From contig QQUJ01000030.1 in assembly GCA_008501635.1 (NCBI GenBank), forward strand, positions 62,001 to 126,000: a DNA stretch of 64,000 nt. Direction: 5' to 3'. The notes beneath the pieces were generated by a model. That model ran no database searches. It saw nothing but the letters and a program-made list of their open reading frames with translations, and had not been told where the DNA came from. Source of the DNA: Pseudomonadota bacterium (GTDB lineage: Bacteria > Pseudomonadota > Gammaproteobacteria > QQUJ01). Positions 1 through 64,000 of the stretch are shown in pieces (within the stretch, counting starts at the first letter, position 1; each line of letters starts with the position of its first letter). The translations under genes and the position numbers were made by a program.

Positions 1-73
1 CAGGCAGAGCCCCGTTCGGGCGATGCCCGATGCGCGCGGCAAAAGGCGAACTGAGGAATACACCAAGGGAATT

Positions 74-149
<76 letters not shown>

Positions 150-312
150 ATTATGTTTTCTGGGTTGACCAGAAACCTGTGTAAACAATCTCTGATTGGG
201 GGCTGAGCGAATTTAGGGTTACTTGCTCTGCCGATGGTGCCGACCGCCCCGCGCGAGGCTGCATAGTAAACCAGAAACATTGTTTCACCTCAAGGGTATA
301 GAGCGGGCAGGA

Positions 313-1062
313 ATGGTAATATCCCCCGCTGTAATCAAGCTTACGGCGACCACTTCCTTGGATCTTTCGCTACTTTCCGCCATGCTCATCGGCCTTTTCA
401 GCGCAGTTCACTGCCTGGGTATGTGCGGCGGCATCATGGGCGCGCTCACCTTCAGTCTCCCGGCTGAAACACGGCAAAAATCCGGGCACCTGGCGCTCTA
501 CATCGCGGCCTTCAATGTCGGTCGAGTTGCCAGTTACGTGGCCGCCGGCGCCTTATTGGGCGCCATTGGCGAGACCTTCTATCACGTCGTCAATCTGCCG
601 CTGGCCCACTACACGCTGCAAACCATCGCCGCACTGCTATTGGCCGGTATCGGTCTCTATCTGGCCGGATGGTTTCCCAGATTCGCCCTCATCGAACGCA
701 TCGGTGTCCCAATCTGGCGCCGGCTCGAACCCCTCGGCCGACGCCTGGTGCCGGTGCGATCGCTGCCGCAGGCGCTGCTCTACGGCATGATCTGGGGTTG
801 GCTGCCTTGCGGATTGGTCTACACCACGTTGTTGATGACGCTCGCCGCGCCAAGCGCGCAACAGGGGGCGCTCTTCATGCTGGCTTTCGGGCTGGCAACC
901 ATACCTGCCGTGGTCAGCGCGGGTATCCTAACTGGGTGGGTGACACGCCTGACACGTTTGCCCTATCTTAGACCCGTGGTGGGGAGTCTCTTGATTGCCA
1001 TGGCATTGGCAAGCATCGCGGTGCCGGGACTTATCGGGTCGATTCCCGCCCCTACTCATTGA
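313..1062 (+). CDS. DsbD/TauE-like inner-membrane protein (PF13386 type)
   Basis: A polytopic membrane protein of about 249 residues in the family annotated 'sulfite exporter TauE/SafE' or DsbD_2. The first membrane helix carries the family hallmark SAVHCLGMCGG (Cys34 and Cys38), and a second half-repeat carries WGWLPCGLVYTTLL, as expected for a duplicated 3+3-helix fold that passes electrons or metal through cysteines. Members often sit next to cbb3-oxidase assembly genes, but none is visible here. The next gene starts 18 bp downstream, so the two are probably co-transcribed. The reading frame is open from an upstream ATG at 223, but those residues are arginine- and proline-rich and not membrane-like. 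ATG 313 has AGGA directly before it, so the start is uncertain. The substrate is unknown. Confidence 0.82.
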   Translation: MVISPAVIKLTATTSLDLSLLSAMLIGLFSAVHCLGMCGGIMGALTFSLPAETRQKSGHLALYIAAFNVGRVASYVAAGALLGAIGETFYHVVNLPLAHYTLQTIAALLLAGIGLYLAGWFPRFALIERIGVPIWRRLEPLGRRLVPVRSLPQALLYGMIWGWLPCGLVYTTLLMTLAAPSAQQGALFMLAFGLATIPAVVSAGILTGWVTRLTRLPYLRPVVGSLLIAMALASIAVPGLIGSIPAPTH

Positions 1063-1080
1063 CACGATGGAACTGACACC

Positions 1081-1971
1081 ATGAACGCATTTGAACGGTT
1101 GTTGGTCGGAGAATCTCCCGAACTCAAAGCGCTGATCAGGACGGCGCAGATCGCGGCGCTCACCGATGTGCCGCTGATGATCATCGGCGGCAGCGGCAGC
1201 GGCAAGACGCTGATGGCCCAAGCTGCTCACCAGCACAGTCCGCGCTACCGCGGTCCAATGATCGAGCTCAACTGTGGACTGCTCGAACTCGAGCGGCTGG
1301 AGAACGGTTGGAATAGCGCTCGCGGAGGAACCCTGGTGCTTGAAGATCTGGGTGACCTGCCCAGCGCAAGCCAGGCGCGGCTGCTGATGTTGCTTGAACA
1401 GAACCCCGAGACCCACACCCGCGATACGAAAGGGCAGGTGCAGAATGTTCGCGTGATCACGACGCTGGGCAGCGATCTCTTCGAGCGCGTCGAGAACGGA
1501 CAGTTTCGCCGTGATCTCTATTTCCGTTTGAAGGTCGTTCCTCTGGAACTGCCTGGCCTCAAAGAGCGCACCGGAGACGCGTCGTTTCTGTTCCAACACA
1601 TCACCTTGGAATTTGCGCGCCGCTACCAGGTGAACCGGCCTTACCTGACCCGCGGTGCAGAACAGGCTATCGCCCGTTACAGCTGGCCAGGCAATGTGCG
1701 CGAACTCAAGAATCTGTGCGAGCGCATGGTCATTCTCTTGGCGGGCAAGGCGATCGACGTCACCAATCTACCGCGCGAAATGCAGGAACCCGCCCAGCAG
1801 AACACCCGTTTCCAGTTACCGGACTCGGGGTTGAGTCTTGATGATCTGGAAAGGGACATGATCAAGCAGGCACTCGAAAGAACCGTCGGCAACCGCAGCC
1901 GTGCGGCCCGATTGCTCGGTATCACGCGTGATACGCTGCTGTACCGATTGAAGAAGTACGCGATCCAATAG
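1081..1971 (+). CDS. Sigma-54-activator-like AAA+ regulator lacking the GAFTGA loop
   Basis: This 296-residue protein has the central AAA+ domain and Fis-type DNA-binding tail of NtrC-family regulators but no N-terminal sensor domain. Walker A is GGSGSGKT (36-43), the Walker B region reads LVLEDLGDLP (85-94) instead of the usual LFLDEIGDLP, the arginine region FRRDLYFRL is at 142-150, SWPGNVREL is at 201-209, and a helix-turn-helix (RSRAARLLGITRDTLLYRL) closes the protein. Between ELNC and the Walker B strand only about 20 residues remain where about 40 are normal, so the L1 loop with GAFTGA, which contacts sigma-54, is absent. It therefore probably does not activate sigma-54 RNA polymerase directly and may act like other GAFTGA-less relatives (TyrR, HupR) as a repressor or sigma-70 regulator. 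It follows the TauE-like gene by 18 bp. Confidence 0.88.
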   Translation: MNAFERLLVGESPELKALIRTAQIAALTDVPLMIIGGSGSGKTLMAQAAHQHSPRYRGPMIELNCGLLELERLENGWNSARGGTLVLEDLGDLPSASQARLLMLLEQNPETHTRDTKGQVQNVRVITTLGSDLFERVENGQFRRDLYFRLKVVPLELPGLKERTGDASFLFQHITLEFARRYQVNRPYLTRGAEQAIARYSWPGNVRELKNLCERMVILLAGKAIDVTNLPREMQEPAQQNTRFQLPDSGLSLDDLERDMIKQALERTVGNRSRAARLLGITRDTLLYRLKKYAIQ

Positions 1972-1985
1972 TCAGCCGTCTCAAC

Positions 1986-2016
1986 AGAAAAAGGCGGTCT
2001 TGGACCGCCTTTTTTC
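1986..2016. terminator. Bidirectional rho-independent terminator
   Basis: AAAAAGGCGGTC and GACCGCCTTTTTT form a near-perfect stem around a 3-nt loop, flanked by A and T runs on either side. It lies between the convergent regulator gene and copper chaperone gene and can stop transcription from both. Confidence 0.9.
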
Positions 2017-2039
2017 GTTCCACCCGCGACCGACGCCCG

Positions 2040-2510
2040 TCACCTGTGCCCCGAAGGCGCGTGTCCCTCCGAATTGCCGTCACTTCTGCTCACGGTGAAC
2101 TCCACCGTCTGCCGGGTTCCGTCGCTGAACACCAGATCGATCGCAACCTGATCACCGAGTCTCAACGGCCGCTTGGGCCGCAGCAGCATCAGGTGGTAAC
2201 CCCCGGGTTCGAAGATCAGCTCAACGCCCTTCGGTAACTCGATTCTCTGGCGGTGAATCATCATCGCCATGCCATCTTTGGTGACAGTCTGATGCAGCAT
2301 GACGCTCTGGAAATCGTCGCTCTCCGCACTTACCAGTGTCTTCTGCGAGGAGTGGTTGCGGATCTTCATGTACCCCGCCAGCGCTTTTGCGGTGGGCGGC
2401 GCCTCACGAATCCACGGGCTTTCGATCACCACACCCCTATCGACAGCATGTGCCCAACTCATCGTCACCACCATCGCCATCGGGAATACCAGCTTCTTCA
2501 AAACGCGCAT
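2040..2510 (-). CDS. PCu(A)C-type periplasmic copper chaperone
   Basis: A 156-residue exported protein (signal peptide to about residue 22, ending SWAHA). It carries the complete copper ligand pattern of the PCu(A)C family (DUF461): His73, Met84, His106 and Met108 match H-X10-M-X21-H-X-M. Family members bind Cu(I) in the periplasm and deliver it to the CuA or CuB site of cytochrome oxidases. AGAGAG lies about 8 nt before the ATG. It is on the same strand as, and 186 bp downstream of, the tonB operon, so read-through is possible. A His/Gly-containing tail ends the protein. Confidence 0.92.
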   Translation of the reverse strand: MRVLKKLVFPMAMVVTMSWAHAVDRGVVIESPWIREAPPTAKALAGYMKIRNHSSQKTLVSAESDDFQSVMLHQTVTKDGMAMMIHRQRIELPKGVELIFEPGGYHLMLLRPKRPLRLGDQVAIDLVFSDGTRQTVEFTVSRSDGNSEGHAPSGHR

Positions 2511-2696
2511 AACTCAATCTCTCTCATACACTCGAATGCAAGGCGCCCAACGATAACGTAATGCATGTAGCGGAGAAAGCGTACTCAGGCGCAAAAGGGC
2601 GAGAATTCCTCGGAATCAGTCTGTGCCCTGGCTGAAGGAATGTGATAGGCAGGGACCCGCTATCAGGCGGTCGGCGCCAATCCCGGCTTGGGCCTG

Positions 2697-3416
2697 TCAG
2701 CGCAATGAAAACTCCATGCCGAAGCGGATCGGCATCGGGCTTTCGACCTCGGCGGGCACCGCTGGCATCGGCAGGGCGTTTTTGACGGTCTGTTCGGCGG
2801 CCTGCGCCAGTATCGGATGTGACGCCTGCCCGTTCACCCGCAACGCCTCGATAGAGCCGCCGCGATGCAGGTTGAAGCTGACCTCGACCACGCCACCCAG
2901 GCGTCGGCGCCGGGCTGCATTGGGGTAGTGTTTGTGTTGCTCGATATGGGCGATCAGCAGGCCGAGGTAGGTCTGACGCGCCTGTTCGACCAAGGCGGAA
3001 TCACCCTGAGGCTGAACGGCTGCCGCAACCGGCACGCCGGTCGGCTTCCCGGCCGCAACAGACTTCTGCGGCGGGGGTGGCGGCTCAGCAGGCCGGGGTA
3101 CAGGGCGCGGCTTCGATTTCGCCACCGGCTCGGGTTTGGGCCGGGGTTTTGGCTTCGGTTGAGGTTTTGGGGATTGCGGTTGGGGAGGCGGCGATTTGCG
3201 CACCTCCCTGACGGGTTGCGGCACCGGTTCGGCCGCGGGCGGGGGAGGCACCGGCCGGGGCTGGGTGCGAAAGGTCAGTCTGGTGGCGCCGGCCTGCACC
3301 GCCTCGCGTCCCTGTGTGGCGCTGATCAGTGTCGATTTCTGCAGCAGCAGACCGCCATGAAGCAGCAATGAAGCGGTCAGGGCAACGCCCCAGATACCCG
3401 TGTCGCGCTGGATCAT
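2697..3416 (-). CDS. tonB: TonB energy transducer
   Basis: A 239-residue protein with one N-terminal membrane anchor (about 10-26), a long proline/lysine/arginine-rich periplasmic spacer (about 55-125, many Pro-Lys-Pro and Pro-Arg-Pro steps), and a C-terminal TonB domain with the typical YPNAARRRRLGGVVEVSF strand motif (about 165-182). It transmits proton-motive force from ExbBD to TonB-dependent outer-membrane receptors. Its ATG overlaps the end of exbD by 4 bp (ATGA), so the two are translationally coupled. No TonB-dependent receptor gene is in the window, so the cargo has to be inferred from the operon's other members. Confidence 0.93.
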   Translation of the reverse strand: MIQRDTGIWGVALTASLLLHGGLLLQKSTLISATQGREAVQAGATRLTFRTQPRPVPPPPAAEPVPQPVREVRKSPPPQPQSPKPQPKPKPRPKPEPVAKSKPRPVPRPAEPPPPPQKSVAAGKPTGVPVAAAVQPQGDSALVEQARQTYLGLLIAHIEQHKHYPNAARRRRLGGVVEVSFNLHRGGSIEALRVNGQASHPILAQAAEQTVKNALPMPAVPAEVESPMPIRFGMEFSLR

Positions 3417-3814
3417 GGTTCCTCGGTCACGACATCGACGCCCAGCGCACCCGCCCTGCGGGCCGCGTCCAACACCTGCACGGTGACGTCGAGCGTGGCG
3501 CGCCGATCTCCCCGCAACCGCACCTTGCGTTCCGCGTTGCCGCTGAGCGCGTTGCGAATGACTGTTTCCAACTCCTTCGCTTCGACGAAGTGGTTGCGCA
3601 CCCGCAAGCGGTTCTGCTCATCCACCACCACCTCGAGCACCTCCTCCTCTTCAAGCGCCATCCCGCTCTCGGCCGCGGGCAGATCGATCTGCAACGACTC
3701 CTCGCGCACGAAATGCGAGGTCAGCATGAAAAAGACCAGCATCAGAAACACCACATCGATCAGCGGCGTCAGATTGGGCACCAGGCTCGTTCGCCGCCGC
3801 CCTTCAAACTGCAC
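3413..3814 (-). CDS. exbD: ExbD/TolR biopolymer transport protein
   Basis: 133 residues with the ExbD plan: a short cytosolic tail, then NLTPLIDVVFLMLVFFMLTS, the single membrane helix with the conserved functional aspartate (Asp20), and a periplasmic domain of about 90 residues. With ExbB it forms the proton-driven stator complex that powers TonB. Translation starts at a GTG that lies inside the last codons of exbB (11-bp overlap), indicating coupling. ExbD is preferred over TolR because tonB follows immediately and no tolA, tolB or pal is present. Confidence 0.92.
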   Translation of the reverse strand: MQFEGRRRTSLVPNLTPLIDVVFLMLVFFMLTSHFVREESLQIDLPAAESGMALEEEEVLEVVVDEQNRLRVRNHFVEAKELETVIRNALSGNAERKVRLRGDRRATLDVTVQVLDAARRAGALGVDVVTEEP

Positions 3815-4463
3815 GGATCACGCCCTCGCGGTGATGCACCGCTGCTTCATCCTCGGGTACGACAGCCTGCGGGAACTGCTCGATGATCAGAGAGGCATAG
3901 CCGCGCATCGATTGCGCACGCCGATCCGCAATGCCCTCCAGCAGGTGCAGCGCCAGCAGCACGGGTATCGAAACGGCGAGCCCCACTCCGGTGGTGACCA
4001 TCGCCTCCCAGATCCCCCCCGCCAGCGCCTGGGCATCGACGCGCCCGCCGGCCTGTTCGATGACCATGAAGGCCTTGATCAGCCCGAGTATGGTGCCGAA
4101 CAGACCGAGCAGCGGTGCGGTATTGCCCAGAATGGCCAGCGTGCGGAATCCCCGCTCCATGCGTTGCTGCTGCTCGGAGCCGAGTCGTATCGCCACCAGG
4201 GTCAGGTTCTTCACCCCCGCCTCCGCCGCCTGCACGATACCGCGCACCACGGCAACTTCGGGCCCCGCCAAACGCTCCAGCAACTCGCCCGCCCTGCCCT
4301 CGTTCAACGCCGCCAGCAGATCGCGCTCGAACCGGCGTGGAGGTCTGCGCATCGATGCCAGTTGCAGCAGACGCTCGATGATCAGCGCCAGCGCAATGCA
4401 GGAGTAGGCCGCCAGAATCCAGACGACTATCCCGCCTTTGGCGAACAGCGCTTCCAGGCTCAT
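3804..4463 (-). CDS. exbB: ExbB/TolQ/MotA-family proton channel
   Basis: About 219 residues with three membrane helices (roughly 9-30, 108-135 and 148-175) and the conserved TolQ/ExbB pore segment LGNTAPLLGLFGTILGLI. It is the pentameric partner of ExbD. The frame is open 27 codons further upstream, but ATG 4463 is preferred because it overlaps the stop of the preceding membrane-protein gene as ATGA and starts directly at the first helix (MSLEALFAKGGIVVWILA). Confidence 0.92.
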   Translation of the reverse strand: MSLEALFAKGGIVVWILAAYSCIALALIIERLLQLASMRRPPRRFERDLLAALNEGRAGELLERLAGPEVAVVRGIVQAAEAGVKNLTLVAIRLGSEQQQRMERGFRTLAILGNTAPLLGLFGTILGLIKAFMVIEQAGGRVDAQALAGGIWEAMVTTGVGLAVSIPVLLALHLLEGIADRRAQSMRGYASLIIEQFPQAVVPEDEAAVHHREGVIRAV

Positions 4464-5134
4464 GGCTGCACCCAGCCGATAGCCGTCACTATGCCCAGCA
4501 GGATGAGCAGCGCACCCGCTCCCCCTTCGAGGGCCGTCTTCCAATGCTGCAGATGGCTGCGAATCTCCGCGCCCAGATAAGCGATGAGGGTCCCGAACAG
4601 CACCAGGGGAATCAGTACCGCACCGACGCCGAAGGCAAAACCCAGCGCCGCACCGGAGGCGGCCTCCGCCGTCGCCGCTGCGGCGACCAGCACGGTGCCA
4701 AGCGGCATGCAGGGATTCAACGCCATCCCCACCCCCATGCCGAAGAGTCCCAGGGGCAGACCGCGCTGTCCGGCACGCGGCTTGCCCCGCGATACGGACG
4801 GTTTGGCGCAGTCGGTTCTAGCGCGCCGGCTGCGCCACACCACGAGCACCCCGACGATCATCGTTGCACCGCCCAACGCGGCACGCCCCGGTTCGCCGAT
4901 AAGCGCCTCGCTGAGCACTTTTCCGGCGGCGCCGGCCACCGCCGCCAACAGCGTATAGCCCACCAAGCGGCCGAGAAAAAACGGTGTCACCGTGCGCCAA
5001 CTGCGGCGCATCCCGCCTTCATTCATCAGCAGCACCGGTCCGAGGAACGGCAGGCACGTGACGTTGCAGGGGCCTGCACCGAAGGCCAGTCCCATCACCA
5101 GAACGGCCGGCAGGCTGAGTGCAAGCGGCTCCAT
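4460..5134 (-). CDS. DsbD/TauE-like membrane protein with cysteine pair, in tonB operon
   Basis: A 224-residue polytopic membrane protein. The first helix contains GAGPCNVTCLPFLGPV (Cys23, Cys27) and the fourth contains MALNPCMPLG (Cys142), the arrangement seen in the CcdA/DsbD transmembrane electron-transfer fold, where helix-1 and helix-4 cysteines work as a redox pair. A soluble basic loop separates the two halves (about 101-125). It sits between a membrane polyferredoxin gene and exbB with a 4-bp ATGA overlap to exbB. A role in moving electrons, or a reduced metal, across the membrane is inferred; a metal-export function is the alternative suggested by its superfamily. Confidence 0.8.
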   Translation of the reverse strand: MEPLALSLPAVLVMGLAFGAGPCNVTCLPFLGPVLLMNEGGMRRSWRTVTPFFLGRLVGYTLLAAVAGAAGKVLSEALIGEPGRAALGGATMIVGVLVVWRSRRARTDCAKPSVSRGKPRAGQRGLPLGLFGMGVGMALNPCMPLGTVLVAAAATAEAASGAALGFAFGVGAVLIPLVLFGTLIAYLGAEIRSHLQHWKTALEGGAGALLILLGIVTAIGWVQP

Positions 5135-5138
5135 CGGC

Positions 5139-6197
5139 TCAACCCTCCGCGGAAACGGCGCGCCGCCGTTTGCCGTTGCGCAGCAGGTTCAGAAGATTGA
5201 ACCGTTCCCAACGATTCTGCGCCTGCTTGCGCCGCTTGAAATAACCGGGATCGGCGCGAAAGATCGGGATCACGGCGTACTTGAGGCTAAGCACGTCCTT
5301 GTCGGGACAGAATTCGACGCAGCGGCCGCAGAGCGTGCAGTCGGCGAACAGCACATCCTTGCACTCCATCTCGGTATGCACCTCACGGATATCCATCGGG
5401 CAGGCCACGGCGCAGAGACCACATTTGTTGCAGCGTGGCTTGGCGTTCTTGACCAACCGCACCAGTCCGATTTTGCGAAACACCGCGTGCAGCGCGAGCA
5501 TCGGACAGATACGGCAGAAGGGCTGGCGCACCTTGAGTGCCAGCGCCACCATGAGTCCGAACAGGAAGGTGCCGATGACGGACAGCACCACGTAGCCCAC
5601 GCTGGTGTTATCGACCACCAGCTGCGACGTGTCGCCGCTCGCCAGGGTGGTGAGAATACGGCTCGGGCAGATGCTGCAATAGGGACTGCCCAACTCGCGA
5701 CCTACCACGCCAAACCCCGCCAGCAAGGGAAAGACGAACACCAGCAGCACGAGTACCAGCCATTTCACCGGCCGCACCCGCTGCACGGTGGACTCGGGCA
5801 GACTCGCCTGCGTCTCGAGGCCCAGCTTCTGACCCACCAGGGTCACCATCTCCTGGAAGAACCCCAGCGGGCAGATCCACCCGCAGAACGCCTTGTTGAG
5901 CACAACGAAAAACAGCAGAAAGGTACCGAGCGTGAGCAGTGTCGGCATGAACGCTGCCACCACCGATCCGCCGGCAGCGAGAACCGCACCCACCCGGTGA
6001 TCCATCTGATGCTGAAGCGGAATCAGCACGCAGTAGTCGGCGGTCTCCAGATCATAGGCACACGCCAGCGCTGGAAATGCCGCGCTGATCTTGTCCGCCA
6101 GATAAAACCCGACCACCGCCGAGCCATAGACCAGGAACAGGAACGCTGCCAGCTGCACCAACTTGCGGATCACCGAGAGGTTAAACAGCGGATTCAT
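5139..6197 (-). CDS. Membrane polyferredoxin (NapH/NosR/CcoG-like, Fer4_5)
   Basis: A 352-residue inner-membrane iron-sulfur protein. There are about five hydrophobic helices. CGWICP (105-110), CSICP (174-178) and CRICP (228-232) are the cysteine motifs of the NapH/NosR/CcoG membrane family. Two ferredoxin-type [4Fe-4S] motifs follow on the cytosolic side, CNKCGLCAVACP (256-267) and CTLCGRCVEFCP (287-298). Relatives carry electrons between the quinone pool or cytosol and periplasmic reductases or maturation factors. Finding one inside a tonB-exbB-exbD operon is unusual and suggests that the imported substrate must be reduced. It overlaps the preceding gene by 4 bp (ATGA) and lies 4 bp from the next. 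Confidence 0.88.
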   Translation of the reverse strand: MNPLFNLSVIRKLVQLAAFLFLVYGSAVVGFYLADKISAAFPALACAYDLETADYCVLIPLQHQMDHRVGAVLAAGGSVVAAFMPTLLTLGTFLLFFVVLNKAFCGWICPLGFFQEMVTLVGQKLGLETQASLPESTVQRVRPVKWLVLVLLVFVFPLLAGFGVVGRELGSPYCSICPSRILTTLASGDTSQLVVDNTSVGYVVLSVIGTFLFGLMVALALKVRQPFCRICPMLALHAVFRKIGLVRLVKNAKPRCNKCGLCAVACPMDIREVHTEMECKDVLFADCTLCGRCVEFCPDKDVLSLKYAVIPIFRADPGYFKRRKQAQNRWERFNLLNLLRNGKRRRAVSAEG

Positions 6198-7087
6198 GAC
6201 GTTACCCCCTTCGTTGGTGTTGCCTCCCGCCGGCGCGTCAGCCCCAGGATGCCCAGGCCGACCGCGAATCCGGAGAGCGCAGCGGCCAGCCCCGCACTGT
6301 TCGATTGCCAGTGCTGGGGATTGACGTAGTACGGCGCGCTCAGGCTGGTTCGGTATTCTTTGCCGTTCTCGGTATGCCGGGCGCGGAGCACGAAATCGGC
6401 CGGCGGGTTGTTGCGGCGGCCGATTTCGATATGGGTGAAATCCTCGGGTAACCGCAGCTCGATGCGCCCCTCGCCATCCGTCGTCAGATCCGCTTGTGTG
6501 CCATTGGACGTTTCCAGGCGCACCGGTGTGTTGGCCAACGGCTGCCCGCGATAATGGAGCTGGTAATTCGCGATGCGATCCGACAGATAGCGCTGATGTT
6601 CGCGCACCAGGGGTGCGGGCACGATTTCCAGCGGCAGCTTGTCGATAGCCACCAGTTCTGCCGGCGAACGCCCCGCAGGCTTGCCGTTGAGATAGAGGTA
6701 ACGTATCGCCGACTCGTGCAGATTCCCCTGAGTTCGTTCCGCCACGACCGCGTGATAGTTGTCGACCCCGGTGGGCCGCACTACCAGCGCATCGTTGTCA
6801 GCCTTCAGTTCGACACGTTGCAGATCGGAACGCCACATCGAAAGCTGCGCGCCTGCCGACCCGTGCAAGTTCAAGGTTTCCGGCCGGCGATGGCGGCCAT
6901 GGCTGCTCTGATTGCCGCCCTTCCGTTTGGCGGTAACCGATGAGTCCGGCGGCGGAGCTTCTGGCGCCGGACCGTGCTGATGTAGATTCAACGTTGCCGG
7001 CGCTCTCCAGACCAGATCGGCAGCGGCTGTTGCAGGATTCGTGAATAGCACCATCACCAAAAAAACGCTTCGTGCATGATCTCTCAT
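6194..7087 (-). CDS. Exported DUF4198-like protein with C-terminal membrane anchor
   Basis: The first gene of the tonB operon, 297 residues. A signal peptide ends near TAAA (residue about 23). A low-complexity His/Pro linker follows, with a repeated TLNLH segment and a His/Arg-rich stretch (HGRHRRPE). A beta-rich region comes next, including an Ig-like tail segment (NYQLHYRGQPLANTPVRLET, then the DGEGRIELRLPED strand typical of DUF4198/carboxypeptidase-regulatory-like domains). One C-terminal helix (about 262-282) ends in RRR. DUF4198 relatives are periplasmic and often sit with nickel, cobalt or iron uptake genes, and the histidine-rich linker could bind metal (inference). ATG 7087 is chosen because the signal peptide begins there. 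Confidence 0.72.
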   Translation of the reverse strand: MRDHARSVFLVMVLFTNPATAAADLVWRAPATLNLHQHGPAPEAPPPDSSVTAKRKGGNQSSHGRHRRPETLNLHGSAGAQLSMWRSDLQRVELKADNDALVVRPTGVDNYHAVVAERTQGNLHESAIRYLYLNGKPAGRSPAELVAIDKLPLEIVPAPLVREHQRYLSDRIANYQLHYRGQPLANTPVRLETSNGTQADLTTDGEGRIELRLPEDFTHIEIGRRNNPPADFVLRARHTENGKEYRTSLSAPYYVNPQHWQSNSAGLAAALSGFAVGLGILGLTRRREATPTKGVTS

Positions 7088-7600
7088 GCTTACTCCCCAG
7101 TTTGCAATGCAACGTATTTCTATCAGCACTCACTTAGCGCGTAAGAAACGGACCGGCTGCTCAGGTGCATCTCTCATTGACGACGTTGGAAAGATCTTCG
7201 GCTCCATAACTACCATCCTCGTTGCCGTCGCCATGGCAGCACTGGGTGTCGTGGTAGAACTCGTCGAAGGGGTTATCGATGCGGTCTTAAAGGGAATCGA
7301 CTCCCCACGGGGGGTGCCGGGTTCCATGGTGAATCTCAATAGTGCGGCAAACGGTGCCTTAGATAAGACAGACGGTGAGTCCACCTGAGAAGGCGTACGG
7401 GTAGAGATACCTGATCGCATTTTCACTCCCCGTCAGTCGCTCTCACAACAGCCTGTGGTCTTGATCAGCGGGGAATACTAGCGTCTTGTATCTTTTTGAA
7501 TAATCGGAGATTTAACTCACAACAGGTGATTTGGCGCAGTTTTGACGACACCACATGATATGCGTCAAAGATCGCTTGGTGAAAACCGAGAAACCGGTGG
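7088..7600. other. Long intergenic region upstream of the tonB operon
   Basis: About 500 bp with no gene I can support. It must hold the promoter of the tonB operon (leftward). A plus-strand frame spans about 7086-7388 and would encode a small protein with one hydrophobic segment (ITTILVAVAMAALGVVVELV). A minus-strand frame of similar length overlaps it but is Ser/Thr/Pro-rich and looks like a shadow. Neither is recognisable. I saw no Fur box, cobalamin riboswitch or other named element. Confidence 0.5.
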
Positions 7601-7605
7601 TAAGA

Positions 7606-7641
7606 AAAAAGAACAGCCCGGCGCGAGCCGGGCTGTTCTTT
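7606..7641 (-). terminator. Rho-independent terminator of the tRNA cluster
   Basis: GAACAGCCCGGC and GCCGGGCTGTTC form a perfect stem of at least 12 bp around a GCGA loop. On the minus strand it is followed by a TTCTTTTTTCTTACC tract. It lies 7 bp beyond the 3' end of tRNA-His and so ends the leftward tRNA transcript. Confidence 0.93.
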
Positions 7642-7647
7642 AGGGAT

Positions 7648-7724
7648 TGGGGTGAACGATGGGAATCGAACCCACGACCGCCGGAATCACAATCCGGAGC
7701 TCTACCTATTGAGCTACGTTCACC
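7648..7724 (-). tRNA. tRNA-His (GTG anticodon)
   Basis: A complete 77-nt tRNA with encoded CCA. It starts GGTGAACGTAGCTC, with the extra 5' G (position -1) typical of tRNA-His. The anticodon loop ATTGTGATT gives GTG and the T arm is GGTTCGATTCC. It is the last gene of a three-tRNA transcript and is followed directly by a strong terminator. Confidence 0.96.
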
Positions 7725-7750
7725 ACTGTAACCAGTTGCACGGGCAGAAG

Positions 7751-7827
7751 TGGTACGCCCGGCAGGACTCGAACCTGCAACCCTCGGCTTAGAAGGCCGA
7801 TGCTCTGTCCGGTTGAGCTACGGGCGC
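7751..7827 (-). tRNA. tRNA-Arg (TCT anticodon)
   Basis: A complete 77-nt tRNA with encoded CCA, acceptor stem GCGCCCG/CGGGCGT, anticodon loop CTTCTAA (TCT) and T arm GGTTCGAGTCC. It is close to known bacterial tRNA-Arg(UCU) and is the middle gene of the Pro-Arg-His cluster. Confidence 0.95.
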
Positions 7828-7861
7828 ATCGGTTGAATCGCACTGCCGCGCATCGGGATAT

Positions 7862-7938
7862 TGGTCGGGGTAGAGGGATTTGAACCCCCGACATCCAGCT
7901 CCCAAAGCTGGCGCGCTACCAGGCTGCGCTATACCCCG
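7862..7938 (-). tRNA. tRNA-Pro (TGG anticodon)
   Basis: A complete 77-nt tRNA with encoded CCA. The acceptor stem is CGGGGTA/TACCCCG, the D arm is GCGCAGCCTGGTAGCGC as in other bacterial tRNA-Pro, and the anticodon loop TTTGGGA gives TGG. It is the first gene of the cluster, so the promoter should lie in the gap before folD, divergent from it. Confidence 0.95.
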
Positions 7939-8142
7939 TAAACACATGGTGGCCCACTCGCATCGCCCTGAACGGGCCGACCATCCCGCGCAAGATGGGC
8001 GATAATACGCAGGCCCCGCTGCGCAGTCAATTACGATGCGGCCCCGCGCCTTGCACGACGCTGCTAGTTTAACGCCTTGTTCGCCCAAAGGGCACCGTGC
8101 GAGAATCCAGGGCCTTTCCGCATCACCCGCAAGAGGAGCGCC

Positions 8143-9003
8143 ATGACCGCCCAGCTCATCGACGGCAAGAGTGTTGCCGCCAGCATCCGCCAGCAACTGC
8201 GGGGCGAAATCGCGCAGCGGGTAGCCAGCGGCAAGCGGGCACCCGGATTGGCGGTGATCCTGGTGGGCAGCGACGCCGCCTCACAGGTCTATGTGCGCAA
8301 CAAGCGCCGCGGCTGCGAAGAGGTGGGTGTGGCCTCCTTCTCCTACGACCTTCCGGCGGAAACCACCCAGGAGGAGTTGCTGGCGCGCATCGCCGAGCTC
8401 AACGCCAACCCCGAGGTGGATGGCATCCTGGTGCAACTGCCCCTGCCGGCGCACATCCACTCGGAGGCGGTCATCGAGGCCATCGATCCCGCCAAGGACG
8501 TGGACGGCTTCCATCCCTACAACGTCGGGCGCCTGATGCAGCGCATCCCCAAGCTGCGACCCTGCACGCCGTACGGCGTCATTCAGCTGCTTCAACGCAC
8601 CGGCATCGAACTCAAGGGTAAGGAGGCGGTGGTGGTCGGTGCCTCCAACATTGTCGGACGTCCCATGACCCTGGAGCTGATGCTGGCCGGCTGCACCACC
8701 ACGACCTGCCACCGCATGACCCGCGATCTGCCGGCACACGTAAAGCGCGCCGAGATCCTGGTGGTGGGTGTCGGCAAACCCGGAATAGTGAAGGGGGATT
8801 GGATCCGCGAAGGGGCGGTGGTCATCGACGTGGGGATCAATCGCCTGGAAGACGGGCGGTTGGTGGGTGACGTGGAGTTCGACGCCGCCCGCGAGCGCGC
8901 GGCCTGGATCACACCGGTGCCCGGCGGTGTCGGCCCCATGACCATCGCGGTGTTGCTGCAGAACACGCTGGCCGCGCAGAAGCTGCGCGAGTGCGAAATG
9001 TAG
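8143..9003 (+). CDS. folD: Methylenetetrahydrofolate dehydrogenase/cyclohydrolase FolD
   Basis: 286 residues, the normal FolD length. The bifunctional enzyme interconverts 5,10-methylene-, methenyl- and 10-formyl-tetrahydrofolate with NADP. Family motifs are intact: [13 protein letters not shown] with the catalytic Tyr/Lys, [20 protein letters not shown], the nucleotide-binding [10 protein letters not shown], and the C-terminal [16 protein letters not shown] 8143 is chosen because AAGAGGAG precedes it and the FolD fold starts there; the frame is open further upstream. Confidence 0.97.
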
Positions 9004-9070
9004 GACAGGTCAAGGGCTATGGACGCGTCGCGTTGCCTCCCTCGAGGCAGCGGCAGAACACTAAACATAT

Positions 9071-9153
9071 GTAGGTTGGGTTAGCGCAGCGTAACCCGAC
9101 ATTTCCGAATCCTGGCACCAATCGTTGGGTTACGCTGCGCTAACCCAACCTAC
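9071..9153. repeat. REP-like perfect inverted repeat
   Basis: A 27-bp arm (9071-9097, beginning GTAGGTTGGGTTAGCGCAGC) is repeated exactly as its reverse complement at 9127-9153, separated by 29 bp. Sequences of this GTAGGTTGGGTTAGCG...GTAACCC type are widespread dispersed palindromes in proteobacterial genomes. It lies between the convergent folD and cysS and could act as a strong hairpin terminator for both transcripts. No REP-associated transposase is nearby. Confidence 0.92.
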
Positions 9154-9198
9154 GAGAACACCCAGGTAGTGCAGGATTTGCGCGAGAGTTGATTACCG

Positions 9199-10641
9199 TT
9201 ACTCTCGGCGCCAAGTAGTCCCCTGTGGGCCATCTTCCAAAACGATACCCTCCTTTGACAGTTGATCACGTATTTGATCAGCCAGCCCCCAGTTCTTCTC
9301 AGCTCGGGCGTCGTTGCGTTGCTTTATTAATTCTTCGATTGTGCTTTCGGACATATGATACGTAAGAGTTGCAGGATGACCTTTGACCTCATACCTTCCT
9401 GGCGACGCCACCATAACTGTTCGCTCTGGGCCACCTTTCAGCCAGGCGTCGGGGTCACACTGCAGCACCCCAAGCACCCCTCCTAACTCAACCAGAACAC
9501 CGGCAAGCCGGGCCGTTTCGGCGGGCGCCTCATCGCGACAACGGTTGATCTCGCGCACCAGATCGAACAGCACCGACAGCGCCTCGGGGGTGTTGAAGTC
9601 GTCATCCATCGCCGCCGTGAAGCGTGCGTGGAAGTCGGTATCACCCGCCGCAGGGGCTGCGTCGATGCCGCGCAAGGCGGTATAGAAACGCGTCAGTGCG
9701 GCACGCGCGTGGTCAAGCTGTTCGGTGGAGTAGTTGAGCGGGCTGCGGTAATGGCTGGTGAGAATGAAGTAGCGGATCTCCTCGGCGCGGTACTTCTCCA
9801 GGATCTCGCGAATGGTGAAGAAATTGCCCAGTGACTTGGACATCTTCTCCTCGTTGACGCGCACGAAACCGTTGTGCATCCAGACGTTGACGTAGGGGTG
9901 GCCGGTCGCGCCCTCGGACTGGGCGATCTCGTTCTCGTGGTGCGGGAACTGCAGATCCTGGCCGCCGCCGTGGATGTCGAAATGATCCCCCAGCGTCGCG
10001 GTGGACATGGCCGAGCACTCGATGTGCCAGCCCGGCCGCCCCTCGCCCCAGGGCGAAGGCCAACTCGGCTCACCCGGTTTGGCGGATTTCCACAGGGTAA
10101 AATCGAGCGGATCGTCCTTGGCCTCCCCCACATCGACCCGTGCACCGGCGCGCAGATCTTCGATCTGCTTGCCGGACAGCTTGCCGTAGTCTTTGAAACT
10201 GCTTACGTCGTAATAGACATCGCCGTTGTCGGCGGCATAGGCGTGGCCCCTGGCGATCAAGCGCTCGATCATCGCAATGATCCCGGGGAGGTAACCGGTG
10301 GCGCGCGGCTCGAGATCCGGCGGCAGTATTCCGAGCGCCTCCGAGTCCTCGTGCAGGGCGCGGATGAAGCGCTCGGTCAGACGCTCGAAGGGCTCGCCCT
10401 TTTCCGCAGCGCGCTGAATGATCTTGTCGTCGATATCGGTGATGTTGCGCACATAGGTGACGTCGTAGCCGATGTGACGCAGATAGCGCACCACTACATC
10501 GAAGACCACCATGGCGCGCGCGTGCCCGAGGTGGCAGTAGTCGTAGACCGTCATCCCGCAGACGTAGATGCGCACCTTGCCCGGCTCGATCGGCGCGAAA
10601 ACCTCCTTGGTGCGGGTGAGCGTGTTGTGGATCTTCAACAT
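9199..10641 (-). CDS. cysS: Cysteinyl-tRNA synthetase
   Basis: A 480-residue class I synthetase that charges tRNA-Cys. Visible motifs are [15 protein letters not shown] (zinc cysteine and HIGH motif), WHIECSAM and FPHHENE (further zinc ligands), and KMSKSLGN. It ends with the conserved [15 protein letters not shown]. Between the DALR domain and the C-terminal helices there is an extra segment of about 20 residues (around [19 protein letters not shown]) not usual in E. coli-type CysS, and the DNA there is less GC-rich than the rest. ATG 10641 is chosen because it lies 7 bp after the gltX stop; the open frame runs 12 codons further, into gltX. Confidence 0.97.
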
Positions 10642-10648
10642 GGTGGCC

Positions 10649-12082
10649 TCATTCACCGCATACCGCGGCCGCTTCACGGAGCCGTAGAATCTTCAGGGCT
10701 TCGGGCATCAGCGCCATGAGGCGGCCAAGCTCCGGGCCGCCCGCCTCGCCCGTGAGCGCAACCCGCAGCGGATGGAACAACGCCCTGCCTTTGACACCCA
10801 GTTGCTCTTTCAACACCGCGCTGAGCCCGGCCAGATCGTTATGTCCCGCGGCGGCCGCGGCGGCGGCTTTGGTATAGAAGCCGGGGGTCGCTTCACGCAG
10901 CGCGTCCTGCGCCGCGTCGCTAAAGGGTGGTAGATCTCCGTAGACGACTTCGGACCAGTAATGGACATCGGCGGTGAACAGGATGTTGGGCCGCACCGTT
11001 TCCAGAAACTCGACGCGGTCGTGGCGCGGAATCGGGTTCAGGTTGTCGCGGCCAAGCCAGTCCATCAGTTCCCTTATTTCGCAGCGATCAACCGCTACCC
11101 GCTGCCAATGGCGCAACTGCCCCTCATCGAACCGCGCCGGGGCCTTTCCCAGACGTTGCAGATCGAATCCAGCGACCAGTTCATCCCAATCAAACAGTGC
11201 GTCATCCTCAAAATGATGACCGAGACGCGCCAGATAGGCATTGATCGCGGCGGGAAGGTAACCCTGCTCGCGCAGATCCACCAGCGTCGAACTGCCGTGA
11301 CGCTTGGAGAGCGGCGCGCCATCGTCACCGACGATCATGGAGATATGGCCGTAGGCCGGGATGTTCAGATCCAGGGCCTGGAGCAGCAGAATCTGACGCG
11401 GGGTATTGGTCAGGTGATCCTCACCGCGCAGCACGTGGGTGACGCCCATCACTGCATCGTCGACCGCGTTGCTGAAAAAGAAGGCCGGGCTGCCCGAGGC
11501 ACGACGGACAATGAAATCCCCGATGTCGGCGGTGGCAAAGCCCTGCGCACCGCGCACCAGGTCGTCGAAGGCAACGGTTTCGCCCTCAGGCACCCGAAAC
11601 CTCAGCGTAGCCTCGTCACCCGCCTGCAGACGCCGTGTGGCCTCCTCTGGGGCGATGCACGCGCAGCGGCCCGAATAACGCGGCGGCCGCCCGGCCGAGA
11701 GTTGTGCCTTGCGCTCCAGTTTCAGCTCGCGCTCGGTGCAGAAGCAGGGGTAGACGCGTCCCGCCGCCTCCAGACGATGGAAGTAATCGGCGTAGACTGC
11801 ATCGCGCTCGGATTGCCGATAGGGGGCATGGGGCGCCTCCGCTTCCGGCCCCTCCTGCCAATCGAGCCCGAGCCAGCGTAGATCCTCCTCCAGGGCGGCG
11901 ATATAGGGTTCATCGCTGCGCGCGTGATCGGTATCTTCGATGCGCAACAGGAACACACCCCGCTGCTGGGCGGCGTAGAGGGCGTTGAATAGCGCGGTGC
12001 GCACATTGCCGAGGTGCAACCGGCCGGTAGGGCTTGGTGCAAATCGCGTTTTGATAGGTTTGTCACTGGGCTGGTCGTGCAT
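10649..12082 (-). CDS. gltX: Glutamyl-tRNA synthetase
   Basis: A 477-residue class I synthetase with [19 protein letters not shown] (HIGH region), the CFC...C zinc-type insert, GEDHLTNT, and LSKRHGSS (KMSKS equivalent). It attaches glutamate to tRNA-Glu. cysS follows 7 bp downstream, so the two synthetase genes form an operon. The ATG at 12082 gives the standard N-terminus; two further in-frame ATGs (12091, 12142) would add non-conserved residues. Confidence 0.97.
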
Positions 12083-12240
12083 CGCGCGCATACTACCGGA
12101 AAGGCCGAGGCTGGACAAAACGATACTCGACGCACCATTCACCCCTGCGCAACGAGGCCGGTTACGCCCTGTGAGTGAAAACGTCTATCATTTGGGTCAC
12201 GGCCTCGCGCCCCGTCATAAACCCATAACCGATGGATGCC

Positions 12241-12843
12241 ATGAAACATTTTGCTCGATTCCTGACTCTTGTTCTCTCCCTGACGGTCACTCCCGGCCTG
12301 CTGGCGGATCAAACCGACGTTAAACCCCGGATACGCATGATCACCAACCTCGGCGAGCTCGTCATCGAACTGGAACCCGGGCGTGCGCCGCAGACGGTCA
12401 ACAACTTTCTCACCTATCTGCAATTGGGTTGGTACGACGGCACCATCTTTCACCGGGTGATCGATGGCTTCGTGATTCAGGGCGGCGGTTTTCACCCATC
12501 GCTTGAGGCCATACCCCAGCGCGACCCGATCCCCAACGAGTCCGGGAACGGCCTGAGCAACCGCACCGGCACCATTGCCATGGCCCGCACCCGTGACCCC
12601 CATTCGGCCTCCAGTCAGTTCTACATCAATCTGCGCGATAACACATCGCTGGACTACAAAGGCGGTGCAGACCCGAGCGGCTGGGGCTATGCGGTGTTCG
12701 GCCGCGTCGTGGAAGGCATGGAGGTGGTGAAGAAGATCGGCGGCGTGCCCACCGGGTCCAAGGGCCCGTTTCCGCGTGATGTGCCGCGTACCGACGTGGT
12801 GCTGGAGAAGGTCCTGTTGATCGAGACCGCCAAATCTCAGTGA
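12241..12843 (+). CDS. ppiA: Periplasmic cyclophilin-type peptidyl-prolyl isomerase
   Basis: 200 residues. A signal peptide (MKHFARFLTLVLSLTVTPGL, cleavage near LLA) precedes a cyclophilin domain with FHRVIDGFVIQGGG, MARTRDPHSASSQFYINL and VFGRVVEGMEVV, which carry the catalytic Arg and the peptide-binding Gln and Phe residues. It should catalyse cis-trans proline isomerisation in the periplasm. An in-frame ATG 9 bp upstream (12232) is an equally possible start. lpxH starts at or just after the stop codon, so the two are coupled. Confidence 0.93.
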   Translation: MKHFARFLTLVLSLTVTPGLLADQTDVKPRIRMITNLGELVIELEPGRAPQTVNNFLTYLQLGWYDGTIFHRVIDGFVIQGGGFHPSLEAIPQRDPIPNESGNGLSNRTGTIAMARTRDPHSASSQFYINLRDNTSLDYKGGADPSGWGYAVFGRVVEGMEVVKKIGGVPTGSKGPFPRDVPRTDVVLEKVLLIETAKSQ

Positions 12844-12845
12844 CG

Positions 12846-13616
12846 ATGAACGTCGCCGACCGCCCCACACTGTTTATTTCCGATCTGCATCTGGATGAGG
12901 ATCGACCGGAAGTGGTGGAGCTGTTCTACGCGTTTCTCAACCAGCGCGCCATGCGGGCGGCCGCTCTCTACATCCTGGGTGATTTCTTTGAGGTATGGAT
13001 CGGCGATGACGACGATTCGCCCCTGGCCAGCACGGTGATCAAACAGCTGCGCCGCCTTGCCGATCGCGGCGTGCCGGTTTTCCTGATGGTCGGCAACCGC
13101 GATTTTCTCATTGGCGAGCGATTCGCCGAGATGAGCCGTTGTCGCCTGCTGCCCGAACCGAGTGTCATCGATCTTTTTGGGACACCGACGCTGCTGTTGC
13201 ATGGCGACAGTCTATGCACCGACGATCGGGAGTATCAGGCGTTTCGCAAACAGGTGCGCGGCGCCGAGTGGCGCAGCGGATTTCTCGCCCGGTCGCTGCA
13301 AGAGCGCAGCGCGGCAGCTCGCGAACTGCGCACCGCAAGTCGGCGCAGATCGCGTGACAAGCCGCAGGCGATCATGGATGTCAACAATGGTGCGGTGATC
13401 GAAGCGCTGCGCACGCACGGTGTCTACCAGCTTATCCACGGCCATACCCACCGCCCCGCCATCCATCGTCTTGAAGTGGATGGAACATCGGCGCAACGCA
13501 TCGTGCTGGGTGACTGGAACGACACCGCGCAGGTTCTGGTGTGTGGCGCCAACGGCAATCGACTCGAGACCTTTGGTAACCGGGCATCGGTAACGCCGCA
13601 CTCTCCGGTGGACTGA
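12846..13616 (+). CDS. lpxH: UDP-2,3-diacylglucosamine diphosphatase LpxH
   Basis: A calcineurin-like metallophosphoesterase of 256 residues for the fourth step of lipid A synthesis (UDP-2,3-diacylglucosamine to lipid X). The metal-binding motifs are in order and intact: SDLHLDEDRPE, LGDFFEVWIGDDD, VGNRDFL, LHGDSLCTDD and HGHTHRP. The ppi stop TGA is followed after 2 bp by ATG 12846; a GTG at 12840, overlapping the ppi stop, is the alternative start. Confidence 0.96.
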   Translation: MNVADRPTLFISDLHLDEDRPEVVELFYAFLNQRAMRAAALYILGDFFEVWIGDDDDSPLASTVIKQLRRLADRGVPVFLMVGNRDFLIGERFAEMSRCRLLPEPSVIDLFGTPTLLLHGDSLCTDDREYQAFRKQVRGAEWRSGFLARSLQERSAAARELRTASRRRSRDKPQAIMDVNNGAVIEALRTHGVYQLIHGHTHRPAIHRLEVDGTSAQRIVLGDWNDTAQVLVCGANGNRLETFGNRASVTPHSPVD

Positions 13617-13739
13617 GAGTCCGGCGTCGGCCCCGTCGCTTCGGCGGAGAGTTGCGTCTTGAACACCCATCGCGCCCGCGAAGAGGCGAAGAACGCCAGG
13701 GTACAGACCACCCGTGCCGCGCTGCCCGGTATCCCCCGT

Positions 13740-15023
13740 TTATTCTGCAGGGCGGCCGGGCGTGATTGGCTGATCCCGGACCGGCGCTTTCACCGCAATC
13801 ACCAAATCCATCACATTGGTACCGGTGGGACCGGTCTGGATCAGGTCGCCGCTCGCCGCCAGGAATCGCCCCGCGTCGGCACGGTCGAGACAATCGTCGG
13901 CATCCAGTCCGTACTCGGCGCCGCGCGCCAGGGTCCCGCCGTCCACCAACGCCCCTGCCTCCTCGCCTGGACCGTCGGTGCCATCGGTACCCACCGCGAG
14001 CAACACCACCGACTCGCTGCCGGCCAGCACCTGCGCCGCCGCCAATCCAAAGCTTTGATTGCGCCCACCGCGCCCAGGATTCTCGGGCAGTTCGATAGTG
14101 GTTTCGCCTCCCCACAGGTATATCCCCGGTGCGCCCTCAAGGACCGACTGGGCGCACTCGTGTGCTTCGTTCACCGTATGACCGGCCAACAAAGCATTGT
14201 GTTGGAAGACCGTGTACCCCAGGGCCTGGCCGGCTTGTGCGGCTGCTTCACGGGCAGTCGCGTTGCTGGCGACGATCTGCATCGGAATCGCTGTAGCCAC
14301 TGGCGCTTCATCAAGGCGGGTGGCGTTGATCAGCGCTCCCAGCCAATCCGGGAGATCGCTATCGGATTCAGAGCTCATCAGGGTGGTAACCAGCAAACCG
14401 GAGCCGATGCTTGCCGGGTCATCACCAGGGACATCGGAGATCAACAGGCATCGTGTGGCCCGCCCTTTCAGGTAGCGAACCAATCTCCCCCCTTTGATAC
14501 AGGAGAGGCGCCGCCGTACACGATTCATGCGATGGATATCCCAGCCGCTGCCCAGCAACCACTGGTTGACGCGCTGGTAGCTCGCCAGGTCCACACCCGC
14601 AGGCAGTACTTCCACCAGACTCGATGCACCGCCGGAGATCAGAAACAGGAACTGCGCGTTCACCGGGGCGGCGGCCAGGAACTCGAGCAGCGCCTTGCCG
14701 GCCGCCAGACTTCCCGCGCCCGGCACTGGGTGCTCAGCCTCCAGTTGCGTAATTCGCACATCACCGTGCAACGCCGGATCCCGATGCCCCGTTTTGGTGA
14801 TGACCAACGCGGCGACCAGCATGTCGCCCAACACATCACGCGCGCCCAGCGTCATCGCCGCGGCTGCCTTGCCGATGGCGACTACATAGGTACTTGCCAT
14901 CAGATTATCGGCGCGCAGCGCCTCCGCCGTGCATTTGCGACCCTCGACCTGGCGGAGCGCGTTCGCGTAGATGGAGAGGGCGTGGTGCCGCAGCTCCGCG
15001 ACGGCTGCCTGCCGCTCAGACAT
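13740..15023 (-). CDS. Glycerate 2-kinase (DUF4147/MOFRL family)
   Basis: 427 residues with the two domains of the MOFRL-type glycerate kinase family, historically called hydroxypyruvate reductase (TtuD/GckA). The N-terminal DUF4147 domain holds AIGKAAAAMTLGARD and FLISGGASSLVEVLPAGV, and the C-terminal MOFRL domain holds LWGGETTIELPENPGRGGRNQ and VGTDGTDGPGEEAGALVDGGT. The reaction is ATP-dependent phosphorylation of D-glycerate to 2-phosphoglycerate. The frame is open 34 codons upstream of ATG 15023, but those residues are not conserved. It stands alone, convergent with lpxH. Confidence 0.92.
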   Translation of the reverse strand: MSERQAAVAELRHHALSIYANALRQVEGRKCTAEALRADNLMASTYVVAIGKAAAAMTLGARDVLGDMLVAALVITKTGHRDPALHGDVRITQLEAEHPVPGAGSLAAGKALLEFLAAAPVNAQFLFLISGGASSLVEVLPAGVDLASYQRVNQWLLGSGWDIHRMNRVRRRLSCIKGGRLVRYLKGRATRCLLISDVPGDDPASIGSGLLVTTLMSSESDSDLPDWLGALINATRLDEAPVATAIPMQIVASNATAREAAAQAGQALGYTVFQHNALLAGHTVNEAHECAQSVLEGAPGIYLWGGETTIELPENPGRGGRNQSFGLAAAQVLAGSESVVLLAVGTDGTDGPGEEAGALVDGGTLARGAEYGLDADDCLDRADAGRFLAASGDLIQTGPTGTNVMDLVIAVKAPVRDQPITPGRPAE

Positions 15024-15337
15024 GCCGCGACCCGAGGATACCCAACCGCCCGTCGGCGGTGATGAATGGTTGTGCGACCTCTCTGCGCGAAACGTTCGCG
15101 CGCAAAACGACGCCGCTGCCAGCATCGTGCTGATTGATCTCGGCCATGCTGGCGTCAGACGGAATCAGGTCAGGTAATCCCCCATACAGCTCAGTACTCT
15201 GAAAATCGGTGCCTGTCCACGGTCGCGATGGTTCGTGGTTTCAGCACTCGGCGCCGTGCCTTGGCCGACAAGCTTGACCGTCAGCCGGTTCCGATCCCTG
15301 CCATCTTCCGCCATATTGAACGGCCGTAAATGCGGTT
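15024..15337. other. Intergenic region between signalling operon and glycerate kinase
   Basis: About 314 bp with no gene. Near 15084-15104 there is a short palindrome (TGCGCGAA-acg-TTCGCGCGCA) that could be an operator or a weak terminator hairpin. The region must contain the end of the leftward six-gene signalling transcript and the promoter of the kinase gene. Nothing else is recognisable. Confidence 0.45.
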
Positions 15338-15868
15338 TCAGAGATCCTCGTCGTCGAGAATGATTGCGCCGTCTGCATCACGATTGACACGCGTCAGCGC
15401 AGGATGCTCACGCTCGAGATCTCTGAGCGCCAGTTCATGGCGCGAAATAATGCCTTTCTGTTCGCGCACCTGATCGGCCAACCTTTGGTTCTCCAACATC
15501 AGATCGCGATGTTCCAAGGCCTGCCTGATGGTTATCAACAGCTCCTGGTCATTCCAGGGCTTGCTGACGAATCGATAGATCTGCGCATCGTTGATGGCAC
15601 CCAACAGTGCCGAGAGATCGGTGTAAGCGCTCAGAATCATGCGCGCCGCATCGGGCTGCACCTGGCGGACCTCTTTGAGAAATACGACACCGTCCATTTG
15701 CGGCATGCGGTAGTCCGATACCACCAGATCAAAGGCGACCTCGTCGATACGCCCCAATGCATCGAGTGGGTTGGTAAATGTCTCCACTTCAAACTCGTCG
15801 CCCCTGAGCAAGCGCTTTAGCGACTTCAGGACATTCTCTTCGTCATCAACCAGCAAAATGCGTCTCAT
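15338..15868 (-). CDS. Response regulator, receiver domain plus coiled-coil tail
   Basis: 176 residues. A receiver domain (1-125) carries DDEE acid residues, the phospho-acceptor in VVSDYRMPQMDG (Asp52) and the switch KPWND (about 104-108). A predicted coiled coil (about 118-155) and a very acidic end (ILDDEDL) follow. There is no DNA-binding or enzymatic output domain, so it probably signals by protein contact. It is the last gene of the signalling operon, 9 bp after the HD-GYP regulator, and its receiver resembles those of the two other regulators in the operon. Confidence 0.9.
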   Translation of the reverse strand: MRRILLVDDEENVLKSLKRLLRGDEFEVETFTNPLDALGRIDEVAFDLVVSDYRMPQMDGVVFLKEVRQVQPDAARMILSAYTDLSALLGAINDAQIYRFVSKPWNDQELLITIRQALEHRDLMLENQRLADQVREQKGIISRHELALRDLEREHPALTRVNRDADGAIILDDEDL

Positions 15869-15877
15869 CGCCCTCTC

Positions 15878-17215
15878 CTAACGGCGCACGATATAAAGTG
15901 TATAGCTTCGTCCTGCCTCGCGTTCGAAATCCTTCAACTTCTGGATAACGACGGCTTTCAACTCATAACCTGCACGCAACAACAACATCCCATCGAAGTG
16001 AACCAGATCCCGCGACAATGCCATCCCTTCCTTCAGGTCTGCTGTGAATAGGCGCATTTCATCGGAAATACTCGCGTCTTCCTCTGGCTCCACCCCCGCA
16101 AGGAACGCTGCCACCACCCGTTCATCGTATCGACCTCCAATGTTACTGCGCAGATAGGTGCGTGCCTCCTCATCAGTGAAGGTGCCATCGACCAGCGCAC
16201 CCAGTTTTAGAGCATCGTAATCGCTGGCGACAGCCAGAATGCGGGCTCCGAGAGGAATCGCATCCTCTCGCAAACCATCGGGATAGCCTTGCCCGTCGTA
16301 ACGCTCGTGATGACTGCGTATCATTCGCGCCGAATTCTGAAGAGGTTCCAATGCCACCAGAGCACGTTCTCCGATCAACGGGTGCTGTTCCATCTTCTTA
16401 CGCTCGGCTTCGTTCAGCGACAGATAGGGTTTACCCAACACGCTATCGGGCAGAGTGATTTTGCCTATGTCATGCAGTAACGCTGCGAACTGCACATCCT
16501 GCACCTCGAGTTCGTCCAGCCCCAGGTGCTGAGCAATCTTGCTCGCATACTCTGCTACGCGACGGCTATGACCTGAACCTATCCCTTCGCGTTGTTCGAG
16601 CAGGCTGGCAAACACCTCCACCGCGACCGCATACGATTGTTTTAGCTCCTCGTAGGCGAGATCCAGCATATCCGCTGTCTGCTGCACCTCGCTGGTGCGC
16701 GCCTCAACCATTTTTTCGAGATTCTCATTAAGGTGCTTGAGCTCTTCATTCTGTTTTCTGGTGAGCGCCTCAAGACGTCGGCGTTCGTGTTCGAGAAGCT
16801 TCTGTTCGAGCGCCCGTCGCACCAGAAGCTTGATATCCTCATCGTTCCAGGGCTTGCTGACGTACTGGTAGATCTTGCCCTTGTTGACGGCTGCGACGGT
16901 CGATTCGATATCAGCATAGCCGGTAAGCAGAATGCGCATGGTTTTTGGCCAGCGTTTGGCGACCTGTTCGAGAAACTGGGCGCCGTCCATCTCCGGCATG
17001 CGCATATCGGAGATCACCACATCGACGGGTTCCTGAGCCAGCACTTCGAGCCCTTGGGCGCCACTGTCTGCCACCAGTACTTTATAACGCTCAGTGCGGA
17101 ACAGCCGCTTTAGCGCGCTCAGTATGTTCTGCTCGTCGTCGACACACAGCAATGTCGGAGGGCGTGTGCTCGTCTGCGCTTGCGTTGTTGACGGAGTTTC
17201 GACTTCGTTGTTCAC
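15878..17215 (-). CDS. HD-GYP response regulator, predicted cyclic-di-GMP phosphodiesterase
   Basis: 445 residues: receiver domain (21-140, phospho-acceptor Asp70, KPWND switch), coiled coil (about 135-190), then an HD-GYP domain (about 195-360) with the intact metal motif LLHDIGK (His248-Asp249) and HHERYDGQGYPDGL containing the GYP signature (310-312). All expected catalytic residues are present, so it should hydrolyse cyclic di-GMP. A C-terminal domain of about 60 residues (LKEGMALSRDLVHFDGMLLL) matches in pattern the small stand-alone protein encoded upstream in the same operon. Its ATG overlaps the kinase stop by 4 bp. Confidence 0.94.
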   Translation of the reverse strand: MNNEVETPSTTQAQTSTRPPTLLCVDDEQNILSALKRLFRTERYKVLVADSGAQGLEVLAQEPVDVVISDMRMPEMDGAQFLEQVAKRWPKTMRILLTGYADIESTVAAVNKGKIYQYVSKPWNDEDIKLLVRRALEQKLLEHERRRLEALTRKQNEELKHLNENLEKMVEARTSEVQQTADMLDLAYEELKQSYAVAVEVFASLLEQREGIGSGHSRRVAEYASKIAQHLGLDELEVQDVQFAALLHDIGKITLPDSVLGKPYLSLNEAERKKMEQHPLIGERALVALEPLQNSARMIRSHHERYDGQGYPDGLREDAIPLGARILAVASDYDALKLGALVDGTFTDEEARTYLRSNIGGRYDERVVAAFLAGVEPEEDASISDEMRLFTADLKEGMALSRDLVHFDGMLLLRAGYELKAVVIQKLKDFEREAGRSYTLYIVRR

Positions 17216-18597
17216 GCTGCGGACTCCTCAGTTTCAACTTTCGGTCCGTCAACCGGAAGAACAACCCGAAATTTTGTGCCGATGCCCAACGCGCTCTCAA
17301 CGTCTATTTTTCCGCCATGCTTTTGCACAATGCCGTAGGAGAGGGACAATCCCAACCCCGTGCCCTTGCCCACCGGTTTAGTGGTGTAGAACGGATCAAA
17401 TATCCGCGTCAGTTTATCTGCCGGGATACCATTGCCGGTATCCTGCACCTCTATCCATACGTGATCGTCTTCTGCTCCGGTACTGATCGTGATCGTACCT
17501 CGCTCCGCCATCGCTTGCGCCGCGTTGACGAGCAGATTCATAAACACCTGGTTCAACTGAGAGGTCATGCAGCGTACATGGGGCAGATCACCATAAACCT
17601 TGTTCACTTCAGCCTTGTACTTGACTTCGTTCCATACCACATTGAGCGTGCTGTCGATACCCGCGTGAATATCCGCCCACTCCCAATCACCCGAATCGAC
17701 GCGCGAGAAATCCTTCAGGTCCTGGACAATCTTTTTGACCCTTGTGATGCCCTCATCGCATTCGTCCATCAGAGACTGGCAATCGTCGCGCAGATAAGCG
17801 AGATCGATCTGTTCCTTGAATTCGCGAAGGCTCTGGAGCAATTCCACTGATCCGCTGAGGTTCGTCTCCGCCTCTTCGTAGCGCTGCAGCAATTCCAGCA
17901 GGTCGCGCAGATATCCCCGCAGGGTTGACAGATTGGAGTTGACATACCCGATGGGGTTGTTGATCTCGTGCGCCACGCCCGCGGCGAGTTGTCCGATCGA
18001 CGCCAGTTTTTCAGACTGCAGAAGCTGATTCTGCGCCTCTTCCAAACGATTGTTCAGCACTTCCAACTGCTGAATACGATGTTGCGACTCACGGTGCAGC
18101 TGTGCATTTTCCAACACGAACGTAAGCATATTAACCAAGGAGCCGCCCTGTTCCAGTGCCTTCTCGGTAAACGCTTCCACACCCTCTTTGCGATTGATTG
18201 AGATTACACCGAGCAGCCGCTGATCGGTCGTCAGGGGCCAACACATGGCGGAGTTGGCGCGTACGGTTTGCCTGGGACGAACGGGCAACTGAAAACGAGG
18301 GTCACTGGAGACGTCGCCATTGAGCAACAACTCCTGCCGGTTCTCCGCCACCCAGCCCATCACCCCTTTTCCCAGGGGGATCGTCTGGCCGATTGCCTCT
18401 TGCGGCAGTTCGATGCCGGCGACGATGGTGAGTAACTCGGTTGATGAATCGTAGCTCGCCAACGAACCCGTGTTGGCCTGAAAAGCGCGCACGACATGTT
18501 GCAATATCGCTGTCTGAGCCTCTGCAGGATCCTTATGGCGGCTGAGATCGCGTCCCAGTTTATAGAGGCTGAAGTACCAGCTCGCGCTATCCATCAT
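17212..18597 (-). CDS. Soluble sensor histidine kinase with GAF domain
   Basis: 461 residues without membrane helices. A GAF sensor domain (about 20-165) is followed by a coiled coil, a HisKA-type dimerisation region with the phospho-acceptor in AAGVAHEINNPIGYVNSN (His210), and a HATPase domain with NLLVNAAQAM (N box), DTGNGIPADKLTRIFDPF (G1/F box) and GKGTGLGLSLSYGI (G2). It presumably phosphorylates one or more of the three receivers made from the same operon. It overlaps the HD-GYP gene by 4 bp and lies 18 bp after the HDOD gene. Confidence 0.94.
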   Translation of the reverse strand: MMDSASWYFSLYKLGRDLSRHKDPAEAQTAILQHVVRAFQANTGSLASYDSSTELLTIVAGIELPQEAIGQTIPLGKGVMGWVAENRQELLLNGDVSSDPRFQLPVRPRQTVRANSAMCWPLTTDQRLLGVISINRKEGVEAFTEKALEQGGSLVNMLTFVLENAQLHRESQHRIQQLEVLNNRLEEAQNQLLQSEKLASIGQLAAGVAHEINNPIGYVNSNLSTLRGYLRDLLELLQRYEEAETNLSGSVELLQSLREFKEQIDLAYLRDDCQSLMDECDEGITRVKKIVQDLKDFSRVDSGDWEWADIHAGIDSTLNVVWNEVKYKAEVNKVYGDLPHVRCMTSQLNQVFMNLLVNAAQAMAERGTITISTGAEDDHVWIEVQDTGNGIPADKLTRIFDPFYTTKPVGKGTGLGLSLSYGIVQKHGGKIDVESALGIGTKFRVVLPVDGPKVETEESAA

Positions 18598-18615
18598 CTC
18601 TCCTGCAATCGCAAA

Positions 18616-19452
18616 TCACAGAAACAGATTCGAATGCATGTTCAGCTGCTCGATCTCTCCGAGACACCGCCGCACATCAGCCCATTCAAATCGCATACGC
18701 TCCCATATTCTGGGATCCAGCGCCGGGATGGTGTCATCTCCACCATTACCGATATCCAGAGAGCGGCAGAAAATATCACCGATATGTACGACTGCCGCCA
18801 AGTCATCCTCCGTCTCGGCCGGTCGATGATGATCGCGTATCGCGAGGGTGACACCGCCCGGCAGTTTCCACCGCTCGGCAGCCAACGCACCGGCGTATGC
18901 GTGGTCGAAACCCATCACCTCGCGCTCGGCCTCGAGAAGCAGACAGCCCCGTTCCCGTGCCAGTTGCAGTGCCCGATGAAACTCTTCTGTCATCACGGTA
19001 TCCATGACCAGCTTTCCCACATCGTGGAGCAATCCCGCCGTAAAGGCCGTCTCACCCTCCAGACGGCAATGATTGCCCACGACTTTGGAGGCGACTCCAG
19101 TCCCGATGGCATGTTGCCAAAAGGCCAGGCGATCAAACCTGCTCTCCTCTTCACCGGAAAACAGCGCCATCACGCCGGCGGTAGTCACCACATTGCGAAT
19201 AGTATGCACACCCAGTACGACGGTGGCTTCTTTCAGCGAGGCGATTTGGCGTGACATGCCGTAGAACGGCGAATTGGCAATACGCAGAATACGCGCGGAA
19301 AGCCCCTGATCCTTGGCAATGCGCTGTTCGAGCGACGAAAGATCCACATCACGCTGATCCAGGATCGACAGCACCTCGGTTATCACCACCGACAGCGAGC
19401 CCAGATTTTCGCTCAAACCCTTTTCCAGTTTGTCTCGCATTGCCACATTCAC
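18616..19452 (-). CDS. HDOD-domain protein
   Basis: 278 residues dominated by an HDOD domain (about 15-215), the HD-like fold common in proteobacterial signalling proteins. Visible family features are DQGLSARILRIANSPFYGM, LGVHTIRNVVT, GLLHDVGKLVMDT and the FDHAYAGALAAERWKLP segment. HDOD proteins usually lack nucleotide-phosphodiesterase activity and act as regulators. The start overlaps the stop of the small gene upstream by 4 bp, so they are coupled. Location in a kinase/HD-GYP operon fits a role in cyclic-di-GMP or stress signalling (inference). Confidence 0.9.
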   Translation of the reverse strand: MNVAMRDKLEKGLSENLGSLSVVITEVLSILDQRDVDLSSLEQRIAKDQGLSARILRIANSPFYGMSRQIASLKEATVVLGVHTIRNVVTTAGVMALFSGEEESRFDRLAFWQHAIGTGVASKVVGNHCRLEGETAFTAGLLHDVGKLVMDTVMTEEFHRALQLARERGCLLLEAEREVMGFDHAYAGALAAERWKLPGGVTLAIRDHHRPAETEDDLAAVVHIGDIFCRSLDIGNGGDDTIPALDPRIWERMRFEWADVRRCLGEIEQLNMHSNLFL

Positions 19453-19769
19453 CGCAGCACTTCGCCACGATAGTCGATAACCACCGCTTTGAACCGCTGC
19501 ATCAGGTCATTGTCGCGGTGACGTTCGAAGCGGGCTTCCACGCGTTCGACTATTTCAAGCCGACGCGTCTCGATCTCGGCGGCATCCATCTCGTTCTCAG
19601 CCAGAACTGACACCATTTCAACGTTACGCCTGCGCAGCGCACTGAGTTTTTCGGCTGTCAACTCCGTACCCTGTTTCATCAACATCCGCCCTTTGTCGTC
19701 CAGCAGGTCCGCTGCCAATTCAGCCCCCTCTGTGACATCGTCTATAGGAATGCGCAGTATCTGCCTCAC
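19449..19769 (-). CDS. Small stand-alone domain protein of the signalling operon
   Basis: 106 residues, soluble, mostly charged. The first 55 residues (IPIDDVTEGAELAADLLDDK, then GRMLMKQGTELTAEKLSALR) have the same pattern as the segment often found beside HD-GYP domains, including the C-terminal 60 residues of this operon's own HD-GYP regulator (LKEGMALSRDLVHFDGMLLL). The second half is a predicted helix rich in Glu and Arg. It is packed directly against its neighbours: 0 bp after the upstream regulator and 4-bp overlap with the HDOD gene. Function unknown; a protein-protein adaptor is possible. Confidence 0.8.
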   Translation of the reverse strand: MRQILRIPIDDVTEGAELAADLLDDKGRMLMKQGTELTAEKLSALRRRNVEMVSVLAENEMDAAEIETRRLEIVERVEARFERHRDNDLMQRFKAVVIDYRGEVLR

Positions 19770-20585
19770 CTATTCCTCCTGTATCGGCACCATCACCACG
19801 ACCAAGCCTCTTCCGCGTGATTCCTGATCAAGCTGGCTTATGGTCATGTCGCACTCTTCTCCGTGACAATCCACTCGCCCGCAATACCACGGATCGACAT
19901 CGCCCGGAAAGGCGCTGAGCGCTTCAAAGACCTCACGAGGTGCTGCATGCTCTACCGTCATTCCAACCAGGCTGGAACCGGCTGCCAGCGCTTTTGCTTT
20001 TTGATTGGCCACCACAATCATGCCATCGCTGTCGACACCGATGACCCCAACCGGCAGATGTTCAAAGACCTCCTGGGCGATCTTCAAGGCCTGGAGGTTG
20101 ATCATTACTTCACGCGTCTTCTCCTGCACGCGTTTCTCGAGATTCTGATTAAGCATGGACAACTCGTCATTGGCGCGCTGCAACTCTCCCGTGAGACGAC
20201 GATTCTCGTCTTCGAGTTCGAAATGCTCGAAGGCCTCCCGGATATTCTTCCTTAGCAGTTCGTCATCCCACGGCTTGGTCAGAAACTTGTAGATGGCCCC
20301 TTCGTTAATGGCCGTGGTGACGGATTCCAACTCGGTATAGCCGCTGAGAACTATGCGTACGGTATTGGGGTGGTGCTCCTTGACTCGGCGCAGAAACTCA
20401 ACGCCGGTCATCTGCGGCATGCGCTGATCCGACACAATGACGCCAACATCGTTTTCCGCCAGAAGTTTCAGTCCCTCATCGCCGCTCGTGGCGCTGAGGA
20501 TGGTGTAGCCATCCCGGCGGAAAAGACGCGCCAGCGAACGAAGGATATTCTCCTCGTCATCCACCAAAAGTAACGTGCGCCCCAT
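19770..20585 (-). CDS. Response regulator with C-terminal PAS-like domain
   Basis: 271 residues, first gene of the signalling operon. The receiver domain (1-125) has DDEE, the phospho-acceptor in VIVSDQRMPQMTG, and KPWDDELL. A coiled coil (about 125-165) leads to a PAS-like domain (FEHLPVGVIGVDSDGMIVVA, about 175-260) that also carries three cysteines/histidines in WYCGRVDCHGEECDM, a possible metal or redox site. Many such receiver-PAS proteins relay signals to a partner kinase. The promoter of the operon should lie in the 260 bp between here and metZ. Confidence 0.88.
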   Translation of the reverse strand: MGRTLLLVDDEENILRSLARLFRRDGYTILSATSGDEGLKLLAENDVGVIVSDQRMPQMTGVEFLRRVKEHHPNTVRIVLSGYTELESVTTAINEGAIYKFLTKPWDDELLRKNIREAFEHFELEDENRRLTGELQRANDELSMLNQNLEKRVQEKTREVMINLQALKIAQEVFEHLPVGVIGVDSDGMIVVANQKAKALAAGSSLVGMTVEHAAPREVFEALSAFPGDVDPWYCGRVDCHGEECDMTISQLDQESRGRGLVVVMVPIQEE

Positions 20586-20845
20586 CTAACCACCCTACCT
20601 TCCTGGTCTGCGGAATCGATCGGATCGGTCTTACTTGCCCTATTCTCCACAATTATGACCGATTTGCACCGCATAGCAGCGTTATCGGGTGAACTCGCGC
20701 CGCGGCGCTGCGGAGTGAATTGAGCAGGGAACGACAGAGGATTGTTTACGGTTGCCCGTGAGAGCTTGACGCCCTCTGTTTGGGCTTGCGGAGGGGAATC
20801 GCTAATCGGCCAGGGCGCACCAAACCATGAAACTCGATGGGCGAA

Positions 20846-22027
20846 TCACAGGCCACGGCTGAGATCGCGAATCAGGTCCGTCGCATCCTCGAGACCCACC
20901 GCCAGTCGAATCAAGCCCTCGCCAATCCCTGCGGCCGCCCTCTCCGCTGCACTGATGCGGCCGTGAGTCGTCGATGCCGGATGCGTAATCGTGGTCTTGG
21001 TATCACCCAGATTGGCGGTTATGCTGCATAACCGCGTCGCATCGATAACCCGCCAGGCCGCCTCTCGCCCGCCCTCGACCTCGAACGACACGATACCGCC
21101 ATAACCCCTCTGCTGCCGCGTCGCCAGGGCATGCTGGGGGTGACTCGCCAATCCTGGATAGTGCACCCTGGCGACGCCAGGGACGGTCTCCAGCCATCGC
21201 GCCACCTCCAGCGCCGCTTCGCTGTGAGCGTTCATTCTCAGCTTAAGGGTCTCAAGCCCCTTGAGAAAAACCCATGCATTGAATGGGCTCATGGTGGGCC
21301 CTGCAGTGCGTAGAAAACCGAATACCTCTTTTCCGACGCGCTCGGCATCACCGATCACCGCACCGCCCACGCAACGACCCTGACCATCCAGATATTTGGT
21401 CGCCGAATGCACCACCAGGTCGGCCCCCAACGCCAGCGGCTGCTGTAGAGCGGGCGTGCAGAAACAGTTGTCCACCACCAGCAGGCAGTCGTGACGGTGC
21501 GCGATCTCAGCCAGTGCCGCGACATCCGCGATCTCGGTCAACGGGTTGGAGGGTGTCTCCAGAAAGAGCATGCGGGTACTGGGGGTGATCGCCGCCTCCC
21601 ACCCGTCGTTGTCCGAAAGCGGCACAAAGGTTGTAGTAACACCGAACTTGGTCAGATAGTTGGAAAACAGCGAACTCGTCGTACCAAATATGTCACGCGA
21701 CGATACGATATGATCTCCCTGGCGCAGCAACGCCATGCAGATGCTGAGGATTGCCGCCATCCCTGAAGAGGTCGCGACACAACACTCTCCGCCCTCCAGC
21801 GCCGCGAGGCGCTGCTCGAATATGCGTACCGTGGGGTTGGTGAATCGCGAATAGATATTGCCGGCCGCATCCCCCGCAAAGCGTGCAGCGGCTTCCTGGG
21901 CGTTGGCGAAAACAAAGCTCGATGAGGTGAATATCGGTTCGCCCTGCTCGCCCTCGTTGGTGCGAACGTGACCGGCGCGCACCGCCATGGTCGAGAATCC
22001 CCACTCTTCCCAATCGTTATCGCTCAT
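20846..22027 (-). CDS. metZ: O-succinylhomoserine sulfhydrylase MetZ
   Basis: 393 residues of the Cys/Met-metabolism PLP family. The PLP lysine is in [16 protein letters not shown], and [29 protein letters not shown] and the C-terminal STTHGRI complete the family pattern. The position directly after purF and the sequence type fit MetZ, which makes homocysteine from O-succinylhomoserine and sulfide. GAGGTG lies about 8 nt before the ATG. The leader contains a SAM-II-like riboswitch followed by a terminator-like hairpin, so expression should fall when S-adenosylmethionine is plentiful. Confidence 0.95.
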
Positions 22028-22044
22028 CGCCGGATCACCTCATG

Positions 22045-22090
22045 GGCAAAAAAAAACCCACCTTCAGCTGATTGCCAAAGCAGGTTTCCC
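22045..22090 (-). terminator. Possible attenuator terminator of the metZ leader
   Basis: Downstream of the riboswitch the minus strand can pair AACCTGCTT with AAGGTGGGTT around a 13-nt loop, followed by a run of ten T residues, 20-30 nt before the metZ start. The stem is imperfect. An alternative pairing of GCTAAAGC (riboswitch 3' end) with GCTTTGGC would compete with it, so SAM binding could switch termination. It may instead be a remnant. Confidence 0.55.
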
Positions 22091-22148
22091 AACTCGCTTT
22101 AGCCGTATTTTTAAAGCGCCCGCAAGCTGATTGTTCAAATCGGCGCTA
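22088..22148 (-). promoter_or_regulatory. SAM-II-type riboswitch in metZ leader
   Basis: Minus strand. The P1 stem is GCGCC...GGCGC. The loop contains GATTTGAACAATCAGCTTGC, and the downstream part is TTTAAAAATACGGCTAAAGC. This follows the SAM-II (metA/metX motif) consensus: GCGC-GAUUU in the loop, UUGC before the closing GCGC, an A-rich stretch, then GCUAAA, which forms the pseudoknot. The location before a methionine-synthesis gene agrees. SAM-II is best known from alphaproteobacteria. Covariance-model scoring was not possible here. Confidence 0.85.
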
Positions 22149-22209
22149 CCGACGGAAAGCGTATTCCCAAGGCACTCTTAAGTCAACCACATCGCCGGCA
22201 TCGCGGTTG

Positions 22210-23736
22210 TTAGAGGTTGTTGCGCAGATCCATCACCTCGGGATCAGCCAGCTCTTCGATGATGCGCTCATGCCTTAGCTTGGCACCATCGTTGCGCCTG
22301 GCTTCGAGGTGGTCCAAATACTGCTGATCGACATCTCCCGTCACATACTCTCCCGTAAACACAGAAGTGTCGAAGCGATCCACTCGCGGATTACCCTTAC
22401 GCACCGAACTGATCAGATCATCCAGTTCCTGATAGATCAGCCAGTCGGCTCCTATCTCACGAGCAATCTCGTCGACTTCGCGGCCATGAGCAATCAGTTC
22501 GCTCGCCGACGGCATATCGATACCGTAGACGTTGGGATAGCGCACTGGAGGCGCTGCCGAGGCAAAGTAAACCTTCTTCGCACCGGCACGCCGCGCCATC
22601 TCGATGATTTTTGCCGACGTGGTGCCGCGGACGATGGAGTCGTCCACCAGCAGCACGTTTTTGCCGCGGAACTCCAGATCGATCGCATTGAGCTTATGGG
22701 TTACCGACTTCTCGCGCATCTTCTGCCCGGGCATGATGAAAGTGCGGCCGATGTAGCGGTTCTTGATGAATCCCTCGCGATACTTGACCCCTAACTTGAA
22801 AGCCATTTCCAACGCCGCAGTGCGGCTGGTGTCGGGGATGGGAATAACCACATCGATGTCGTGATCCGGTCGCGCACGCAGCATCTTGTCGGCCAAGCGT
22901 TCACCCATACGCAGCCGCGCTTTGTAGACCGAAATGTCGTCGATAATGGAATCCGGGCGTGCCAGATAGACGAACTCGAATATGCACGGCGAGTAGGTGG
23001 TGTTGTCGGCACACCGGCGGGTGTAGAGCTGACCGCGCTTGTCGATAAACGCCGCTTCGCCGGGCGCCAGATCGCGAATCAACTCGAAACCGACCGCGTC
23101 CAGAGCCACGCTTTCCGAAGCAATCATGTAATCCATGCCCTGCGGTGTTTCGCGCTGCCCGATCACGATGGGCCTGATACCAAAAGGATCGCGAAACCCG
23201 ACGATCCCATAGCCGGTGATCATCGCCACCGCGGCATATCCGCCGCGACAACGCCGGTGCACACCGGCAACCGCCTCGAATACGTCATCTTCCGTGGCGC
23301 GCAGTTTGCCCCGGGTCTGGAGTTCATGGGCAAAAACATTGAGCAGGATTTCGGAATCCGACTCGGTGTTAATGTGGCGTAGATCCTCGGCGAACAGGTC
23401 ACGTTTCAGCTGCGCGGAATTGATCAGGTTACCGTTGTGCGCCAGGGTGATGCCGTAGGGCGAGTTGACATAGAAAGGCTGAGCCTCGGCCGAAGAGGCG
23501 CATCCGGCCGTGGGATACCGTACATGGCCGATACCCATCTTGCCGCGCAGACGCAGCATATGCCGCTGCTGAAAGACGTCGCGCACCAGGCCGTTGTCCT
23601 TGCGCAGCGCCAGATGGGATCCCTCACAAGTGACCATACCGGCGGCATCCTGTCCGCGGTGTTGTAACACGGTCAGCGCGTCATACAGGTCCTGATTGAC
23701 CGGGCTCCGCGCGACAATGCCAACAATCCCGCACAT
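22210..23736 (-). CDS. purF: Amidophosphoribosyltransferase PurF
   Basis: 508 residues, full length. Cys2 (MCGIVGIV) is the glutaminase nucleophile of the N-terminal Ntn-hydrolase domain, with HNGNLIN and the GYAAVAMI segment. The C-terminal phosphoribosyltransferase domain has the PRPP loop [14 protein letters not shown]. It catalyses the first step of purine synthesis, PRPP plus glutamine to phosphoribosylamine. cvpA lies 44 bp upstream, the conserved gammaproteobacterial pair. Confidence 0.98.
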
Positions 23737-23780
23737 GTCGTATCCTCATGTCATACTCGGGCGCGCGGGTGCACACCCTG

Positions 23781-24269
23781 TCAAAACACCACGTTCCCGG
23801 CAATATCTGCCGGCAGATAACCGCGCACCCATACCGCCATCTTCTCGAACGAACCCAACAGGCGCGACTGGTCCCACCACGGGTCGCCAGGCAGGGGCGT
23901 CAGTCCCGCCAGTAACACCAGCACCACAACCACCAGAACCCCGCGCGCCGCTCCGAAGGCGACGCCGATGATCCGGTCGGTACCGCTGAGTCCGGTCTTC
24001 TGAACTATCTTGTAGACCAGATAGTTGAACCAGGCCCCAAGCGCCAATGTGACGAGAAACAGCAGCGCAAAGGCAGCTGCCAGCTGCAGCGAAGGCACCG
24101 AGATCCAGGCGGCGAAATGGACGGCCAGCGCGGCGGAGAAAGCGAAACTGATCCAGAAGGCCAGGATCCAGGAGGCCAGCGACAGCGCCTCGCGAACGAA
24201 CCCCCGCAATAGGCTGACAACAGCGGAAATGGCAATGATGGCCAGAATGGCAATATCGACCCACGTCAT
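23781..24269 (-). CDS. cvpA: CvpA-family membrane protein
   Basis: 162 residues with four hydrophobic segments (about 3-25, 28-50, 62-88 and 102-124) and the CvpA pattern WVDIAILAIIAISAVVSLLRGFVREAL...GTDRIIGVAFGAARG. CvpA is an inner-membrane protein first linked to colicin V export; later work links it to envelope stress and biofilm. Its place just before purF supports the call. Confidence 0.94.
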   Translation of the reverse strand: MTWVDIAILAIIAISAVVSLLRGFVREALSLASWILAFWISFAFSAALAVHFAAWISVPSLQLAAAFALLFLVTLALGAWFNYLVYKIVQKTGLSGTDRIIGVAFGAARGVLVVVVLVLLAGLTPLPGDPWWDQSRLLGSFEKMAVWVRGYLPADIAGNVVF

Positions 24270-24400
24270 GGATTATCGGCAGATGCTGAGTAAGGGGTGA
24301 GTGTCTCTGAGATCGGGACTGGGAGTGCCGTTCAGCATGGCGGGCATTCTAGCAGAGAGGTCTTCCGCGAACACGGTTTGCAGCTCAATTGTCCGACCGA

Positions 24401-24964
24401 TCAGCGATGCCTGACCACAATACCTTCGATCCTGGCCTTCGCCTTCAACTTTTCAAGAAGCTTTTTGGCGCGCTCTTCATCCAGCTCGGGCCCCACCCTG
24501 ACGCGAGTAGCCTGTTTGCCGTCCTCTTCATGCTCCTCTGTATAAGCGCGGAAACCGAGTTTGCGCAATTTGTCGCGCAATCGAGTGGCGTTCTCCTCGC
24601 TGGAAAAACTACCCACCTGTACCGCCCAGGTGGCGAGCTGCGGGTCGGGAGACAAGGCGCGCGGAGAGCGACTGGGCGCGGGTAGATCGGCGACCCGGGC
24701 CGGAGGATCGCGCACCTCACTCCGCTCTGGCTGGTTTGTGGATGACGAGCGATCCGACTGCTCCGGTTCCGTGACCACTGGAGGCGCGGCCATCCTGGCT
24801 GATTCGGCAAGGTTCTGCAGCTCCTGGAGCGGTGCGGGGATCAATGGTCGATCTTCCCCCAACCAACCGCGATTGGGTGTATCGAAGAGCATCGGCAGAA
24901 AAATGACGCCCAGAGCCACGAGGACGGTTGCCCCGACCAGACGCTGTCGAATTCGATCATCCAT
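24401..24964 (-). CDS. dedD: SPOR-domain protein (DedD-like)
   Basis: 187 residues: short cytosolic N-terminus, one membrane helix (about 11-27, VGATVLVALGVIFLPMLF), a Pro/Ser/Arg-rich linker, and a C-terminal SPOR domain (about 108-185, WAVQVGSFSSEENATRLRDK). SPOR domains bind denuded peptidoglycan at the division septum. DedD sits between folC and cvpA in E. coli and Pseudomonas, and the same order is seen here. Confidence 0.92.
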   Translation of the reverse strand: MDDRIRQRLVGATVLVALGVIFLPMLFDTPNRGWLGEDRPLIPAPLQELQNLAESARMAAPPVVTEPEQSDRSSSTNQPERSEVRDPPARVADLPAPSRSPRALSPDPQLATWAVQVGSFSSEENATRLRDKLRKLGFRAYTEEHEEDGKQATRVRVGPELDEERAKKLLEKLKAKARIEGIVVRHR

Positions 24965-25015
24965 GGCGATCTATACACGCTCCCCTGTCGCTACAGCTGT
25001 GCGGACCCGCTTCTA

Positions 25016-26275
25016 TTATACGGATCTCGAGAGGATAGCGGCGACGCTAAAAAATGAACCGCACACCACGATGCGATCCCCGGGTTGAGCCGCTGCAGTG
25101 GCGGCGTCACAGGCCGCGGCGACATCCGCCTCGACCGCTTTGGGTACCAGGCCCACTGCCTCTAAGCGCGCCGCCAACGCCCTGCCCGAAAGCCCGCGCG
25201 GCGCCGCGATGCCGCCCACATACCATGCCGTGACCCGATCACGCAGTGCTGACACGAATCCCGCGGTCTCCTTGTCTTCGAGCATTCCCAGCACGGCATG
25301 AGTGTTGCCGGCGCAGGGTCGTCGTTCCAGAAAATCCGCCAGGGCAGCCGCCGCCTGGGGATTGTGGGCGACGTCGAGGATGGTCTCCACCGGCCCCGGC
25401 AGCACTTGGCACCGCCCGGCAACATGGGCCTCCATCAACCCCCGCCGTATCGCACCCTGCCCCACCGGAAGGCGTTCGTTCAACAACTCCAACACCATCA
25501 GTACCGCGGCGGCATTGTGGATCTGATGCATCCCCGGGAGGGATGGCAGCGGCAGCGCCGTGCGCCGCCGCGCCGCACACCACCACTCCCACCCGGGGGG
25601 CGCGGAGCGCAGGTGAAACGCTGTGCCCATTTGATACAACGGAGCACCGAGGCGCTGAGCCTCGGCAGCGATGCTCGCCGGGGGCTCCGGATCACCGCAC
25701 ACCGCGGGCTTGCCGGCGCGGAAGATACCGGCCTTCTCGCGACCAATGGTTTCCCGATCCGGCCCAAGCCATTGCTGGTGGTCAAGTCCGATGCGCGTCA
25801 CCAACGCCACATCGGCATCGAGGATATTGCAGGCGTCGAGGCGCCCCCCCAGCCCCACTTCCAGAATCACCACATCGGGCCTGGCGGTCATGAAGTGGTC
25901 AATGGCGGCCAGGGTGCCGAACTCAAAGTAGGTCAGCGGAACCTCGCCACGGGCCTTGTCGACGCGCTCGAACGCACTGCACAGCACAGCGTCTTGCACA
26001 TCCATCGCCGCGACACGCACACGCTCGTTGTAGCGGATCAGGTGGGGCGAGGTATAGGCGGCTACGCGATATCCGGCGGACCGCAGTACCGCCTCCAACA
26101 TCGCGACGCAGGATCCTTTGCCGTTGGTGCCGGCAACGGTGATGACAGGCCACTCGGGCGCGCCGTGACCGAGTCTGCCAAACACCTCCCGGACGCGCTC
26201 CAGGCCCAACTCGATGCGCGCGGCACTGCCGCTCTCCAGCCACTCGAGCCATTGCTGCAGATGAGAGAATCGCAT
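25016..26275 (-). CDS. folC: Folylpolyglutamate synthase/dihydrofolate synthase FolC
   Basis: 419 residues of the Mur-ligase superfamily. VAGTNGKGSCVAMLEAVLR is the P-loop, followed by YTSPHLIRYNERVRV and EVGLGGRLDACNILD. It adds glutamate to dihydropteroate and to tetrahydrofolates. It lies 47 bp after accD on the same strand, within the conserved accD-folC-dedD-cvpA-purF order. Confidence 0.96.
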   Translation of the reverse strand: MRFSHLQQWLEWLESGSAARIELGLERVREVFGRLGHGAPEWPVITVAGTNGKGSCVAMLEAVLRSAGYRVAAYTSPHLIRYNERVRVAAMDVQDAVLCSAFERVDKARGEVPLTYFEFGTLAAIDHFMTARPDVVILEVGLGGRLDACNILDADVALVTRIGLDHQQWLGPDRETIGREKAGIFRAGKPAVCGDPEPPASIAAEAQRLGAPLYQMGTAFHLRSAPPGWEWWCAARRRTALPLPSLPGMHQIHNAAAVLMVLELLNERLPVGQGAIRRGLMEAHVAGRCQVLPGPVETILDVAHNPQAAAALADFLERRPCAGNTHAVLGMLEDKETAGFVSALRDRVTAWYVGGIAAPRGLSGRALAARLEAVGLVPKAVEADVAAACDAATAAAQPGDRIVVCGSFFSVAAILSRSV

Positions 26276-26322
26276 AGCGGCGAAAAGCCTCGCGCGCAGC
26301 CGCCGGATCCTGGCGGGAGATC

Positions 26323-27186
26323 CTAGTTGACGGGTTGCTTGGTAAGAATCGAGAGCAGGTTGGCGATACGATCACGCAGATCGCGCCGATCGACGATCAT
26401 GTCGATGGCGCCGTGCTCCAACAGAAACTCGCTGCGCTGGAAACCCTCGGGCAGAGTTTCGCGCACCGTCTGCTGAATCACACGCGGTCCCGCAAAACCG
26501 ATCAGCGCACCGGGTTCGGCGATGTTGACATCACCCAGCATGGCCAGGCTGGCCGAGACGCCTCCGGTCGTGGGATCGGTCAGCACCGAGATGAAGGGGA
26601 CGCCCTTTTCCGCAAGCCGCGCCAACGCCGCGCTGGTTTTGCTCATCTGCATCAGTGAAAAGAGCGCCTCCTGCATGCGTGCGCCCCCACTGGCGGAGAA
26701 ACAGATCAGCGGAATATTCTCCTCGAGCGCCTGATGCGCCCCACGCACAAAACGCTCGCCCACCACTGAGCCCATGGAACCGCCCATGAAACTGAATTCG
26801 AAGGCTGCCGCAACCACCGGCTGCCCCTTCAACGCGCCCTTCAGCACAATGAGAGCATCGTTCTCTCCGGTACTCTTCTGCGCCTGAATCAGGCGATCAC
26901 GGTACTTTTTGCTATCGCGAAACCTGAGGATATCGACCGGTTCCAGCTCTTCGCCGATCTCATCGCGCGGTTCGGCATCGAGAAATCCATCGAGACGTTT
27001 ACGCGCGCCGATACGCATGTGGTGGGCGCACTTGGGACAGACTTCGAGATTGCGTTCAAGCTCGGGCCGGTAGAGGATCGCACTGCAGGCCTCGCACTTG
27101 GTCCACAACCCTTCCGGCACCGCGCGCTTCTGACCGCTCGCCTCGGTGCGGATCCGACTTGGCATCAACTTTTCAAACCAGCTCAT
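26323..27186 (-). CDS. accD: Acetyl-CoA carboxylase carboxyltransferase subunit beta
   Basis: 287 residues, the usual length. The N-terminal zinc ribbon has Cys31, Cys34, Cys50 and Cys53 (CEAC...CPKC). The carboxyltransferase core includes [34 protein letters not shown] and [14 protein letters not shown]. With AccA it transfers CO2 from carboxybiotin to acetyl-CoA to make malonyl-CoA. Confidence 0.97.
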
Positions 27187-27261
27187 TCTTTATTGGCCTT
27201 GTTTGGTTTTCCGGCCGACGGGCCACCCCGCCTGGCATTATAGGTCAGTCCCCTGAGCGAT

Positions 27262-28089
27262 TCACTCGTTCCCTGCCGCAGCGCCGCGCCGCGGCAAGGC
27301 CTTGCGCATCTCGCCCACCAGCGCGGCGATGGACTGGATCAGCCGCTGCGTATCCTCGCCCTGCGACTCCACCAGTCGCACCAGCGCACTGCCGACGATC
27401 ACCGCATCGGCGACTGCGCCAATGGCTGCAGCGGATTCTGCGTCCGTGATTCCGAAGCCGACGCCAACCGGGAGATCGGTATGGGTGCGAATCCGCTGCA
27501 CTGCCTCAGCGACCGACCGGGCATCCAGTTTGGCTGCGCCGGTGACCCCCTTGAGCGAGACGTAGTAGAGAAAGCCACAACCTGCGGCGCTGATGGTGCG
27601 GATACGGGCATCGCTGCTGTTCGGCGCAACCAGATAGATGGGATCGACACCGTGGTCCTTGAGGGCGGGTCCAAACTCTCCCGCCTCTTCGGGTGGCATA
27701 TCGACGGTGATCGCACCATCCACTCCCGCCGCCGCCGCCTCTCGAGCGAAGACTCTGTAGCCCAGTACTTCGATGGGATTCAGGTAACCCATCACGATCA
27801 CCGGTGTCTCGGTATCTCGAGTACGGAACTCGCGCGCCATTCCGAGCACCTGACGCAAGCTGACATGATGCGCCAGGGCGCGCTGGCTGGCACGCTGTAT
27901 TACCGGACCATCAGCCATGGGATCGGAGAAGGGAACCCCCAGCTCGATCATGTCCGCTCCCGCCGCCACCAGCGCATGCATCAGCGGCACCGTCACCTGA
28001 GGGTTGGGATCGCCCGCCGTGATAAAGGTCACCAGGGCAGCCCGATGTTCTTCGCGCAGTGCCTGGAAGCGTGTTTCGATACGGCTCAT
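27262..28089 (-). CDS. trpA: Tryptophan synthase alpha chain
   Basis: 275 residues, a TIM barrel that splits indole-3-glycerol phosphate. [29 protein letters not shown] (catalytic Glu and Asp region), [20 protein letters not shown] and [14 protein letters not shown] are all present. The start overlaps the trpB stop by 4 bp, the coupling typical of this complex. Confidence 0.97.
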
Positions 28090-29309
28090 ATCTCGATACC
28101 CTCGAGCGCGGCCACGGTATGGATGTCCTTATCGCCGCGCCCGGAAAGATTGACGATGATGAGCTTTTCACGCCCCAACTCAGCAGCCAGTTTCTCCGCA
28201 TAGGCCAAGGCATGACTGGACTCCAGCGCCGGCATGATCCCTTCGGTTCGTGTCAGACGATGAAAGGCGTTGAGTGCCTCGTCGTCGGTCGCTGCGACGT
28301 AGTTGGCGCGCCCGCTGTCCTTCAACCAGGCGTGCTCCGGTCCCACACCGGGGTAGTCGAGACCGGCGGATATCGAATGGGTTTCGATGATCTGCCCGTC
28401 GGCATCCTCCATCAGGTAAGTGCGATTGCCATGCAGTACGCCCGGCTTACCGGCGCAGAGCGGCGCGGCATGATGACCGCTTGCCAGACCGTCGCCGGCG
28501 GCTTCTACACCATAGAGATCGACGTCTTCGTCATCCAGAAAGGGATGGAACAGACCGATGGCGTTCGAGCCGCCTCCCACGCACGCTACCAGCGCATCGG
28601 GAAGACGACCCTCGCGTTCCTGGATCTGCGCTCGCGCCTCGCGCCCGATCACCGCCTGAAAATCGCGCACCATCATCGGGTAGGGGTGAGGTCCGGCCAC
28701 GGTCCCGATGATGTAAAAGGTGTTGTCCACGTTGGATACCCAGTCGCGCATCGCCTCGTTAAGAGCATCCTTGAGCGTCTTCGACCCCGATTCCACGGCA
28801 ACCACTTGCGCCCCGAGCAACCGCATGCGAAAGACATTGATCGCCTGGCGCTTGATATCTTCTGAACCCATATAGACCACACACTCCAGCCCCAGACGCG
28901 CCGCAACGGTAGCGGTCGCGACCCCATGTTGGCCGGCGCCGGTCTCGGCGATGATCCGGGTTTTACCCATACGCCGGGCCAGCAACGCCTGACCAATGCA
29001 ATTGTTCACTTTGTGTGCACCCGTATGATTGAGGTCTTCGCGCTTGAGATAGATGCGCGCACCGCCAACCTCACGGCTCAAACGTTCGGCCAGATAGAGC
29101 GGCGAAGGGCGGCCGACATAGTGCGCGAAATCGTCATCCATCTCGGCCAAAAACTCCGGATCTTCGCAAAAGCGCAAATACGCGGCACGCAGCTCCTCCA
29201 GTGGCTCCATCAGCGTCTCGGCGACGAACCGGCCGCCATAGGGGCCAAAATGCCCTCTGCTATCGGGCATGGTCTCACTCCCTGGTACGAAATCAACGGC
29301 ATTCTGCAT
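28086..29309 (-). CDS. trpB: Tryptophan synthase beta chain
   Basis: 407 residues. The PLP lysine is in [15 protein letters not shown], with [33 protein letters not shown] and [10 protein letters not shown]. It condenses indole with serine. ATG 29309 is preserved as the start because GAGGAG stands 6 nt before it, which places the first codons inside the end of trpF (17-bp overlap); an ATG 13 codons downstream is the alternative. Confidence 0.97.
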
Positions 29310-29919
29310 TGCGAACTCCTCGGATAAACGCGGCGAGCTTGGCGGGATCCTTGATCCCCTTTGCCGCCTCGACGCCTCCGCTCACATCCACCGCGTCGGG
29401 ACGGACCTGGCGAATCGCCTCTTCAATATTCTCAGGTGTCAGCCCACCGGCCAGCACGATGGGTTTCGCGCGCTCATGGGGTATACGCTCCCAATCGAAA
29501 CGGTTTCCGGTTCCGCCAGGGATACCCGGTTGATAGCTGTCCAGCAACACCCCGGCCGCATCACCGAAATCACGCATCACGCGCTGCAGATCCAGGCCGT
29601 CCCGCATCCGTATCGCTTTCAAATAGGGGCGCTGGTAGCGCCGGCATTGCTCCGGGCGCTCGTCGCCGTGAAACTGCAGCAAACCCAGCGGCACCCGGCC
29701 AAGCACCTCCTCAACGAAAGCGGGTTCCGGATCAACGAAAAGACCTACGACCGTGAGCAGGGGTGGCATTGCCGCGACCACTGCCTGAGCCTGCACAACC
29801 GTCACGGCGCGCGGGCTCGCCGGATAGAAGACCAGGCCGATCGCATCGGCACCCAGGCGGGCGGCAACAGCGCCATCATCGGGGCGCGTAATGCCGCAGA
29901 TCTTGATTCGAATATGCAC
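29293..29919 (-). CDS. trpF: Phosphoribosylanthranilate isomerase
   Basis: 208 residues, a small TIM barrel. [10 protein letters not shown] contains the catalytic Cys (general base), with [32 protein letters not shown] and [15 protein letters not shown]. It performs the Amadori rearrangement in tryptophan synthesis. The trpF-trpB-trpA order without trpC, trpD or trpE here is the split arrangement common in Pseudomonas and relatives. Confidence 0.97.
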
Positions 29920-29983
29920 AGAGCCAGATCATCGAAAAGAGGGTGAGCGTAGCAGAAAACCCCAACACGTAAAAACGCAGCGA

Positions 29984-30763
29984 TCAGTAGGGAAGGGATG
30001 GCAGTTGATGAGCGGGTAACGGGAAGCGCTGTGGATACTCGACCGCCATGAAATAGAGCCCTTGAGGTGGCGCGGTTACCCCACCCAGGGTGCGATCGCG
30101 ATGCTTCAGCACTTCACGAGTCCAATCACTGTCCCGTTCCCCACGGCCAATGGTAATCAGTACACCGGCAATGTTGCGTACCATGTGATGCAAAAACGCA
30201 TTCGCCACGACGTCAATCACCACCAGTTCACCGTGCCGCGCCACGCCCAGATCATGAATCGTGCGCAACGGACTTTTGGCCTGGCAGGCGACGGCGCGAT
30301 AAGAGGAGAAATCGTGTTCACCCATCAGATGCAGGCACGCCGCCTGCATCCTGACTTCATCGAGTGGCGCGTGAATCCAGCTCATGCGGTTGCGCCCCAG
30401 CGCCGGCCGCACCCGGCGATTCAGAATCACATAGCGGTAGTGGCGTTTGATCGCGCCGAACCGGGCATGAAAATCATCGGCAACCGGTAACGCCCAGCGG
30501 ACTGTGATATCCGCGGGCAGATTCGCGTTGGCTCCCAATACCCAGGAGCGCTCAGCCCGCTGAGCGGCGGTGTCGAAGTGTACAACCTGCCCGAGACCAT
30601 GGACACCAGCATCGGTACGCCCGGCGCAGACCACCTGAACCGGGTGATCTGCGACCTGGGTCAGCGCCGCCTCGAGACAGTACTGTACGGTGCGCGCACC
30701 GGACTGTGTCTGCCACCCGCTGAAATCGGTACCGTCGTATTCGACGCCCAGGGCAATCCTCAC
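29984..30763 (-). CDS. truA: tRNA pseudouridine(38-40) synthase TruA
   Basis: 259 residues with the catalytic aspartate in CAGRTDAGVHGLGQVVHF (Asp51) and the family segments FHARFGAIKRHYRYVI and NAFLHHMVRNIAGVLI. It makes pseudouridine at positions 38-40 of the tRNA anticodon arm. It lies between fimV and trpF as in other gammaproteobacteria. Confidence 0.97.
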   Translation of the reverse strand: MRIALGVEYDGTDFSGWQTQSGARTVQYCLEAALTQVADHPVQVVCAGRTDAGVHGLGQVVHFDTAAQRAERSWVLGANANLPADITVRWALPVADDFHARFGAIKRHYRYVILNRRVRPALGRNRMSWIHAPLDEVRMQAACLHLMGEHDFSSYRAVACQAKSPLRTIHDLGVARHGELVVIDVVANAFLHHMVRNIAGVLITIGRGERDSDWTREVLKHRDRTLGGVTAPPQGLYFMAVEYPQRFPLPAHQLPSLPY

Positions 30764-30797
30764 GCCCGCAACACCCCTATCGGATCACTTCCGGCCA

Positions 30798-30832
30798 AAA
30801 TGAAAGGAGGGTCGCAGGACCCCCCTTTTAAC
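30798..30832 (-). terminator. Terminator downstream of fimV
   Basis: AAAGGAGGGTC and GGACCCCCCTTT pair with one mismatch around a very short loop. On the minus strand the hairpin is followed by CCTTTCATTTT. It lies between fimV and truA, and the T tract is modest, so partial read-through into truA is likely. Confidence 0.65.
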
Positions 30833-30883
30833 TGTGGTCAGCACCGTGTCGCCACGGTCGCCACAACCCCCTTTGCCCGTTTC

Positions 30884-33760
30884 TTATGACAGATTGGCGA
30901 TCAACTCCTCGGCTTCCTTGCGCTGGGCGTCGTTACCCTCTTTGGCGACTTCGTCGAGAATATTCTTCGCGCCGTCCGCATCGCCCATGTCGATATAGGC
31001 CTTGGCGAGATCGAGTTTGGTCGCCACCATATCCGCCTCACCGTCGTCATCGTCATCGAGCGGGACCGCGGTGAAATCGAGTATGGCGGTCGATTCCAGA
31101 TCATCCGGCTGTTCGGTTAGATGGGCACCACTGGTGTCGGCCTCACTCTCATCCTCCGGCGCCTCGAGCCCCATGCCGGTGATATCCCATTCGATGGAAA
31201 AATCACGGTCCTCGGCCATGGAAGCATCCTCTGGCGCGACGGCAGCGGTTTCTTCCTCGGCTTCAGGCGCCTCAGCGGCCTCTTCCGTGCCGAGTTTCGT
31301 GGTATCGGTCTGGATGGTGTTCAGCTCCAGGTCGAAATCCGTCGAGCTGAGATCGGTGTCGACCCCTTCGCTCTCCGCACCCCCGAAATCCAGATCGAGA
31401 CCCGACTCGGCACCCTCGTCGGCGGCCTCTTCCAGATCGAAGGAGAGATCCAACTCCTCGTCATCCTGATCGACTCCCAGCAAGGTGGAGTCAAATTCCA
31501 GCGCCTGCGAAGGTTCGCCCTCGACCGCGGGGAGTTCGGCCTCGTCCTTCGCCGGCTCTTCATCGAGATCGAAACGGAAATCCGCACCCTCCTCTTCGGC
31601 AGTTGCGGCGGCGATCTCTTCTTCCGTGCCTGTCTCGGGTGCTGCAACCCCATCCAACTCCAGGCCCAGGTCTTCGTCCATGGTTTCATCCCCAGCAGCC
31701 TCACTCGCCGCTTCGCCGAAGGGATCGAAATCGATACCGGTGTCCAGGGCACCGGGTGGCAGTGTGCTTTCAGCATCGCCCGCACCTTCACCGCGATCAC
31801 CAAACAGCGGATTCCCGGGACAGAGGTCCTGTCCCATAAGCTGCAACTTGTCCCACTCGGAACCGCCTTCCGCCTGAAGTTCGCTGTGCACGTCCCCGAC
31901 AACGGCCTCGAACTCGCTGCGATTGCGGGTAGCGAAATAGACTTCGAGCAGTTTGCTCTTCAGATCGAGGCGCCCGGGATTTTCATCGAGCGCCCCCTTG
32001 ATCAACTCTTCGGCCTGTTGGTAGCGACCATAGGCGAGGTAGACATCCGCTTCGGCGATCACCTGATCGACACCGCTCTTCTCTTCTTCCGCAGCGGCAT
32101 CGACTTCCGGTTCATCGAAATCGGCAATCTCCATTGCCGCTGCCGCATCGAGCAACTCCTCGTCCATGCTGGAAGACTCCACTTCGTCCTCCGCTTCCAT
32201 CAGGTCCGCTGAAAACCCGGAAGCCTCGGCCGCAGCGGCCTTGCGCCGACCGACCGCGTAAAAGAGCAGCAGAATCAGCAGCAGAACACCGCCACCAACC
32301 CCACCAAGCATGACCGGATCGGCCATCAGGTTGCCCAGCAGATCGTCAATAAAGCCCATGGGGCCAGGCTCTGCGGCGGGTTCGACCTTCGGCGGCTGGA
32401 TAGAGGCCTGCGGCGCGGGTTCGCTCGCGGGAGGCGCAGGCTGCTCCTCTTTCATCTCGGCCATGGCCGGTTCGGGTCCGGGCGTCACCACGGCGGGTGC
32501 GGCGTCGCTTGGCGCAGGCGTCTCGGCCTTGGGTGCAACCTCGTCACCGGCCATCTCCGCTTTCGGTGGCTCTTCGGTAACGGGCGTTGGCGTAGCCTCG
32601 GGGGGCGCCATCGTGGCGGTCCGCTCTTCGGCACCCGCCTCTTGCAACCGCGCCTGCAGGGCAGCCAACTCGTCGACCTTGAGCGTCACCATACGCTGCA
32701 TTTCGGCGAGCTTCTCTTCGAGGCCGGTGACTTGCTCGCGCAATTCCTCGTTTTCCAAACGGCGCGCCTCGGCCGCTTCGGTGGCCAATGCCAGATCGCG
32801 CTGCAAGCTCTGCGTATCAGCGCCGACGTCTTCCGTGCCCCCGGCACCAGAGGCCGCCGCTCCCGCCTCGCTCTTTGGTGCAACCACCTCGAGCCGCGGC
32901 TGCGGGGCGGCGGCGACCGAGGATGCAGCACCACCACTGTCGGCCATGCGCTGCTGACGGTAGGTACGCCATTCCGCGACCTGCCGCCGTACTTCAGCAA
33001 CGGCTTCGGCCTGATCGACACTCAGGGCTTCCTGCGCGGTCGGCACCCGCAGCACATAGCCCTCTTTCAACAGATTGATGTTGTCATTGATGAAGGCTTC
33101 ACGGTTGGCACGCAGAAAGGCCAGCATCGCCTGCTGTGAGCTGACACCTGGATCGGAGAAGGTATCGCGAGTGATCTTGAGCAGACTGTCGCCACGGCGC
33201 ACACGATATTCATCGCCCCCTACCGGCAGAACCCGCGGAGCCGGGGCAGCGCGGGGGGTGCGGGTCGCCTGAGTCGGTGAAGTCGGCAGTGCCGGCTGCA
33301 CCGGCGCCATCTGTGGCGCAGACCCCGCCGCGGGCGCTTGAACCGCGGGAGCGGCTTCCCTGGTCAGCACAGGCGGGTCGAGCAGCAGCGTGTATTCTCG
33401 CAGCAAGCGGCCGTTGGGCCACTCAACTTTCAGCAGGAAACTTACGAACGGTTCGCGAAAGGCATCCTTGGTGGTGACCTTGATAATGTTTTTATCGCCC
33501 CGCTGTACGGTTTCGAATACCAAACTGGCGAGGATAAAGGGGCGATCAAGCCCGGATCGTTCGAATTCTTCGCGGCTCGCCAGACTGACCTGCAGCTTTT
33601 CCAGGTCGCCGGGTTCGACCGAACGGAGTTCGATTTCAGCATCCAAGGGCTGATTGAGGCGCGACTGCAGCGAAACTCCGCCAAGGCCGAGGGCATGCGC
33701 GCCAGCGATGGGCAGTAATAGAAACGCCAACGCCAACAACAGCTTCCGAAACATGTTCAC
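30884..33760 (-). CDS. fimV: FimV-family pilus/polarity protein
   Basis: 958 residues. A signal peptide ends near AHA (about 23) and leads into the conserved FimV N-terminal domain (LGLGGVSLQSRLNQPLDAEI, to about 130). A Pro/Ala linker, a LysM peptidoglycan-binding domain (YRVRRGDSLLKITRDTFSD, about 185-240), a coiled coil (about 315-370), one membrane helix (about 478-500), a long acidic cytoplasmic region with TPR-like repeats, and the conserved C-terminal FimV motif (TKLDLAKAYIDMGDADGAKN) follow. In Pseudomonas FimV promotes type IV pilus assembly and twitching motility and acts as a polar hub. The extremely acidic stretch (roughly 520-870) is normal for the family. asd lies upstream. Confidence 0.96.
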   Translation of the reverse strand: MNMFRKLLLALAFLLLPIAGAHALGLGGVSLQSRLNQPLDAEIELRSVEPGDLEKLQVSLASREEFERSGLDRPFILASLVFETVQRGDKNIIKVTTKDAFREPFVSFLLKVEWPNGRLLREYTLLLDPPVLTREAAPAVQAPAAGSAPQMAPVQPALPTSPTQATRTPRAAPAPRVLPVGGDEYRVRRGDSLLKITRDTFSDPGVSSQQAMLAFLRANREAFINDNINLLKEGYVLRVPTAQEALSVDQAEAVAEVRRQVAEWRTYRQQRMADSGGAASSVAAAPQPRLEVVAPKSEAGAAASGAGGTEDVGADTQSLQRDLALATEAAEARRLENEELREQVTGLEEKLAEMQRMVTLKVDELAALQARLQEAGAEERTATMAPPEATPTPVTEEPPKAEMAGDEVAPKAETPAPSDAAPAVVTPGPEPAMAEMKEEQPAPPASEPAPQASIQPPKVEPAAEPGPMGFIDDLLGNLMADPVMLGGVGGGVLLLILLLFYAVGRRKAAAAEASGFSADLMEAEDEVESSSMDEELLDAAAAMEIADFDEPEVDAAAEEEKSGVDQVIAEADVYLAYGRYQQAEELIKGALDENPGRLDLKSKLLEVYFATRNRSEFEAVVGDVHSELQAEGGSEWDKLQLMGQDLCPGNPLFGDRGEGAGDAESTLPPGALDTGIDFDPFGEAASEAAGDETMDEDLGLELDGVAAPETGTEEEIAAATAEEEGADFRFDLDEEPAKDEAELPAVEGEPSQALEFDSTLLGVDQDDEELDLSFDLEEAADEGAESGLDLDFGGAESEGVDTDLSSTDFDLELNTIQTDTTKLGTEEAAEAPEAEEETAAVAPEDASMAEDRDFSIEWDITGMGLEAPEDESEADTSGAHLTEQPDDLESTAILDFTAVPLDDDDDGEADMVATKLDLAKAYIDMGDADGAKNILDEVAKEGNDAQRKEAEELIANLS

Positions 33761-34108
33761 TCCCTTTCTTACGCTGTTTCAGCCCCGCGACGTAGGCGGA
33801 ACCCTTGTTATCGTACCCACTGCACCGGGGCAACAGTTAGGTCCAATATTGGAGAATGCACTTTATATTACTCGTGTAACTATATTCTACAAATACCTTT
33901 TTACCAAAACTTCGGTATTTAGAACACCCTCATTCATGGGGATGTTCTACTTCTGCCAGGATAGTGGTTGCGGGAAGGGGCACGGCTATGCGGTGAGAAT
34001 CGCGAAATCCGGCCGATCACGCCCTTCGGGCAACGGTTGGAATCGACACGATACGGCAGGAGCCACCACGGGGCCGCCACCGATACCGGTTGTTGGGGTC
34101 AGCGCGAC
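33761..34108. other. asd-fimV intergenic region with AT-rich segment
   Basis: 348 bp without a gene. The stretch 33840-33940 is clearly more AT-rich than its surroundings (TAACTATATTCTACAAATAC is typical) and is the likely fimV promoter region reading leftward, though no single -35/-10 pair stands out. The remaining part downstream of asd shows no clear terminator. Confidence 0.5.
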
Positions 34109-35218
34109 TCAATTCTCCAGCAGGATACGCAACATGCGACGCAGAGGTTCTGCGGCTCCCCACAGCAGTTGGTCACCGACGGTAAAGGCGGTGAGGTAAT
34201 CGTTGCCCATGGTCAGTTTGCGCAGGCGACCGATCGGTACGCTGAGTGTGCCGGTGACCGCCGCCGGCGTCAGTTCACGCACCGCGATCGCCCGTTCGTT
34301 CGGTACCACCTTGACCCAGTCATTGTGATTGGCGAGCAGCTGCTCCACATCAGCCAGTGGAACCTCTTTATTCAGCTTGATGGTGAGTGCCTGGGAGTGA
34401 CAGCGCATCGCCCCGACACGCACGCAGATACCGTCGATGGGAACCGGGTGATCGCCGCGTCCCATGATCTTGTTCGCCTCAACCTGCGCCTTCCACTCCT
34501 CGCGACTCTGGCCCGACGGCAGTTGAGTATCGATCCACGGAATCAGGCTGCCGGCAAGTGGCACACCGAAGTTATCGCAGGGATAGTCGTTGCTGCGCAG
34601 GAAATCGGAAACGCGACGATCCAATTCGAGAATAGCACTGGCCGGATCGGCCATCAGATCCTTGCTGATCTCGTAGACACTGCCCATCTGCTGAATCAGC
34701 TCCCGCATATTCTTGGCGCCGGCGCCCGAGGCGGCTTGATAGGTATGGGGGCTCACCCACTCCACCAGATCCTCGGCAAATAGTCCGCCCATGGCCATCA
34801 GCATCAGACTCACGGTGCAGTTGCCACCGATGTAGTTTCTTATCCCGTTGGCAAGCCCGTCCTTGATCACCTTGCTGTTGACGGGATCGAGAATGATGAT
34901 GCTGTCATCGTCCATACGCAGCGCTGAGGCGGCATCAATCCAATAACCTTTCCAACCTGCGCCGCGCAGTTGCGGGTAGATCTCCTTGGTGTAATCGCCA
35001 CCCTGGCAGGTGATGATCACATCCATAGGCTGCAATGCCGCGATGCTTTTGGCATCCTGCAGTGGTGGTACATCCTTACCGATCGCCGGGCCGGCCTCAC
35101 CCAACTGCGAGGTGGTGAATAACACCGGCTCGATAAGATCGAAATCACGCTCTTCCTGCATGCGCTGCATCAGGACCGAGCCCACCATACCGCGCCATCC
35201 AACCAAACCCACACGCAT
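34109..35218 (-). CDS. asd: Aspartate-semialdehyde dehydrogenase
   Basis: 369 residues of the Gram-negative Asd type: [18 protein letters not shown] (NADP-binding), [10 protein letters not shown] with the catalytic Cys, [13 protein letters not shown], and [16 protein letters not shown]. It reduces aspartyl phosphate to aspartate semialdehyde for lysine, methionine, threonine and diaminopimelate synthesis. ATG 35218 is the standard N-terminus (MRVGLVGW); an in-frame ATG five codons earlier exists. Confidence 0.97.
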
Positions 35219-35259
35219 TGCACCAATCCTCAAACGTTGTCCCGGTAAATATTCCGATT

Positions 35260-36339
35260 CTAACCGCGCAATGCCTTGACCACAGCATCTCCCATCTCGC
35301 CGGTACCCACTTTGACCATACCCGCGGCATGGATATCCGGTGTGCGCAGATTCTGATCGAGCACAGTGCTGACGGCGGCCTCCAGGCGACCGGCAAGTTC
35401 ACTCTCGCCCAATGAGTAACGCAGCATCATCGACACGGAAAGAATGGTGGCCAGAGGGTTGGCGACACCCTTTCCTGCAATATCCGGGGCGGAGCCGTGT
35501 ATCGGCTCATACATGCCTCTGTTCTGCGCGTTCAAACTGGCTGACGGCAGCATGCCGATGGATCCGGTCAGCATCGCCGCACAATCCGAAAGAATGTCAC
35601 CGAACATATTGGTGGTCACCATCACATCAAATTGCTTGGGTGCACGCACCAGTTGCATGGCAGCGTTATCGACGTAGATGTGACTCAGCTCCACTTCCGG
35701 ATAATCCTTACCGACCTCAATCATCACCTCACGCCACAGTTCGGTGCACTCGAGCACGTTGGCTTTATCAACCGAGCAGAGTCGCTTGCCGCGCTTCATC
35801 GCAATACCAAAAGCGACCCGCCCGATGCGTTCGATCTCCGATTCGCTGTAAACCAACGAATTGAGTCCAACGCGCTGACCGTCGTCGCGTCGGCTTACGC
35901 CGCGTGGCTGCCCGAAGTAGATGCCGCCGGTCAGCTCACGCACAATCATGATATCCAGCCCTGCCACGACTTCCGGTTTGAGTGTCGAGGCGCTGGCGAG
36001 CTGTGGATAGAGAATCGCGGGACGCAGATTGGCAAACAGTTCCAACTCCGCGCGCAGTCCCAGCAGGCCGCGCTCCGGCCGCACCGAGTAAGCCAGGGGC
36101 TCCCACTTGGGCCCCCCGACGGCACCCAGCAAAAGGGAGTCACTCTCCTTTGCCAGCTTCAGCGTCTCTTCGGGCAACGGCGATCCGGTGGCATCGTAGG
36201 CCGCACCGCCCACCAGCGCCTGCTCCATCTCGATCTGCAGACCGAAATCGCTACGCAGGCAATCAAGCACCTTGATCGCTTCAGCAACGATCTCCACTCC
36301 GATCCCGTCCCCCGGGAGCACCAGAATCTTTTTTGTCAT
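35260..36339 (-). CDS. leuB: 3-isopropylmalate dehydrogenase
   Basis: 359 residues with [48 protein letters not shown] and [15 protein letters not shown], the substrate- and metal-binding motifs of LeuB. It oxidises and decarboxylates 3-isopropylmalate in leucine synthesis. It is third in leuC-leuD-leuB. The 119-bp gap to leuD contains a copy of a GCAAAG-type dispersed element. Confidence 0.97.
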
Positions 36340-36458
36340 GCCTTCCTCGTTCCTAAATCAACACCACTACTCTCGCCAAACCGCGAAGTTCGCAAAGAAA
36401 CCCATCAGGACCAGCTGGCGACCCTGGTGTCTCAGCGAGAGACCGAATTACCGGTTGT

Positions 36459-37109
36459 TTACGCGCGCTTGCCCGGAAACAACCATGGCGCCTCAACCCG
36501 ACGCCGTTGCTCGTAGGCTTCAATATCTTGCAGTTTCTGCAAGGTGAGACCGATATCGTCCAGTCCTTCCAGCAGACAGTGCTTGCGGAACTGATCGACT
36601 TCGAACGCAATCGTCGCGCCTGCCGGTGTGGTCAGGGTCTGATTCGCCAGATCGACCGTGAGTTCATAGCCAGGCTGCGCTTCAACCTCACCAAACAGGC
36701 GGTCGATCTGCTCGGGCGGCAGAACAATGGGCAGCAACCCGTTCTTGAAGCAGTTGTTGAAAAAGATATCAGCATAGCTCGGTGCGATCACCACGCGAAA
36801 TCCGTAATCCGCCAGTGCCCAGGGCGCATGCTCGCGTGAGGAACCGCAACCGAAGTTCTCCCGCGCCAACAGGATGCGTGCACCTTGATAGCGCGCCTGA
36901 TTGAGCACGAAGTCATGATTGAGCGGGCGATTGACACAATCCATTCCTGGCTCGCCATGATCTGTGTAGCGCCATTCGTCAAACAGATAGGCACCGAATC
37001 CGGTACGCCCGATCATTTTCAGAAACTGTTTGGGTATGATGGCATCGGTATCGACGTTGGCGCGGTCCAGCGGCGCCACGATAGCCGTCAATTTCTCAAA
37101 CTTCTGCAT
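36459..37109 (-). CDS. leuD: 3-isopropylmalate dehydratase small subunit
   Basis: 216 residues, the swivelling domain of the isomerase: [31 protein letters not shown] and [13 protein letters not shown]. It pairs with LeuC. The 116-bp gap to leuC contains GCAAAGGCGCGAAG...TTCTTTGCGTTC, again the dispersed-element type, which separates genes that are usually tightly packed. Confidence 0.97.
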
Positions 37110-37225
37110 GTATCAAACCCCTCTATCTCCCGCAAAGGCGCGAAGTGCCCGAAGACCGCAAAGGATGAACCGAAAAGGGCCTTGGCGTTCTTTGCGTTCC
37201 TGACAACCTTGCACGTGGCTCTCTT

Positions 37226-38635
37226 TCACGATTTGCGGATATCCACGAAATGGCCGGCCAGCGCCGCGGCCGCTGCCATGGCGGGACTCACCAGGTGTGT
37301 GCGTCCACCCTGTCCCTGGCGGCCTTCAAAGTTGCGGTTCGACGTCGAGGCGCAGCGTTCGCCGGGCTCGAGCCGGTCGGCATTCATCGCCAGACACATG
37401 GAACAGCCCGGTTCGCGCCACTCGAAACCTGCTGCAGTAAAGATTTTATCCAACCCTTCAGCCTCGGCCTGCTCCTTGACCAAACCTGAACCGGGCACCA
37501 CCAGGGCCAATTTGACATTGCCAGCGACCTTGCCGCCACGGGCCTTCACCACCTCGGCTGCCGCCCGCAGATCTTCGATCCGCGAGTTGGTGCAGGAACC
37601 TATGAACACCTTATCGAGCGAAATGGCGGTGATCGGCGTACCCGAGGCGAGCCCCATATACCGCAGGGCACGCGTCCACCCCTCACGGCGCACCGCATCG
37701 GGCGCGTTCAGGGGATCTGGAACCGACGCCGTAACCGGCAACACCATCTCCGGCGAGGTTCCCCAGGTCACCTGGGGAACGATATCGGCGCCCGCAATGT
37801 GCACCTCGTGGTCGAATACCGCATCTTCGTCGCTGTGCAAATGCTGCCAGGCACTCACAGCCCGGTCCCACATTGCGCCCTGCGGCGCATAGGGACGGCC
37901 CTTGAAATAGTCGATGGTTTTCTGATCGGCAGCGATGATGCCGGCACGCGCGCCGGCCTCGATAGCCATGTTGCAGACCGTCATTCGCCCCTCGACCGAG
38001 AGGGCACGAATCGCCTCACCGGCAAATTCGATGGTGTAGCCGGTACCGCCCGCTGTGCCAATGACGCCAATGATGTGCAGCACGATATCTTTTGCCGTCA
38101 CGCCCGGACCGGCGGTTCCGGCAACGTTGATCCGCATGCTTTTGGATTTTTTCTGTATCAGCGTCTGCGTGGCGAGCACATGCTCGACCTCAGAGGTGCC
38201 GATCCCGAAGGCCAAGGCGCCAAAAGCGCCATGGGTCGCCGTGTGCGAATCGCCGCACACCACCGTCATCCCCGGCAGTGTCGCGCCCTGCTCCGGCCCC
38301 ATTACATGTACGATGCCCTGGCGCAGGTCGCCCATGCGAAATTCGGTAACACCGAACTCGTCACAGTTGGTATCCAAGGTATCGACCTGCAGGCGTGAAA
38401 CCGGATCGGTGATACCGCCCTCGCGATTGGTCGTCGGCACATTGTGATCGGGCACCGCCAACACCGTATCGGGTCGGCGCACCTTGCGGCCTGCCAGTCG
38501 CAGCCCCTCGAAAGCCTGGGGAGAGGTGACCTCGTGAACCAGGTGGCGATCGATGTAAATCAACGCCGTCCCGTCCTGCTCCTGGCGGACGAGATGGGCG
38601 TCCCACAGTTTGTCGTACAGGGTCTTGCCAGCCAT
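37226..38635 (-). CDS. leuC: 3-isopropylmalate dehydratase large subunit
   Basis: 469 residues of the aconitase family. [20 protein letters not shown] and [13 protein letters not shown], with ECREPGC-like [14 protein letters not shown], supply the three [4Fe-4S] cysteines. It isomerises 2-isopropylmalate to 3-isopropylmalate. ATG 38635 ([15 protein letters not shown]) matches the normal N-terminus; the frame is open 26 codons upstream into the regulatory region but that part has no conserved residues. Confidence 0.97.
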
Positions 38636-38696
38636 CGTTTCTTGCACCGGGTTTGCGTGAGAATGCAGCATCTTACGTGGCGCTGCAGCATTACGC

Positions 38697-38736
38697 AAAT
38701 TCATCTTTTTCATGAGACAAATTCATATTTTTCATG
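38697..38736. promoter_or_regulatory. Tandem 18-bp direct repeats between leuC and lysR
   Basis: AAATTCATCTTTTTCATG (38697-38714) and AAATTCATATTTTTCATG (38719-38736) differ by one base and are 22 bp apart start to start, about two helical turns. They lie in the middle of the divergent leuC/LysR-regulator promoter region. I infer operator sites for the adjacent LysR protein, which would bind as a tetramer on one face of the DNA. Confidence 0.7.
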
Positions 38737-38792
38737 GCTTTAATAATTTCGTAGACTGGATTTTGCACCGATTGGGAAGGGGGAAACTCAGT

Positions 38793-39662
38793 ATGGATAT
38801 CGCTGCGCTCGACACCTTTGTCGCCGTCGCCAGCTGCGGCTCATTCTCCGACGCCGCGCAGCAACTGCAGCTCACCCAACCGGCCATCAGCAAACGCATC
38901 GCCGCGCTGGAGAGCGAACTCAATACGCGGCTGTTCGATCGCATCGGCCGGCAAATCACTCTCACCGAATCGGGACAGGCGTTACTACCCCGCGCCCAGC
39001 GCATACTCGAGGAGTTGGAGGACAGCCGCCGCGCGCTGAGCAACCTGTCGGGCACGGTGGCCGGACGGCTCACCATCGCCACCAGTCATCACATCGGTCT
39101 GCACCGGCTACCGCCGGTGCTGCGTTCATTTATGGCGCGCTACCCGGCGGTGGATTTGGACCTGCAGTTCCGCGCCTCCGAGGTGATATGCGACGACGTC
39201 GAGCACGGCAAACTCGAACTGGGGATCGTCACCCTGCCCGCCGAACTGCACGAGAACCTGCGGATGCACACCGTGTGGCACGATCCGCTGCGTATCGTCT
39301 GTGCCAAGACCCATCCTCTCGCTCAACTCAAGACTTTTGATCTCACACAGCTCAGCCATTACCCCGCCATTCTCACCGAGAAGGGAACCTTTACCCGCAA
39401 TGTCCTCGAACAGGCCTTTGGCCCGCTGGGCATCTCGGTCCAGGCAAAGCTCTCCACCAACTTTCTGGAGACCATCAAAATGATGGTCTCGGTGGGGCTC
39501 GGCTGGAGTTGCATCCCCGAAATCATGGTGGATGCCGATCTGGTGGTACTGGATACCGGTCAGCTGACGCTCAGCCGCGAACTGGGCGTCATTCGTCACC
39601 CGCGACGCACCCTCTCCAATGCGGCCCATGCCATGTTGGCACAATTGGGGGCGGCCGGTTAA
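38793..39662 (+). CDS. LysR-family transcriptional regulator divergent from leuCDB
   Basis: 289 residues: winged helix-turn-helix (1-60, FVAVASCGSFSDAAQQLQLTQPAISKRIAALE) and a LysR effector-binding domain (about 90-285). LysR genes divergent from leuC occur in several proteobacteria and control leucine synthesis, probably sensing an isopropylmalate intermediate (inference). GGGAAGGGGG lies about 8-15 nt before ATG 38793; the frame is open 27 codons earlier but only into promoter DNA. It ends 18 bp from the convergent SLC13 transporter gene. Confidence 0.92.
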   Translation: MDIAALDTFVAVASCGSFSDAAQQLQLTQPAISKRIAALESELNTRLFDRIGRQITLTESGQALLPRAQRILEELEDSRRALSNLSGTVAGRLTIATSHHIGLHRLPPVLRSFMARYPAVDLDLQFRASEVICDDVEHGKLELGIVTLPAELHENLRMHTVWHDPLRIVCAKTHPLAQLKTFDLTQLSHYPAILTEKGTFTRNVLEQAFGPLGISVQAKLSTNFLETIKMMVSVGLGWSCIPEIMVDADLVVLDTGQLTLSRELGVIRHPRRTLSNAAHAMLAQLGAAG

Positions 39663-39680
39663 AGCGCACGAACGGGGTGA

Positions 39681-41462
39681 TCAAAGCGGCCAGAAGAGAA
39701 GAATCATGGGCAACGCGGTGACAATCACGATCCCGGTAAGCGGCAAGCCCATGCGCCAATAGTCGGAGAAGCGATAACCCCCCGGGCCCATTACCAAGGT
39801 GTTGGACTGGTGCCCAACCGGGGTGAGGAAGGCACAGGACGCGGCCACTGCCACCGTCATCAGGAACGGGTCCATGCTCACCTCCATTCGCTGGGCTATC
39901 CCCACCGCAATGGGGGCCATCAACACCGCGGTGGCGGCGTTGTTGATCACGTTGGTCAAGGCAATCGTCACCACCATCAACGGCAACAGCGTCAACCAGG
40001 CTGGCAGTGCGGAGGTGATGGCCACGAAACCATCGGCGATGAGTTGGGTGCCGCCGGACGCATCCATGGCCCGCCCAACCGCCATCATACCCCCCAAGAG
40101 AACGATAATCGGCCAATCGACCTCCTTGTAGAGATCGCGCGGTGGCAAAATGTCCAGAAACACAAAGGCCATGATCGCCGCGCCGAAGGCGAAGGCGATA
40201 TGAATCCAACCCGCCATACTCGCGGCGATAGCCGCGGCGAAAATAAGGAAGGCCAGGAACACGCGTCTTGGGTGATGCAGCATCAGATCGCGCTCCGCCA
40301 GAGGCATCAGGCCAAGGTCGAGATGCATTCCGGTGACGACATCCTCGTCCCCCTGCATCAGCAGCACGTCACCGGCCTTGAACTTCTGATCACGCAGGCG
40401 ACGGCGGATCGAACGCCCCTGGCGTGCCAGGGCCACCAACTCCACACCCCCACCCATCTTGCGTCGCAGATAACGCAGATCACGACCCACGAGCGATGAT
40501 TCCGCGTTGATCACCGCCTCGCACAGCGTCAGCCGATCGGCGCCCACATCCTCCAGCGCCTTGGCGCCACTGGCGGCCAATTCCAATCCGTGATCGTCCA
40601 TTACTGTCTTGAGTCCGACGGCATCGGCCTCCAATACCAGCACATCGCCGGCGCGAATCTCGGGGTGCCTGGATGCCGGCGTAAACAGACCGCGTCCCCT
40701 GACGATACCGATGGGGACCGCTTCCCCCTCGGTCAGCTCGTCGACTTTGGAGAGCAGTGTTCCCACCAGATCACTCCCCTCCCTGACCCGTACCTCGATG
40801 ATGTACTCGCCGATCTGAAAGTGCTCTTGAATCTCGCTCCTTTTACCGCGGCAATCGCTGGGGATCAGGCGCCAGCCGTAGAGTGCGATGAACAATACTC
40901 CGGCGATGGTGACGACCAGTCCCACGGGTGCGAAATCAAACATGGCGAACTCGGCGAAGCCCAGTTCGGCGCGGTAGGTGGCGATGATGATATTGGGCGG
41001 GGTGCCGATCATGGTGATCAGTCCCCCCAGGATGCTGCCGAAAGCCAGCGGCATGAGCAGCAGCGCGGGAGAGCGTTTGTTCTCCCTGGCCGTCTCCAGG
41101 GCGACCGGCAGCAACAGCGCCAGCGCCCCGACATTGTTCATGAACGACGAAAAGAAGGCAACGCCACCGGTGAGCGCCGCGATATGCATGCCTTGGTTTT
41201 TCGTGAACGGCGTCAGGACCCGGGCGATGAGATCGATCAGCCCGCTGTTGCGCAGCGCCCGACTGATGATCAGCACTGCCGCAACCGTGATCACCGCCGG
41301 ATGACCGAAACCTTCAAGGGCTACCCCGGCCGGCACCACGCCACCGGCCACCACGGCAAACATGGCCCCCATGGCCACGAAGTCGTAACGCCAGCGTTCC
41401 CAGGCAAAGAGCGCGAGACTGATCAACAGCACTACGAAAACGTAAATCTGATCACCGCTCAC
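39681..41462 (-). CDS. SLC13/DASS-type permease with RCK_C (TrkA-C) domains
   Basis: 593 residues. Two membrane bundles (about 1-185 and 395-593) flank a cytosolic block of two TrkA-C/RCK_C domains (about 205-375: IIEVRVREGSDLVGTLLSKV and LSLVGRDLRYLRRK-like segments). Family motifs include SSFMNNVGALALLLPVAL, ITMIGTPPNIIIATYR and TPVGHQSNTLVMGPGGY. Relatives transport dicarboxylates, sulfate or other anions with sodium. The substrate here is unknown. It overlaps the alcohol dehydrogenase gene by 4 bp and completes a mscS-adh-SLC13 operon. Confidence 0.92.
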   Translation of the reverse strand: MSGDQIYVFVVLLISLALFAWERWRYDFVAMGAMFAVVAGGVVPAGVALEGFGHPAVITVAAVLIISRALRNSGLIDLIARVLTPFTKNQGMHIAALTGGVAFFSSFMNNVGALALLLPVALETARENKRSPALLLMPLAFGSILGGLITMIGTPPNIIIATYRAELGFAEFAMFDFAPVGLVVTIAGVLFIALYGWRLIPSDCRGKRSEIQEHFQIGEYIIEVRVREGSDLVGTLLSKVDELTEGEAVPIGIVRGRGLFTPASRHPEIRAGDVLVLEADAVGLKTVMDDHGLELAASGAKALEDVGADRLTLCEAVINAESSLVGRDLRYLRRKMGGGVELVALARQGRSIRRRLRDQKFKAGDVLLMQGDEDVVTGMHLDLGLMPLAERDLMLHHPRRVFLAFLIFAAAIAASMAGWIHIAFAFGAAIMAFVFLDILPPRDLYKEVDWPIIVLLGGMMAVGRAMDASGGTQLIADGFVAITSALPAWLTLLPLMVVTIALTNVINNAATAVLMAPIAVGIAQRMEVSMDPFLMTVAVAASCAFLTPVGHQSNTLVMGPGGYRFSDYWRMGLPLTGIVIVTALPMILLFWPL

Positions 41463-42457
41463 GTTTGCGCCTGCTCCATGGTCAACACCGCGGCCCCTTT
41501 TACCTCACCGCACCTCAATCGCGCCAGTGCTTCGTTAGCGGCAACCAAAGGAAAGGTCTCGACAGAGGTAACCAGGCGCTGCTGCGCAGCAGCGGCCATG
41601 AACTCGATACCATCCTGCCGGGTGAGATTCGCCACCGAGCAGATACTGCGTTCGCCCCACAACAGCGAGTAGCTGAAGGTCGGAATCTGGCTCATGTGTA
41701 TTCCAGCGCACACCACACGCCCCCCTTTGCGCACAGCGGCGAGAGCCGTCGGGACCAGCGCCCCCACCGGGGCAAAGAGAATCGCGGCATCCAGTGGCAC
41801 CGGTGGCACCCTATCCGAAGCGCCCGACCATTGGACGCCCAGCTCGCGTGCAAATTGCTGCGCCGCTTCGTCACCCGGCCGGGTGAAAGCATAGACCTCG
41901 CGCCCCTGATGCAGGGCAACCTGAGCGATGATGTGCGCAGCCGCACCGAACCCATAGAGCCCAATGCGTCGCGCATCCCCCGCCATTCGGTAGGAACGAT
42001 AACCGATCAGACCCGCGCACAGCAGCGGTGCAGCGTGGGCGTCATCGTAACCGTCGGGGAGCGGAAAACAGTAGCGGTGATCGGCCACCGTGTACTCCGC
42101 ATAGCCACCGTCGATCCGGTAGCCGGTAAAACTCGCCACCTCACACAGATTTTCGCTTCCTGTCCGACAGTAGGCACACTTCCCGCAGGTCGCGCCCAGC
42201 CAGGGCACGCCTATGCGCTGCCCGGGGTCGAGCCCGGTCACCGCCGAACCCACACGCTCCACGCTGCCGACGATCTCGTGACCGAGTATCAGCGGGAGCC
42301 GCGGTTGGGTGAGCTCGCCATCGATAATATGCAGGTCGGTGCGACAGACGCCGCAAGCCCGAACCCGAAGCAGCACCTGCTCCGGACCGGGCTCAGGCAC
42401 GGGCCTTTCCACCAATCGCAGCGGCCGCCCGGTGCCCTCGAAGATCATCGCACGCAT
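41459..42457 (-). CDS. Zinc-dependent alcohol dehydrogenase family protein
   Basis: 332 residues of the medium-chain dehydrogenase family. The catalytic zinc ligands are in CGVCRTDLH (Cys38) and GHE (His60, Glu61), and the structural zinc site is C91-C94-C97-C105 (CGKCAYC...C). The Rossmann glycine motif is RIGLYGFGAAAHI, slightly unusual for the usual GxGxxG. The sequence type matches the zinc-binding alcohol dehydrogenases that are often found alone. It lies 9 bp after mscS. Substrate unknown. Confidence 0.92.
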   Translation of the reverse strand: MRAMIFEGTGRPLRLVERPVPEPGPEQVLLRVRACGVCRTDLHIIDGELTQPRLPLILGHEIVGSVERVGSAVTGLDPGQRIGVPWLGATCGKCAYCRTGSENLCEVASFTGYRIDGGYAEYTVADHRYCFPLPDGYDDAHAAPLLCAGLIGYRSYRMAGDARRIGLYGFGAAAHIIAQVALHQGREVYAFTRPGDEAAQQFARELGVQWSGASDRVPPVPLDAAILFAPVGALVPTALAAVRKGGRVVCAGIHMSQIPTFSYSLLWGERSICSVANLTRQDGIEFMAAAAQQRLVTSVETFPLVAANEALARLRCGEVKGAAVLTMEQAQT

Positions 42458-42466
42458 GGTGTCAGC

Positions 42467-43291
42467 TCAAGCGGCTTCGGCCCGATCCAGATGCACGTCC
42501 ATCTGCGGGAAGGGGATGGAGATTCCCTGCTCGTCGAAGGCCAGTTTGATCTTCTCGTTCAGATCAAAACGCACCGCCCAGTAGTCATCGCTGTTGACCC
42601 ACGGGCGCACGTTGAAGTTGACGCTGCTCTCCGCCAATTCACCCACCGCGATCAACGGTTGCGGATCCTTCAGGATCCGCTCGTCGGCGTCGATGATCTG
42701 CTGGATGACGGCCTTGGCCTGCTTGATGTCATCGCCGTAACCAATGCCGAAAACCATGTCGATGCGCCGCGTCGATCGCGCCGAAAAGTTGGTGATGGTC
42801 CCGCCGTAGATGGCGCCGTTGGGTACGATCACTTCGCGGTTGTCGCCGGTACGCATCGTAGTGCTGAACATGCTGATCTTCTCGATCACACCCGCAGTGC
42901 CGGCGGCCTCGACAAAATGCCCCATGGCGAAGGGACGGAAGACGATCAGCATTACACCAGCGGCGAAATTCTGCAGCGAATCCTTCATGGCCAATCCGAC
43001 AGCGATGCCGGCGGCGCCGATCAATGCGATCAGTGAAGTGGTGTTGACCCCCAACTGCTCGAGGGCTGCAACTACCACGACCACCGTCAACAGGGTCTTC
43101 AGAATCGACCCGGTGAAATTGACCAGGATGGCATCCATCTTGGCCCTCATGAGCAGGTTCTTGATCACACGAACGATTATGCTCGCGATCCAGCGGCCCA
43201 CCACAAAGACAATCAACGCGGTAGCAATGTTGATGCCCCAGGGAATCAGGTAGTCCACACTCATCTTGCTCAGGTCCAATGTTTCCAGCAT
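42467..43291 (-). CDS. MscS-type small-conductance mechanosensitive channel
   Basis: 274 residues: three membrane helices (about 15-35, 58-80 and 85-110). The third carries the Ala/Gly-rich pore pattern (LIALIGAAGIAVGLAMKDSL) followed by QNFAAGVMLIVFRPF, and the mixed beta/alpha cytosolic vestibule follows. It should open on hypo-osmotic shock. It is the first gene of the mscS-adh-SLC13 operon, with a 233-bp upstream region that shows no other gene. Confidence 0.95.
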   Translation of the reverse strand: MLETLDLSKMSVDYLIPWGINIATALIVFVVGRWIASIIVRVIKNLLMRAKMDAILVNFTGSILKTLLTVVVVVAALEQLGVNTTSLIALIGAAGIAVGLAMKDSLQNFAAGVMLIVFRPFAMGHFVEAAGTAGVIEKISMFSTTMRTGDNREVIVPNGAIYGGTITNFSARSTRRIDMVFGIGYGDDIKQAKAVIQQIIDADERILKDPQPLIAVGELAESSVNFNVRPWVNSDDYWAVRFDLNEKIKLAFDEQGISIPFPQMDVHLDRAEAA

Positions 43292-43524
43292 CGGGAATCT
43301 CCTTAAGATTTATCAGTTGTTACTTCCAGAAAAATAGTCTCCCGCCGCGCATTTGACCCGAGCGGGGGAGATTCCGACGATCTTACTTTGTTTATTGTTC
43401 CAAAGTCTCCGCCCTCCCGAACCCCCCGGGTGATCGGCAACAATCCGACACCGATTGCGAGGCACAGCACTCGCCTGGGCACAACCTGGATGTGAGAATG
43501 GCGGGTAGGTGCGAACCGGGTACC

Positions 43525-44700
43525 CTACACCCGACCTGCCGTTGCCGGGGTGGGTTCGCGAACCCAGGCCACCGCAACCAACAGCGACAACAGGGCCATC
43601 GCTGCAGCGGCATAATAGGCCCAGGCAGGGGCAAAACCCTCCCAGAGATAGCCGGCGGAGAGGCTGCCCAGGGCGCCACCTACCCCGAAGCTCATACTGC
43701 TGTAGAGCGCCTGTCCCCTACCCTGCAACCGGCCCGAGAAGTAGCGATGCACGAGATCGATGGCCGCCGCATGAAACGTACCGAAGGTCGCTGCGTGGAG
43801 CAGCTGCGCGAACACCATTACCGCCAGGTTGTCTGCAAAACCGCCGATCAGCAGCCACCGCACCACGGCCAGCGCGATACTCACCAACAACAGTCTTCGT
43901 GGCCCTATCAACGGTAACCAGCGGTGCATGAGCAGAAAAATGATGATCTCGGCAATGACCCCCAGCGCCCACAGCTGACCAATGGCGTTGCGCGAGTAAC
44001 CATTGTCCTCCAGATAGAGTGTGAAGAAGACGTAGTACGGCCCGTGGCTGGCCTGCAGCAGGCTGCACGCGACGATGAGCGCCAACACCGGGGTGCTGCC
44101 CAGTGTGCGCCGCAGCGAAACCGCGGGTAGCTGGCTATGGTCGGCCAGCCGCTCGGGCACGTAGAGGCTGAACAGCCATACCCCCGCAAAGAGTCCCAGC
44201 AGTATCCACGGCAGGACGGTCGGCTCGTAGCGCTCGAGCAAGTGTCCAATACTCGCCACGGTCACAATGAATCCGACCGATCCCCAGAGCCGGATGCGGC
44301 TGTAGCGGTGGGCCTGCTCGCCGAGATAACTCAGCGTGATCGCTTCAAACTGAGGCAGCGAGGCGTTCCAGAAAAAACTGAAGGCCAGCATGACCGCAAC
44401 CAGCCACCAATAGCTCGAACCGAGCAGCACACCGACGAATGCGATCAGCGCGGCCAGCGAAGCCAGGCGCACGATCCGCATACGGCGCCCGGTGTGATCG
44501 GCGATCCAACCCCAGACGTTGGGGGCGACAATCTTGGTGGCCATGAGCGCGGCCAGCAGTTCGCCGATCTCGGCGGCGTTGAATCCCTGATGGCGCAGGT
44601 AAAGACCCCAGTAGGGGATCAACGCCCCCAGGGTCGCGAAGTAGCAGAGGTAGAAACCCGACAGGCGCCAGTAGGGTGCGGCGCCCAGAACCGCTGTCAT
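43525..44700 (-). CDS. MFS transporter (3-phenylpropionate permease-like, PPP family)
   Basis: 391 residues with about twelve hydrophobic helices. The opening (YWRLSGFYLCYFATLGALIPYWGLYL), NVWGWIADHTGRR and LRLWGSVGFI-like segment (RIRLWGSVGFIVTVAS) match the HcaT/LacY-related 'PPP family' carriers. In many gammaproteobacteria such a gene follows aroC, as here, where its ATG shares one base with the aroC stop (TGATG). The substrate is unknown. Confidence 0.9.
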   Translation of the reverse strand: MTAVLGAAPYWRLSGFYLCYFATLGALIPYWGLYLRHQGFNAAEIGELLAALMATKIVAPNVWGWIADHTGRRMRIVRLASLAALIAFVGVLLGSSYWWLVAVMLAFSFFWNASLPQFEAITLSYLGEQAHRYSRIRLWGSVGFIVTVASIGHLLERYEPTVLPWILLGLFAGVWLFSLYVPERLADHSQLPAVSLRRTLGSTPVLALIVACSLLQASHGPYYVFFTLYLEDNGYSRNAIGQLWALGVIAEIIIFLLMHRWLPLIGPRRLLLVSIALAVVRWLLIGGFADNLAVMVFAQLLHAATFGTFHAAAIDLVHRYFSGRLQGRGQALYSSMSFGVGGALGSLSAGYLWEGFAPAWAYYAAAAMALLSLLVAVAWVREPTPATAGRV

Positions 44701-45797
44701 CAGTGTCCCGCTGGGATAACCGGCGTAGCGGAGCGCACATCCGCGTTCTGACCGCGATGGCGCAGGCAGTGATCCATCAGCACGATCGCCAGCATCGCCT
44801 CGACGATCGGCACACCGCGGATACCGACGCAGGGGTCGTGGCGCCCGGTGGTCGACACCTCCACCGGCGTCCCCTCCACATTGACGGTCTGTCCGGGGAT
44901 GCGGATACTCGATGTCGGCTTGAATGCGACGCTCGCCGTAATCGCCTGCCCGGACGAAATCCCTCCCAGCACACCTCCCGCATTGTTGGAGAGAAATCCC
45001 GCCGGGGTGATCGGATCGCGATGCTCGCTGCCCTTCTGCTCGACACTGGCAAATCCGGCCCCGATCTCCACCGCCTTGGCCGCGTTGATCCCCATCATCG
45101 CGTAGGCGATATCGGCATCGAGGCGATCGAAAACCGGTTCTCCCCAGCCCGGGGGCACACCGTCGGCGACCACATTGACCCGCGCCCCCACCGAATCCCC
45201 GGCCTTGCGCAGGGCATCCATATAGGCCTCCAGTTCGCTCACCCGATCGGCGTCGGGAAAAAAGAACGGGTTGTGCTCGACCGCCTGCCAGTCGAGACGC
45301 TCAGCCTTCAGCGGGCCCAGGGCCGCCAGGTAGGCGCGGATAGTGATCCCGAACTGCTCGTGGAGGAATTTCTTGGCGATCGCTCCGGCCGCCACGCGCA
45401 TCGCTGTCTCGCGAGCCGAAGATCGCCCACCGCCGCGATAGTCGCGAAAACCGTACTTCTGTTGATAGGTGTAGTCGGCATGACCCGGGCGAAAGCGGTC
45501 GGCGATATCGGAATAATCCTTGGAGCGTTGATCCTCGTTGTGGATGATCAACCCGATGGGCGTTCCCGTAGTGCGTCCCTCGAAAACGCCGGAGAGGATC
45601 TGCACGGTGTCGCTTTCCCGCCGTTGCGTGGTGTGGCGTGATTTGCCGGGTTTGCGTCGATCCAGATCATGCTGCAGATCGCTTTCGCGTAACGCCAGGC
45701 CCGGCGGGCAACCGTCGACGATACAGCCGATCGCCGGGCCGTGACTCTCACCAAAACTGGTGACGGTAAAGAGCTTTCCAAGGGTGTTTCCAGACAT
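44700..45797 (-). CDS. aroC: Chorismate synthase
   Basis: 365 residues. [67 protein letters not shown] and the C-terminal [17 protein letters not shown] are the family signatures of the FMN-dependent enzyme that makes chorismate from EPSP. It overlaps the downstream MFS gene by 1 bp. Confidence 0.98.
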
Positions 45798-45850
45798 GGC
45801 GTGTTATCGGGTGGGTGCTGGGTCAGAAGGATTCAACGCGGGCGCTTTCC

Positions 45851-47239
<1,389 letters not shown>

Positions 47240-47285
47240 GCAGAGCCTCGGAGGTGTATCAACGGGAGCGCGCGGCGCTGCTCCC

Positions 47286-48221
47286 TCAGCAAAACGCGCG
47301 GTGATGTTCGTTCACCTGGTCGGCGGTCAACAAAAACACACCATGGCCGCCGCGCTCGAATTCCAGCCACAAAAAGGGCACATCGGGAAAGCGCTCTACC
47401 AATGCCGCTTCACTATTGCCGACTTCGGCGACCAGTATACCACCGGGCGCCAAATGATCGGGGGCATCGCGTAGGATGCGCACCACCACACCCAGGCCAT
47501 CATCGCCCGCAGCAAGTCCCAGGGCGGGTTCGTGTTGAAACTCCGCGGGCAGTGCGGCCATGTCAGCGGCATCGACATAGGGCGGATTGGCGACGATGAG
47601 GTCGTAGCGTTCTCCGGCCACGGCCTGATAGAGGTCCGAGACCAGCGCCCGCACCCTGTCACCCACACCATGTTCGGCGATGTTGTGTTCGGCCACGGCA
47701 ATGGCATCGGGCGAGATATCGATGGCATCGACCCGCGCAGCGCCGAAAGCATAGGCGCAGGCGATGGCAATGCAGCCGCTGCCGGTACAAAGATCGAGGA
47801 CGCGCGCCACCTCCCGCCCTTCCAGCCAGGGTTCGAATCCATGCTCGATCAACTCGGCAATGGGCGAGCGCGGCACCAACACCCTTTCATCGACATAGAA
47901 CGCCAGGCCGGCGAACCAGGCGCGATGCGTAATGTAGGGTGCGGGGAGCCGTTCTTCGATGCGGCGGCGAAAAAGCATCAACAGCGCCGCCCGTTCCGCA
48001 CGTGTCAGCCGCGCGTTCCCATAGTCGGCGGGCAGGCTGTGATCGAGATGCAGGCCGGCGAGCGCCAACGCCAGCGCTTCATCGAGTGCGTTATCCGTAC
48101 CGTGCCCGAAATGCAGACCATTCTCGGCAAAACGGCTCGCTCCCCAGCGCACCAGATCGCGCAGCGTTCGCAATTCATCCGCAGCGGAGGCGTAGGTGGC
48201 TGTGGTGGGTAGCTTGACCAT
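47286..48221 (-). CDS. prmB: Ribosomal protein uL3 glutamine methyltransferase PrmB
   Basis: 311 residues. The N-terminal PrmB region (LRDLVRWGASRFAENGLHFGHGTDNALDEA) separates it from PrmC. The C-terminal Rossmann methyltransferase has VLDLCTGSGCIAIACA and the NPPY motif (LIVANPPYVDAADM). It methylates a glutamine of ribosomal protein L3. It lies 46 bp before hemN. Confidence 0.96.
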   Translation of the reverse strand: MVKLPTTATYASAADELRTLRDLVRWGASRFAENGLHFGHGTDNALDEALALALAGLHLDHSLPADYGNARLTRAERAALLMLFRRRIEERLPAPYITHRAWFAGLAFYVDERVLVPRSPIAELIEHGFEPWLEGREVARVLDLCTGSGCIAIACAYAFGAARVDAIDISPDAIAVAEHNIAEHGVGDRVRALVSDLYQAVAGERYDLIVANPPYVDAADMAALPAEFQHEPALGLAAGDDGLGVVVRILRDAPDHLAPGGILVAEVGNSEAALVERFPDVPFLWLEFERGGHGVFLLTADQVNEHHRAFC

Positions 48222-48271
48222 CTCTCCAACCCTTAGGGTGAAAAGGCGGTTACCTTACCGCGCAACGCTGT

Positions 48272-48571
48272 TCACGACCACCGATATCTGGCCTCGGCGC
48301 AATTGCCGCGACCCGGATGGTCCAGTGTCTGGCTCAGACTGCGCACCAAGGGGATTCCACGCCCATGGTAGTCCCGCGGGGAACGCAGTTGCTGTTCGAC
48401 CGCAGCAAAATCAAAGCCGTTCCCGCTGTCCTCGACGCGCATTACGATCTCGCCGCCGACCTCTTGCGGTTGATGGTGAAGGGCGATAGCGCTGCTGGCC
48501 GGCAGCGCCCGGTTGTTCTCCTCGTCATCAACGATCAGGATCAGCGCCGCTGATTCCGCAGCGGGTGGCAC
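48272..48571 (-). pseudogene. In-frame remnant of a receiver-SpoIIE phosphatase-HATPase gene
   Basis: 99 residues joining two ends of a larger protein. Residues 10-23 (LILIVDDEENNRAL) are the first strand and acidic pocket of a receiver domain. Residues about 28-99 are the end of an RsbW/SpoIIAB-type HATPase, with G1-box-like VEDSGNGFD and G2-box HGRGIPLVRSL. The rest of the receiver, any PP2C phosphatase domain and the N box are missing without a frameshift. Full-length relatives (roughly 550 residues) commonly follow a STAS gene, exactly as here with a 17-bp gap and intact GTG start. The remnant lacks the residues needed for either activity. Confidence 0.7.
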
Positions 48572-48588
48572 AGCGGCAGCGCTCCACT

Positions 48589-48894
48589 TCAGCTGATCTT
48601 GAACAGCTGGTTGAAATTGGAAATGGTGAGAATGTTCCTGATCTCCGGCGGACAGTTGACGATATCGATATCCGATTTATCCCCGCCGGCCCGCTCGCGC
48701 AACAGCAGCAACATGCCCAGCGCCGAACTGTCCATGTACTCCGTCGTCTTGAGGTCGATCTGATAATGCACCTGCTTCGGATCGACCTGCTCATAGGCGG
48801 AGCGGAATTGCTGGTGCAGATTGAAATCGAAGCGGCCATCAATGGCGATGGTATAGGTTCTTCCATCTTCGGACAGGGTGGTCTGTACGGACAT
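48589..48894 (-). CDS. STAS-domain anti-sigma factor antagonist
   Basis: 101 residues, a single STAS domain of the SpoIIAA/RsbV type. The phosphorylatable serine is in YMDSSALGMLLLLRE. Such proteins are dephosphorylated by a SpoIIE-type phosphatase and then sequester an anti-sigma or kinase partner. The usual partner gene immediately downstream is reduced to a 99-codon remnant. ATG 48894 is chosen because GAGGG stands 8 nt before it; an in-frame start six codons earlier is possible. Confidence 0.9.
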   Translation of the reverse strand: MSVQTTLSEDGRTYTIAIDGRFDFNLHQQFRSAYEQVDPKQVHYQIDLKTTEYMDSSALGMLLLLRERAGGDKSDIDIVNCPPEIRNILTISNFNQLFKIS

Positions 48895-49137
48895 TCGGGG
48901 TTCCCTCACCACGTTACTTTTGCTACCGGGTCGGTTGGGTCAGAGGCCGCCGCCAGGTTGTCCTGAAACCTCTGAATCGGTGGTATCCACTATCGACATG
49001 GCCCAAACGTGGCCTATCATAACGCCCCTATTTGGTATTTGGCCAATACCTCTCCCGATCGCTCCGCAGCTCGCGATCGTCGGACATTTCAGGATAATTT
49101 GCCCCTTTCCCGATTTTCTCAAAGGAACACATCAACC

Positions 49138-50805
49138 ATGGCGCAATACGTCTACACCATGAGCCGCGTCGGCAAGGTGGTGCCCCCCAAACGTGAAATC
49201 CTCAAAGACATTTCCCTCTCGTTTTTCCCGGGCGCCAAGATCGGCGTACTGGGTCTCAACGGTTCGGGCAAGTCGACCCTGTTGCGGATCATGGCGGGGA
49301 TCGATACCGACATACTCGGCGAAGCGCGGCCGCAACCGGGGCTGCGCGTCGGCTACCTCCCCCAGGAGCCCCAGCTCGATCCCACCAAAGACGTACGCGG
49401 CAATGTCGAAGAGGCGGTCGCCGAGGTAAAGGGCGCGCTGCAGCGTCTGGATGAGGTGTATGCCGCATACGCCGACCCTGATGCAGACTTCGACGCGCTG
49501 GCCAAGGAACAGGCCGGGTCGGAAAACCTGATTCAGACGGCCGATGGCCACAATCTGGAACGCAAGCTGGAGATTGCGGCGGATGCGTTGCGTCTCCCGC
49601 CGTGGGATGCCGATGTCACCAGGCTCTCCGGCGGCGAACGTCGCCGCGTTGCACTCTGCCGTCTGCTGCTTTCGGCGCCGGACATGCTGTTGCTCGACGA
49701 ACCGACCAACCACCTGGATGCGGAATCGGTGGCCTGGTTGGAGCGGTTTCTGGCCGAATTCCCGGGCACGGTGGTGGCCGTGACCCACGATCGCTACTTC
49801 CTCGACAACGTAGCAGGCTGGATTCTCGAACTCGACCGCGGCTACGGCATCCCCTGGGAAGGCAACTACTCCTCCTGGCTGGAGCAAAAGGAGCAGCGTC
49901 TGGAGATGGAGGAGAAACAGCAGAGCGCCCACACCCGCACCATGAAGAACGAACTGGATTGGGTACGCTCCAACCCCAAGGGCCGACATGCCAAGAGCAA
50001 GGCACGTCTTCAACGTTATGAAGAGCTGGCGTCACAAGAGTTCCAGAAGCGCAACGAAACCCAGGAGATCTACATCCTGCCCGGTCAACGTCTTGGCGAC
50101 CTGGTCATCGAAGCCGAGGGTCTGGGCAAGGCCTACGGCAATCGTGTGCTCTACGACAACCTCAGCTTTTCGGTACCCAGAGGAGCAATTATCGGCATCA
50201 TCGGTCCCAATGGCGCCGGTAAATCCACGCTCTTCCGGCTGATCACCGGGCAGGAACAGGCTGACAAGGGTGCTCTACGCGTGGGCGACACGGTACAGAT
50301 CGCCTACGTCGATCAATCGCGCGATGCCCTGGATGCGAAGAAGACCGTTTGGGAGGAGATCTCCGACGGACAGGACATCATCAACGTCAACAACTATCAG
50401 ATTCAGTCGCGCGGGTACGTGGGACGCTTCAACTTCAAGGGCACCGATCAGCAGAAGCGCGTCGGCGATCTCTCAGGCGGCGAACGCAACCGCGTGCACC
50501 TGGCCAAGCTGCTGCGCAGCGGCGGCAACGTGTTGCTCCTCGACGAACCCACCAACGACCTTGATGTCGAGACACTGCGCGCCCTGGAGGACGCCATCCT
50601 GGCCTTTCCCGGCTGCGTCATGGTGATCTCGCATGATCGATGGTTCCTCGATCGTATCGCCACACACCTTCTGGCCTTCGAGGGCGAGAGTCAGGTAACG
50701 TTCTTCCAGGGCAACTACACGGACTACGAAGAGGACCGTATCAAGCGTTTGGGCGCGGAGGCCGCACAACCGCACCGTATCAAGTACAAACGGTTGGAGG
50801 GATAA
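49138..50805 (+). CDS. ettA: Energy-dependent translational throttle EttA (ABC-F)
   Basis: 555 residues, the E. coli EttA length. Two ATP-binding cassettes have Walker A GLNGSGKST and GPNGAGKST, signature motifs LSGGERRRVALC and LSGGERNRVHLA, and Walker B LLLDEPTNHLD and LLLDEPTNDLD. The arm and the linker between cassettes are typical (KNELDWVRSNPKGRHAKSKA). EttA binds the ribosomal E site and gates initiation according to the ATP/ADP ratio. ATG 49138 with AAAGGAAC before it is the known N-terminus (MAQYVYTMSRVGKVVPPK). Confidence 0.98.
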   Translation: MAQYVYTMSRVGKVVPPKREILKDISLSFFPGAKIGVLGLNGSGKSTLLRIMAGIDTDILGEARPQPGLRVGYLPQEPQLDPTKDVRGNVEEAVAEVKGALQRLDEVYAAYADPDADFDALAKEQAGSENLIQTADGHNLERKLEIAADALRLPPWDADVTRLSGGERRRVALCRLLLSAPDMLLLDEPTNHLDAESVAWLERFLAEFPGTVVAVTHDRYFLDNVAGWILELDRGYGIPWEGNYSSWLEQKEQRLEMEEKQQSAHTRTMKNELDWVRSNPKGRHAKSKARLQRYEELASQEFQKRNETQEIYILPGQRLGDLVIEAEGLGKAYGNRVLYDNLSFSVPRGAIIGIIGPNGAGKSTLFRLITGQEQADKGALRVGDTVQIAYVDQSRDALDAKKTVWEEISDGQDIINVNNYQIQSRGYVGRFNFKGTDQQKRVGDLSGGERNRVHLAKLLRSGGNVLLLDEPTNDLDVETLRALEDAILAFPGCVMVISHDRWFLDRIATHLLAFEGESQVTFFQGNYTDYEEDRIKRLGAEAAQPHRIKYKRLEG

Positions 50806-50861
50806 TCGCTGAGGCATGACCCGGCAGTGAACGCGTACAGGCAGGAGGAACAATCACCCCA

Positions 50862-51752
50862 ATGAGCGATAAACCGGCGACAAATCACGACGCGTTGGTC
50901 AACGTGGTGGAGACGGCAACAGCGCTGCTGGAACGGGTCGAGCACCTGCTGCCCCATGTTCCGCAGTCCGTCGCCTGGGAAGAGCATGTCGCCTTTCGGT
51001 GGCGCCGACGCCAGGGACGCGGATGGCTTGAAGGCGTGCGTCATCCGCACACCTTGAGGCTTCAGGATTTGTTGTGTATCGATCGCCAGAAAGATCGGAT
51101 CCAACGCAACACCCGGCAGTTCGTGCAAACCAGACCCGCCAACAACGTGCTGCTGTGGGGGTCGCGCGGGACAGGAAAGTCATCGCTGATCAAAGCTCTG
51201 CTCAACGAATACGCGACACAGGGGCTGCGCCTGATCGAGGTCGACAAGCACGATCTCCTCGACCTGCCCGACATTGTCGACCTGGTCTGGGATCGTCCCG
51301 AACGGTTCATGCTGTTCTGCGACGATCTCTCCTTCGAAGCCGAAGACCCCAGCTATAAGGCGCTCAAGGCACTGCTGGACGGTTCGATCAGCGCCGCTCC
51401 CAACAACCTTCTGATCTATGCCACATCGAATCGCCGCCATCTGTTGCCCGAATACTTCGATGAAAACCTCGAGGCCCGCAACATCGGTGGCGAGATTCAT
51501 CACGGCGAAGCGGTGGAGGAAAAAATATCGCTCTCCGACCGCTTTGGGTTGTGGATCTCTTTCTATCCTTTCCGCCAGGAAGAGTTTCTCGATATCGTCC
51601 ACTACTGGCTGCAACAGCACGGAGTGGACACGTTCGACACGCGCGAAATCGGTCACGCCGCGCTACAGTGGGCGCTCGCACGAGGCTCGCGCAGCGGGCG
51701 CACGGCATACCAGTTTGCACGCGACTGGGCGGGGCGCTCGCATCTGGAGTGA
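50862..51752 (+). CDS. DUF815-family AAA+ ATPase
   Basis: 296 residues of the DUF815 (PF05673) family. Walker A is GSRGTGKSS (100-108), with the family context IDRQKDRIQRNTRQFVQTRPANNVLLWG before it. Walker B is MLFCDDLSFE, and the sensor-like ATSNRRHLLPEYF and LSDRFGLWISFYPF follow. The function is unknown in the literature I know. Same strand as ettA, 56 bp downstream, probably co-transcribed; AGGAGGA is about 12 nt before the ATG. Confidence 0.93.
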   Translation: MSDKPATNHDALVNVVETATALLERVEHLLPHVPQSVAWEEHVAFRWRRRQGRGWLEGVRHPHTLRLQDLLCIDRQKDRIQRNTRQFVQTRPANNVLLWGSRGTGKSSLIKALLNEYATQGLRLIEVDKHDLLDLPDIVDLVWDRPERFMLFCDDLSFEAEDPSYKALKALLDGSISAAPNNLLIYATSNRRHLLPEYFDENLEARNIGGEIHHGEAVEEKISLSDRFGLWISFYPFRQEEFLDIVHYWLQQHGVDTFDTREIGHAALQWALARGSRSGRTAYQFARDWAGRSHLE

Positions 51753-52154
51753 ATCTTTGCACGTACCGGAAAGCCCTTTTTGGCCATCAGAAATTCCGGT
51801 TCAGATCAAGCGACACCATCACACCTGCTTTGCGTATCCGGGCACATTTCACTCTCTTCGTGTCGCGCATATTTTGTGCTCAAGTGACCGTTGCTGTCGT
51901 CTCGCACTAATTCTTTAGCGACTCCTTCGCGCAAGCTATCAGCCTCGCAACTGGAACTGCGCCGTATCTATCAAAGCCCCTTCTCTTGAGTTCCATCGAA
52001 ATTTTCGCTTAACGGAAATCACGCATCGGAAAATGCCGGCATGATCACACTGGTCGTGTGAGCGCACCCACATAACCAATCGAAAAATGGTGCCGTTTCC
52101 GCCATCGCGACGCGAGTGTGACGTCACCCACAATTGAATGAAGTTTATCTCTAT
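51753..52154. other. Intergenic region between DUF815 gene and the lipoprotein leader
   Basis: About 400 bp, less GC-rich than the flanks, without a supportable gene. It contains a TGACGTCA octamer palindrome (around 52118) and a GTCGTGTGAGCGCACCC segment, and must hold the lipoprotein promoter. I could not assign a terminator for the DUF815 gene. Confidence 0.45.
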
Positions 52155-52221
52155 ACGTTTGCAACCGACGGAAACGGATGATCGTCACGCATTCAACGAT
52201 CTTATGAGAGGTTGCAAACGT
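52155..52221 (+). promoter_or_regulatory. Leader hairpin overlapping the RBS and GTG start of the lipoprotein gene
   Basis: ACGTTTGCAACC (52155-52166) is the exact reverse complement of GGTTGCAAACGT (52210-52221). The right arm includes the end of the GAGAGG ribosome-binding site and the first two bases of the GTG start. Inside the loop GATCGT (52180-52185) pairs with ACGATC (52196-52201). A folded leader would hide the start, suggesting translational control. The element matches no riboswitch class I know; it could alternatively be a DNA operator. Confidence 0.6.
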
Positions 52222-54088
52222 GACAGCAGTTTTAGCAAAGAGTGCCGCCCTTCTTGTGCGTCTTGCGACAATAGCGTTGAGTGCGACACTCCTGACTGCA
52301 TGCCTGGAGATCGGCGATCAGGAAGTCAGCAGCGGCGGGCAGGCATCCGCTGTCGGTGCACCCCTGGCGGCGCCGGAAGTGACATTTGCGGCGGCACCCG
52401 CGTCTGTCGCCCCCAATGGCTCCACCACCCTGAGTTGGAGCAGCGTCAACTCAACCAGCTGCAGTGCAACCGGCAACTGGTCGGGCAGCAAAGCAACCTC
52501 CGGCAGCGAATCCATCACGTCGATCAGCAGCGACAGCACCTACACTTTGACCTGCACCGGCGACGGGGGTACCACCAGCGAGTCCATCACCGTAACCGTC
52601 GTGGTGCCCGCAACCCCGACACTCACCCTCAGCGCCAACCCGGCGACTGTTGCCTTCGGTGCAAATTCTTCACTGACATGGTCCACCAGCAATGCTTCCG
52701 GCTGCACCGCATCCGGTGCCTGGTCGGGTTCGAAGAATACATCGGGTAGTGCATCGGTTGGACCGCTGACTGCCGATAGCACATTCACGCTTACCTGCAC
52801 CGGTGCCGGCGGCCAGATCAGCCGCTCCGCGACGATCGATGTCGGCGCCCCACCACCCGCATCGCCAACACTCTCGCTCTCGGCCAATCCCACGTCTGTC
52901 GCGTATCAGGGCAGCACCAGCGTCAGTTGGACGTCGAGCAATGTGACCAGCTGCACCGCATTCGGCGCCTGGTCCGGGTCAAAGAGTGCCAGCGGCAACC
53001 AGAGCTTCAGCGCCCTGACCAGCGATCGCACGTTTACCCTGAGCTGCACCGGCGCCGGTGGCAGCATCACGCGTTCGGTGACCGTGGCCGTTGCGCCCCC
53101 GCCTGCGCCCACGCTCAGCCTGAGCGGCAATCCAACCTCCGTGGCCTACAATGGCACCTCGGTGTTGAGTTGGTCGTCGAGTAATGCGACCTCCTGCAGC
53201 GCCGCGGGTGATTGGAGTGGCACCAAGGGCGCTTCCGGCGCCGAAACCGTGGGGCCGCTCACCAGCGACGCCAGCTATACACTCACCTGTACGGGTATCG
53301 GTGGCAGTGTGAACCGCACCGTATCGCTTACGGTGCAGGCACCGCCTGCTCCCACGATCACCTTGTCGGCAAGCCCGACGACATTGGCGGCCGGCAGTAA
53401 CGCGACCTTGACCTGGTCCACCACCAACGCCACCAGCTGCAGCGCTTCCAACGCGTGGTCGGGAAGCAAGGCAACGTCGGGCAGTCAGTCGGTGGGGCCC
53501 ATCAACAGCACCAGCACCTTTACGCTGAGCTGCTCCGGCCCAGGCGGCAGCAACAGCAGCAGCCGAACGGTAACCGTGGCGGCTGCACCAACGGTAACAT
53601 TGAGCGCCAATCCCACCTCGGTGCAATCCGGTGGATCGTCAACATTGACATGGTCCTCGTCCAACGCCACCAGTTGTTCCGCATCCGGCGCATGGTCGGG
53701 CGGCAAAGGAACCTCGGGTAACGAAACCATTGGTTCGCTGACCAGCGACAGCACCTTTACGCTGGTCTGCACAGGTACCGGTGGCAGCACCACCCGTTCC
53801 ACGACCGTCACCATCGTGGTCAACAGCTCGCGTTCGGTGGAGGTCACCTGGGATCCACCCACCACGCGCGCCGATGGCTCACCGTTGACCAACCTCGACG
53901 GCTACAAAATTCACTACGGCACTGCCTCTGGCAGTTACACGCAGACAATCACGGTGGACAACGCCAGCATTACCAGCTACACCGTCGACAATCTCACCAA
54001 CGGCACCTACTACTTTGCGGTAACGGCTTACGACACGGATGCGATGGAGAGCGGCTATTCCATGGAGGTGAGCACCACGCTCAATTGA
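52220..54088 (+). CDS. Lipoprotein with six Ig-like repeats and a fibronectin type III domain
   Basis: 622 residues. The signal peptide ends in a lipobox (LTAC, Cys28), so it is a lipoprotein. Six tandem repeats of about 80 residues (about 52-538) follow, each of the pattern LS.NP.SV..G....L.WS..N.TSC.A...WSG....SG....GPL..D.TFTL.C.G.GG...R...V.V, with one Cys near the middle and one near the end that can form an Ig-type disulfide. The C-terminus (about 540-622) is a fibronectin type III domain (VTWDPPTTRADGSPLTNLDG). A surface adhesion or matrix role is inferred. Translation starts at GTG 52220, preceded by GAGAGG. It diverges from and faces the secreted-protein cluster to its right. Confidence 0.88.
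   Translation: MTAVLAKSAALLVRLATIALSATLLTACLEIGDQEVSSGGQASAVGAPLAAPEVTFAAAPASVAPNGSTTLSWSSVNSTSCSATGNWSGSKATSGSESITSISSDSTYTLTCTGDGGTTSESITVTVVVPATPTLTLSANPATVAFGANSSLTWSTSNASGCTASGAWSGSKNTSGSASVGPLTADSTFTLTCTGAGGQISRSATIDVGAPPPASPTLSLSANPTSVAYQGSTSVSWTSSNVTSCTAFGAWSGSKSASGNQSFSALTSDRTFTLSCTGAGGSITRSVTVAVAPPPAPTLSLSGNPTSVAYNGTSVLSWSSSNATSCSAAGDWSGTKGASGAETVGPLTSDASYTLTCTGIGGSVNRTVSLTVQAPPAPTITLSASPTTLAAGSNATLTWSTTNATSCSASNAWSGSKATSGSQSVGPINSTSTFTLSCSGPGGSNSSSRTVTVAAAPTVTLSANPTSVQSGGSSTLTWSSSNATSCSASGAWSGGKGTSGNETIGSLTSDSTFTLVCTGTGGSTTRSTTVTIVVNSSRSVEVTWDPPTTRADGSPLTNLDGYKIHYGTASGSYTQTITVDNASITSYTVDNLTNGTYYFAVTAYDTDAMESGYSMEVSTTLN
52373..53835 (+). repeat. Six tandem coding repeats of about 240 bp
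   Basis: The Ig-like units of the lipoprotein are also visibly similar as DNA (recurring AGCTGCA.CGC, CCTGGTCGGG and CTGAC.TGCACCGG.GCCGG stretches). They have diverged at 20-40 % of positions by eye, so this is not a recent expansion, but conserved blocks could still recombine and change repeat number. Confidence 0.75.
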
Positions 54089-54118
54089 TGCGGCATCACC
54101 TGTGGTGGTTTTGAACTT

Positions 54119-54157
54119 AAAACACGACCTCTCGGTGCATCGGCGAGGTCGTGTTGC
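54119..54157. terminator. Hairpin between the convergent lipoprotein and secreted-protein genes
   Basis: AACACGACCTC and GAGGTCGTGTT are an exact 11-bp inverted repeat around a 13-nt loop. On the minus strand it is followed by TTTTAAG, on the plus strand only by GCTATTC, so it terminates best leftward but can serve both. Confidence 0.72.
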
Positions 54158-54439
54158 TATTCAGGAACCAACTCCAGGCCGAGCTGACAATCGGTGAACT
54201 CCAAGTGGTGAACCGAGGTGCCGGCGAGCTTTTCCAACGCGGGTATTGTTCCACCAATCACCGCTTCCCGACGGCGGTCTGTCGATGTTGTCCGTCGATT
54301 CTGTATTCGCGGCAAACGCTCCAAAGGATGGTGCGGATATAGCGTGTTGGATCCGAATCGCATCGGGGGCGTGCGACACTCCATAACTCGCTTGGCCGGA
54401 CCGGCTCGCAAGCGCAGTGCATTCAAGCGCCGCGCCCGG
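54156..54439. other. Gene-free gap
   Basis: Nearly 300 bp between the terminator hairpin and the end of the next gene. Short frames on both strands are arginine-rich and without similarity I recognise; I see nothing in it. Confidence 0.4.
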
Positions 54440-55783
54440 CTACTCCCTTACCAGGGCACGCCCGTTGACCACCAGACGAGCCGGTCCCGGAAGGGTCTCA
54501 CCCGGTGGCACATACGCGCTGGTCTGCCACATGCGTCCATCACGATCGCGCAGCGTGAGGGTGAAATTCTCATAAGTGTAGGTACCGCTGCCACCCGCCA
54601 TGGCGCGGCGCGCCTCGGCCTCGCTCCAGCGCGATAACATCACACCGCCATCCGGCACCACCAGATTCCATCCCGAGCCGATCATGCGCATGATATCGCC
54701 ACGATCTTCGTAACTGCCATCGGCGCGCAACACCAGGCGCGGTGCAGAGGCATCGCGATAATCAGCACGTGCATAGGTGCCTTGGAACCGCTTACCGCTG
54801 TGCGGTGAGATCTTCATCCACGGGCGTCCGCGATCCGAGATCAGGGTGTGATCGTTTTCGATAGTATAGGTCGTCGTGTAGGAGCCGCGTTGCACGATGA
54901 CACGCCTGCCCTCGCGCCGCCAGGTTCCCCACAGAATCCGTTGCTGCTGGCGCTCCCAACTGAAATCCGATGCAATTCCCCGCACCGGCAATCGGCGGCG
55001 ATAGGTGCCGTCGGGATAGAAGACATCGACCTCCAGATAGTCGCTGATCTGTGTCTGTACCTGCGGCGCCGTACCCAGGTTGGAGGTCTCGTAACGTCCC
55101 GTGGACGGATTGAAGATCTGCTGCTGTCCGCTGCCGACACCCGCGCTGGCGGAGAGGCCGCGTTCTACCCCGACGTAGACCCCCGACAGGCCCTTGCCGA
55201 ACTCTGGATCGAGTTGGTGAGATTTGATCGGCGGCGCCTTGACCGGTGCACTGACGGACGGCGCCGTGGACGCACTCACCGGATGCGTGAAGTCCTGCAC
55301 GCTGCCGATGGCGTTGACAAAAATGGACTCGTAGCGATTGTAGGTATCATCGCTGTCCGCCAGCACCCAGAAACGCGCACGCAACGAGCCTAAACGCGCG
55401 ACAGCGGTCAGTGCGGTATAGGTCGTGCCCTCCAGTTGCGTTACACCTACGCCTTGGCGAAACCCCCATCCATTTGGCAGTGATTGTTGTATGGGTTGAT
55501 GAACGGGTGTCCACGGACCGAGATCGACGAGCGCTTTTTCGTAATCCGATTCCAGTGCCCCCCCTTCGGGTACCGGTGGTTCAATAAGGAACAGCAGCGA
55601 ATTGCCGGGTGCAAGATCGCCGGGCACCGCAACCACCACATTGTTCTCAACGCTGCGTGACCAGTCGGCTGGAAGATCGAGCCACGCGACCAGATCGCGC
55701 GCTGAGCTTGCCCACAGCAACGCAGGCATCAGCAGCGCGGCGCCACAGACCTTGACCAGAACACCCGGGATACCAGTGCGCAT
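54440..55783 (-). CDS. Exported protein with internally duplicated beta-rich domain
   Basis: 447 residues, unrecognised family. A signal peptide runs to about residue 27 (ALLMPALLWASSA). An N-terminal domain (about 30-180) is followed by a Pro/Ala/Ser linker (about 180-210) and two related beta-rich halves. The first (about 225-345) contains GLSGVYVGVERG, FYPDGTYRRRLPVRG, WGTWRREGRRVIV and the second (about 350-430) contains RFQGTYARADYR, LRADGSYEDRGD, GSGTYTYENFTLTLRDRDG. The shared 'G.Y ... DG.Y..RG ... G.Y......LTLRD.DG' layout suggests a lipocalin-like or similar up-and-down barrel. AAGGA 8 nt before ATG 55783 decides the start. It is last in the minus-strand secreted cluster. Confidence 0.75.
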   Translation of the reverse strand: MRTGIPGVLVKVCGAALLMPALLWASSARDLVAWLDLPADWSRSVENNVVVAVPGDLAPGNSLLFLIEPPVPEGGALESDYEKALVDLGPWTPVHQPIQQSLPNGWGFRQGVGVTQLEGTTYTALTAVARLGSLRARFWVLADSDDTYNRYESIFVNAIGSVQDFTHPVSASTAPSVSAPVKAPPIKSHQLDPEFGKGLSGVYVGVERGLSASAGVGSGQQQIFNPSTGRYETSNLGTAPQVQTQISDYLEVDVFYPDGTYRRRLPVRGIASDFSWERQQQRILWGTWRREGRRVIVQRGSYTTTYTIENDHTLISDRGRPWMKISPHSGKRFQGTYARADYRDASAPRLVLRADGSYEDRGDIMRMIGSGWNLVVPDGGVMLSRWSEAEARRAMAGGSGTYTYENFTLTLRDRDGRMWQTSAYVPPGETLPGPARLVVNGRALVRE

Positions 55784-55961
55784 ACTAGCGTTCCTTATGA
55801 TGGTTTGATCCGACATGGAAACCGATCCACTCTGCAATCCCCGTGCGGCTGGTCGACGAGGCGAAAGCGTTTGCACTTGGGGCCGCTGCGCCGAAGGCGC
55901 ACACCAGAATACAGATGCCAACGGGCGAATTCTTCGAGTCTGACACCGCCTGGAATTCCCG

Positions 55962-58166
55962 CTAGCGATTTCGATCGCTGGAACAAACAACCCGCTGATC
56001 ACTCAGCCTCAGCGCGCAGATTACGGAGGCGCGAGGAACATCACGATAGTTGAAAATACCGCCGGGATAGACTGCGACGACGGTCCACTCATGCCTGCCC
56101 ACGGTGCGAATATCGGGAACGAAGAATCGGGTATCCGGCGTTTGCGTGCGCGGTAAATTGCTTCCCTCAACAAAGTAGTGAATGGCGCCGAGTCTGCCTT
56201 GCCATTCCAGCAGAACCGATCCCGGAATCTGGGGTCTGACGACGGGGAAAGCCCTGAAGCCCGTGGGATTCTGCGGACCACTCGTGGTCACGGTCCGCAA
56301 TTCGCTCGCACCGGACCTGCCGTCCGGATACTGCACGGTGACCCACACGTGATGTTCTATACCGGGAGCGAGTCCGGATAAGAGAAAGTTCATCGAACTC
56401 GGCAATCCTGGCCGATTGGCACCGTCCAATGTCGGCTGCCTCACCTGCGGTCCCGTAGCGGTGTGGTTGAACCCTTTGGCGGTTGCGTGAACCTGGTAAT
56501 TGCTCGCTCCCGGCAGCGGTCTCCAGATAACGTATGCAGTGACGGCATCTTCAGCTTGCACCGCGACCAGCGACGGTCCGGATACCAAGTTGCGCATCGA
56601 CACTTCGCGCTCCCCTGCCGCAGCGTTCCCGAATTGACGCGGTACAGCGTCAACACCTGTCTGGGTCGTCGCGGTTTCGCCCTGCCGCCCGCCGCCTAAC
56701 AGAGAGACGCCACCTGTATCGCTCCCCGCCCTGGTCGCGGCGACCAGTCCGCTCCCCACTTGATAGCGCCCCGCCAACGTCGCCTGCCGGGTATTGGACA
56801 GACTCAGATAAATCCGCAACACCCCACCGCCGAACTTGCTGCTGGCCCCCGACTTCGCCGGGTCCTCGGGTAACGTGATCTCAACCTCATCCGGACTCAG
56901 GCTGTCACCCAGTTTCGCGTTCAGGCGCAGCAGCGGCTCATGCGTGGCATCATCGTCGGGATAGCCGCTTACGTGCGCATACTCCGCGCTGCCAAATCGC
57001 GCGCCCTTGAGTCGCATGGTGGCTCCCCAAGGGCCCCGTTCCGGCGCCACCGTCCCGGCGGTCGTCTCCTGTTCCGCTGTGACAAGCCGCGCCGCCTTCG
57101 ACGCCTGGGTGGCTTCGCTATAGAAACACTGATAGCGCAGGGCGTACTTAATCGGCTCATCCTTCCCTGCCTGGTGACTGCGTACCAGAGGCTCGCCCGC
57201 CGGCTCGCAACCCGCGGGACAGGGATTGCCCACCGTGGGATCGCTGCCCCAGTTAATCCATTGAGTGCCGCAGTTACGGCGCGGCGGTTGTTTTGCGGCT
57301 GGCGCAGACAGTGGAACGTACATGGCTCTCGCGTCACGCTTCGACTTGTTTCCCACATAGGGATCGTCTTCGGTCTCTTTCAGCGCACCGCCATCACCCG
57401 ATCGGGTCAACCGGGAGGCGCCGGGAGTATTACCTGCACCAATTTGATCGCTGGGCCGCAGGGACTGATCGCCGAGCGCTTTGCCGAGTGCCGGCGAATC
57501 GGGCATCCCAATCTGACCCTGCGGGCGTTTGCGTCCCACCCAAAGGTCATCCTCTGTTTCCGAGACGCTTCCGCCACCGATAGTGCGATTGTTTGATGAA
57601 ATCGGACCAGGCACCGAAGGTGCGCCGGGTATTCCCTCCTGCGCAATGCCTGGCGCATCGGCGCCTGGGACCGTGCGGCGCTCGACGATCAGGGTATCGA
57701 TACCGCCGGCACCTTCGTCGTCACCGCCCCCGCCCTGACCACCGCCCGATCCACCGCCCGATCCACCGCCACTTGAACCACCGCTGCCTCCGGAGTCGCT
57801 ACCACCGGTACCACCATCCTTCGCCAAACCACCCCGTGGCGGGCGCAATCCCCCTACACCCAGGGTCTGCTCCTCTACCTGCGGTGTCTCCTCGCCCGGC
57901 TGCACCTCGCCCGGCTGCACCTCGCGCTGCGGCACCACGTCCGGCAGCGGTGCAACGCCGGTCACCGGCGTCCTGTTCGTGACCAACGGCCTGGGCACGC
58001 TCACCCCGCCCGGCGGCGCAATGTGAGGCGCTGGCGTCCCGGGTGGCGCACCCGAGTCATCGACGGACAAGCCCCGTTCGGTTGCCACGGCGTAGGAGGA
58101 GAGGAACGCAGACACCGCGCACCACAGGAATGCGCAAGCCCTGAGTAACGTCGTGTTCTGCATCAT
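55962..58166 (-). CDS. Large exported multidomain protein with Gly-rich linker, Cys-module and Fn3-like domains
   Basis: 734 residues, unrecognised. Signal peptide (about 1-28), Pro-rich region with PGEVQPGEE repeats, a Gly/Ser-rich linker (GGSGGSSGGGSGGGSGGG), then IDTLIVERR and two copies of an ETEDD..VG.K motif (ETEDDLWVGRK, ETEDDPYVGNK). A cysteine module follows (NCGTQWINWGSDPTVGNPCP, CEPAGEPL, RYQC) and an IPT/TIG-like beta domain (PERGPWGATMRLKGARFGSA). The C-terminal 250 residues look like two fibronectin-type domains (VTAYVIWRPLPGASNYQVHA and GSVLLEWQGRLGAIHYFVEG). The linker, cysteine module and TIG-like part are homologous to the 392-residue protein two genes upstream. It starts 7 bp after the preceding gene. 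Confidence 0.82.
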   Translation of the reverse strand: MMQNTTLLRACAFLWCAVSAFLSSYAVATERGLSVDDSGAPPGTPAPHIAPPGGVSVPRPLVTNRTPVTGVAPLPDVVPQREVQPGEVQPGEETPQVEEQTLGVGGLRPPRGGLAKDGGTGGSDSGGSGGSSGGGSGGGSGGGQGGGGDDEGAGGIDTLIVERRTVPGADAPGIAQEGIPGAPSVPGPISSNNRTIGGGSVSETEDDLWVGRKRPQGQIGMPDSPALGKALGDQSLRPSDQIGAGNTPGASRLTRSGDGGALKETEDDPYVGNKSKRDARAMYVPLSAPAAKQPPRRNCGTQWINWGSDPTVGNPCPAGCEPAGEPLVRSHQAGKDEPIKYALRYQCFYSEATQASKAARLVTAEQETTAGTVAPERGPWGATMRLKGARFGSAEYAHVSGYPDDDATHEPLLRLNAKLGDSLSPDEVEITLPEDPAKSGASSKFGGGVLRIYLSLSNTRQATLAGRYQVGSGLVAATRAGSDTGGVSLLGGGRQGETATTQTGVDAVPRQFGNAAAGEREVSMRNLVSGPSLVAVQAEDAVTAYVIWRPLPGASNYQVHATAKGFNHTATGPQVRQPTLDGANRPGLPSSMNFLLSGLAPGIEHHVWVTVQYPDGRSGASELRTVTTSGPQNPTGFRAFPVVRPQIPGSVLLEWQGRLGAIHYFVEGSNLPRTQTPDTRFFVPDIRTVGRHEWTVVAVYPGGIFNYRDVPRASVICALRLSDQRVVCSSDRNR

Positions 58167-58173
58167 TCATTCC

Positions 58174-58650
58174 TCACCGCGGTATGTTGCGCGTTGGCAC
58201 CGACGGTGCGGGGAGTTCACCCGAAACCCTTTCCACCAACGCGGTACCCGGCGCGGGTCGTAAAGCTTCGTCGGCATTGTTACTAGGTAACTTGGGGCCG
58301 AACAGACTCGGACTGCCGTCCTGATTTATCCCAGTGCCGGAATAGATGTACATGCTGCACTCCCATTTCGTGGCGGACTGCCCTTTGTTCGGCTCACTTT
58401 GCACATGAATCACGACACTCTCCTTGGTCGGCCTGCCGGTTGCGGTGTCGACCGATACGGTTTCCTCGTTCCACCCCACCGCTGTGCCGTCGGGCTGCTG
58501 AATCTTGCACCCCACAATAAGGTTCTGAATCGACTCCTGCAGTCCGGATACCTGGAGAGGAACCGTAAAATTCACGGTTTGAGCTGCGACGCCTAACGGC
58601 GTCCAGGCCGTTAACAAAAGAGATGTGATGATTTTTGTTCTACCGTTCAT
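58174..58650 (-). CDS. Small exported protein of the secreted cluster
   Basis: 158 residues, unrecognised. A clear signal peptide (MNGRTKIITSLLLTAWTPLG, cleavage near VAA, about 23) precedes a beta-rich domain (VNFTVPLQVSGLQESIQNLI) with two cysteines (VGCKIQQPDG, KWECSMYIY) that could pair. The last 40 residues are Pro-rich. GAGGG about 9 nt before ATG 58650 supports the start. Its spacing to the 734-residue protein gene (7 bp) implies co-translation. Confidence 0.78.
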   Translation of the reverse strand: MNGRTKIITSLLLTAWTPLGVAAQTVNFTVPLQVSGLQESIQNLIVGCKIQQPDGTAVGWNEETVSVDTATGRPTKESVVIHVQSEPNKGQSATKWECSMYIYSGTGINQDGSPSLFGPKLPSNNADEALRPAPGTALVERVSGELPAPSVPTRNIPR

Positions 58651-58706
58651 GGTGTGATTCCCTCTTTCCGTGATTCGAACTAGTCGGTTCCGCGCCGTTA
58701 AATGCA

Positions 58707-59885
58707 TCAGCGCGGGGGTTGTGGCGTGAGGCCAATGCGGCCACTCAAGGCTTTCGGCAATACCGGCCGGGATCGCAATCGTTGACCCGCCATCTGCAGC
58801 GCTGGCGTCGTAAGCGAGAGGGGAGGCAGTTCGAGTTCCTCGCGGGGCGAAGTCCCCAGGGTCGCGAGCCGCTTACCGGTCATTCGCAAGGGCAGCGTGG
58901 TCAGTGCGGTCGGCGGTGATGTGAGTTCGCGATTGGCTCCTGCACTCAGGCGCAGGAGTCTTTTACCGGTCATCTGCAACGGCGACGTAGTAACCGCGAT
59001 GCTCCCTTCGGCAAGCGTCTTTTCGCGCGCAACGTTGCCCAGTTGCTGAGGTTGCACGCTGTATCTACCCGCCAGCAGCGGTTCCACGTTTTTGGGTAAA
59101 AATAGATACACCCGCACCACTCCACCCTTGATCTCGCCCGACCATCCCGACTTGGCAGGATCGCTCGGCAACTGGATGTCGATCGCGTTGGCTCCATGCC
59201 GCCTGTGGATCGTGGCGGTCTGCTGCATGACAGCGGGTTGAGTGTCATCATCGTTGGGATACCAGTACACCCGCACGCTCTCCACGCTAGCGAACTTCTC
59301 GCCGCTGACGCGCACCGAATCACCCCAACCTCCGCTGTCAGGCGTCAGGGTGCCGACGGCCTTGACGGGCATGCGCGGCCCGCTGCTGATTGTCTGTGCG
59401 CTGAGTACGCGATTGCATTGATACTGCCTGGCCACCACCACGGTCTCACCCTGTGGATGGCTCTTCTCAAGCAGCATTTCACCCGGTTCGCAGTTGGCGG
59501 GACAGGGATTGGTCTGGGGATTTTTCTTGTCGGCCCAATCGGTCCAGTGGGTCCCGCAACTGATGCGTTTCATGGACGCCGGCTTCGCCGACGGGGCAAT
59601 GTCCCTAGCCGCCTTGGCATCCGGCTTGGGTTTGTTGCCGACATAAAGATCGTCTTCGGTCTCCCTGGCACCCCCGCCGCTGCTCTCCGACCGCGCGCGG
59701 TCGGTAGCGCGTTTCCTGGCACGCTCAACGATCAGATCGTCGATATCATCGTCGTCGCCGGTTTTTGCGCCCACCAGAAAACCTGACGCTGCGAGCATCG
59801 ATGTGGAACTATCGCTCGCGCCTGTCATATCGGCCATGGCCATAGCCATGAGTCCAAGAACGCAAAGTATGAAAAACCGATACAT
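58707..59885 (-). CDS. Exported paralogue of the large cluster protein, with C-terminal triple repeat
   Basis: 392 residues, unrecognised. Signal peptide to about residue 19 (MYRFFILCVLGLMAMAMADM). It shares, in the same order, modules of the 734-residue protein: IDDLIVERARK, ETEDDLYVGNKPKPDAKA, the cysteine module CGTHWTDWADKK...NPCPANCEPGE, and the TIG-like domain ending in LPSDPAKSGWSGEIKGGVVR...LAGRYSV. It lacks the Gly-rich linker and the two C-terminal Fn3-like domains. Instead it ends with three related segments of about 30 residues (SPLQMTGKRLLRL, LPLRMTGKRLATL, PALQMAGQRLRSR). ATG 59885 is preferred because GGGAG precedes it and the signal peptide starts there. Confidence 0.82.
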   Translation of the reverse strand: MYRFFILCVLGLMAMAMADMTGASDSSTSMLAASGFLVGAKTGDDDDIDDLIVERARKRATDRARSESSGGGARETEDDLYVGNKPKPDAKAARDIAPSAKPASMKRISCGTHWTDWADKKNPQTNPCPANCEPGEMLLEKSHPQGETVVVARQYQCNRVLSAQTISSGPRMPVKAVGTLTPDSGGWGDSVRVSGEKFASVESVRVYWYPNDDDTQPAVMQQTATIHRRHGANAIDIQLPSDPAKSGWSGEIKGGVVRVYLFLPKNVEPLLAGRYSVQPQQLGNVAREKTLAEGSIAVTTSPLQMTGKRLLRLSAGANRELTSPPTALTTLPLRMTGKRLATLGTSPREELELPPLSLTTPALQMAGQRLRSRPVLPKALSGRIGLTPQPPR

Positions 59886-60029
59886 CAACCGCTTCTCCCT
59901 CATCTTTCATTTCAGTCCAACGGACCGCGGTGATCCATTTCTACGCCATTGCCGCGTCACGCACAGTCACATTGCTGGCAGCCAACAACACCGGTCGGTG
60001 CGCTTTTTTGAACACCACGAGGGGTCCCG

Positions 60030-61475
60030 CTAAAACAACTTCTTCAGCGCCTTCCAACCCTTCTTGGCAGCGTCCTTGATCTCGTCCTGCGGTTGGCTCG
60101 GTTGCTCGGGCTGCGCCGCCGGTTGCGACTGCGGCTGGGCGGTCCGTTGCGAGGCCGCTTGCGCTACGGCGTCGTAGCGCATTCCCAATACACCGTGCGG
60201 GCCCAGACTGGCGGTACCCTTAGCAAGCGGTGCACGATCGCGGGAGTAGCTCTTCTCGTCGCCGCGCAACGCCTCGTCGATGACGATCAACGTGTAATAA
60301 GCCTCCTTCTCCACGGCGTTGAGGTACTCCAGCCAGGTTCCCCAGATGGCTTGGTCCATCTTCTTGCCTTGTGCCGCCATGGCTTGGTTTTCCTGCGCCT
60401 GCCCGGCGGCACTCGCGGCCGCTGAGCGCTCGTCTTCCTGGCGCTCCAGGGCGGCCAGTTCCGGGTGGCTTTCGACGAGCTTTTCCAACTCTTCATCAAC
60501 GGCATCCGCCTCGTCGAATTTGCCCGCTTGCATCAGCGTGCCGAGCTTCTTGGTGAGTTCCGTGTAGCGGCGCGCGGCCTGCGGATTCTTCTTCATGAAG
60601 GCGTTGAATCTGGCGTCTTCCGGCGTTGCGTCCTCGTTGGCAGGTCGTGCCGTATTCGCGGCCTGCTGCATCTGCTGAATTTGCGCTTGGCTCGGCATCA
60701 TGGTGCCGAAGGCCGCTTGCTTGAGCTCGTTCTGTTTTTTGCTGTAGCGAGCGCTCAAAGTTGCATCCACCGCTTCCGATTTCGGACCCTTGCGCTGGAA
60801 GAACGCCGACTCGACGCGACTGCGTTTCTTGTAGAGGGCATCCAGTTCCGCCGGCTTGCGTTTTCCGGGCTCCCCGTTGAACCAATCAACACCTTCCAGG
60901 AAGCCGCTGAAATGCCGCAACCCGGCGTAGAACTGATAGGCCTCCTGCCCCGCCCAGCTATCATCCGTGTTCTTTGCCTCCTTGCCCCTGGGCGGAAGCG
61001 GCGCCAGCGCGTGCAGGGAAATACCTCGATAAGTAGGGCCGGTTTCACCCCCGGACTTGGTGATCGCCGTTTCGACATACGCCGCGTAGGCCTGCGCGGG
61101 CGTCTGACCCGACGCTCCCTTGAAGGCCTGCATCGCCCCGAGGGACTTTTCGTAGAACGCCTTGACCTTGTCGATGGGGTCGCGGGTCAGAAAGCACCAG
61201 GAGCGGTCATTGCCGCTTGCCGCGGCCTGTGTCGGTGTCAGAACCTTACCGTCGAAACCCCGCGATGGGTCCAATCCACGGCAATCGAGGGCTTGCAGGC
61301 CACCGAAGCTCGCGGGACTGCGTGGCGCGTTCTTGACACCAGCGGCTGGAAAAGCAGGCACCGCACCCTGGTAGAGCGGTGCCACCAGCTTCGGGGATTC
61401 CGCCGCCCACGCGCCGCTGATCAACAACAGCGCCGAGGCGAGCACCGTGGAACGGAGTGTCATCGAAGTTTTCAT
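60030..61475 (-). CDS. Exported alpha-helical protein of unknown function
   Basis: 481 residues, unrecognised. A signal peptide ends at GAWAA (about 25). An N-terminal region with two cysteines (LDCRGLDPSRGFDG, RSWCFLTRDPIDKVKAFYEK) is followed by long Glu/Lys/Gln/Ala-rich helices with coiled-coil character (about 215-390), a Gln/Pro-rich stretch (QPQSQPAAQPEQPSQPQ) and an amphipathic end KKGWKALKKLF. The 'DP.DKV..FY...LG' segment resembles short domains that recur in exported proteobacterial proteins, but I cannot name the family. AGGAAAG before the ATG supports the start. Confidence 0.78.
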   Translation of the reverse strand: MKTSMTLRSTVLASALLLISGAWAAESPKLVAPLYQGAVPAFPAAGVKNAPRSPASFGGLQALDCRGLDPSRGFDGKVLTPTQAAASGNDRSWCFLTRDPIDKVKAFYEKSLGAMQAFKGASGQTPAQAYAAYVETAITKSGGETGPTYRGISLHALAPLPPRGKEAKNTDDSWAGQEAYQFYAGLRHFSGFLEGVDWFNGEPGKRKPAELDALYKKRSRVESAFFQRKGPKSEAVDATLSARYSKKQNELKQAAFGTMMPSQAQIQQMQQAANTARPANEDATPEDARFNAFMKKNPQAARRYTELTKKLGTLMQAGKFDEADAVDEELEKLVESHPELAALERQEDERSAAASAAGQAQENQAMAAQGKKMDQAIWGTWLEYLNAVEKEAYYTLIVIDEALRGDEKSYSRDRAPLAKGTASLGPHGVLGMRYDAVAQAASQRTAQPQSQPAAQPEQPSQPQDEIKDAAKKGWKALKKLF

Positions 61476-61592
61476 GATTCGCTTTCCTGTCTATGTGTGC
61501 GGTAGATATTCGCGTCACTTGCATCGTGTAGTTTCTTAGGCCCACGCTTTGGGCTCTCCCGATAATCACGCTGCCCGCGTTCAGTGCGTGAG

Positions 61593-62684
61593 CTACGGTC
61601 TCGCAGCGTTGTACTCTCTAAACAGTCGCCAACTGATGGATTGGGTTATCGCCAAGTCTTCTTCCTCTTCAGCCTTTTTGATGAAAACGGAATCTCCCGC
61701 GAGGGTGGCGTTATCTCCTCGCAGTCGTTGGTACCCCGGTTCGGCGAGGCTTGTTTGTGTTGTCAGCGGAAGCGTCAACTCCATCTCTTCTATCGTCGTC
61801 GTATCGCCATCTACGCACTTATGCGGTGCAACCACAGAGAACAATGTGCTGAAGATGTAGGAGTCTAGCGATGAGTAGAGGAACAGATTGCCGCTAAGCG
61901 GGGCGTCAGGATTGAACGAGACCAAGTTCGACTTGAGTTGATCCAACTGGAGTTGACAGGTTCTCGAATCGTCCTTAACCGTCCACTGTTCGAGCTTCAC
62001 CCAAAATCTCATTTTGGTAAGCCATGCCGAGCCGGGCGCGATGTCGTAGCGAACCCCGCCTTCGAACGCCTCTGCGAAATCGAAAACCAGCCGCGCTGTG
62101 CCAGAGTATTGAGTGGTTTCGCCCTGCTCGACACGCTTGCCGCTGAACGAAATCTCTCCCACGTAGAACTTGCCGTCGACAATGGTGATGTTGAGGACCG
62201 CCGTCCCCCCCTGCCAGCCCCGGGGATCCAATTCCGCGCTGATCGTAACGGTTGCCGGATTGGGAACCGTTTTCGGAGCGGTATAGACGGCTTTATTCCC
62301 GTTCGCCTTGATGTGACCGACGACGCTGTTGCCACCCCTGATGCCGTTTACGCTCCACTCGGTTGTAATCAGCTTGAACAGCGGCTTTTTGAACATTGCC
62401 TGGTCGTGCCTGGACAAGCGTTCGTTGCACTCAAAGTAAATGGATTGGTCTCCCCGTGAGTTCCTGAAACAGTACTTCACCTCCAACGGCAATGACTGGA
62501 AGACGCTGATCAAATCTTTCTGTGGCAGTATCTGCGCCCCATGGAGATCCGAAGGCACTGAGAGTTCTGGCGCCACGAGCGGCGCGAGTATGTCGCCCTC
62601 GGACGCCGCCGAAGAAATCGGTGCAAAGACCAGTTCCGTGCCGATCAGGCCCGCGCAGGCAAGGGCTCGAAACACTCTGTGCAC
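61593..62684 (-). CDS. Exported beta-rich protein of unknown function
   Basis: 363 residues, unrecognised. Signal peptide (HRVFRALACAGLIGTELVFA, cleavage near SSA). The body is beta-rich with segments such as TTEWSVNGIRGGNSVVGHIK and ANGNKAVYTAPKTVPNPATV, a pattern common in bacterial Ig-like repeats of surface proteins (W...G..G....G....G.YTAP..VP.P..V). Cysteines are few. The start is GTG 62684, chosen because GGAGGG stands 6 nt upstream; an ATG 12 codons earlier (62720) has no ribosome-binding site. Confidence 0.78.
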   Translation of the reverse strand: MHRVFRALACAGLIGTELVFAPISSAASEGDILAPLVAPELSVPSDLHGAQILPQKDLISVFQSLPLEVKYCFRNSRGDQSIYFECNERLSRHDQAMFKKPLFKLITTEWSVNGIRGGNSVVGHIKANGNKAVYTAPKTVPNPATVTISAELDPRGWQGGTAVLNITIVDGKFYVGEISFSGKRVEQGETTQYSGTARLVFDFAEAFEGGVRYDIAPGSAWLTKMRFWVKLEQWTVKDDSRTCQLQLDQLKSNLVSFNPDAPLSGNLFLYSSLDSYIFSTLFSVVAPHKCVDGDTTTIEEMELTLPLTTQTSLAEPGYQRLRGDNATLAGDSVFIKKAEEEEDLAITQSISWRLFREYNAARP

Positions 62685-62813
62685 AGCAAACCCTCCGTGG
62701 GATAAGGAATAACGCCGCATCGACGCTCCGCTCAGCGATTTCCCGGGTGGTGCGCCAAGCCACCTTCCTGTATCGGTAACTCCCTTTGCATGAACCCTCG
62801 GCTCACCCATCAG

Positions 62814-64000
62814 CTACTTCAACAACTTGGCCACCTGTCGCCAGTCGGTCTGCTCGACGATGGCGATGGGCACGCGGATCTGCACCGGTTGCTGCTGGGG
62901 TGGCACGTCGCGATCCTCCCAATCGGCGGCCGAACCGATACCCATGACCAGAAGTTGCATCGCGCTGGGAGCGAGTTTGGGATCGAAGAAGGCGGGATTG
63001 TAGGCCATCAACGGGGTCGCGCCGGATGTGCCAGCGGTGACGATCTCTTCCTGCAGAAACGCCTCCGGTACGATCCGGGTTGCGGCGGGTGCGTTGCGCT
63101 GTGCAGGTGTCATTGCTCCGAGCCTGGTCTCCATTTCGGCGACCGCCCTGCGCACCGCCAGCGAGATGGGATTCTCGTCCGCCGACTGTCCGGCCATCTC
63201 GCGGATCTGGCGCTCCTGCTCGTGATCGTCACGCTCTGCCTTGGCACGCGCTGCGGCGGCACGCTTGGGATCGGACTCACTCGCCCCCGCCGCCTCGATC
63301 GCCTGGCGACGCATCTCCTTCATTTCGGGGCTGTTGTAAGTGGCCAGCATTTCCTGGGCAGCACTGTTGCCCTCGCTTGCCTGCTGGATCTGCACGCTGG
63401 CTGCTGCAATAGCCGCCTGCAGTGCCCGCTCCTGGCTGACCGGTATAAAGAGCGGCGCCTTTCCCGGCGCAGTGACCCAGAGATAACCGGCAAGTACCGG
63501 GAAGCCGGCAATCTCCCGTTCCGCCGGCGGCAGCATGAAGAACTCGCCGGACTCGTCGCGGTACCATTCGCTGCGTTGTAAACCCTGGGTGCTGCCGTTG
63601 CCCCCGGCGGGCAGACGATTGATGTCGAGACTGAAGCCACCGGGACCGTTGAGCGCGTATTGGCCCTTGATACGCAGCTGCGGCCCAGCGCCGGAACCGG
63701 GTATGGTCTCAATCGCGTAGGGCCACCAGATCTGCACGTAAAGATTGCCGGTGTGCAGCGATTCATCTGGTGCGGTCACGTTGACCCGCAGCTTTGGAAA
63801 GTAACCGCCCAGATCGGCGAGCGCCGGACTCTGGCGAATCAGTTTCGCCAGCTGGCGCAGGCTCGGCTCCCAGGCGTTGCGCACCTCGGGCAGCAATTCC
63901 TCCAGTTGCGCGCTCTCTTCCGAGTCGAGCCAGGCGCCCTTATCCGCACCCGGCTCCGCCGGCGAGCCCTTGATCAGCGGGAAACCGGTGAATTTGGGCG
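62814..64000 (-). CDS. Protein of unknown function, 5' end outside the window
   Basis: About 394 residues are visible; the frame is open through the right edge, so the start and any signal peptide are missing. The visible part begins KFTGFPLIKGSPAEPGADKG, continues with a helical stretch (LRQLAKLIRQSPALADLGGYF), a beta-rich middle (LYVQIWWPYAIETIPGSGAG, WYRDESGEFFMLPPAEREIAG), a long Ala/Glu-rich helix (about 200-270 of the visible part), and a short beta-rich end (PVQIRVPIAIVEQTDWRQVA). I recognise no family. It is the most upstream gene of the cluster seen here. Confidence 0.75.
   Translation of the reverse strand, partial: PKFTGFPLIKGSPAEPGADKGAWLDSEESAQLEELLPEVRNAWEPSLRQLAKLIRQSPALADLGGYFPKLRVNVTAPDESLHTGNLYVQIWWPYAIETIPGSGAGPQLRIKGQYALNGPGGFSLDINRLPAGGNGSTQGLQRSEWYRDESGEFFMLPPAEREIAGFPVLAGYLWVTAPGKAPLFIPVSQERALQAAIAAASVQIQQASEGNSAAQEMLATYNSPEMKEMRRQAIEAAGASESDPKRAAAARAKAERDDHEQERQIREMAGQSADENPISLAVRRAVAEMETRLGAMTPAQRNAPAATRIVPEAFLQEEIVTAGTSGATPLMAYNPAFFDPKLAPSAMQLLVMGIGSAADWEDRDVPPQQQPVQIRVPIAIVEQTDWRQVAKLLK

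Follow-up and report, generated by a model that had tools for sequence, protein, structure and literature searches.

The window, the whole 64,000-nucleotide stretch of DNA analyzed here, contains six open, intact genes that are closely packed on the minus strand from position 7087 to position 2697. They are listed below in 5′ to 3′ order, preceded by a remnant upstream and followed by a copper chaperone gene downstream.

7140–7295, minus strand: decayed TonB-dependent receptor remnant (C-terminal), 52 codons with two in-frame stops
6194–7087, minus strand: exported protein with a predicted DUF4198 fold (DUF4198L), 297 aa
5139–6197, minus strand: NapH-like membrane polyferredoxin (polyFd), 352 aa
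4460–5134, minus strand: CcdA/DsbD_2-like membrane protein, 224 aa
3804–4463, minus strand: ExbB, 219 aa
3413–3814, minus strand: ExbD, 133 aa, GTG start
2697–3416, minus strand: TonB, 239 aa, Pro/Lys-rich linker
2040–2510, minus strand: PCu(A)C copper chaperone, 156 aa, PF04314

The six-gene block headed by an exported, His-rich DUF4198-like gene, as described in the original prediction, is real, with all six reading frames open. The title given to it there, a fused operon, is wrong in that the genes are adjacent but separate open reading frames. The ATGA overlaps reported for the block are found at three junctions, each of 4 bp (DUF4198L/polyFd, CcdA/ExbB, and ExbD/TonB), whereas ExbB and ExbD overlap by 11 bp and the polyFd and CcdA genes are separated by a 4-bp gap. 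With TonB_C (53 bits, cutoff 24.6), ExbD (92.1 bits, cutoff 25.4), and MotA_ExbB (86.2 bits, cutoff 22.9) all above their Pfam cutoffs, the block is assigned by profile to the TonB-ExbB-ExbD energy transduction systems. The PCu(A)C gene lies 186 bp downstream of tonB on the same strand, and its product (109 bits to PF04314) has an intact HX10MX21HXM copper motif.

Conservation of the module and its receptor

Across 80 named loci from Gammaproteobacteria, Zetaproteobacteria, and Campylobacterota, together with class relatives, the stable core comprises a TonB-dependent receptor, a DUF4198-like protein, the polyferredoxin, and the CcdA-like protein. The CcdA gene adjoins the polyferredoxin gene in 74 of the 76 named loci with room for it, and the DUF4198-like gene does so in 71 of 78; given these adjacency counts, the gene order is far beyond chance. 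Conservation of the full six-gene order, which had been suggested as a check, holds for this core but not for the energy transduction genes: ExbD and TonB are found downstream in 38 of 65 loci, and TonB/ExbBD is an optional part of the module. The worry that redox and TonB genes had come together by accident is set aside by the wide conservation of the polyferredoxin's neighbors. A rarer form of the operon carries an ATP-driven double-cubane reductase inserted between the polyferredoxin and the CcdA-like gene. At locus L053, the double-cubane anaerobic reductase scores above its cutoff (NF040772, 358.9 bits, cutoff 350) and adjoins an activase ATPase (TIGR00241, 239 bits, cutoff 125). The carriers include sulfur-oxidizing symbionts, iron oxidizers, marine heterotrophs, and one methanotroph MAG, and many of them also have N2O reductase, a copper enzyme.

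The co-occurring TonB-dependent receptor that the original prediction proposed to look for is present in 62 of 65 loci, directly upstream of the operon in 55 of the 65, and has decayed in the window genome. The remnant at 7140–7295 aligns with a type A receptor at 57% identity over 44 aa (49.3 bits, E = 5.6e-9), compared with 24.3 bits for the best of 50 codon shuffles, and by this match is a leftover of the type A receptor that heads the operon in relatives. Because the dedicated receptor is lost here, the module must now depend on a different receptor or on a porin, unless it is itself being lost. We consider it unlikely, if well worth weighing, that the window copy is a decaying relic, with the receptor already a stub and the rest drifting, an explanation compatible with any function. 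The in-frame stops in the remnant favor it, as do the three other Plug-domain receptors of the genome, which are not of the operon's receptor kind; against it, the six genes are open, the conserved cysteines and nearly all checked conserved histidines are intact, and the overlapping gene junctions are preserved. OprC was rejected as a complementary alternative receptor, as it also co-occurs with the operon (5/15 carriers versus 38/354 others).

Receptor type has been exchanged two to four times on the tree of the core, as would be the case if the core handled the cargo itself and not one particular chelate. Type A receptors have no match to the copper receptor family TIGR01778 (OprC/NosA, with a CxxxM-HxM site; cutoff 472 bits), which is also not among the best 25 matches of the type B receptor. 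The nearest solved structure to the relatives' receptors is the PQQ receptor PqqU/YncD, at 168 bits versus 74.7 bits for CrtA (PDB 9rvq). CrtA (9rvq/9rvx) is not among the matches listed for type A, and the receptors match it at superfamily level only.

Predicted metal-binding and redox sites

DUF4198L has a predicted signal peptide, a His-rich N-terminal segment, a beta domain, and a C-terminal transmembrane helix. Its match to PF10670 (DUF4198) is weak, at 21.4 bits against a gathering cutoff of 34. The best PDB fold matches to its AF2 model (pLDDT 86.5) are Zcp, bound to Zn/Co/Cu (E = 5e-9), and a Ni-bound DUF4198 protein (E = 1e-6), with probability 1.00 and a modest TM-score of 0.35–0.44 by query length. 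DUF4198L is thus predicted to have the DUF4198/Zcp fold, and its residues H63 and H164 are invariant in 30 homologs.

The polyferredoxin contains Fer4_5 and 4Fe-4S ferredoxin domains. Its score against the NapH/MauN model TIGR02163 (65.5 bits) is under the curated cutoff of 213, which places it outside NapH as so defined; a Fer4_5 domain with motifs of the CX3CP type, followed at the C terminus by two 4Fe-4S clusters, marks it as a NapH/NosR-type membrane polyferredoxin in the broad sense. The NapH and NosR C-terminal membrane ferredoxins likewise have CX3CP-type cytosolic motifs and two ferredoxin clusters, and all cytosolic cluster cysteines of polyFd are common to the NapH/NosR-type proteins of loci L009, L010, L012, and L025. 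The layout predicted from hydropathy and charge only has four transmembrane helices, a cytosolic 2×[4Fe-4S] domain, and a set of periplasmic residues, C46, C56, QHQ (Q62-H63-Q64), C174, and C177. Unlike the cytosolic cysteines, these residues are missing from usable NapH/NosR-type homologs and are present only in the polyFd subfamily, where they are invariant in 32 members. A fold search with the polyFd model gave no useful match.

The cupric reductase CcoG is also a membrane iron-sulfur protein, one that reduces Cu(II) for cuproenzyme assembly (reviewed in PMC7558416). The CcoG gene, however, sits with those for cbb3 oxidase, and its product reduces copper in the cytoplasm (PMC13038864), whereas polyFd is closer to NapH and carries its distinctive residues on predicted periplasmic loops. 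The CcoG family is not among the best 25 of 49 polyFd matches, and no cco genes were recognized in the operon.

The CcdA-like protein scores well above the cutoff for DsbD_2 (PF13386, 83.9 bits, cutoff 24.9) and has conserved GPCNxxCLP, C109, and NPC142. Its membership in the DsbD_2 family, together with a TlpA/thioredoxin-like gene immediately downstream at some loci, among them L081 and L140, would fit a different role, in which electrons are supplied for thiol-disulfide exchange in the periplasm so that assembly factors of copper sites stay reduced, while the receptor imports metal separately. We judge this very unlikely: a thioredoxin gene is adjacent in few loci only, the periplasmic loop of polyFd that carries the His resembles a metal site, and the receptor and the DUF4198 protein with its metal-binding fold are nearly always adjacent.

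Metal identity and proposed mechanism

The PCu(A)C gene had been read as a hint of copper. Copper is indeed the best candidate, as suggested by PCu(A)C genes with an intact copper motif beside the TonB genes in three loci (the window, L058, and L083), a NosZ gene adjoining the operon once (L052, the locus of the nearest relative), the co-occurrence of NosZ (11/15 carriers versus 46/354 others, Fisher p = 4e-7), and the lack of Fur-box enrichment. As proof of copper, NosZ is weakened by two observations. It is missing from 23 of 50 named carriers tested, including Mariprofundus, Neptuniibacter, and a Methylomonas MAG, and hence is not an obligate client. NiFe hydrogenase co-occurs as well (10/15 carriers versus 71/354 others, p = 2e-4), so that such associations may stem from a common lifestyle or from phylogeny, and the identity of the metal is not proven. 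Two further results speak against copper: the receptors fall outside TIGR01778, and no copper-type operator was found upstream.

The hydrogenase also bears on a quite improbable alternative, nickel or cobalt uptake, in which the DUF4198 protein would carry Ni or Co, with the redox genes serving thiol chemistry instead of metal reduction. The solved DUF4198 protein, whose genomic neighbors are TonB receptors, binds Ni with a Kd of 18 nM and prefers it over Cu (PMC12537917). Nickel and zinc need no reduction, however, yet the polyferredoxin and CcdA genes are the most constant neighbors. Riboswitch searches in seven loci returned only tRNAs, with no cobalamin or NiCo riboswitch, and NikR boxes, like those of Fur, Zur, CueR, CsoR, CopR, and NsrR, showed no enrichment upstream of 84 operons relative to background.

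The Fur result likewise argues against an iron-chelate substrate for the same architecture, in which the polyferredoxin and CcdA-like protein would reduce periplasmic Fe(III) as in PepSY/FoxB-type and FtrD-type systems. PepSY-DUF2271-DUF4198-TonB clusters have been tied to iron (PMC8238504), the operon is carried by Mariprofundus and other iron-cycling bacteria, and the receptors score best against siderophore and heme subfamilies, albeit below curated cutoffs; the PCu(A)C and NosZ neighbors, in contrast, are copper-related, and we hold iron to be rather unlikely. Among other regulatory signals, FNR-like sites (at least 9 of 10 positions) occur in 12/84 operon versus 27/544 other upstream regions, a suggestive difference that is not corrected for kinship. 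A TGTGACN5GTCACA operator in Oceanospirillales genomes marks almost only the operon itself, and its two other sites are uninformative.

The statement that ordinary tonB operons lack redox partners was too strong, since the genes of the copper receptors OprC and CrtA are accompanied by genes for FoxB/PepSY_TM reductases (PMC8610252, PMC12914433, PMC13038864). In the CrtA-CrpH copper uptake operon of Bordetella pertussis (OptJ/PA0434 in Pseudomonas aeruginosa; PMC12914433, PMC13038864), too, the gene for a TonB-dependent receptor adjoins one for a putative metal reductase of the inner membrane, and in some cases a dedicated ExbBD/TonB and PCu(A)C are encoded there as well. That reductase is a heme PepSY_TM protein, whereas here a NapH-like polyferredoxin takes its place, joined by CcdA-like and DUF4198-fold proteins. 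OprC/NosA similarly shares an operon with a putative reductase, the FoxB-like PA3789 (PMC8610252), of a different type from polyFd, and NosA has been linked to N2O reductase (PMC7558416). The known PepSY-DUF2271-DUF4198 flavinylated systems (PMC8238504) combine a DUF4198 protein, a trans-membrane electron carrier, and a TonB receptor, but use PepSY and flavinylated DUF2271 in place of the polyferredoxin and CcdA-like protein.

The conserved association of receptor, DUF4198-like protein, polyferredoxin, and CcdA fits the original idea of uptake linked to reduction of the imported compound. From the genes present, their conservation, the place that the receptor usually takes and its decay in the window genome, the conserved residues, and the fold predicted for the exported protein, we propose, with about even confidence for and against, that the operon takes up a scarce redox-active metal, most likely copper, in a TonB-coupled manner and provides its own reductase for it in the inner membrane. 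An outer-membrane TonB-dependent receptor, powered by the operon's TonB-ExbB-ExbD, would import the metal ion or chelate to the periplasm, where the membrane-anchored DUF4198-fold protein would bind it through histidines. The polyferredoxin would draw electrons from the cytosol or the quinol pool via its cytosolic clusters and pass them to the Cys/His site on its own periplasmic loops, at which the metal would be reduced from Cu(II) to Cu(I). The CcdA-like protein may supply thiol electrons or handle the reduced ion, which would then pass to chaperones, PCu(A)C among them, that serve N2O reductase and heme-copper oxidases.

No account of such a set of genes turned up in the literature searched, and both the polyferredoxin version and the double-cubane form seem to be undescribed, the known analogs using a PepSY/FoxB-type reductase. 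Bacterial copper import and its site of reduction are poorly known, with only a few copper receptors and a single specific cupric reductase, CcoG, characterized; likewise, no natural role is known for the double-cubane enzyme family. The operon is a candidate system in which import across the outer membrane would be coupled to reduction at the inner one. It may represent, somewhat short of an even chance in our view, an undescribed class of TonB-coupled metal-acquisition operon in which a polyferredoxin with a periplasmic Cys/His site acts as a periplasm-facing cupric reductase alongside a CcdA-like thiol carrier, with a rarer version that places the ATP-driven double-cubane reductase between the two. 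That variant offers a lead on the natural role of the double-cubane reductase family, which, if the proposal is true, would gain a physiological role in metal uptake.

The six-gene operon and its receptor remnant

All six genes of the operon are intact in the window, running on the minus strand from 7087 to 2697 and encoding a DUF4198-fold exported protein, a NapH-like membrane polyferredoxin, a CcdA-like membrane protein, ExbB, ExbD, and TonB, as originally predicted. In Pfam searches of these proteins, TonB_C, ExbD, MotA_ExbB, and DsbD_2 score above cutoff and the polyferredoxin carries Fer4_5 and 4Fe-4S domains; the DUF4198 match of the exported protein is subthreshold. The genes, which had been described as fused, are adjacent and separate. 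The ATGA overlaps attributed to them occur at three junctions (4 bp each), whereas another has an 11-bp overlap with a GTG start, and the polyferredoxin and CcdA-like genes are spaced by 4 bp without overlap. On the same strand, 186 bp past tonB, is a PCu(A)C gene whose HX10MX21HXM motif is intact. Near it, plus-strand genes encode a second DsbD_2-family protein (313-1062; 169 bits) with HCxxxCGG and PCG motifs and, at 1081-1971, a 296-aa sigma-54 activator with AAA+ and Fis-type HTH domains only, without an N-terminal sensor or receiver domain. Given five TonB_C and five ExbD matches in the genome, the operon's TonB set is one of several.

No intact receptor precedes the operon in the window. 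Searching with relatives' receptors (tblastn), we found the following.

7140-7295, minus strand: receptor remnant

This stretch sits exactly where the receptor C-terminus lies in relatives and contains two in-frame stops. Aligned with a relative's receptor, it is 57% identical across 44 residues and scores 49.3 bits (E 5.6e-9), versus 24.3 bits for the best of 50 codon shuffles. The dedicated receptor has thus decayed in this genome. Three tRNA genes (His, Arg, Pro; 7648-7938) lie just upstream. The nearest polyferredoxins on the tree, from relatives' loci L052 (the nearest relative's), L078, and L083, are all paired with a type A receptor; the genome also encodes three more Plug-domain receptors, each either BtuB-like or of a different kind.

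Conservation of the gene order

In a class-wide search, the CcdA-like protein occurs in 15 of 369 genomes (13/272 genera), and the operon order recurs in the neighborhoods of these 15 carriers. Scanning a species-level genome collection with the polyferredoxin alignment gave 378 relatives, of which the best 80, all named, were mapped; they include Sedimenticola, Candidatus Thiodiazotropha, Methylophaga, a Methylomonas MAG, Neptuniibacter, Amphritea, Mariprofundus, and Sulfurimonas. Among these 80, and conditional on the polyferredoxin having been found, the DUF4198-like gene adjoins it in 71 of 78 loci with room and the CcdA-like gene in 74 of 76. In 55/65 loci a TonB-dependent receptor gene on the same strand directly precedes the operon (62/65 have one anywhere in the locus), whereas ExbD and TonB follow in only 38/65. 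The constant unit is therefore receptor-DUF4198-like-polyferredoxin-CcdA, with TonB/ExbBD an optional addition.

The receptors fall into two classes, A (alignment A3) and B (alignment A4), and the barrel of class B carries an invariant HxHPV motif. PqqU/YncD is the closest solved structure for both (~155-168 bits); among the matches listed, CrtA (9rvq) hits class B only (75 bits) and the OprC/NosA model neither class. On the polyferredoxin tree, receptor class requires four changes, at least two of them forced by well-supported branches.

Several loci carry further genes. The operon is followed by two consecutive ExbB-ExbD-TonB sets in L056 (112-3498), which has both receptor classes, and in L061 (249-3710). 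In L114, a neighboring convergent operon (8182-13698, minus strand) encodes a second TonB-dependent receptor, ExbB-ExbD-TonB, a BNR-repeat protein with Cys/His clusters, and a thioredoxin-like protein. In most of L131-L139, L145, L150, and L154, mostly from Zetaproteobacteria, the gene for an LTXXQ-like periplasmic protein (170-180 aa) separates the receptor gene from the DUF4198-like gene; the Mariprofundus-type protein narrowly misses the family cutoff (22.8 versus 24.3 bits). The LTXXQ family includes metal-responsive proteins.

Residue signatures of the redox and exported proteins

Hydropathy and charge predict four transmembrane helices and a cytosolic ferredoxin domain for the polyferredoxin. 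Its C46, C56, Q62-H63-Q64, C174, and C177, on predicted periplasmic loops, are invariant in 32 members, including the distant double-cubane type, and H67 is nearly so; an AlphaFold2 model places C46 and C56 on two short strands. Although the cytosolic cysteines are all common to the four usable NapH/NosR-type homologs, equivalents of these invariant periplasmic residues are absent from those four. The CcdA-like protein conserves C23, C27, C109, and C142. A few loci continue with a thioredoxin-like gene.

Homologs of the exported protein conserve an N-terminal segment rich in His, along with H63 and H164. Its AlphaFold2 model (pLDDT 86.5) matches the fold of Zcp (E 5e-9), in structures solved with Zn, Co, and Cu, and of a Ni-bound DUF4198 protein (E 1e-6). 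In PMC12537917, DUF4198 is presented as a secreted metal-binding protein found beside TonB receptors, with a preference for Ni over Cu.

The candidate metal and its proposed reduction

The original prediction took the PCu(A)C gene as a hint of copper. PCu(A)C also adjoins the TonB genes in L058 and L083, and a Sec-type NosZ, the copper enzyme N2O reductase, is encoded beside the operon in L052 and at another site in the window's own genome. In the class sample, kinship ignored, NosZ occurs in 11/15 carriers versus 46/354 other genomes (p 4e-7), and Fur sites are not enriched upstream of the operons. The PCu(A)C neighbors, the L052 NosZ, the NosZ co-occurrence, and the lack of Fur-site enrichment favor copper. 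We nevertheless do not claim copper firmly, because NiFe hydrogenase co-occurs as well (10/15 carriers versus 71/354 others, kinship again ignored), NosZ is missing from 23 of the 50 named carriers examined, and the statistics are uncorrected for kinship. In Oceanospirillales loci L141-L155, TGTGACNNNNNGTCACA-type palindromes, often in tandem, precede the DUF4198-like gene by 70-120 bp and are almost unique to the operon in those genomes.

Pairing a receptor with an inner-membrane reductase has precedents: copper systems use PepSY/FoxB-type reductases (PMC8610252, PMC12914433, PMC13038864), and iron systems use PepSY-DUF2271-DUF4198 (PMC8238504). Cupric reductase activity is also established for CcoG, which acts on cytoplasmic copper (PMC7558416, PMC13038864). 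The data show the operon's gene content, its conservation, the decay of the receptor, and the residue signatures; in the mechanism that we infer from them, it would resemble the copper systems in this pairing but use polyferredoxin, CcdA-like, and DUF4198-like proteins instead. In the literature searched, we found no account of these three genes combined with a receptor.

Some relatives' loci insert a further pair of genes between the polyferredoxin and CcdA-like genes.

L053:6982-9072: double-cubane anaerobic reductase and activase
L058:7599-9667: double-cubane anaerobic reductase and activase

The L053 copy scores 358.9 bits against NF040772 (cutoff 350). L172 and L173 also carry the pair within or beside the operon. 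Within the class, the reductase occurs in 4/369 genomes, all among the 15 operon carriers; in genomes G083 and G207 it lies in a second cluster, DUF4198-like-polyferredoxin-reductase-activase. Its presence in the operon or in this second cluster suggests that some members of the family need a stronger reductant.

Follow-up and report, generated by a model that had tools for sequence, protein, structure and literature searches.

Surface proteins often contain TIG and Ig-like domains. The IPT/TIG domain has an E-set Ig-like fold of about 80-100 residues, and the thrombospondin type 1 repeat carries six cysteines in three disulfides on a three-stranded fold. When the tail of one protein stands free elsewhere beside the same neighbour family, this is a classical fusion-type hint of partnership. 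The window, i.e., the whole stretch of 64,000 nucleotides that was analysed (G000:C30:62001-126000), contains a run of genes for exported-looking proteins, two of which, P0001 and P0002, share a core and differ in their ends. The short repeats at the end of P0002 are found at other loci as a small protein of their own, whose gene lies next to a relative of P0003.

Seven genes make up the run, all co-directional on the minus strand and ordered P0009, P0006, P0005, P0002, P0003, P0001, P0004. Gaps between the ORF bounds are at most 144 bp, and the run is operon-like. All seven products start with a hydrophobic signal-like segment, as judged by eye on the sequence, and none of them gave a significant match in Pfam, NCBIfam or PHROGs. 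The frame of P0002 gives 392 aa from the ATG at 59885 and 398 aa from the ATG at 59903; residue numbers refer to the longer form. It is laid out as a signal-like segment, an acidic linker, a Cys module, a predicted TIG domain and three MTG repeats. The layout of P0001 is a signal-like segment, a Gly-rich stretch, linker motifs, a Cys module, a predicted TIG domain and an Fn3-like C-terminal part. P0002 stops at 58707 and P0003 starts at 58650 on the same strand, with 56 bp between them. Beside P0009, outside the window, lie a divergent LuxR-type response regulator and, beyond it, a hybrid histidine kinase near the NahK/ErcS type, both possible regulators of the run. Residues ~151-212 of P0006 make up a bacterial Ig-like stretch (WSVNGIRGGNS...YTAP), common to two nearby paralogues in another genome (G039, L025) and weakly similar to Deinococcus and Thermus plasmid proteins. 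In addition, the plus strand of the window encodes at 52220-54088 a lipoprotein-like protein of 622 aa (LLTAC) with about six tandem Ig-like repeats carrying S.TSCSASG.WSG.K motifs, and with a C-terminal fn3 domain (PF00041, E 2e-6).

Table 1. Features of the gene run; positions are those of the window unless a contig or locus is given.
Feature	Position	Strand	Remark
P0009, C-terminal part, 484 aa	62814..63998	-	full G000:C30:124814-126268; start beyond window end
P0006, exported-looking, bacterial Ig-like stretch	61593..62810	-
P0005, exported-looking orphan	60030..61475	-
P0002, 398 aa (392 aa from ATG at 59885)	58707..59903	-
P0003, ~158 aa, small exported-looking, two conserved cysteines	58174..58650	-
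P0001, 734 aa	55962..58166	-
P0004, exported-looking orphan, last gene of run	54440..55783	-	likely start 55783
ID.LIVER of P0001 (IDTLIVER), residues 156-163	57678..57701	-
ID.LIVER of P0002 (IDDLIVER), residues 54-61	59721..59744	-
First ETEDD..VG.K of P0001 (ETEDDLWVGRK), residue 203	57528..57560	-
Second ETEDD..VG.K of P0001 (ETEDDPYVGNK), residue 264	57345..57377	-
ETEDD..VG.K of P0002 (ETEDDLYVGNK), residue 81	59631..59663	-
Four-Cys module of P0001, residues 299-347	57126..57272	-
Four-Cys module of P0002, residues 116-163	59415..59558	-
Predicted TIG/IPT-type domain of P0001, residues ~369-472	56751..57062	-
Predicted TIG/IPT-type domain of P0002, residues 182-285	59049..59360	-
Fn3-like C-terminal part of P0001 (weak)	56037..56564	-	PF00041 E 0.11
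Three MTG repeats of P0002, TTSPLQMTGKRL, TTLPLRMTGKRL, TTPALQMAGQRL	58776..58991	-	period 30 residues
LuxR-type response regulator	L004:12398-13030	+	outside window
Hybrid histidine kinase	L004:13059-15122	-	outside window

BLASTP aligned residues 259-470 of P0001 with residues 76-283 of P0002 over 217 columns at 41% identity (E 7e-41), and the local alignment score was 378, whereas 300 shuffles reached at best 69; by this alignment the two proteins are true paralogues. Their common core extends from ETEDD..VG.K across the four-Cys module into the predicted TIG domain. A conserved core with swapped ends had been claimed in an earlier, sequence-only reading of this DNA. The similarity is indeed long and not of the short, low-complexity kind, while the C-terminal parts score below shuffles and have no mutual resemblance. 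The order of common elements given in the same reading was recovered as well, with ID.LIVER, ETEDD..VG.K, CGT.W...NPCP..CEP, DPAKSG and LAGRY following each other in both proteins, and ETEDD..VG.K present twice in P0001 and once in P0002. Given the composition, ETEDD..VG.K would be expected by chance ~5e-8 to 6e-8 times per protein, and ID.LIVER, which the N-terminal parts have in common within an acidic stretch, ~5e-7 times. The linker motif, all four module cysteines, DPAKSG and LAGRY are unchanged between the two proteins.

The core was searched for with a single protein and with a two-row profile in 56 and 369 genomes of the class and in 398 genomes of the phylum, the genomes drawn as relatives being all from other families of the same class. 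The profile search for further copies, proposed along with the sequence-only reading, gave none outside the seven-gene operon. No relatives of the core were found in the 369 class genomes or the 398 phylum genomes, nor in two pattern scans of 84,980 species genomes, viral contigs and plasmids, samples and scans which can miss distant or rare relatives. Two weak matches in the phylum (L018, L019) were rejected, as they overlap unrelated aminotransferase-like and RND-transporter ORFs in other frames, and so was a match to P0005 in G081 (20.8 bits), which has two stops inside. P0004 and P0009 had no relatives in 185 class genomes. Searches of PDB sequences returned weak, unconvincing matches only, among them one of P0004 to a fucose-binding lectin, at E 0.005 but with no single stretch that passes by itself. 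The lack of core relatives anywhere searched would suit fast-evolving orphan genes of little function, with the shared core as a passive duplicate, but we consider this very improbable. The linker motif, the four cysteines, DPAKSG and LAGRY stayed unchanged despite an old duplication, as seen from the 41% identity, and third-position GC in the run (0.65-0.75) is like that of the housekeeping neighbours (0.69-0.75).

The core alone (180 residues, two sequences) was modelled with a mean pLDDT of 70.9, high in the TIG part (best blocks 86-92) and mostly 41-60 in the Cys module. VIA-align of this model returned as top rows Rel/NFAT C-terminal, CGTase, plexin and galactose-oxidase domains, all known to be of IPT/TIG type; the best row had Z 9.6 over 96 residues with an rmsd of 2.7 A. 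For a longer model of P0001, whose overall confidence is low, CGTase-type domains headed the list (Z 8.7). The Pfam TIG sequence model was unmatched: the core of P0002 matched no family at E up to 10, and that of P0001 only Gmad2 (E 0.18). The domain is therefore supported by fold and not by sequence profile, and it is the predicted structure of the core, with Z up to the value above, that bears out the TIG-like domain of the sequence-only reading. The model supports an E-set Ig-like fold, as expected of an IPT/TIG domain, for the second half of the core.

The structural rows of P0001 also include a Bacteroides surface glycan-binding protein (6e9b, Z 7.5). Together with the frequency of TIG and Ig-like domains in surface proteins, the Ig-like stretch of P0006 and a core for which no relatives were found, as is common for surface proteins, this row would agree with a lineage-specific adhesin or matrix set. 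The ligands of the TIG, Ig-like and Fn3-like domains would then be surface polysaccharide or other cells, and domain shuffling without fixed partners would alone account for the swapped ends. This is unlikely in our view, since the linkage between repeats and P0003 family described below is conserved across family groups, a conservation not expected from domain shuffling alone, and since inspection of P0001 and P0002 by eye showed no sortase, PEP-CTERM-like or lipobox anchor.

The C-terminal repeats of P0002, VTTSPLQMTGKRL, LTTLPLRMTGKRL and LTTPALQMAGQRL, are spaced by exactly 30 residues. They had earlier been read as a triple M-T-G-K-R-L repeat, which holds except that the third copy reads MAGQRL. 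Distant relatives of P0003 were found at six other loci (G088, G754, G755, G146, G071 and G000:C28) in a search that covered a sample of the class. At family level their genomes make up four groups (f1, f72, f89 with three genomes, and f147), and G000:C28 is a second locus of P0003 type within the same genome as the window. The relatives are divergent, with 20-23% identity to P0003, and P0003 alone as query matched G088 with E 3.7e-8. C49, G60, C99 and G108 are invariant in the seven family members. By its conserved cysteines and the significant profile match, P0003 belongs to the two-Cys family defined here.

Every P0003 relative found, at the six other loci, is adjoined by an ORF for an exported-looking product with repeats of the TT.PL.MTG type. 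The repeat protein of G000:C28 (TTRPLEMIG, TTAGLEMLG, ATDPLEMIG) is encoded 11 bp upstream of the P0003 relative, and that of G088 (TTDPLTFTGR, TTEPLRFTGR) immediately upstream. Also upstream are the repeat proteins of G146, with six copies of GTLTMTGLGG, and of G754 and G755, with two degenerate copies each. At G071 the gene order is reversed, and ~eight copies of LLTTSALRY type are encoded downstream; this member and its repeats are the weakest of the six loci. As a control, the repeat pattern was run on 2,871 frames of at least 40 residues from 214 kb of window and loci, where the only matches besides the repeat ORFs were two membrane transporters homologous to each other. As the sequences were already known when the pattern was written, a matrix was built from five other loci without P0002. 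On the six frames of the window, this matrix placed the P0002 repeats first, second and third of 102,643 peptides, with scores of 17.2, 17.2 and 13.6 versus 11.4 for the next peptide. The test is largely independent, because its loci were chosen from P0003 and not from the repeats. By these scores the repeats of P0002 belong to the TT.PL.MTG repeat family defined here. The tested repeat proteins and the P0003 family matched no Pfam or NCBIfam model above cut-off, and a look for five guessed repeat peptides in literature text found no occurrence, which is weak evidence.

Adjacent and on the same strand, P0002 and P0003 of the window fit the pair of repeats and P0003 type seen at six other loci. 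With matching repeats beside P0003 relatives elsewhere, the tail of P0002 therefore has a conserved neighbour. Some further genes were noted around the pairs. In the three f89 genomes (L024, L030, L031) the repeat ORF is preceded by a gene with a similar acidic end (NDPLDQVE, ESIESDIGLDWESED and DTIESDNEIDWED), which puts the pair behind the same gene in all three. Near the second pair of the window's own genome, a protein of 611 aa (L036:729-2564, minus strand) looks by eye like a peptidase of papain type with a lipase-like part after it. The G146 pair is adjoined by a protein with an OmpA-like C-terminal domain, also by eye (L037:6244-7212, minus strand), which hints at an envelope setting.

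The linkage of repeats and P0003 family is purely genomic, and the repeats, two to ~eight in number and some of them degenerate, would suit a docking site and a loose signal equally well. The main rival to docking is a common role in export, anchoring or processing, where the two are functionally linked without mutual binding, the repeats as a secretion, anchoring or processing element and the P0003-type protein as a co-exported or chaperone-like factor. We regard this as possible, though on the unlikely side, as the repeats, C-terminal in P0002, account for almost all of the mature protein in G088, where little is left for them to anchor or export. A tail that is free-standing elsewhere with the same neighbour family is a hint of partnership, and we infer, as the simplest reading, that the repeats may dock P0003. 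After export, the core would dock on a common component of the cluster or of the envelope. The three evenly spaced repeats of P0002 would serve P0003 as docking peptides, and P0001 (734 aa) would engage something else with its Fn3-like end, so that two core adaptors would bring different partners to one extracytoplasmic assembly. This joint explanation, of paralogous core adaptors with a repeat tail that docks P0003 and an Fn3-like end that goes elsewhere, we find plausible at somewhat less than an even chance. Different partners had been suggested from the sequence alone. The suggestion gains indirect backing for the repeat tail, through its free-standing counterparts beside P0003 relatives, while neither the Fn3-like end nor the core yielded evidence of this kind; in the genomes searched, the core, P0004, P0005 and P0009 had no relatives to show co-occurrence.

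More broadly, P0002 and P0003, which come from an isolated bacterial lineage, point to an undescribed pair of putative partner proteins. A slightly more tentative proposal is an undescribed extracytoplasmic partner system of several families of the class, in which an exported protein with two to ~eight short repeats would be bound by a two-Cys protein. It would have been captured here as the tail of a Cys-module/TIG adaptor in a seven-gene exported complex, next to a paralogous adaptor with a different end. Orphan proteins become in this way a testable module. If confirmed, it would give the first function for a repeat and a protein family without a match to Pfam or NCBIfam models, and would show how an exported TIG adaptor gained one docking tail and its paralogue another.

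Several known modules can be compared with the locus. The Cys module is found in a third copy at the N-terminus of P0009, just outside the window (~G000:C30:126005-126151), and the four cysteines are conserved in all three copies. It resembles the thrombospondin type 1 repeat in the order C...W..W...C...C..G...C, with equal C-x3-C-x2-G spacing in two of the three copies, but has four cysteines, not six, and a longer stretch from W..W to the next Cys. PF00090 was the only Pfam family to match it, in one copy of three and below the cut-off (E 0.2, 12.3 bits versus 21.6), and the assignment was kept as a resemblance only. Three strands are predicted for the module, in its low-pLDDT part of the model; the structural match lists cover the TIG part only, and absence of the thrombospondin repeat from them proves nothing, because the TIG domain fills them. 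With IPT/TIG domains the core shares the predicted fold of its second half, and differs in that this half is fused to a Cys module and a linker motif found nowhere else. Fibronectin type III (PF00041) is the best Pfam match of the C-terminal part of P0001, in line with the Fn3-like domains proposed in the sequence-only reading, but the match is weak, at 13.2 bits below the cut-off of 25 (E 0.11), and pLDDT of the P0001 model is <50 there. The closest likeness of the locus as a pair is to the unnamed one of a small exported TT.PL.MTG-repeat protein and a P0003-type two-Cys protein. The window agrees with it in adjacency and motif, and in having the P0003 family downstream of the repeats, as everywhere except G071. 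The difference is that a Cys-module/TIG protein carries the repeats as its tail in the window, whereas the repeat protein is free-standing elsewhere.
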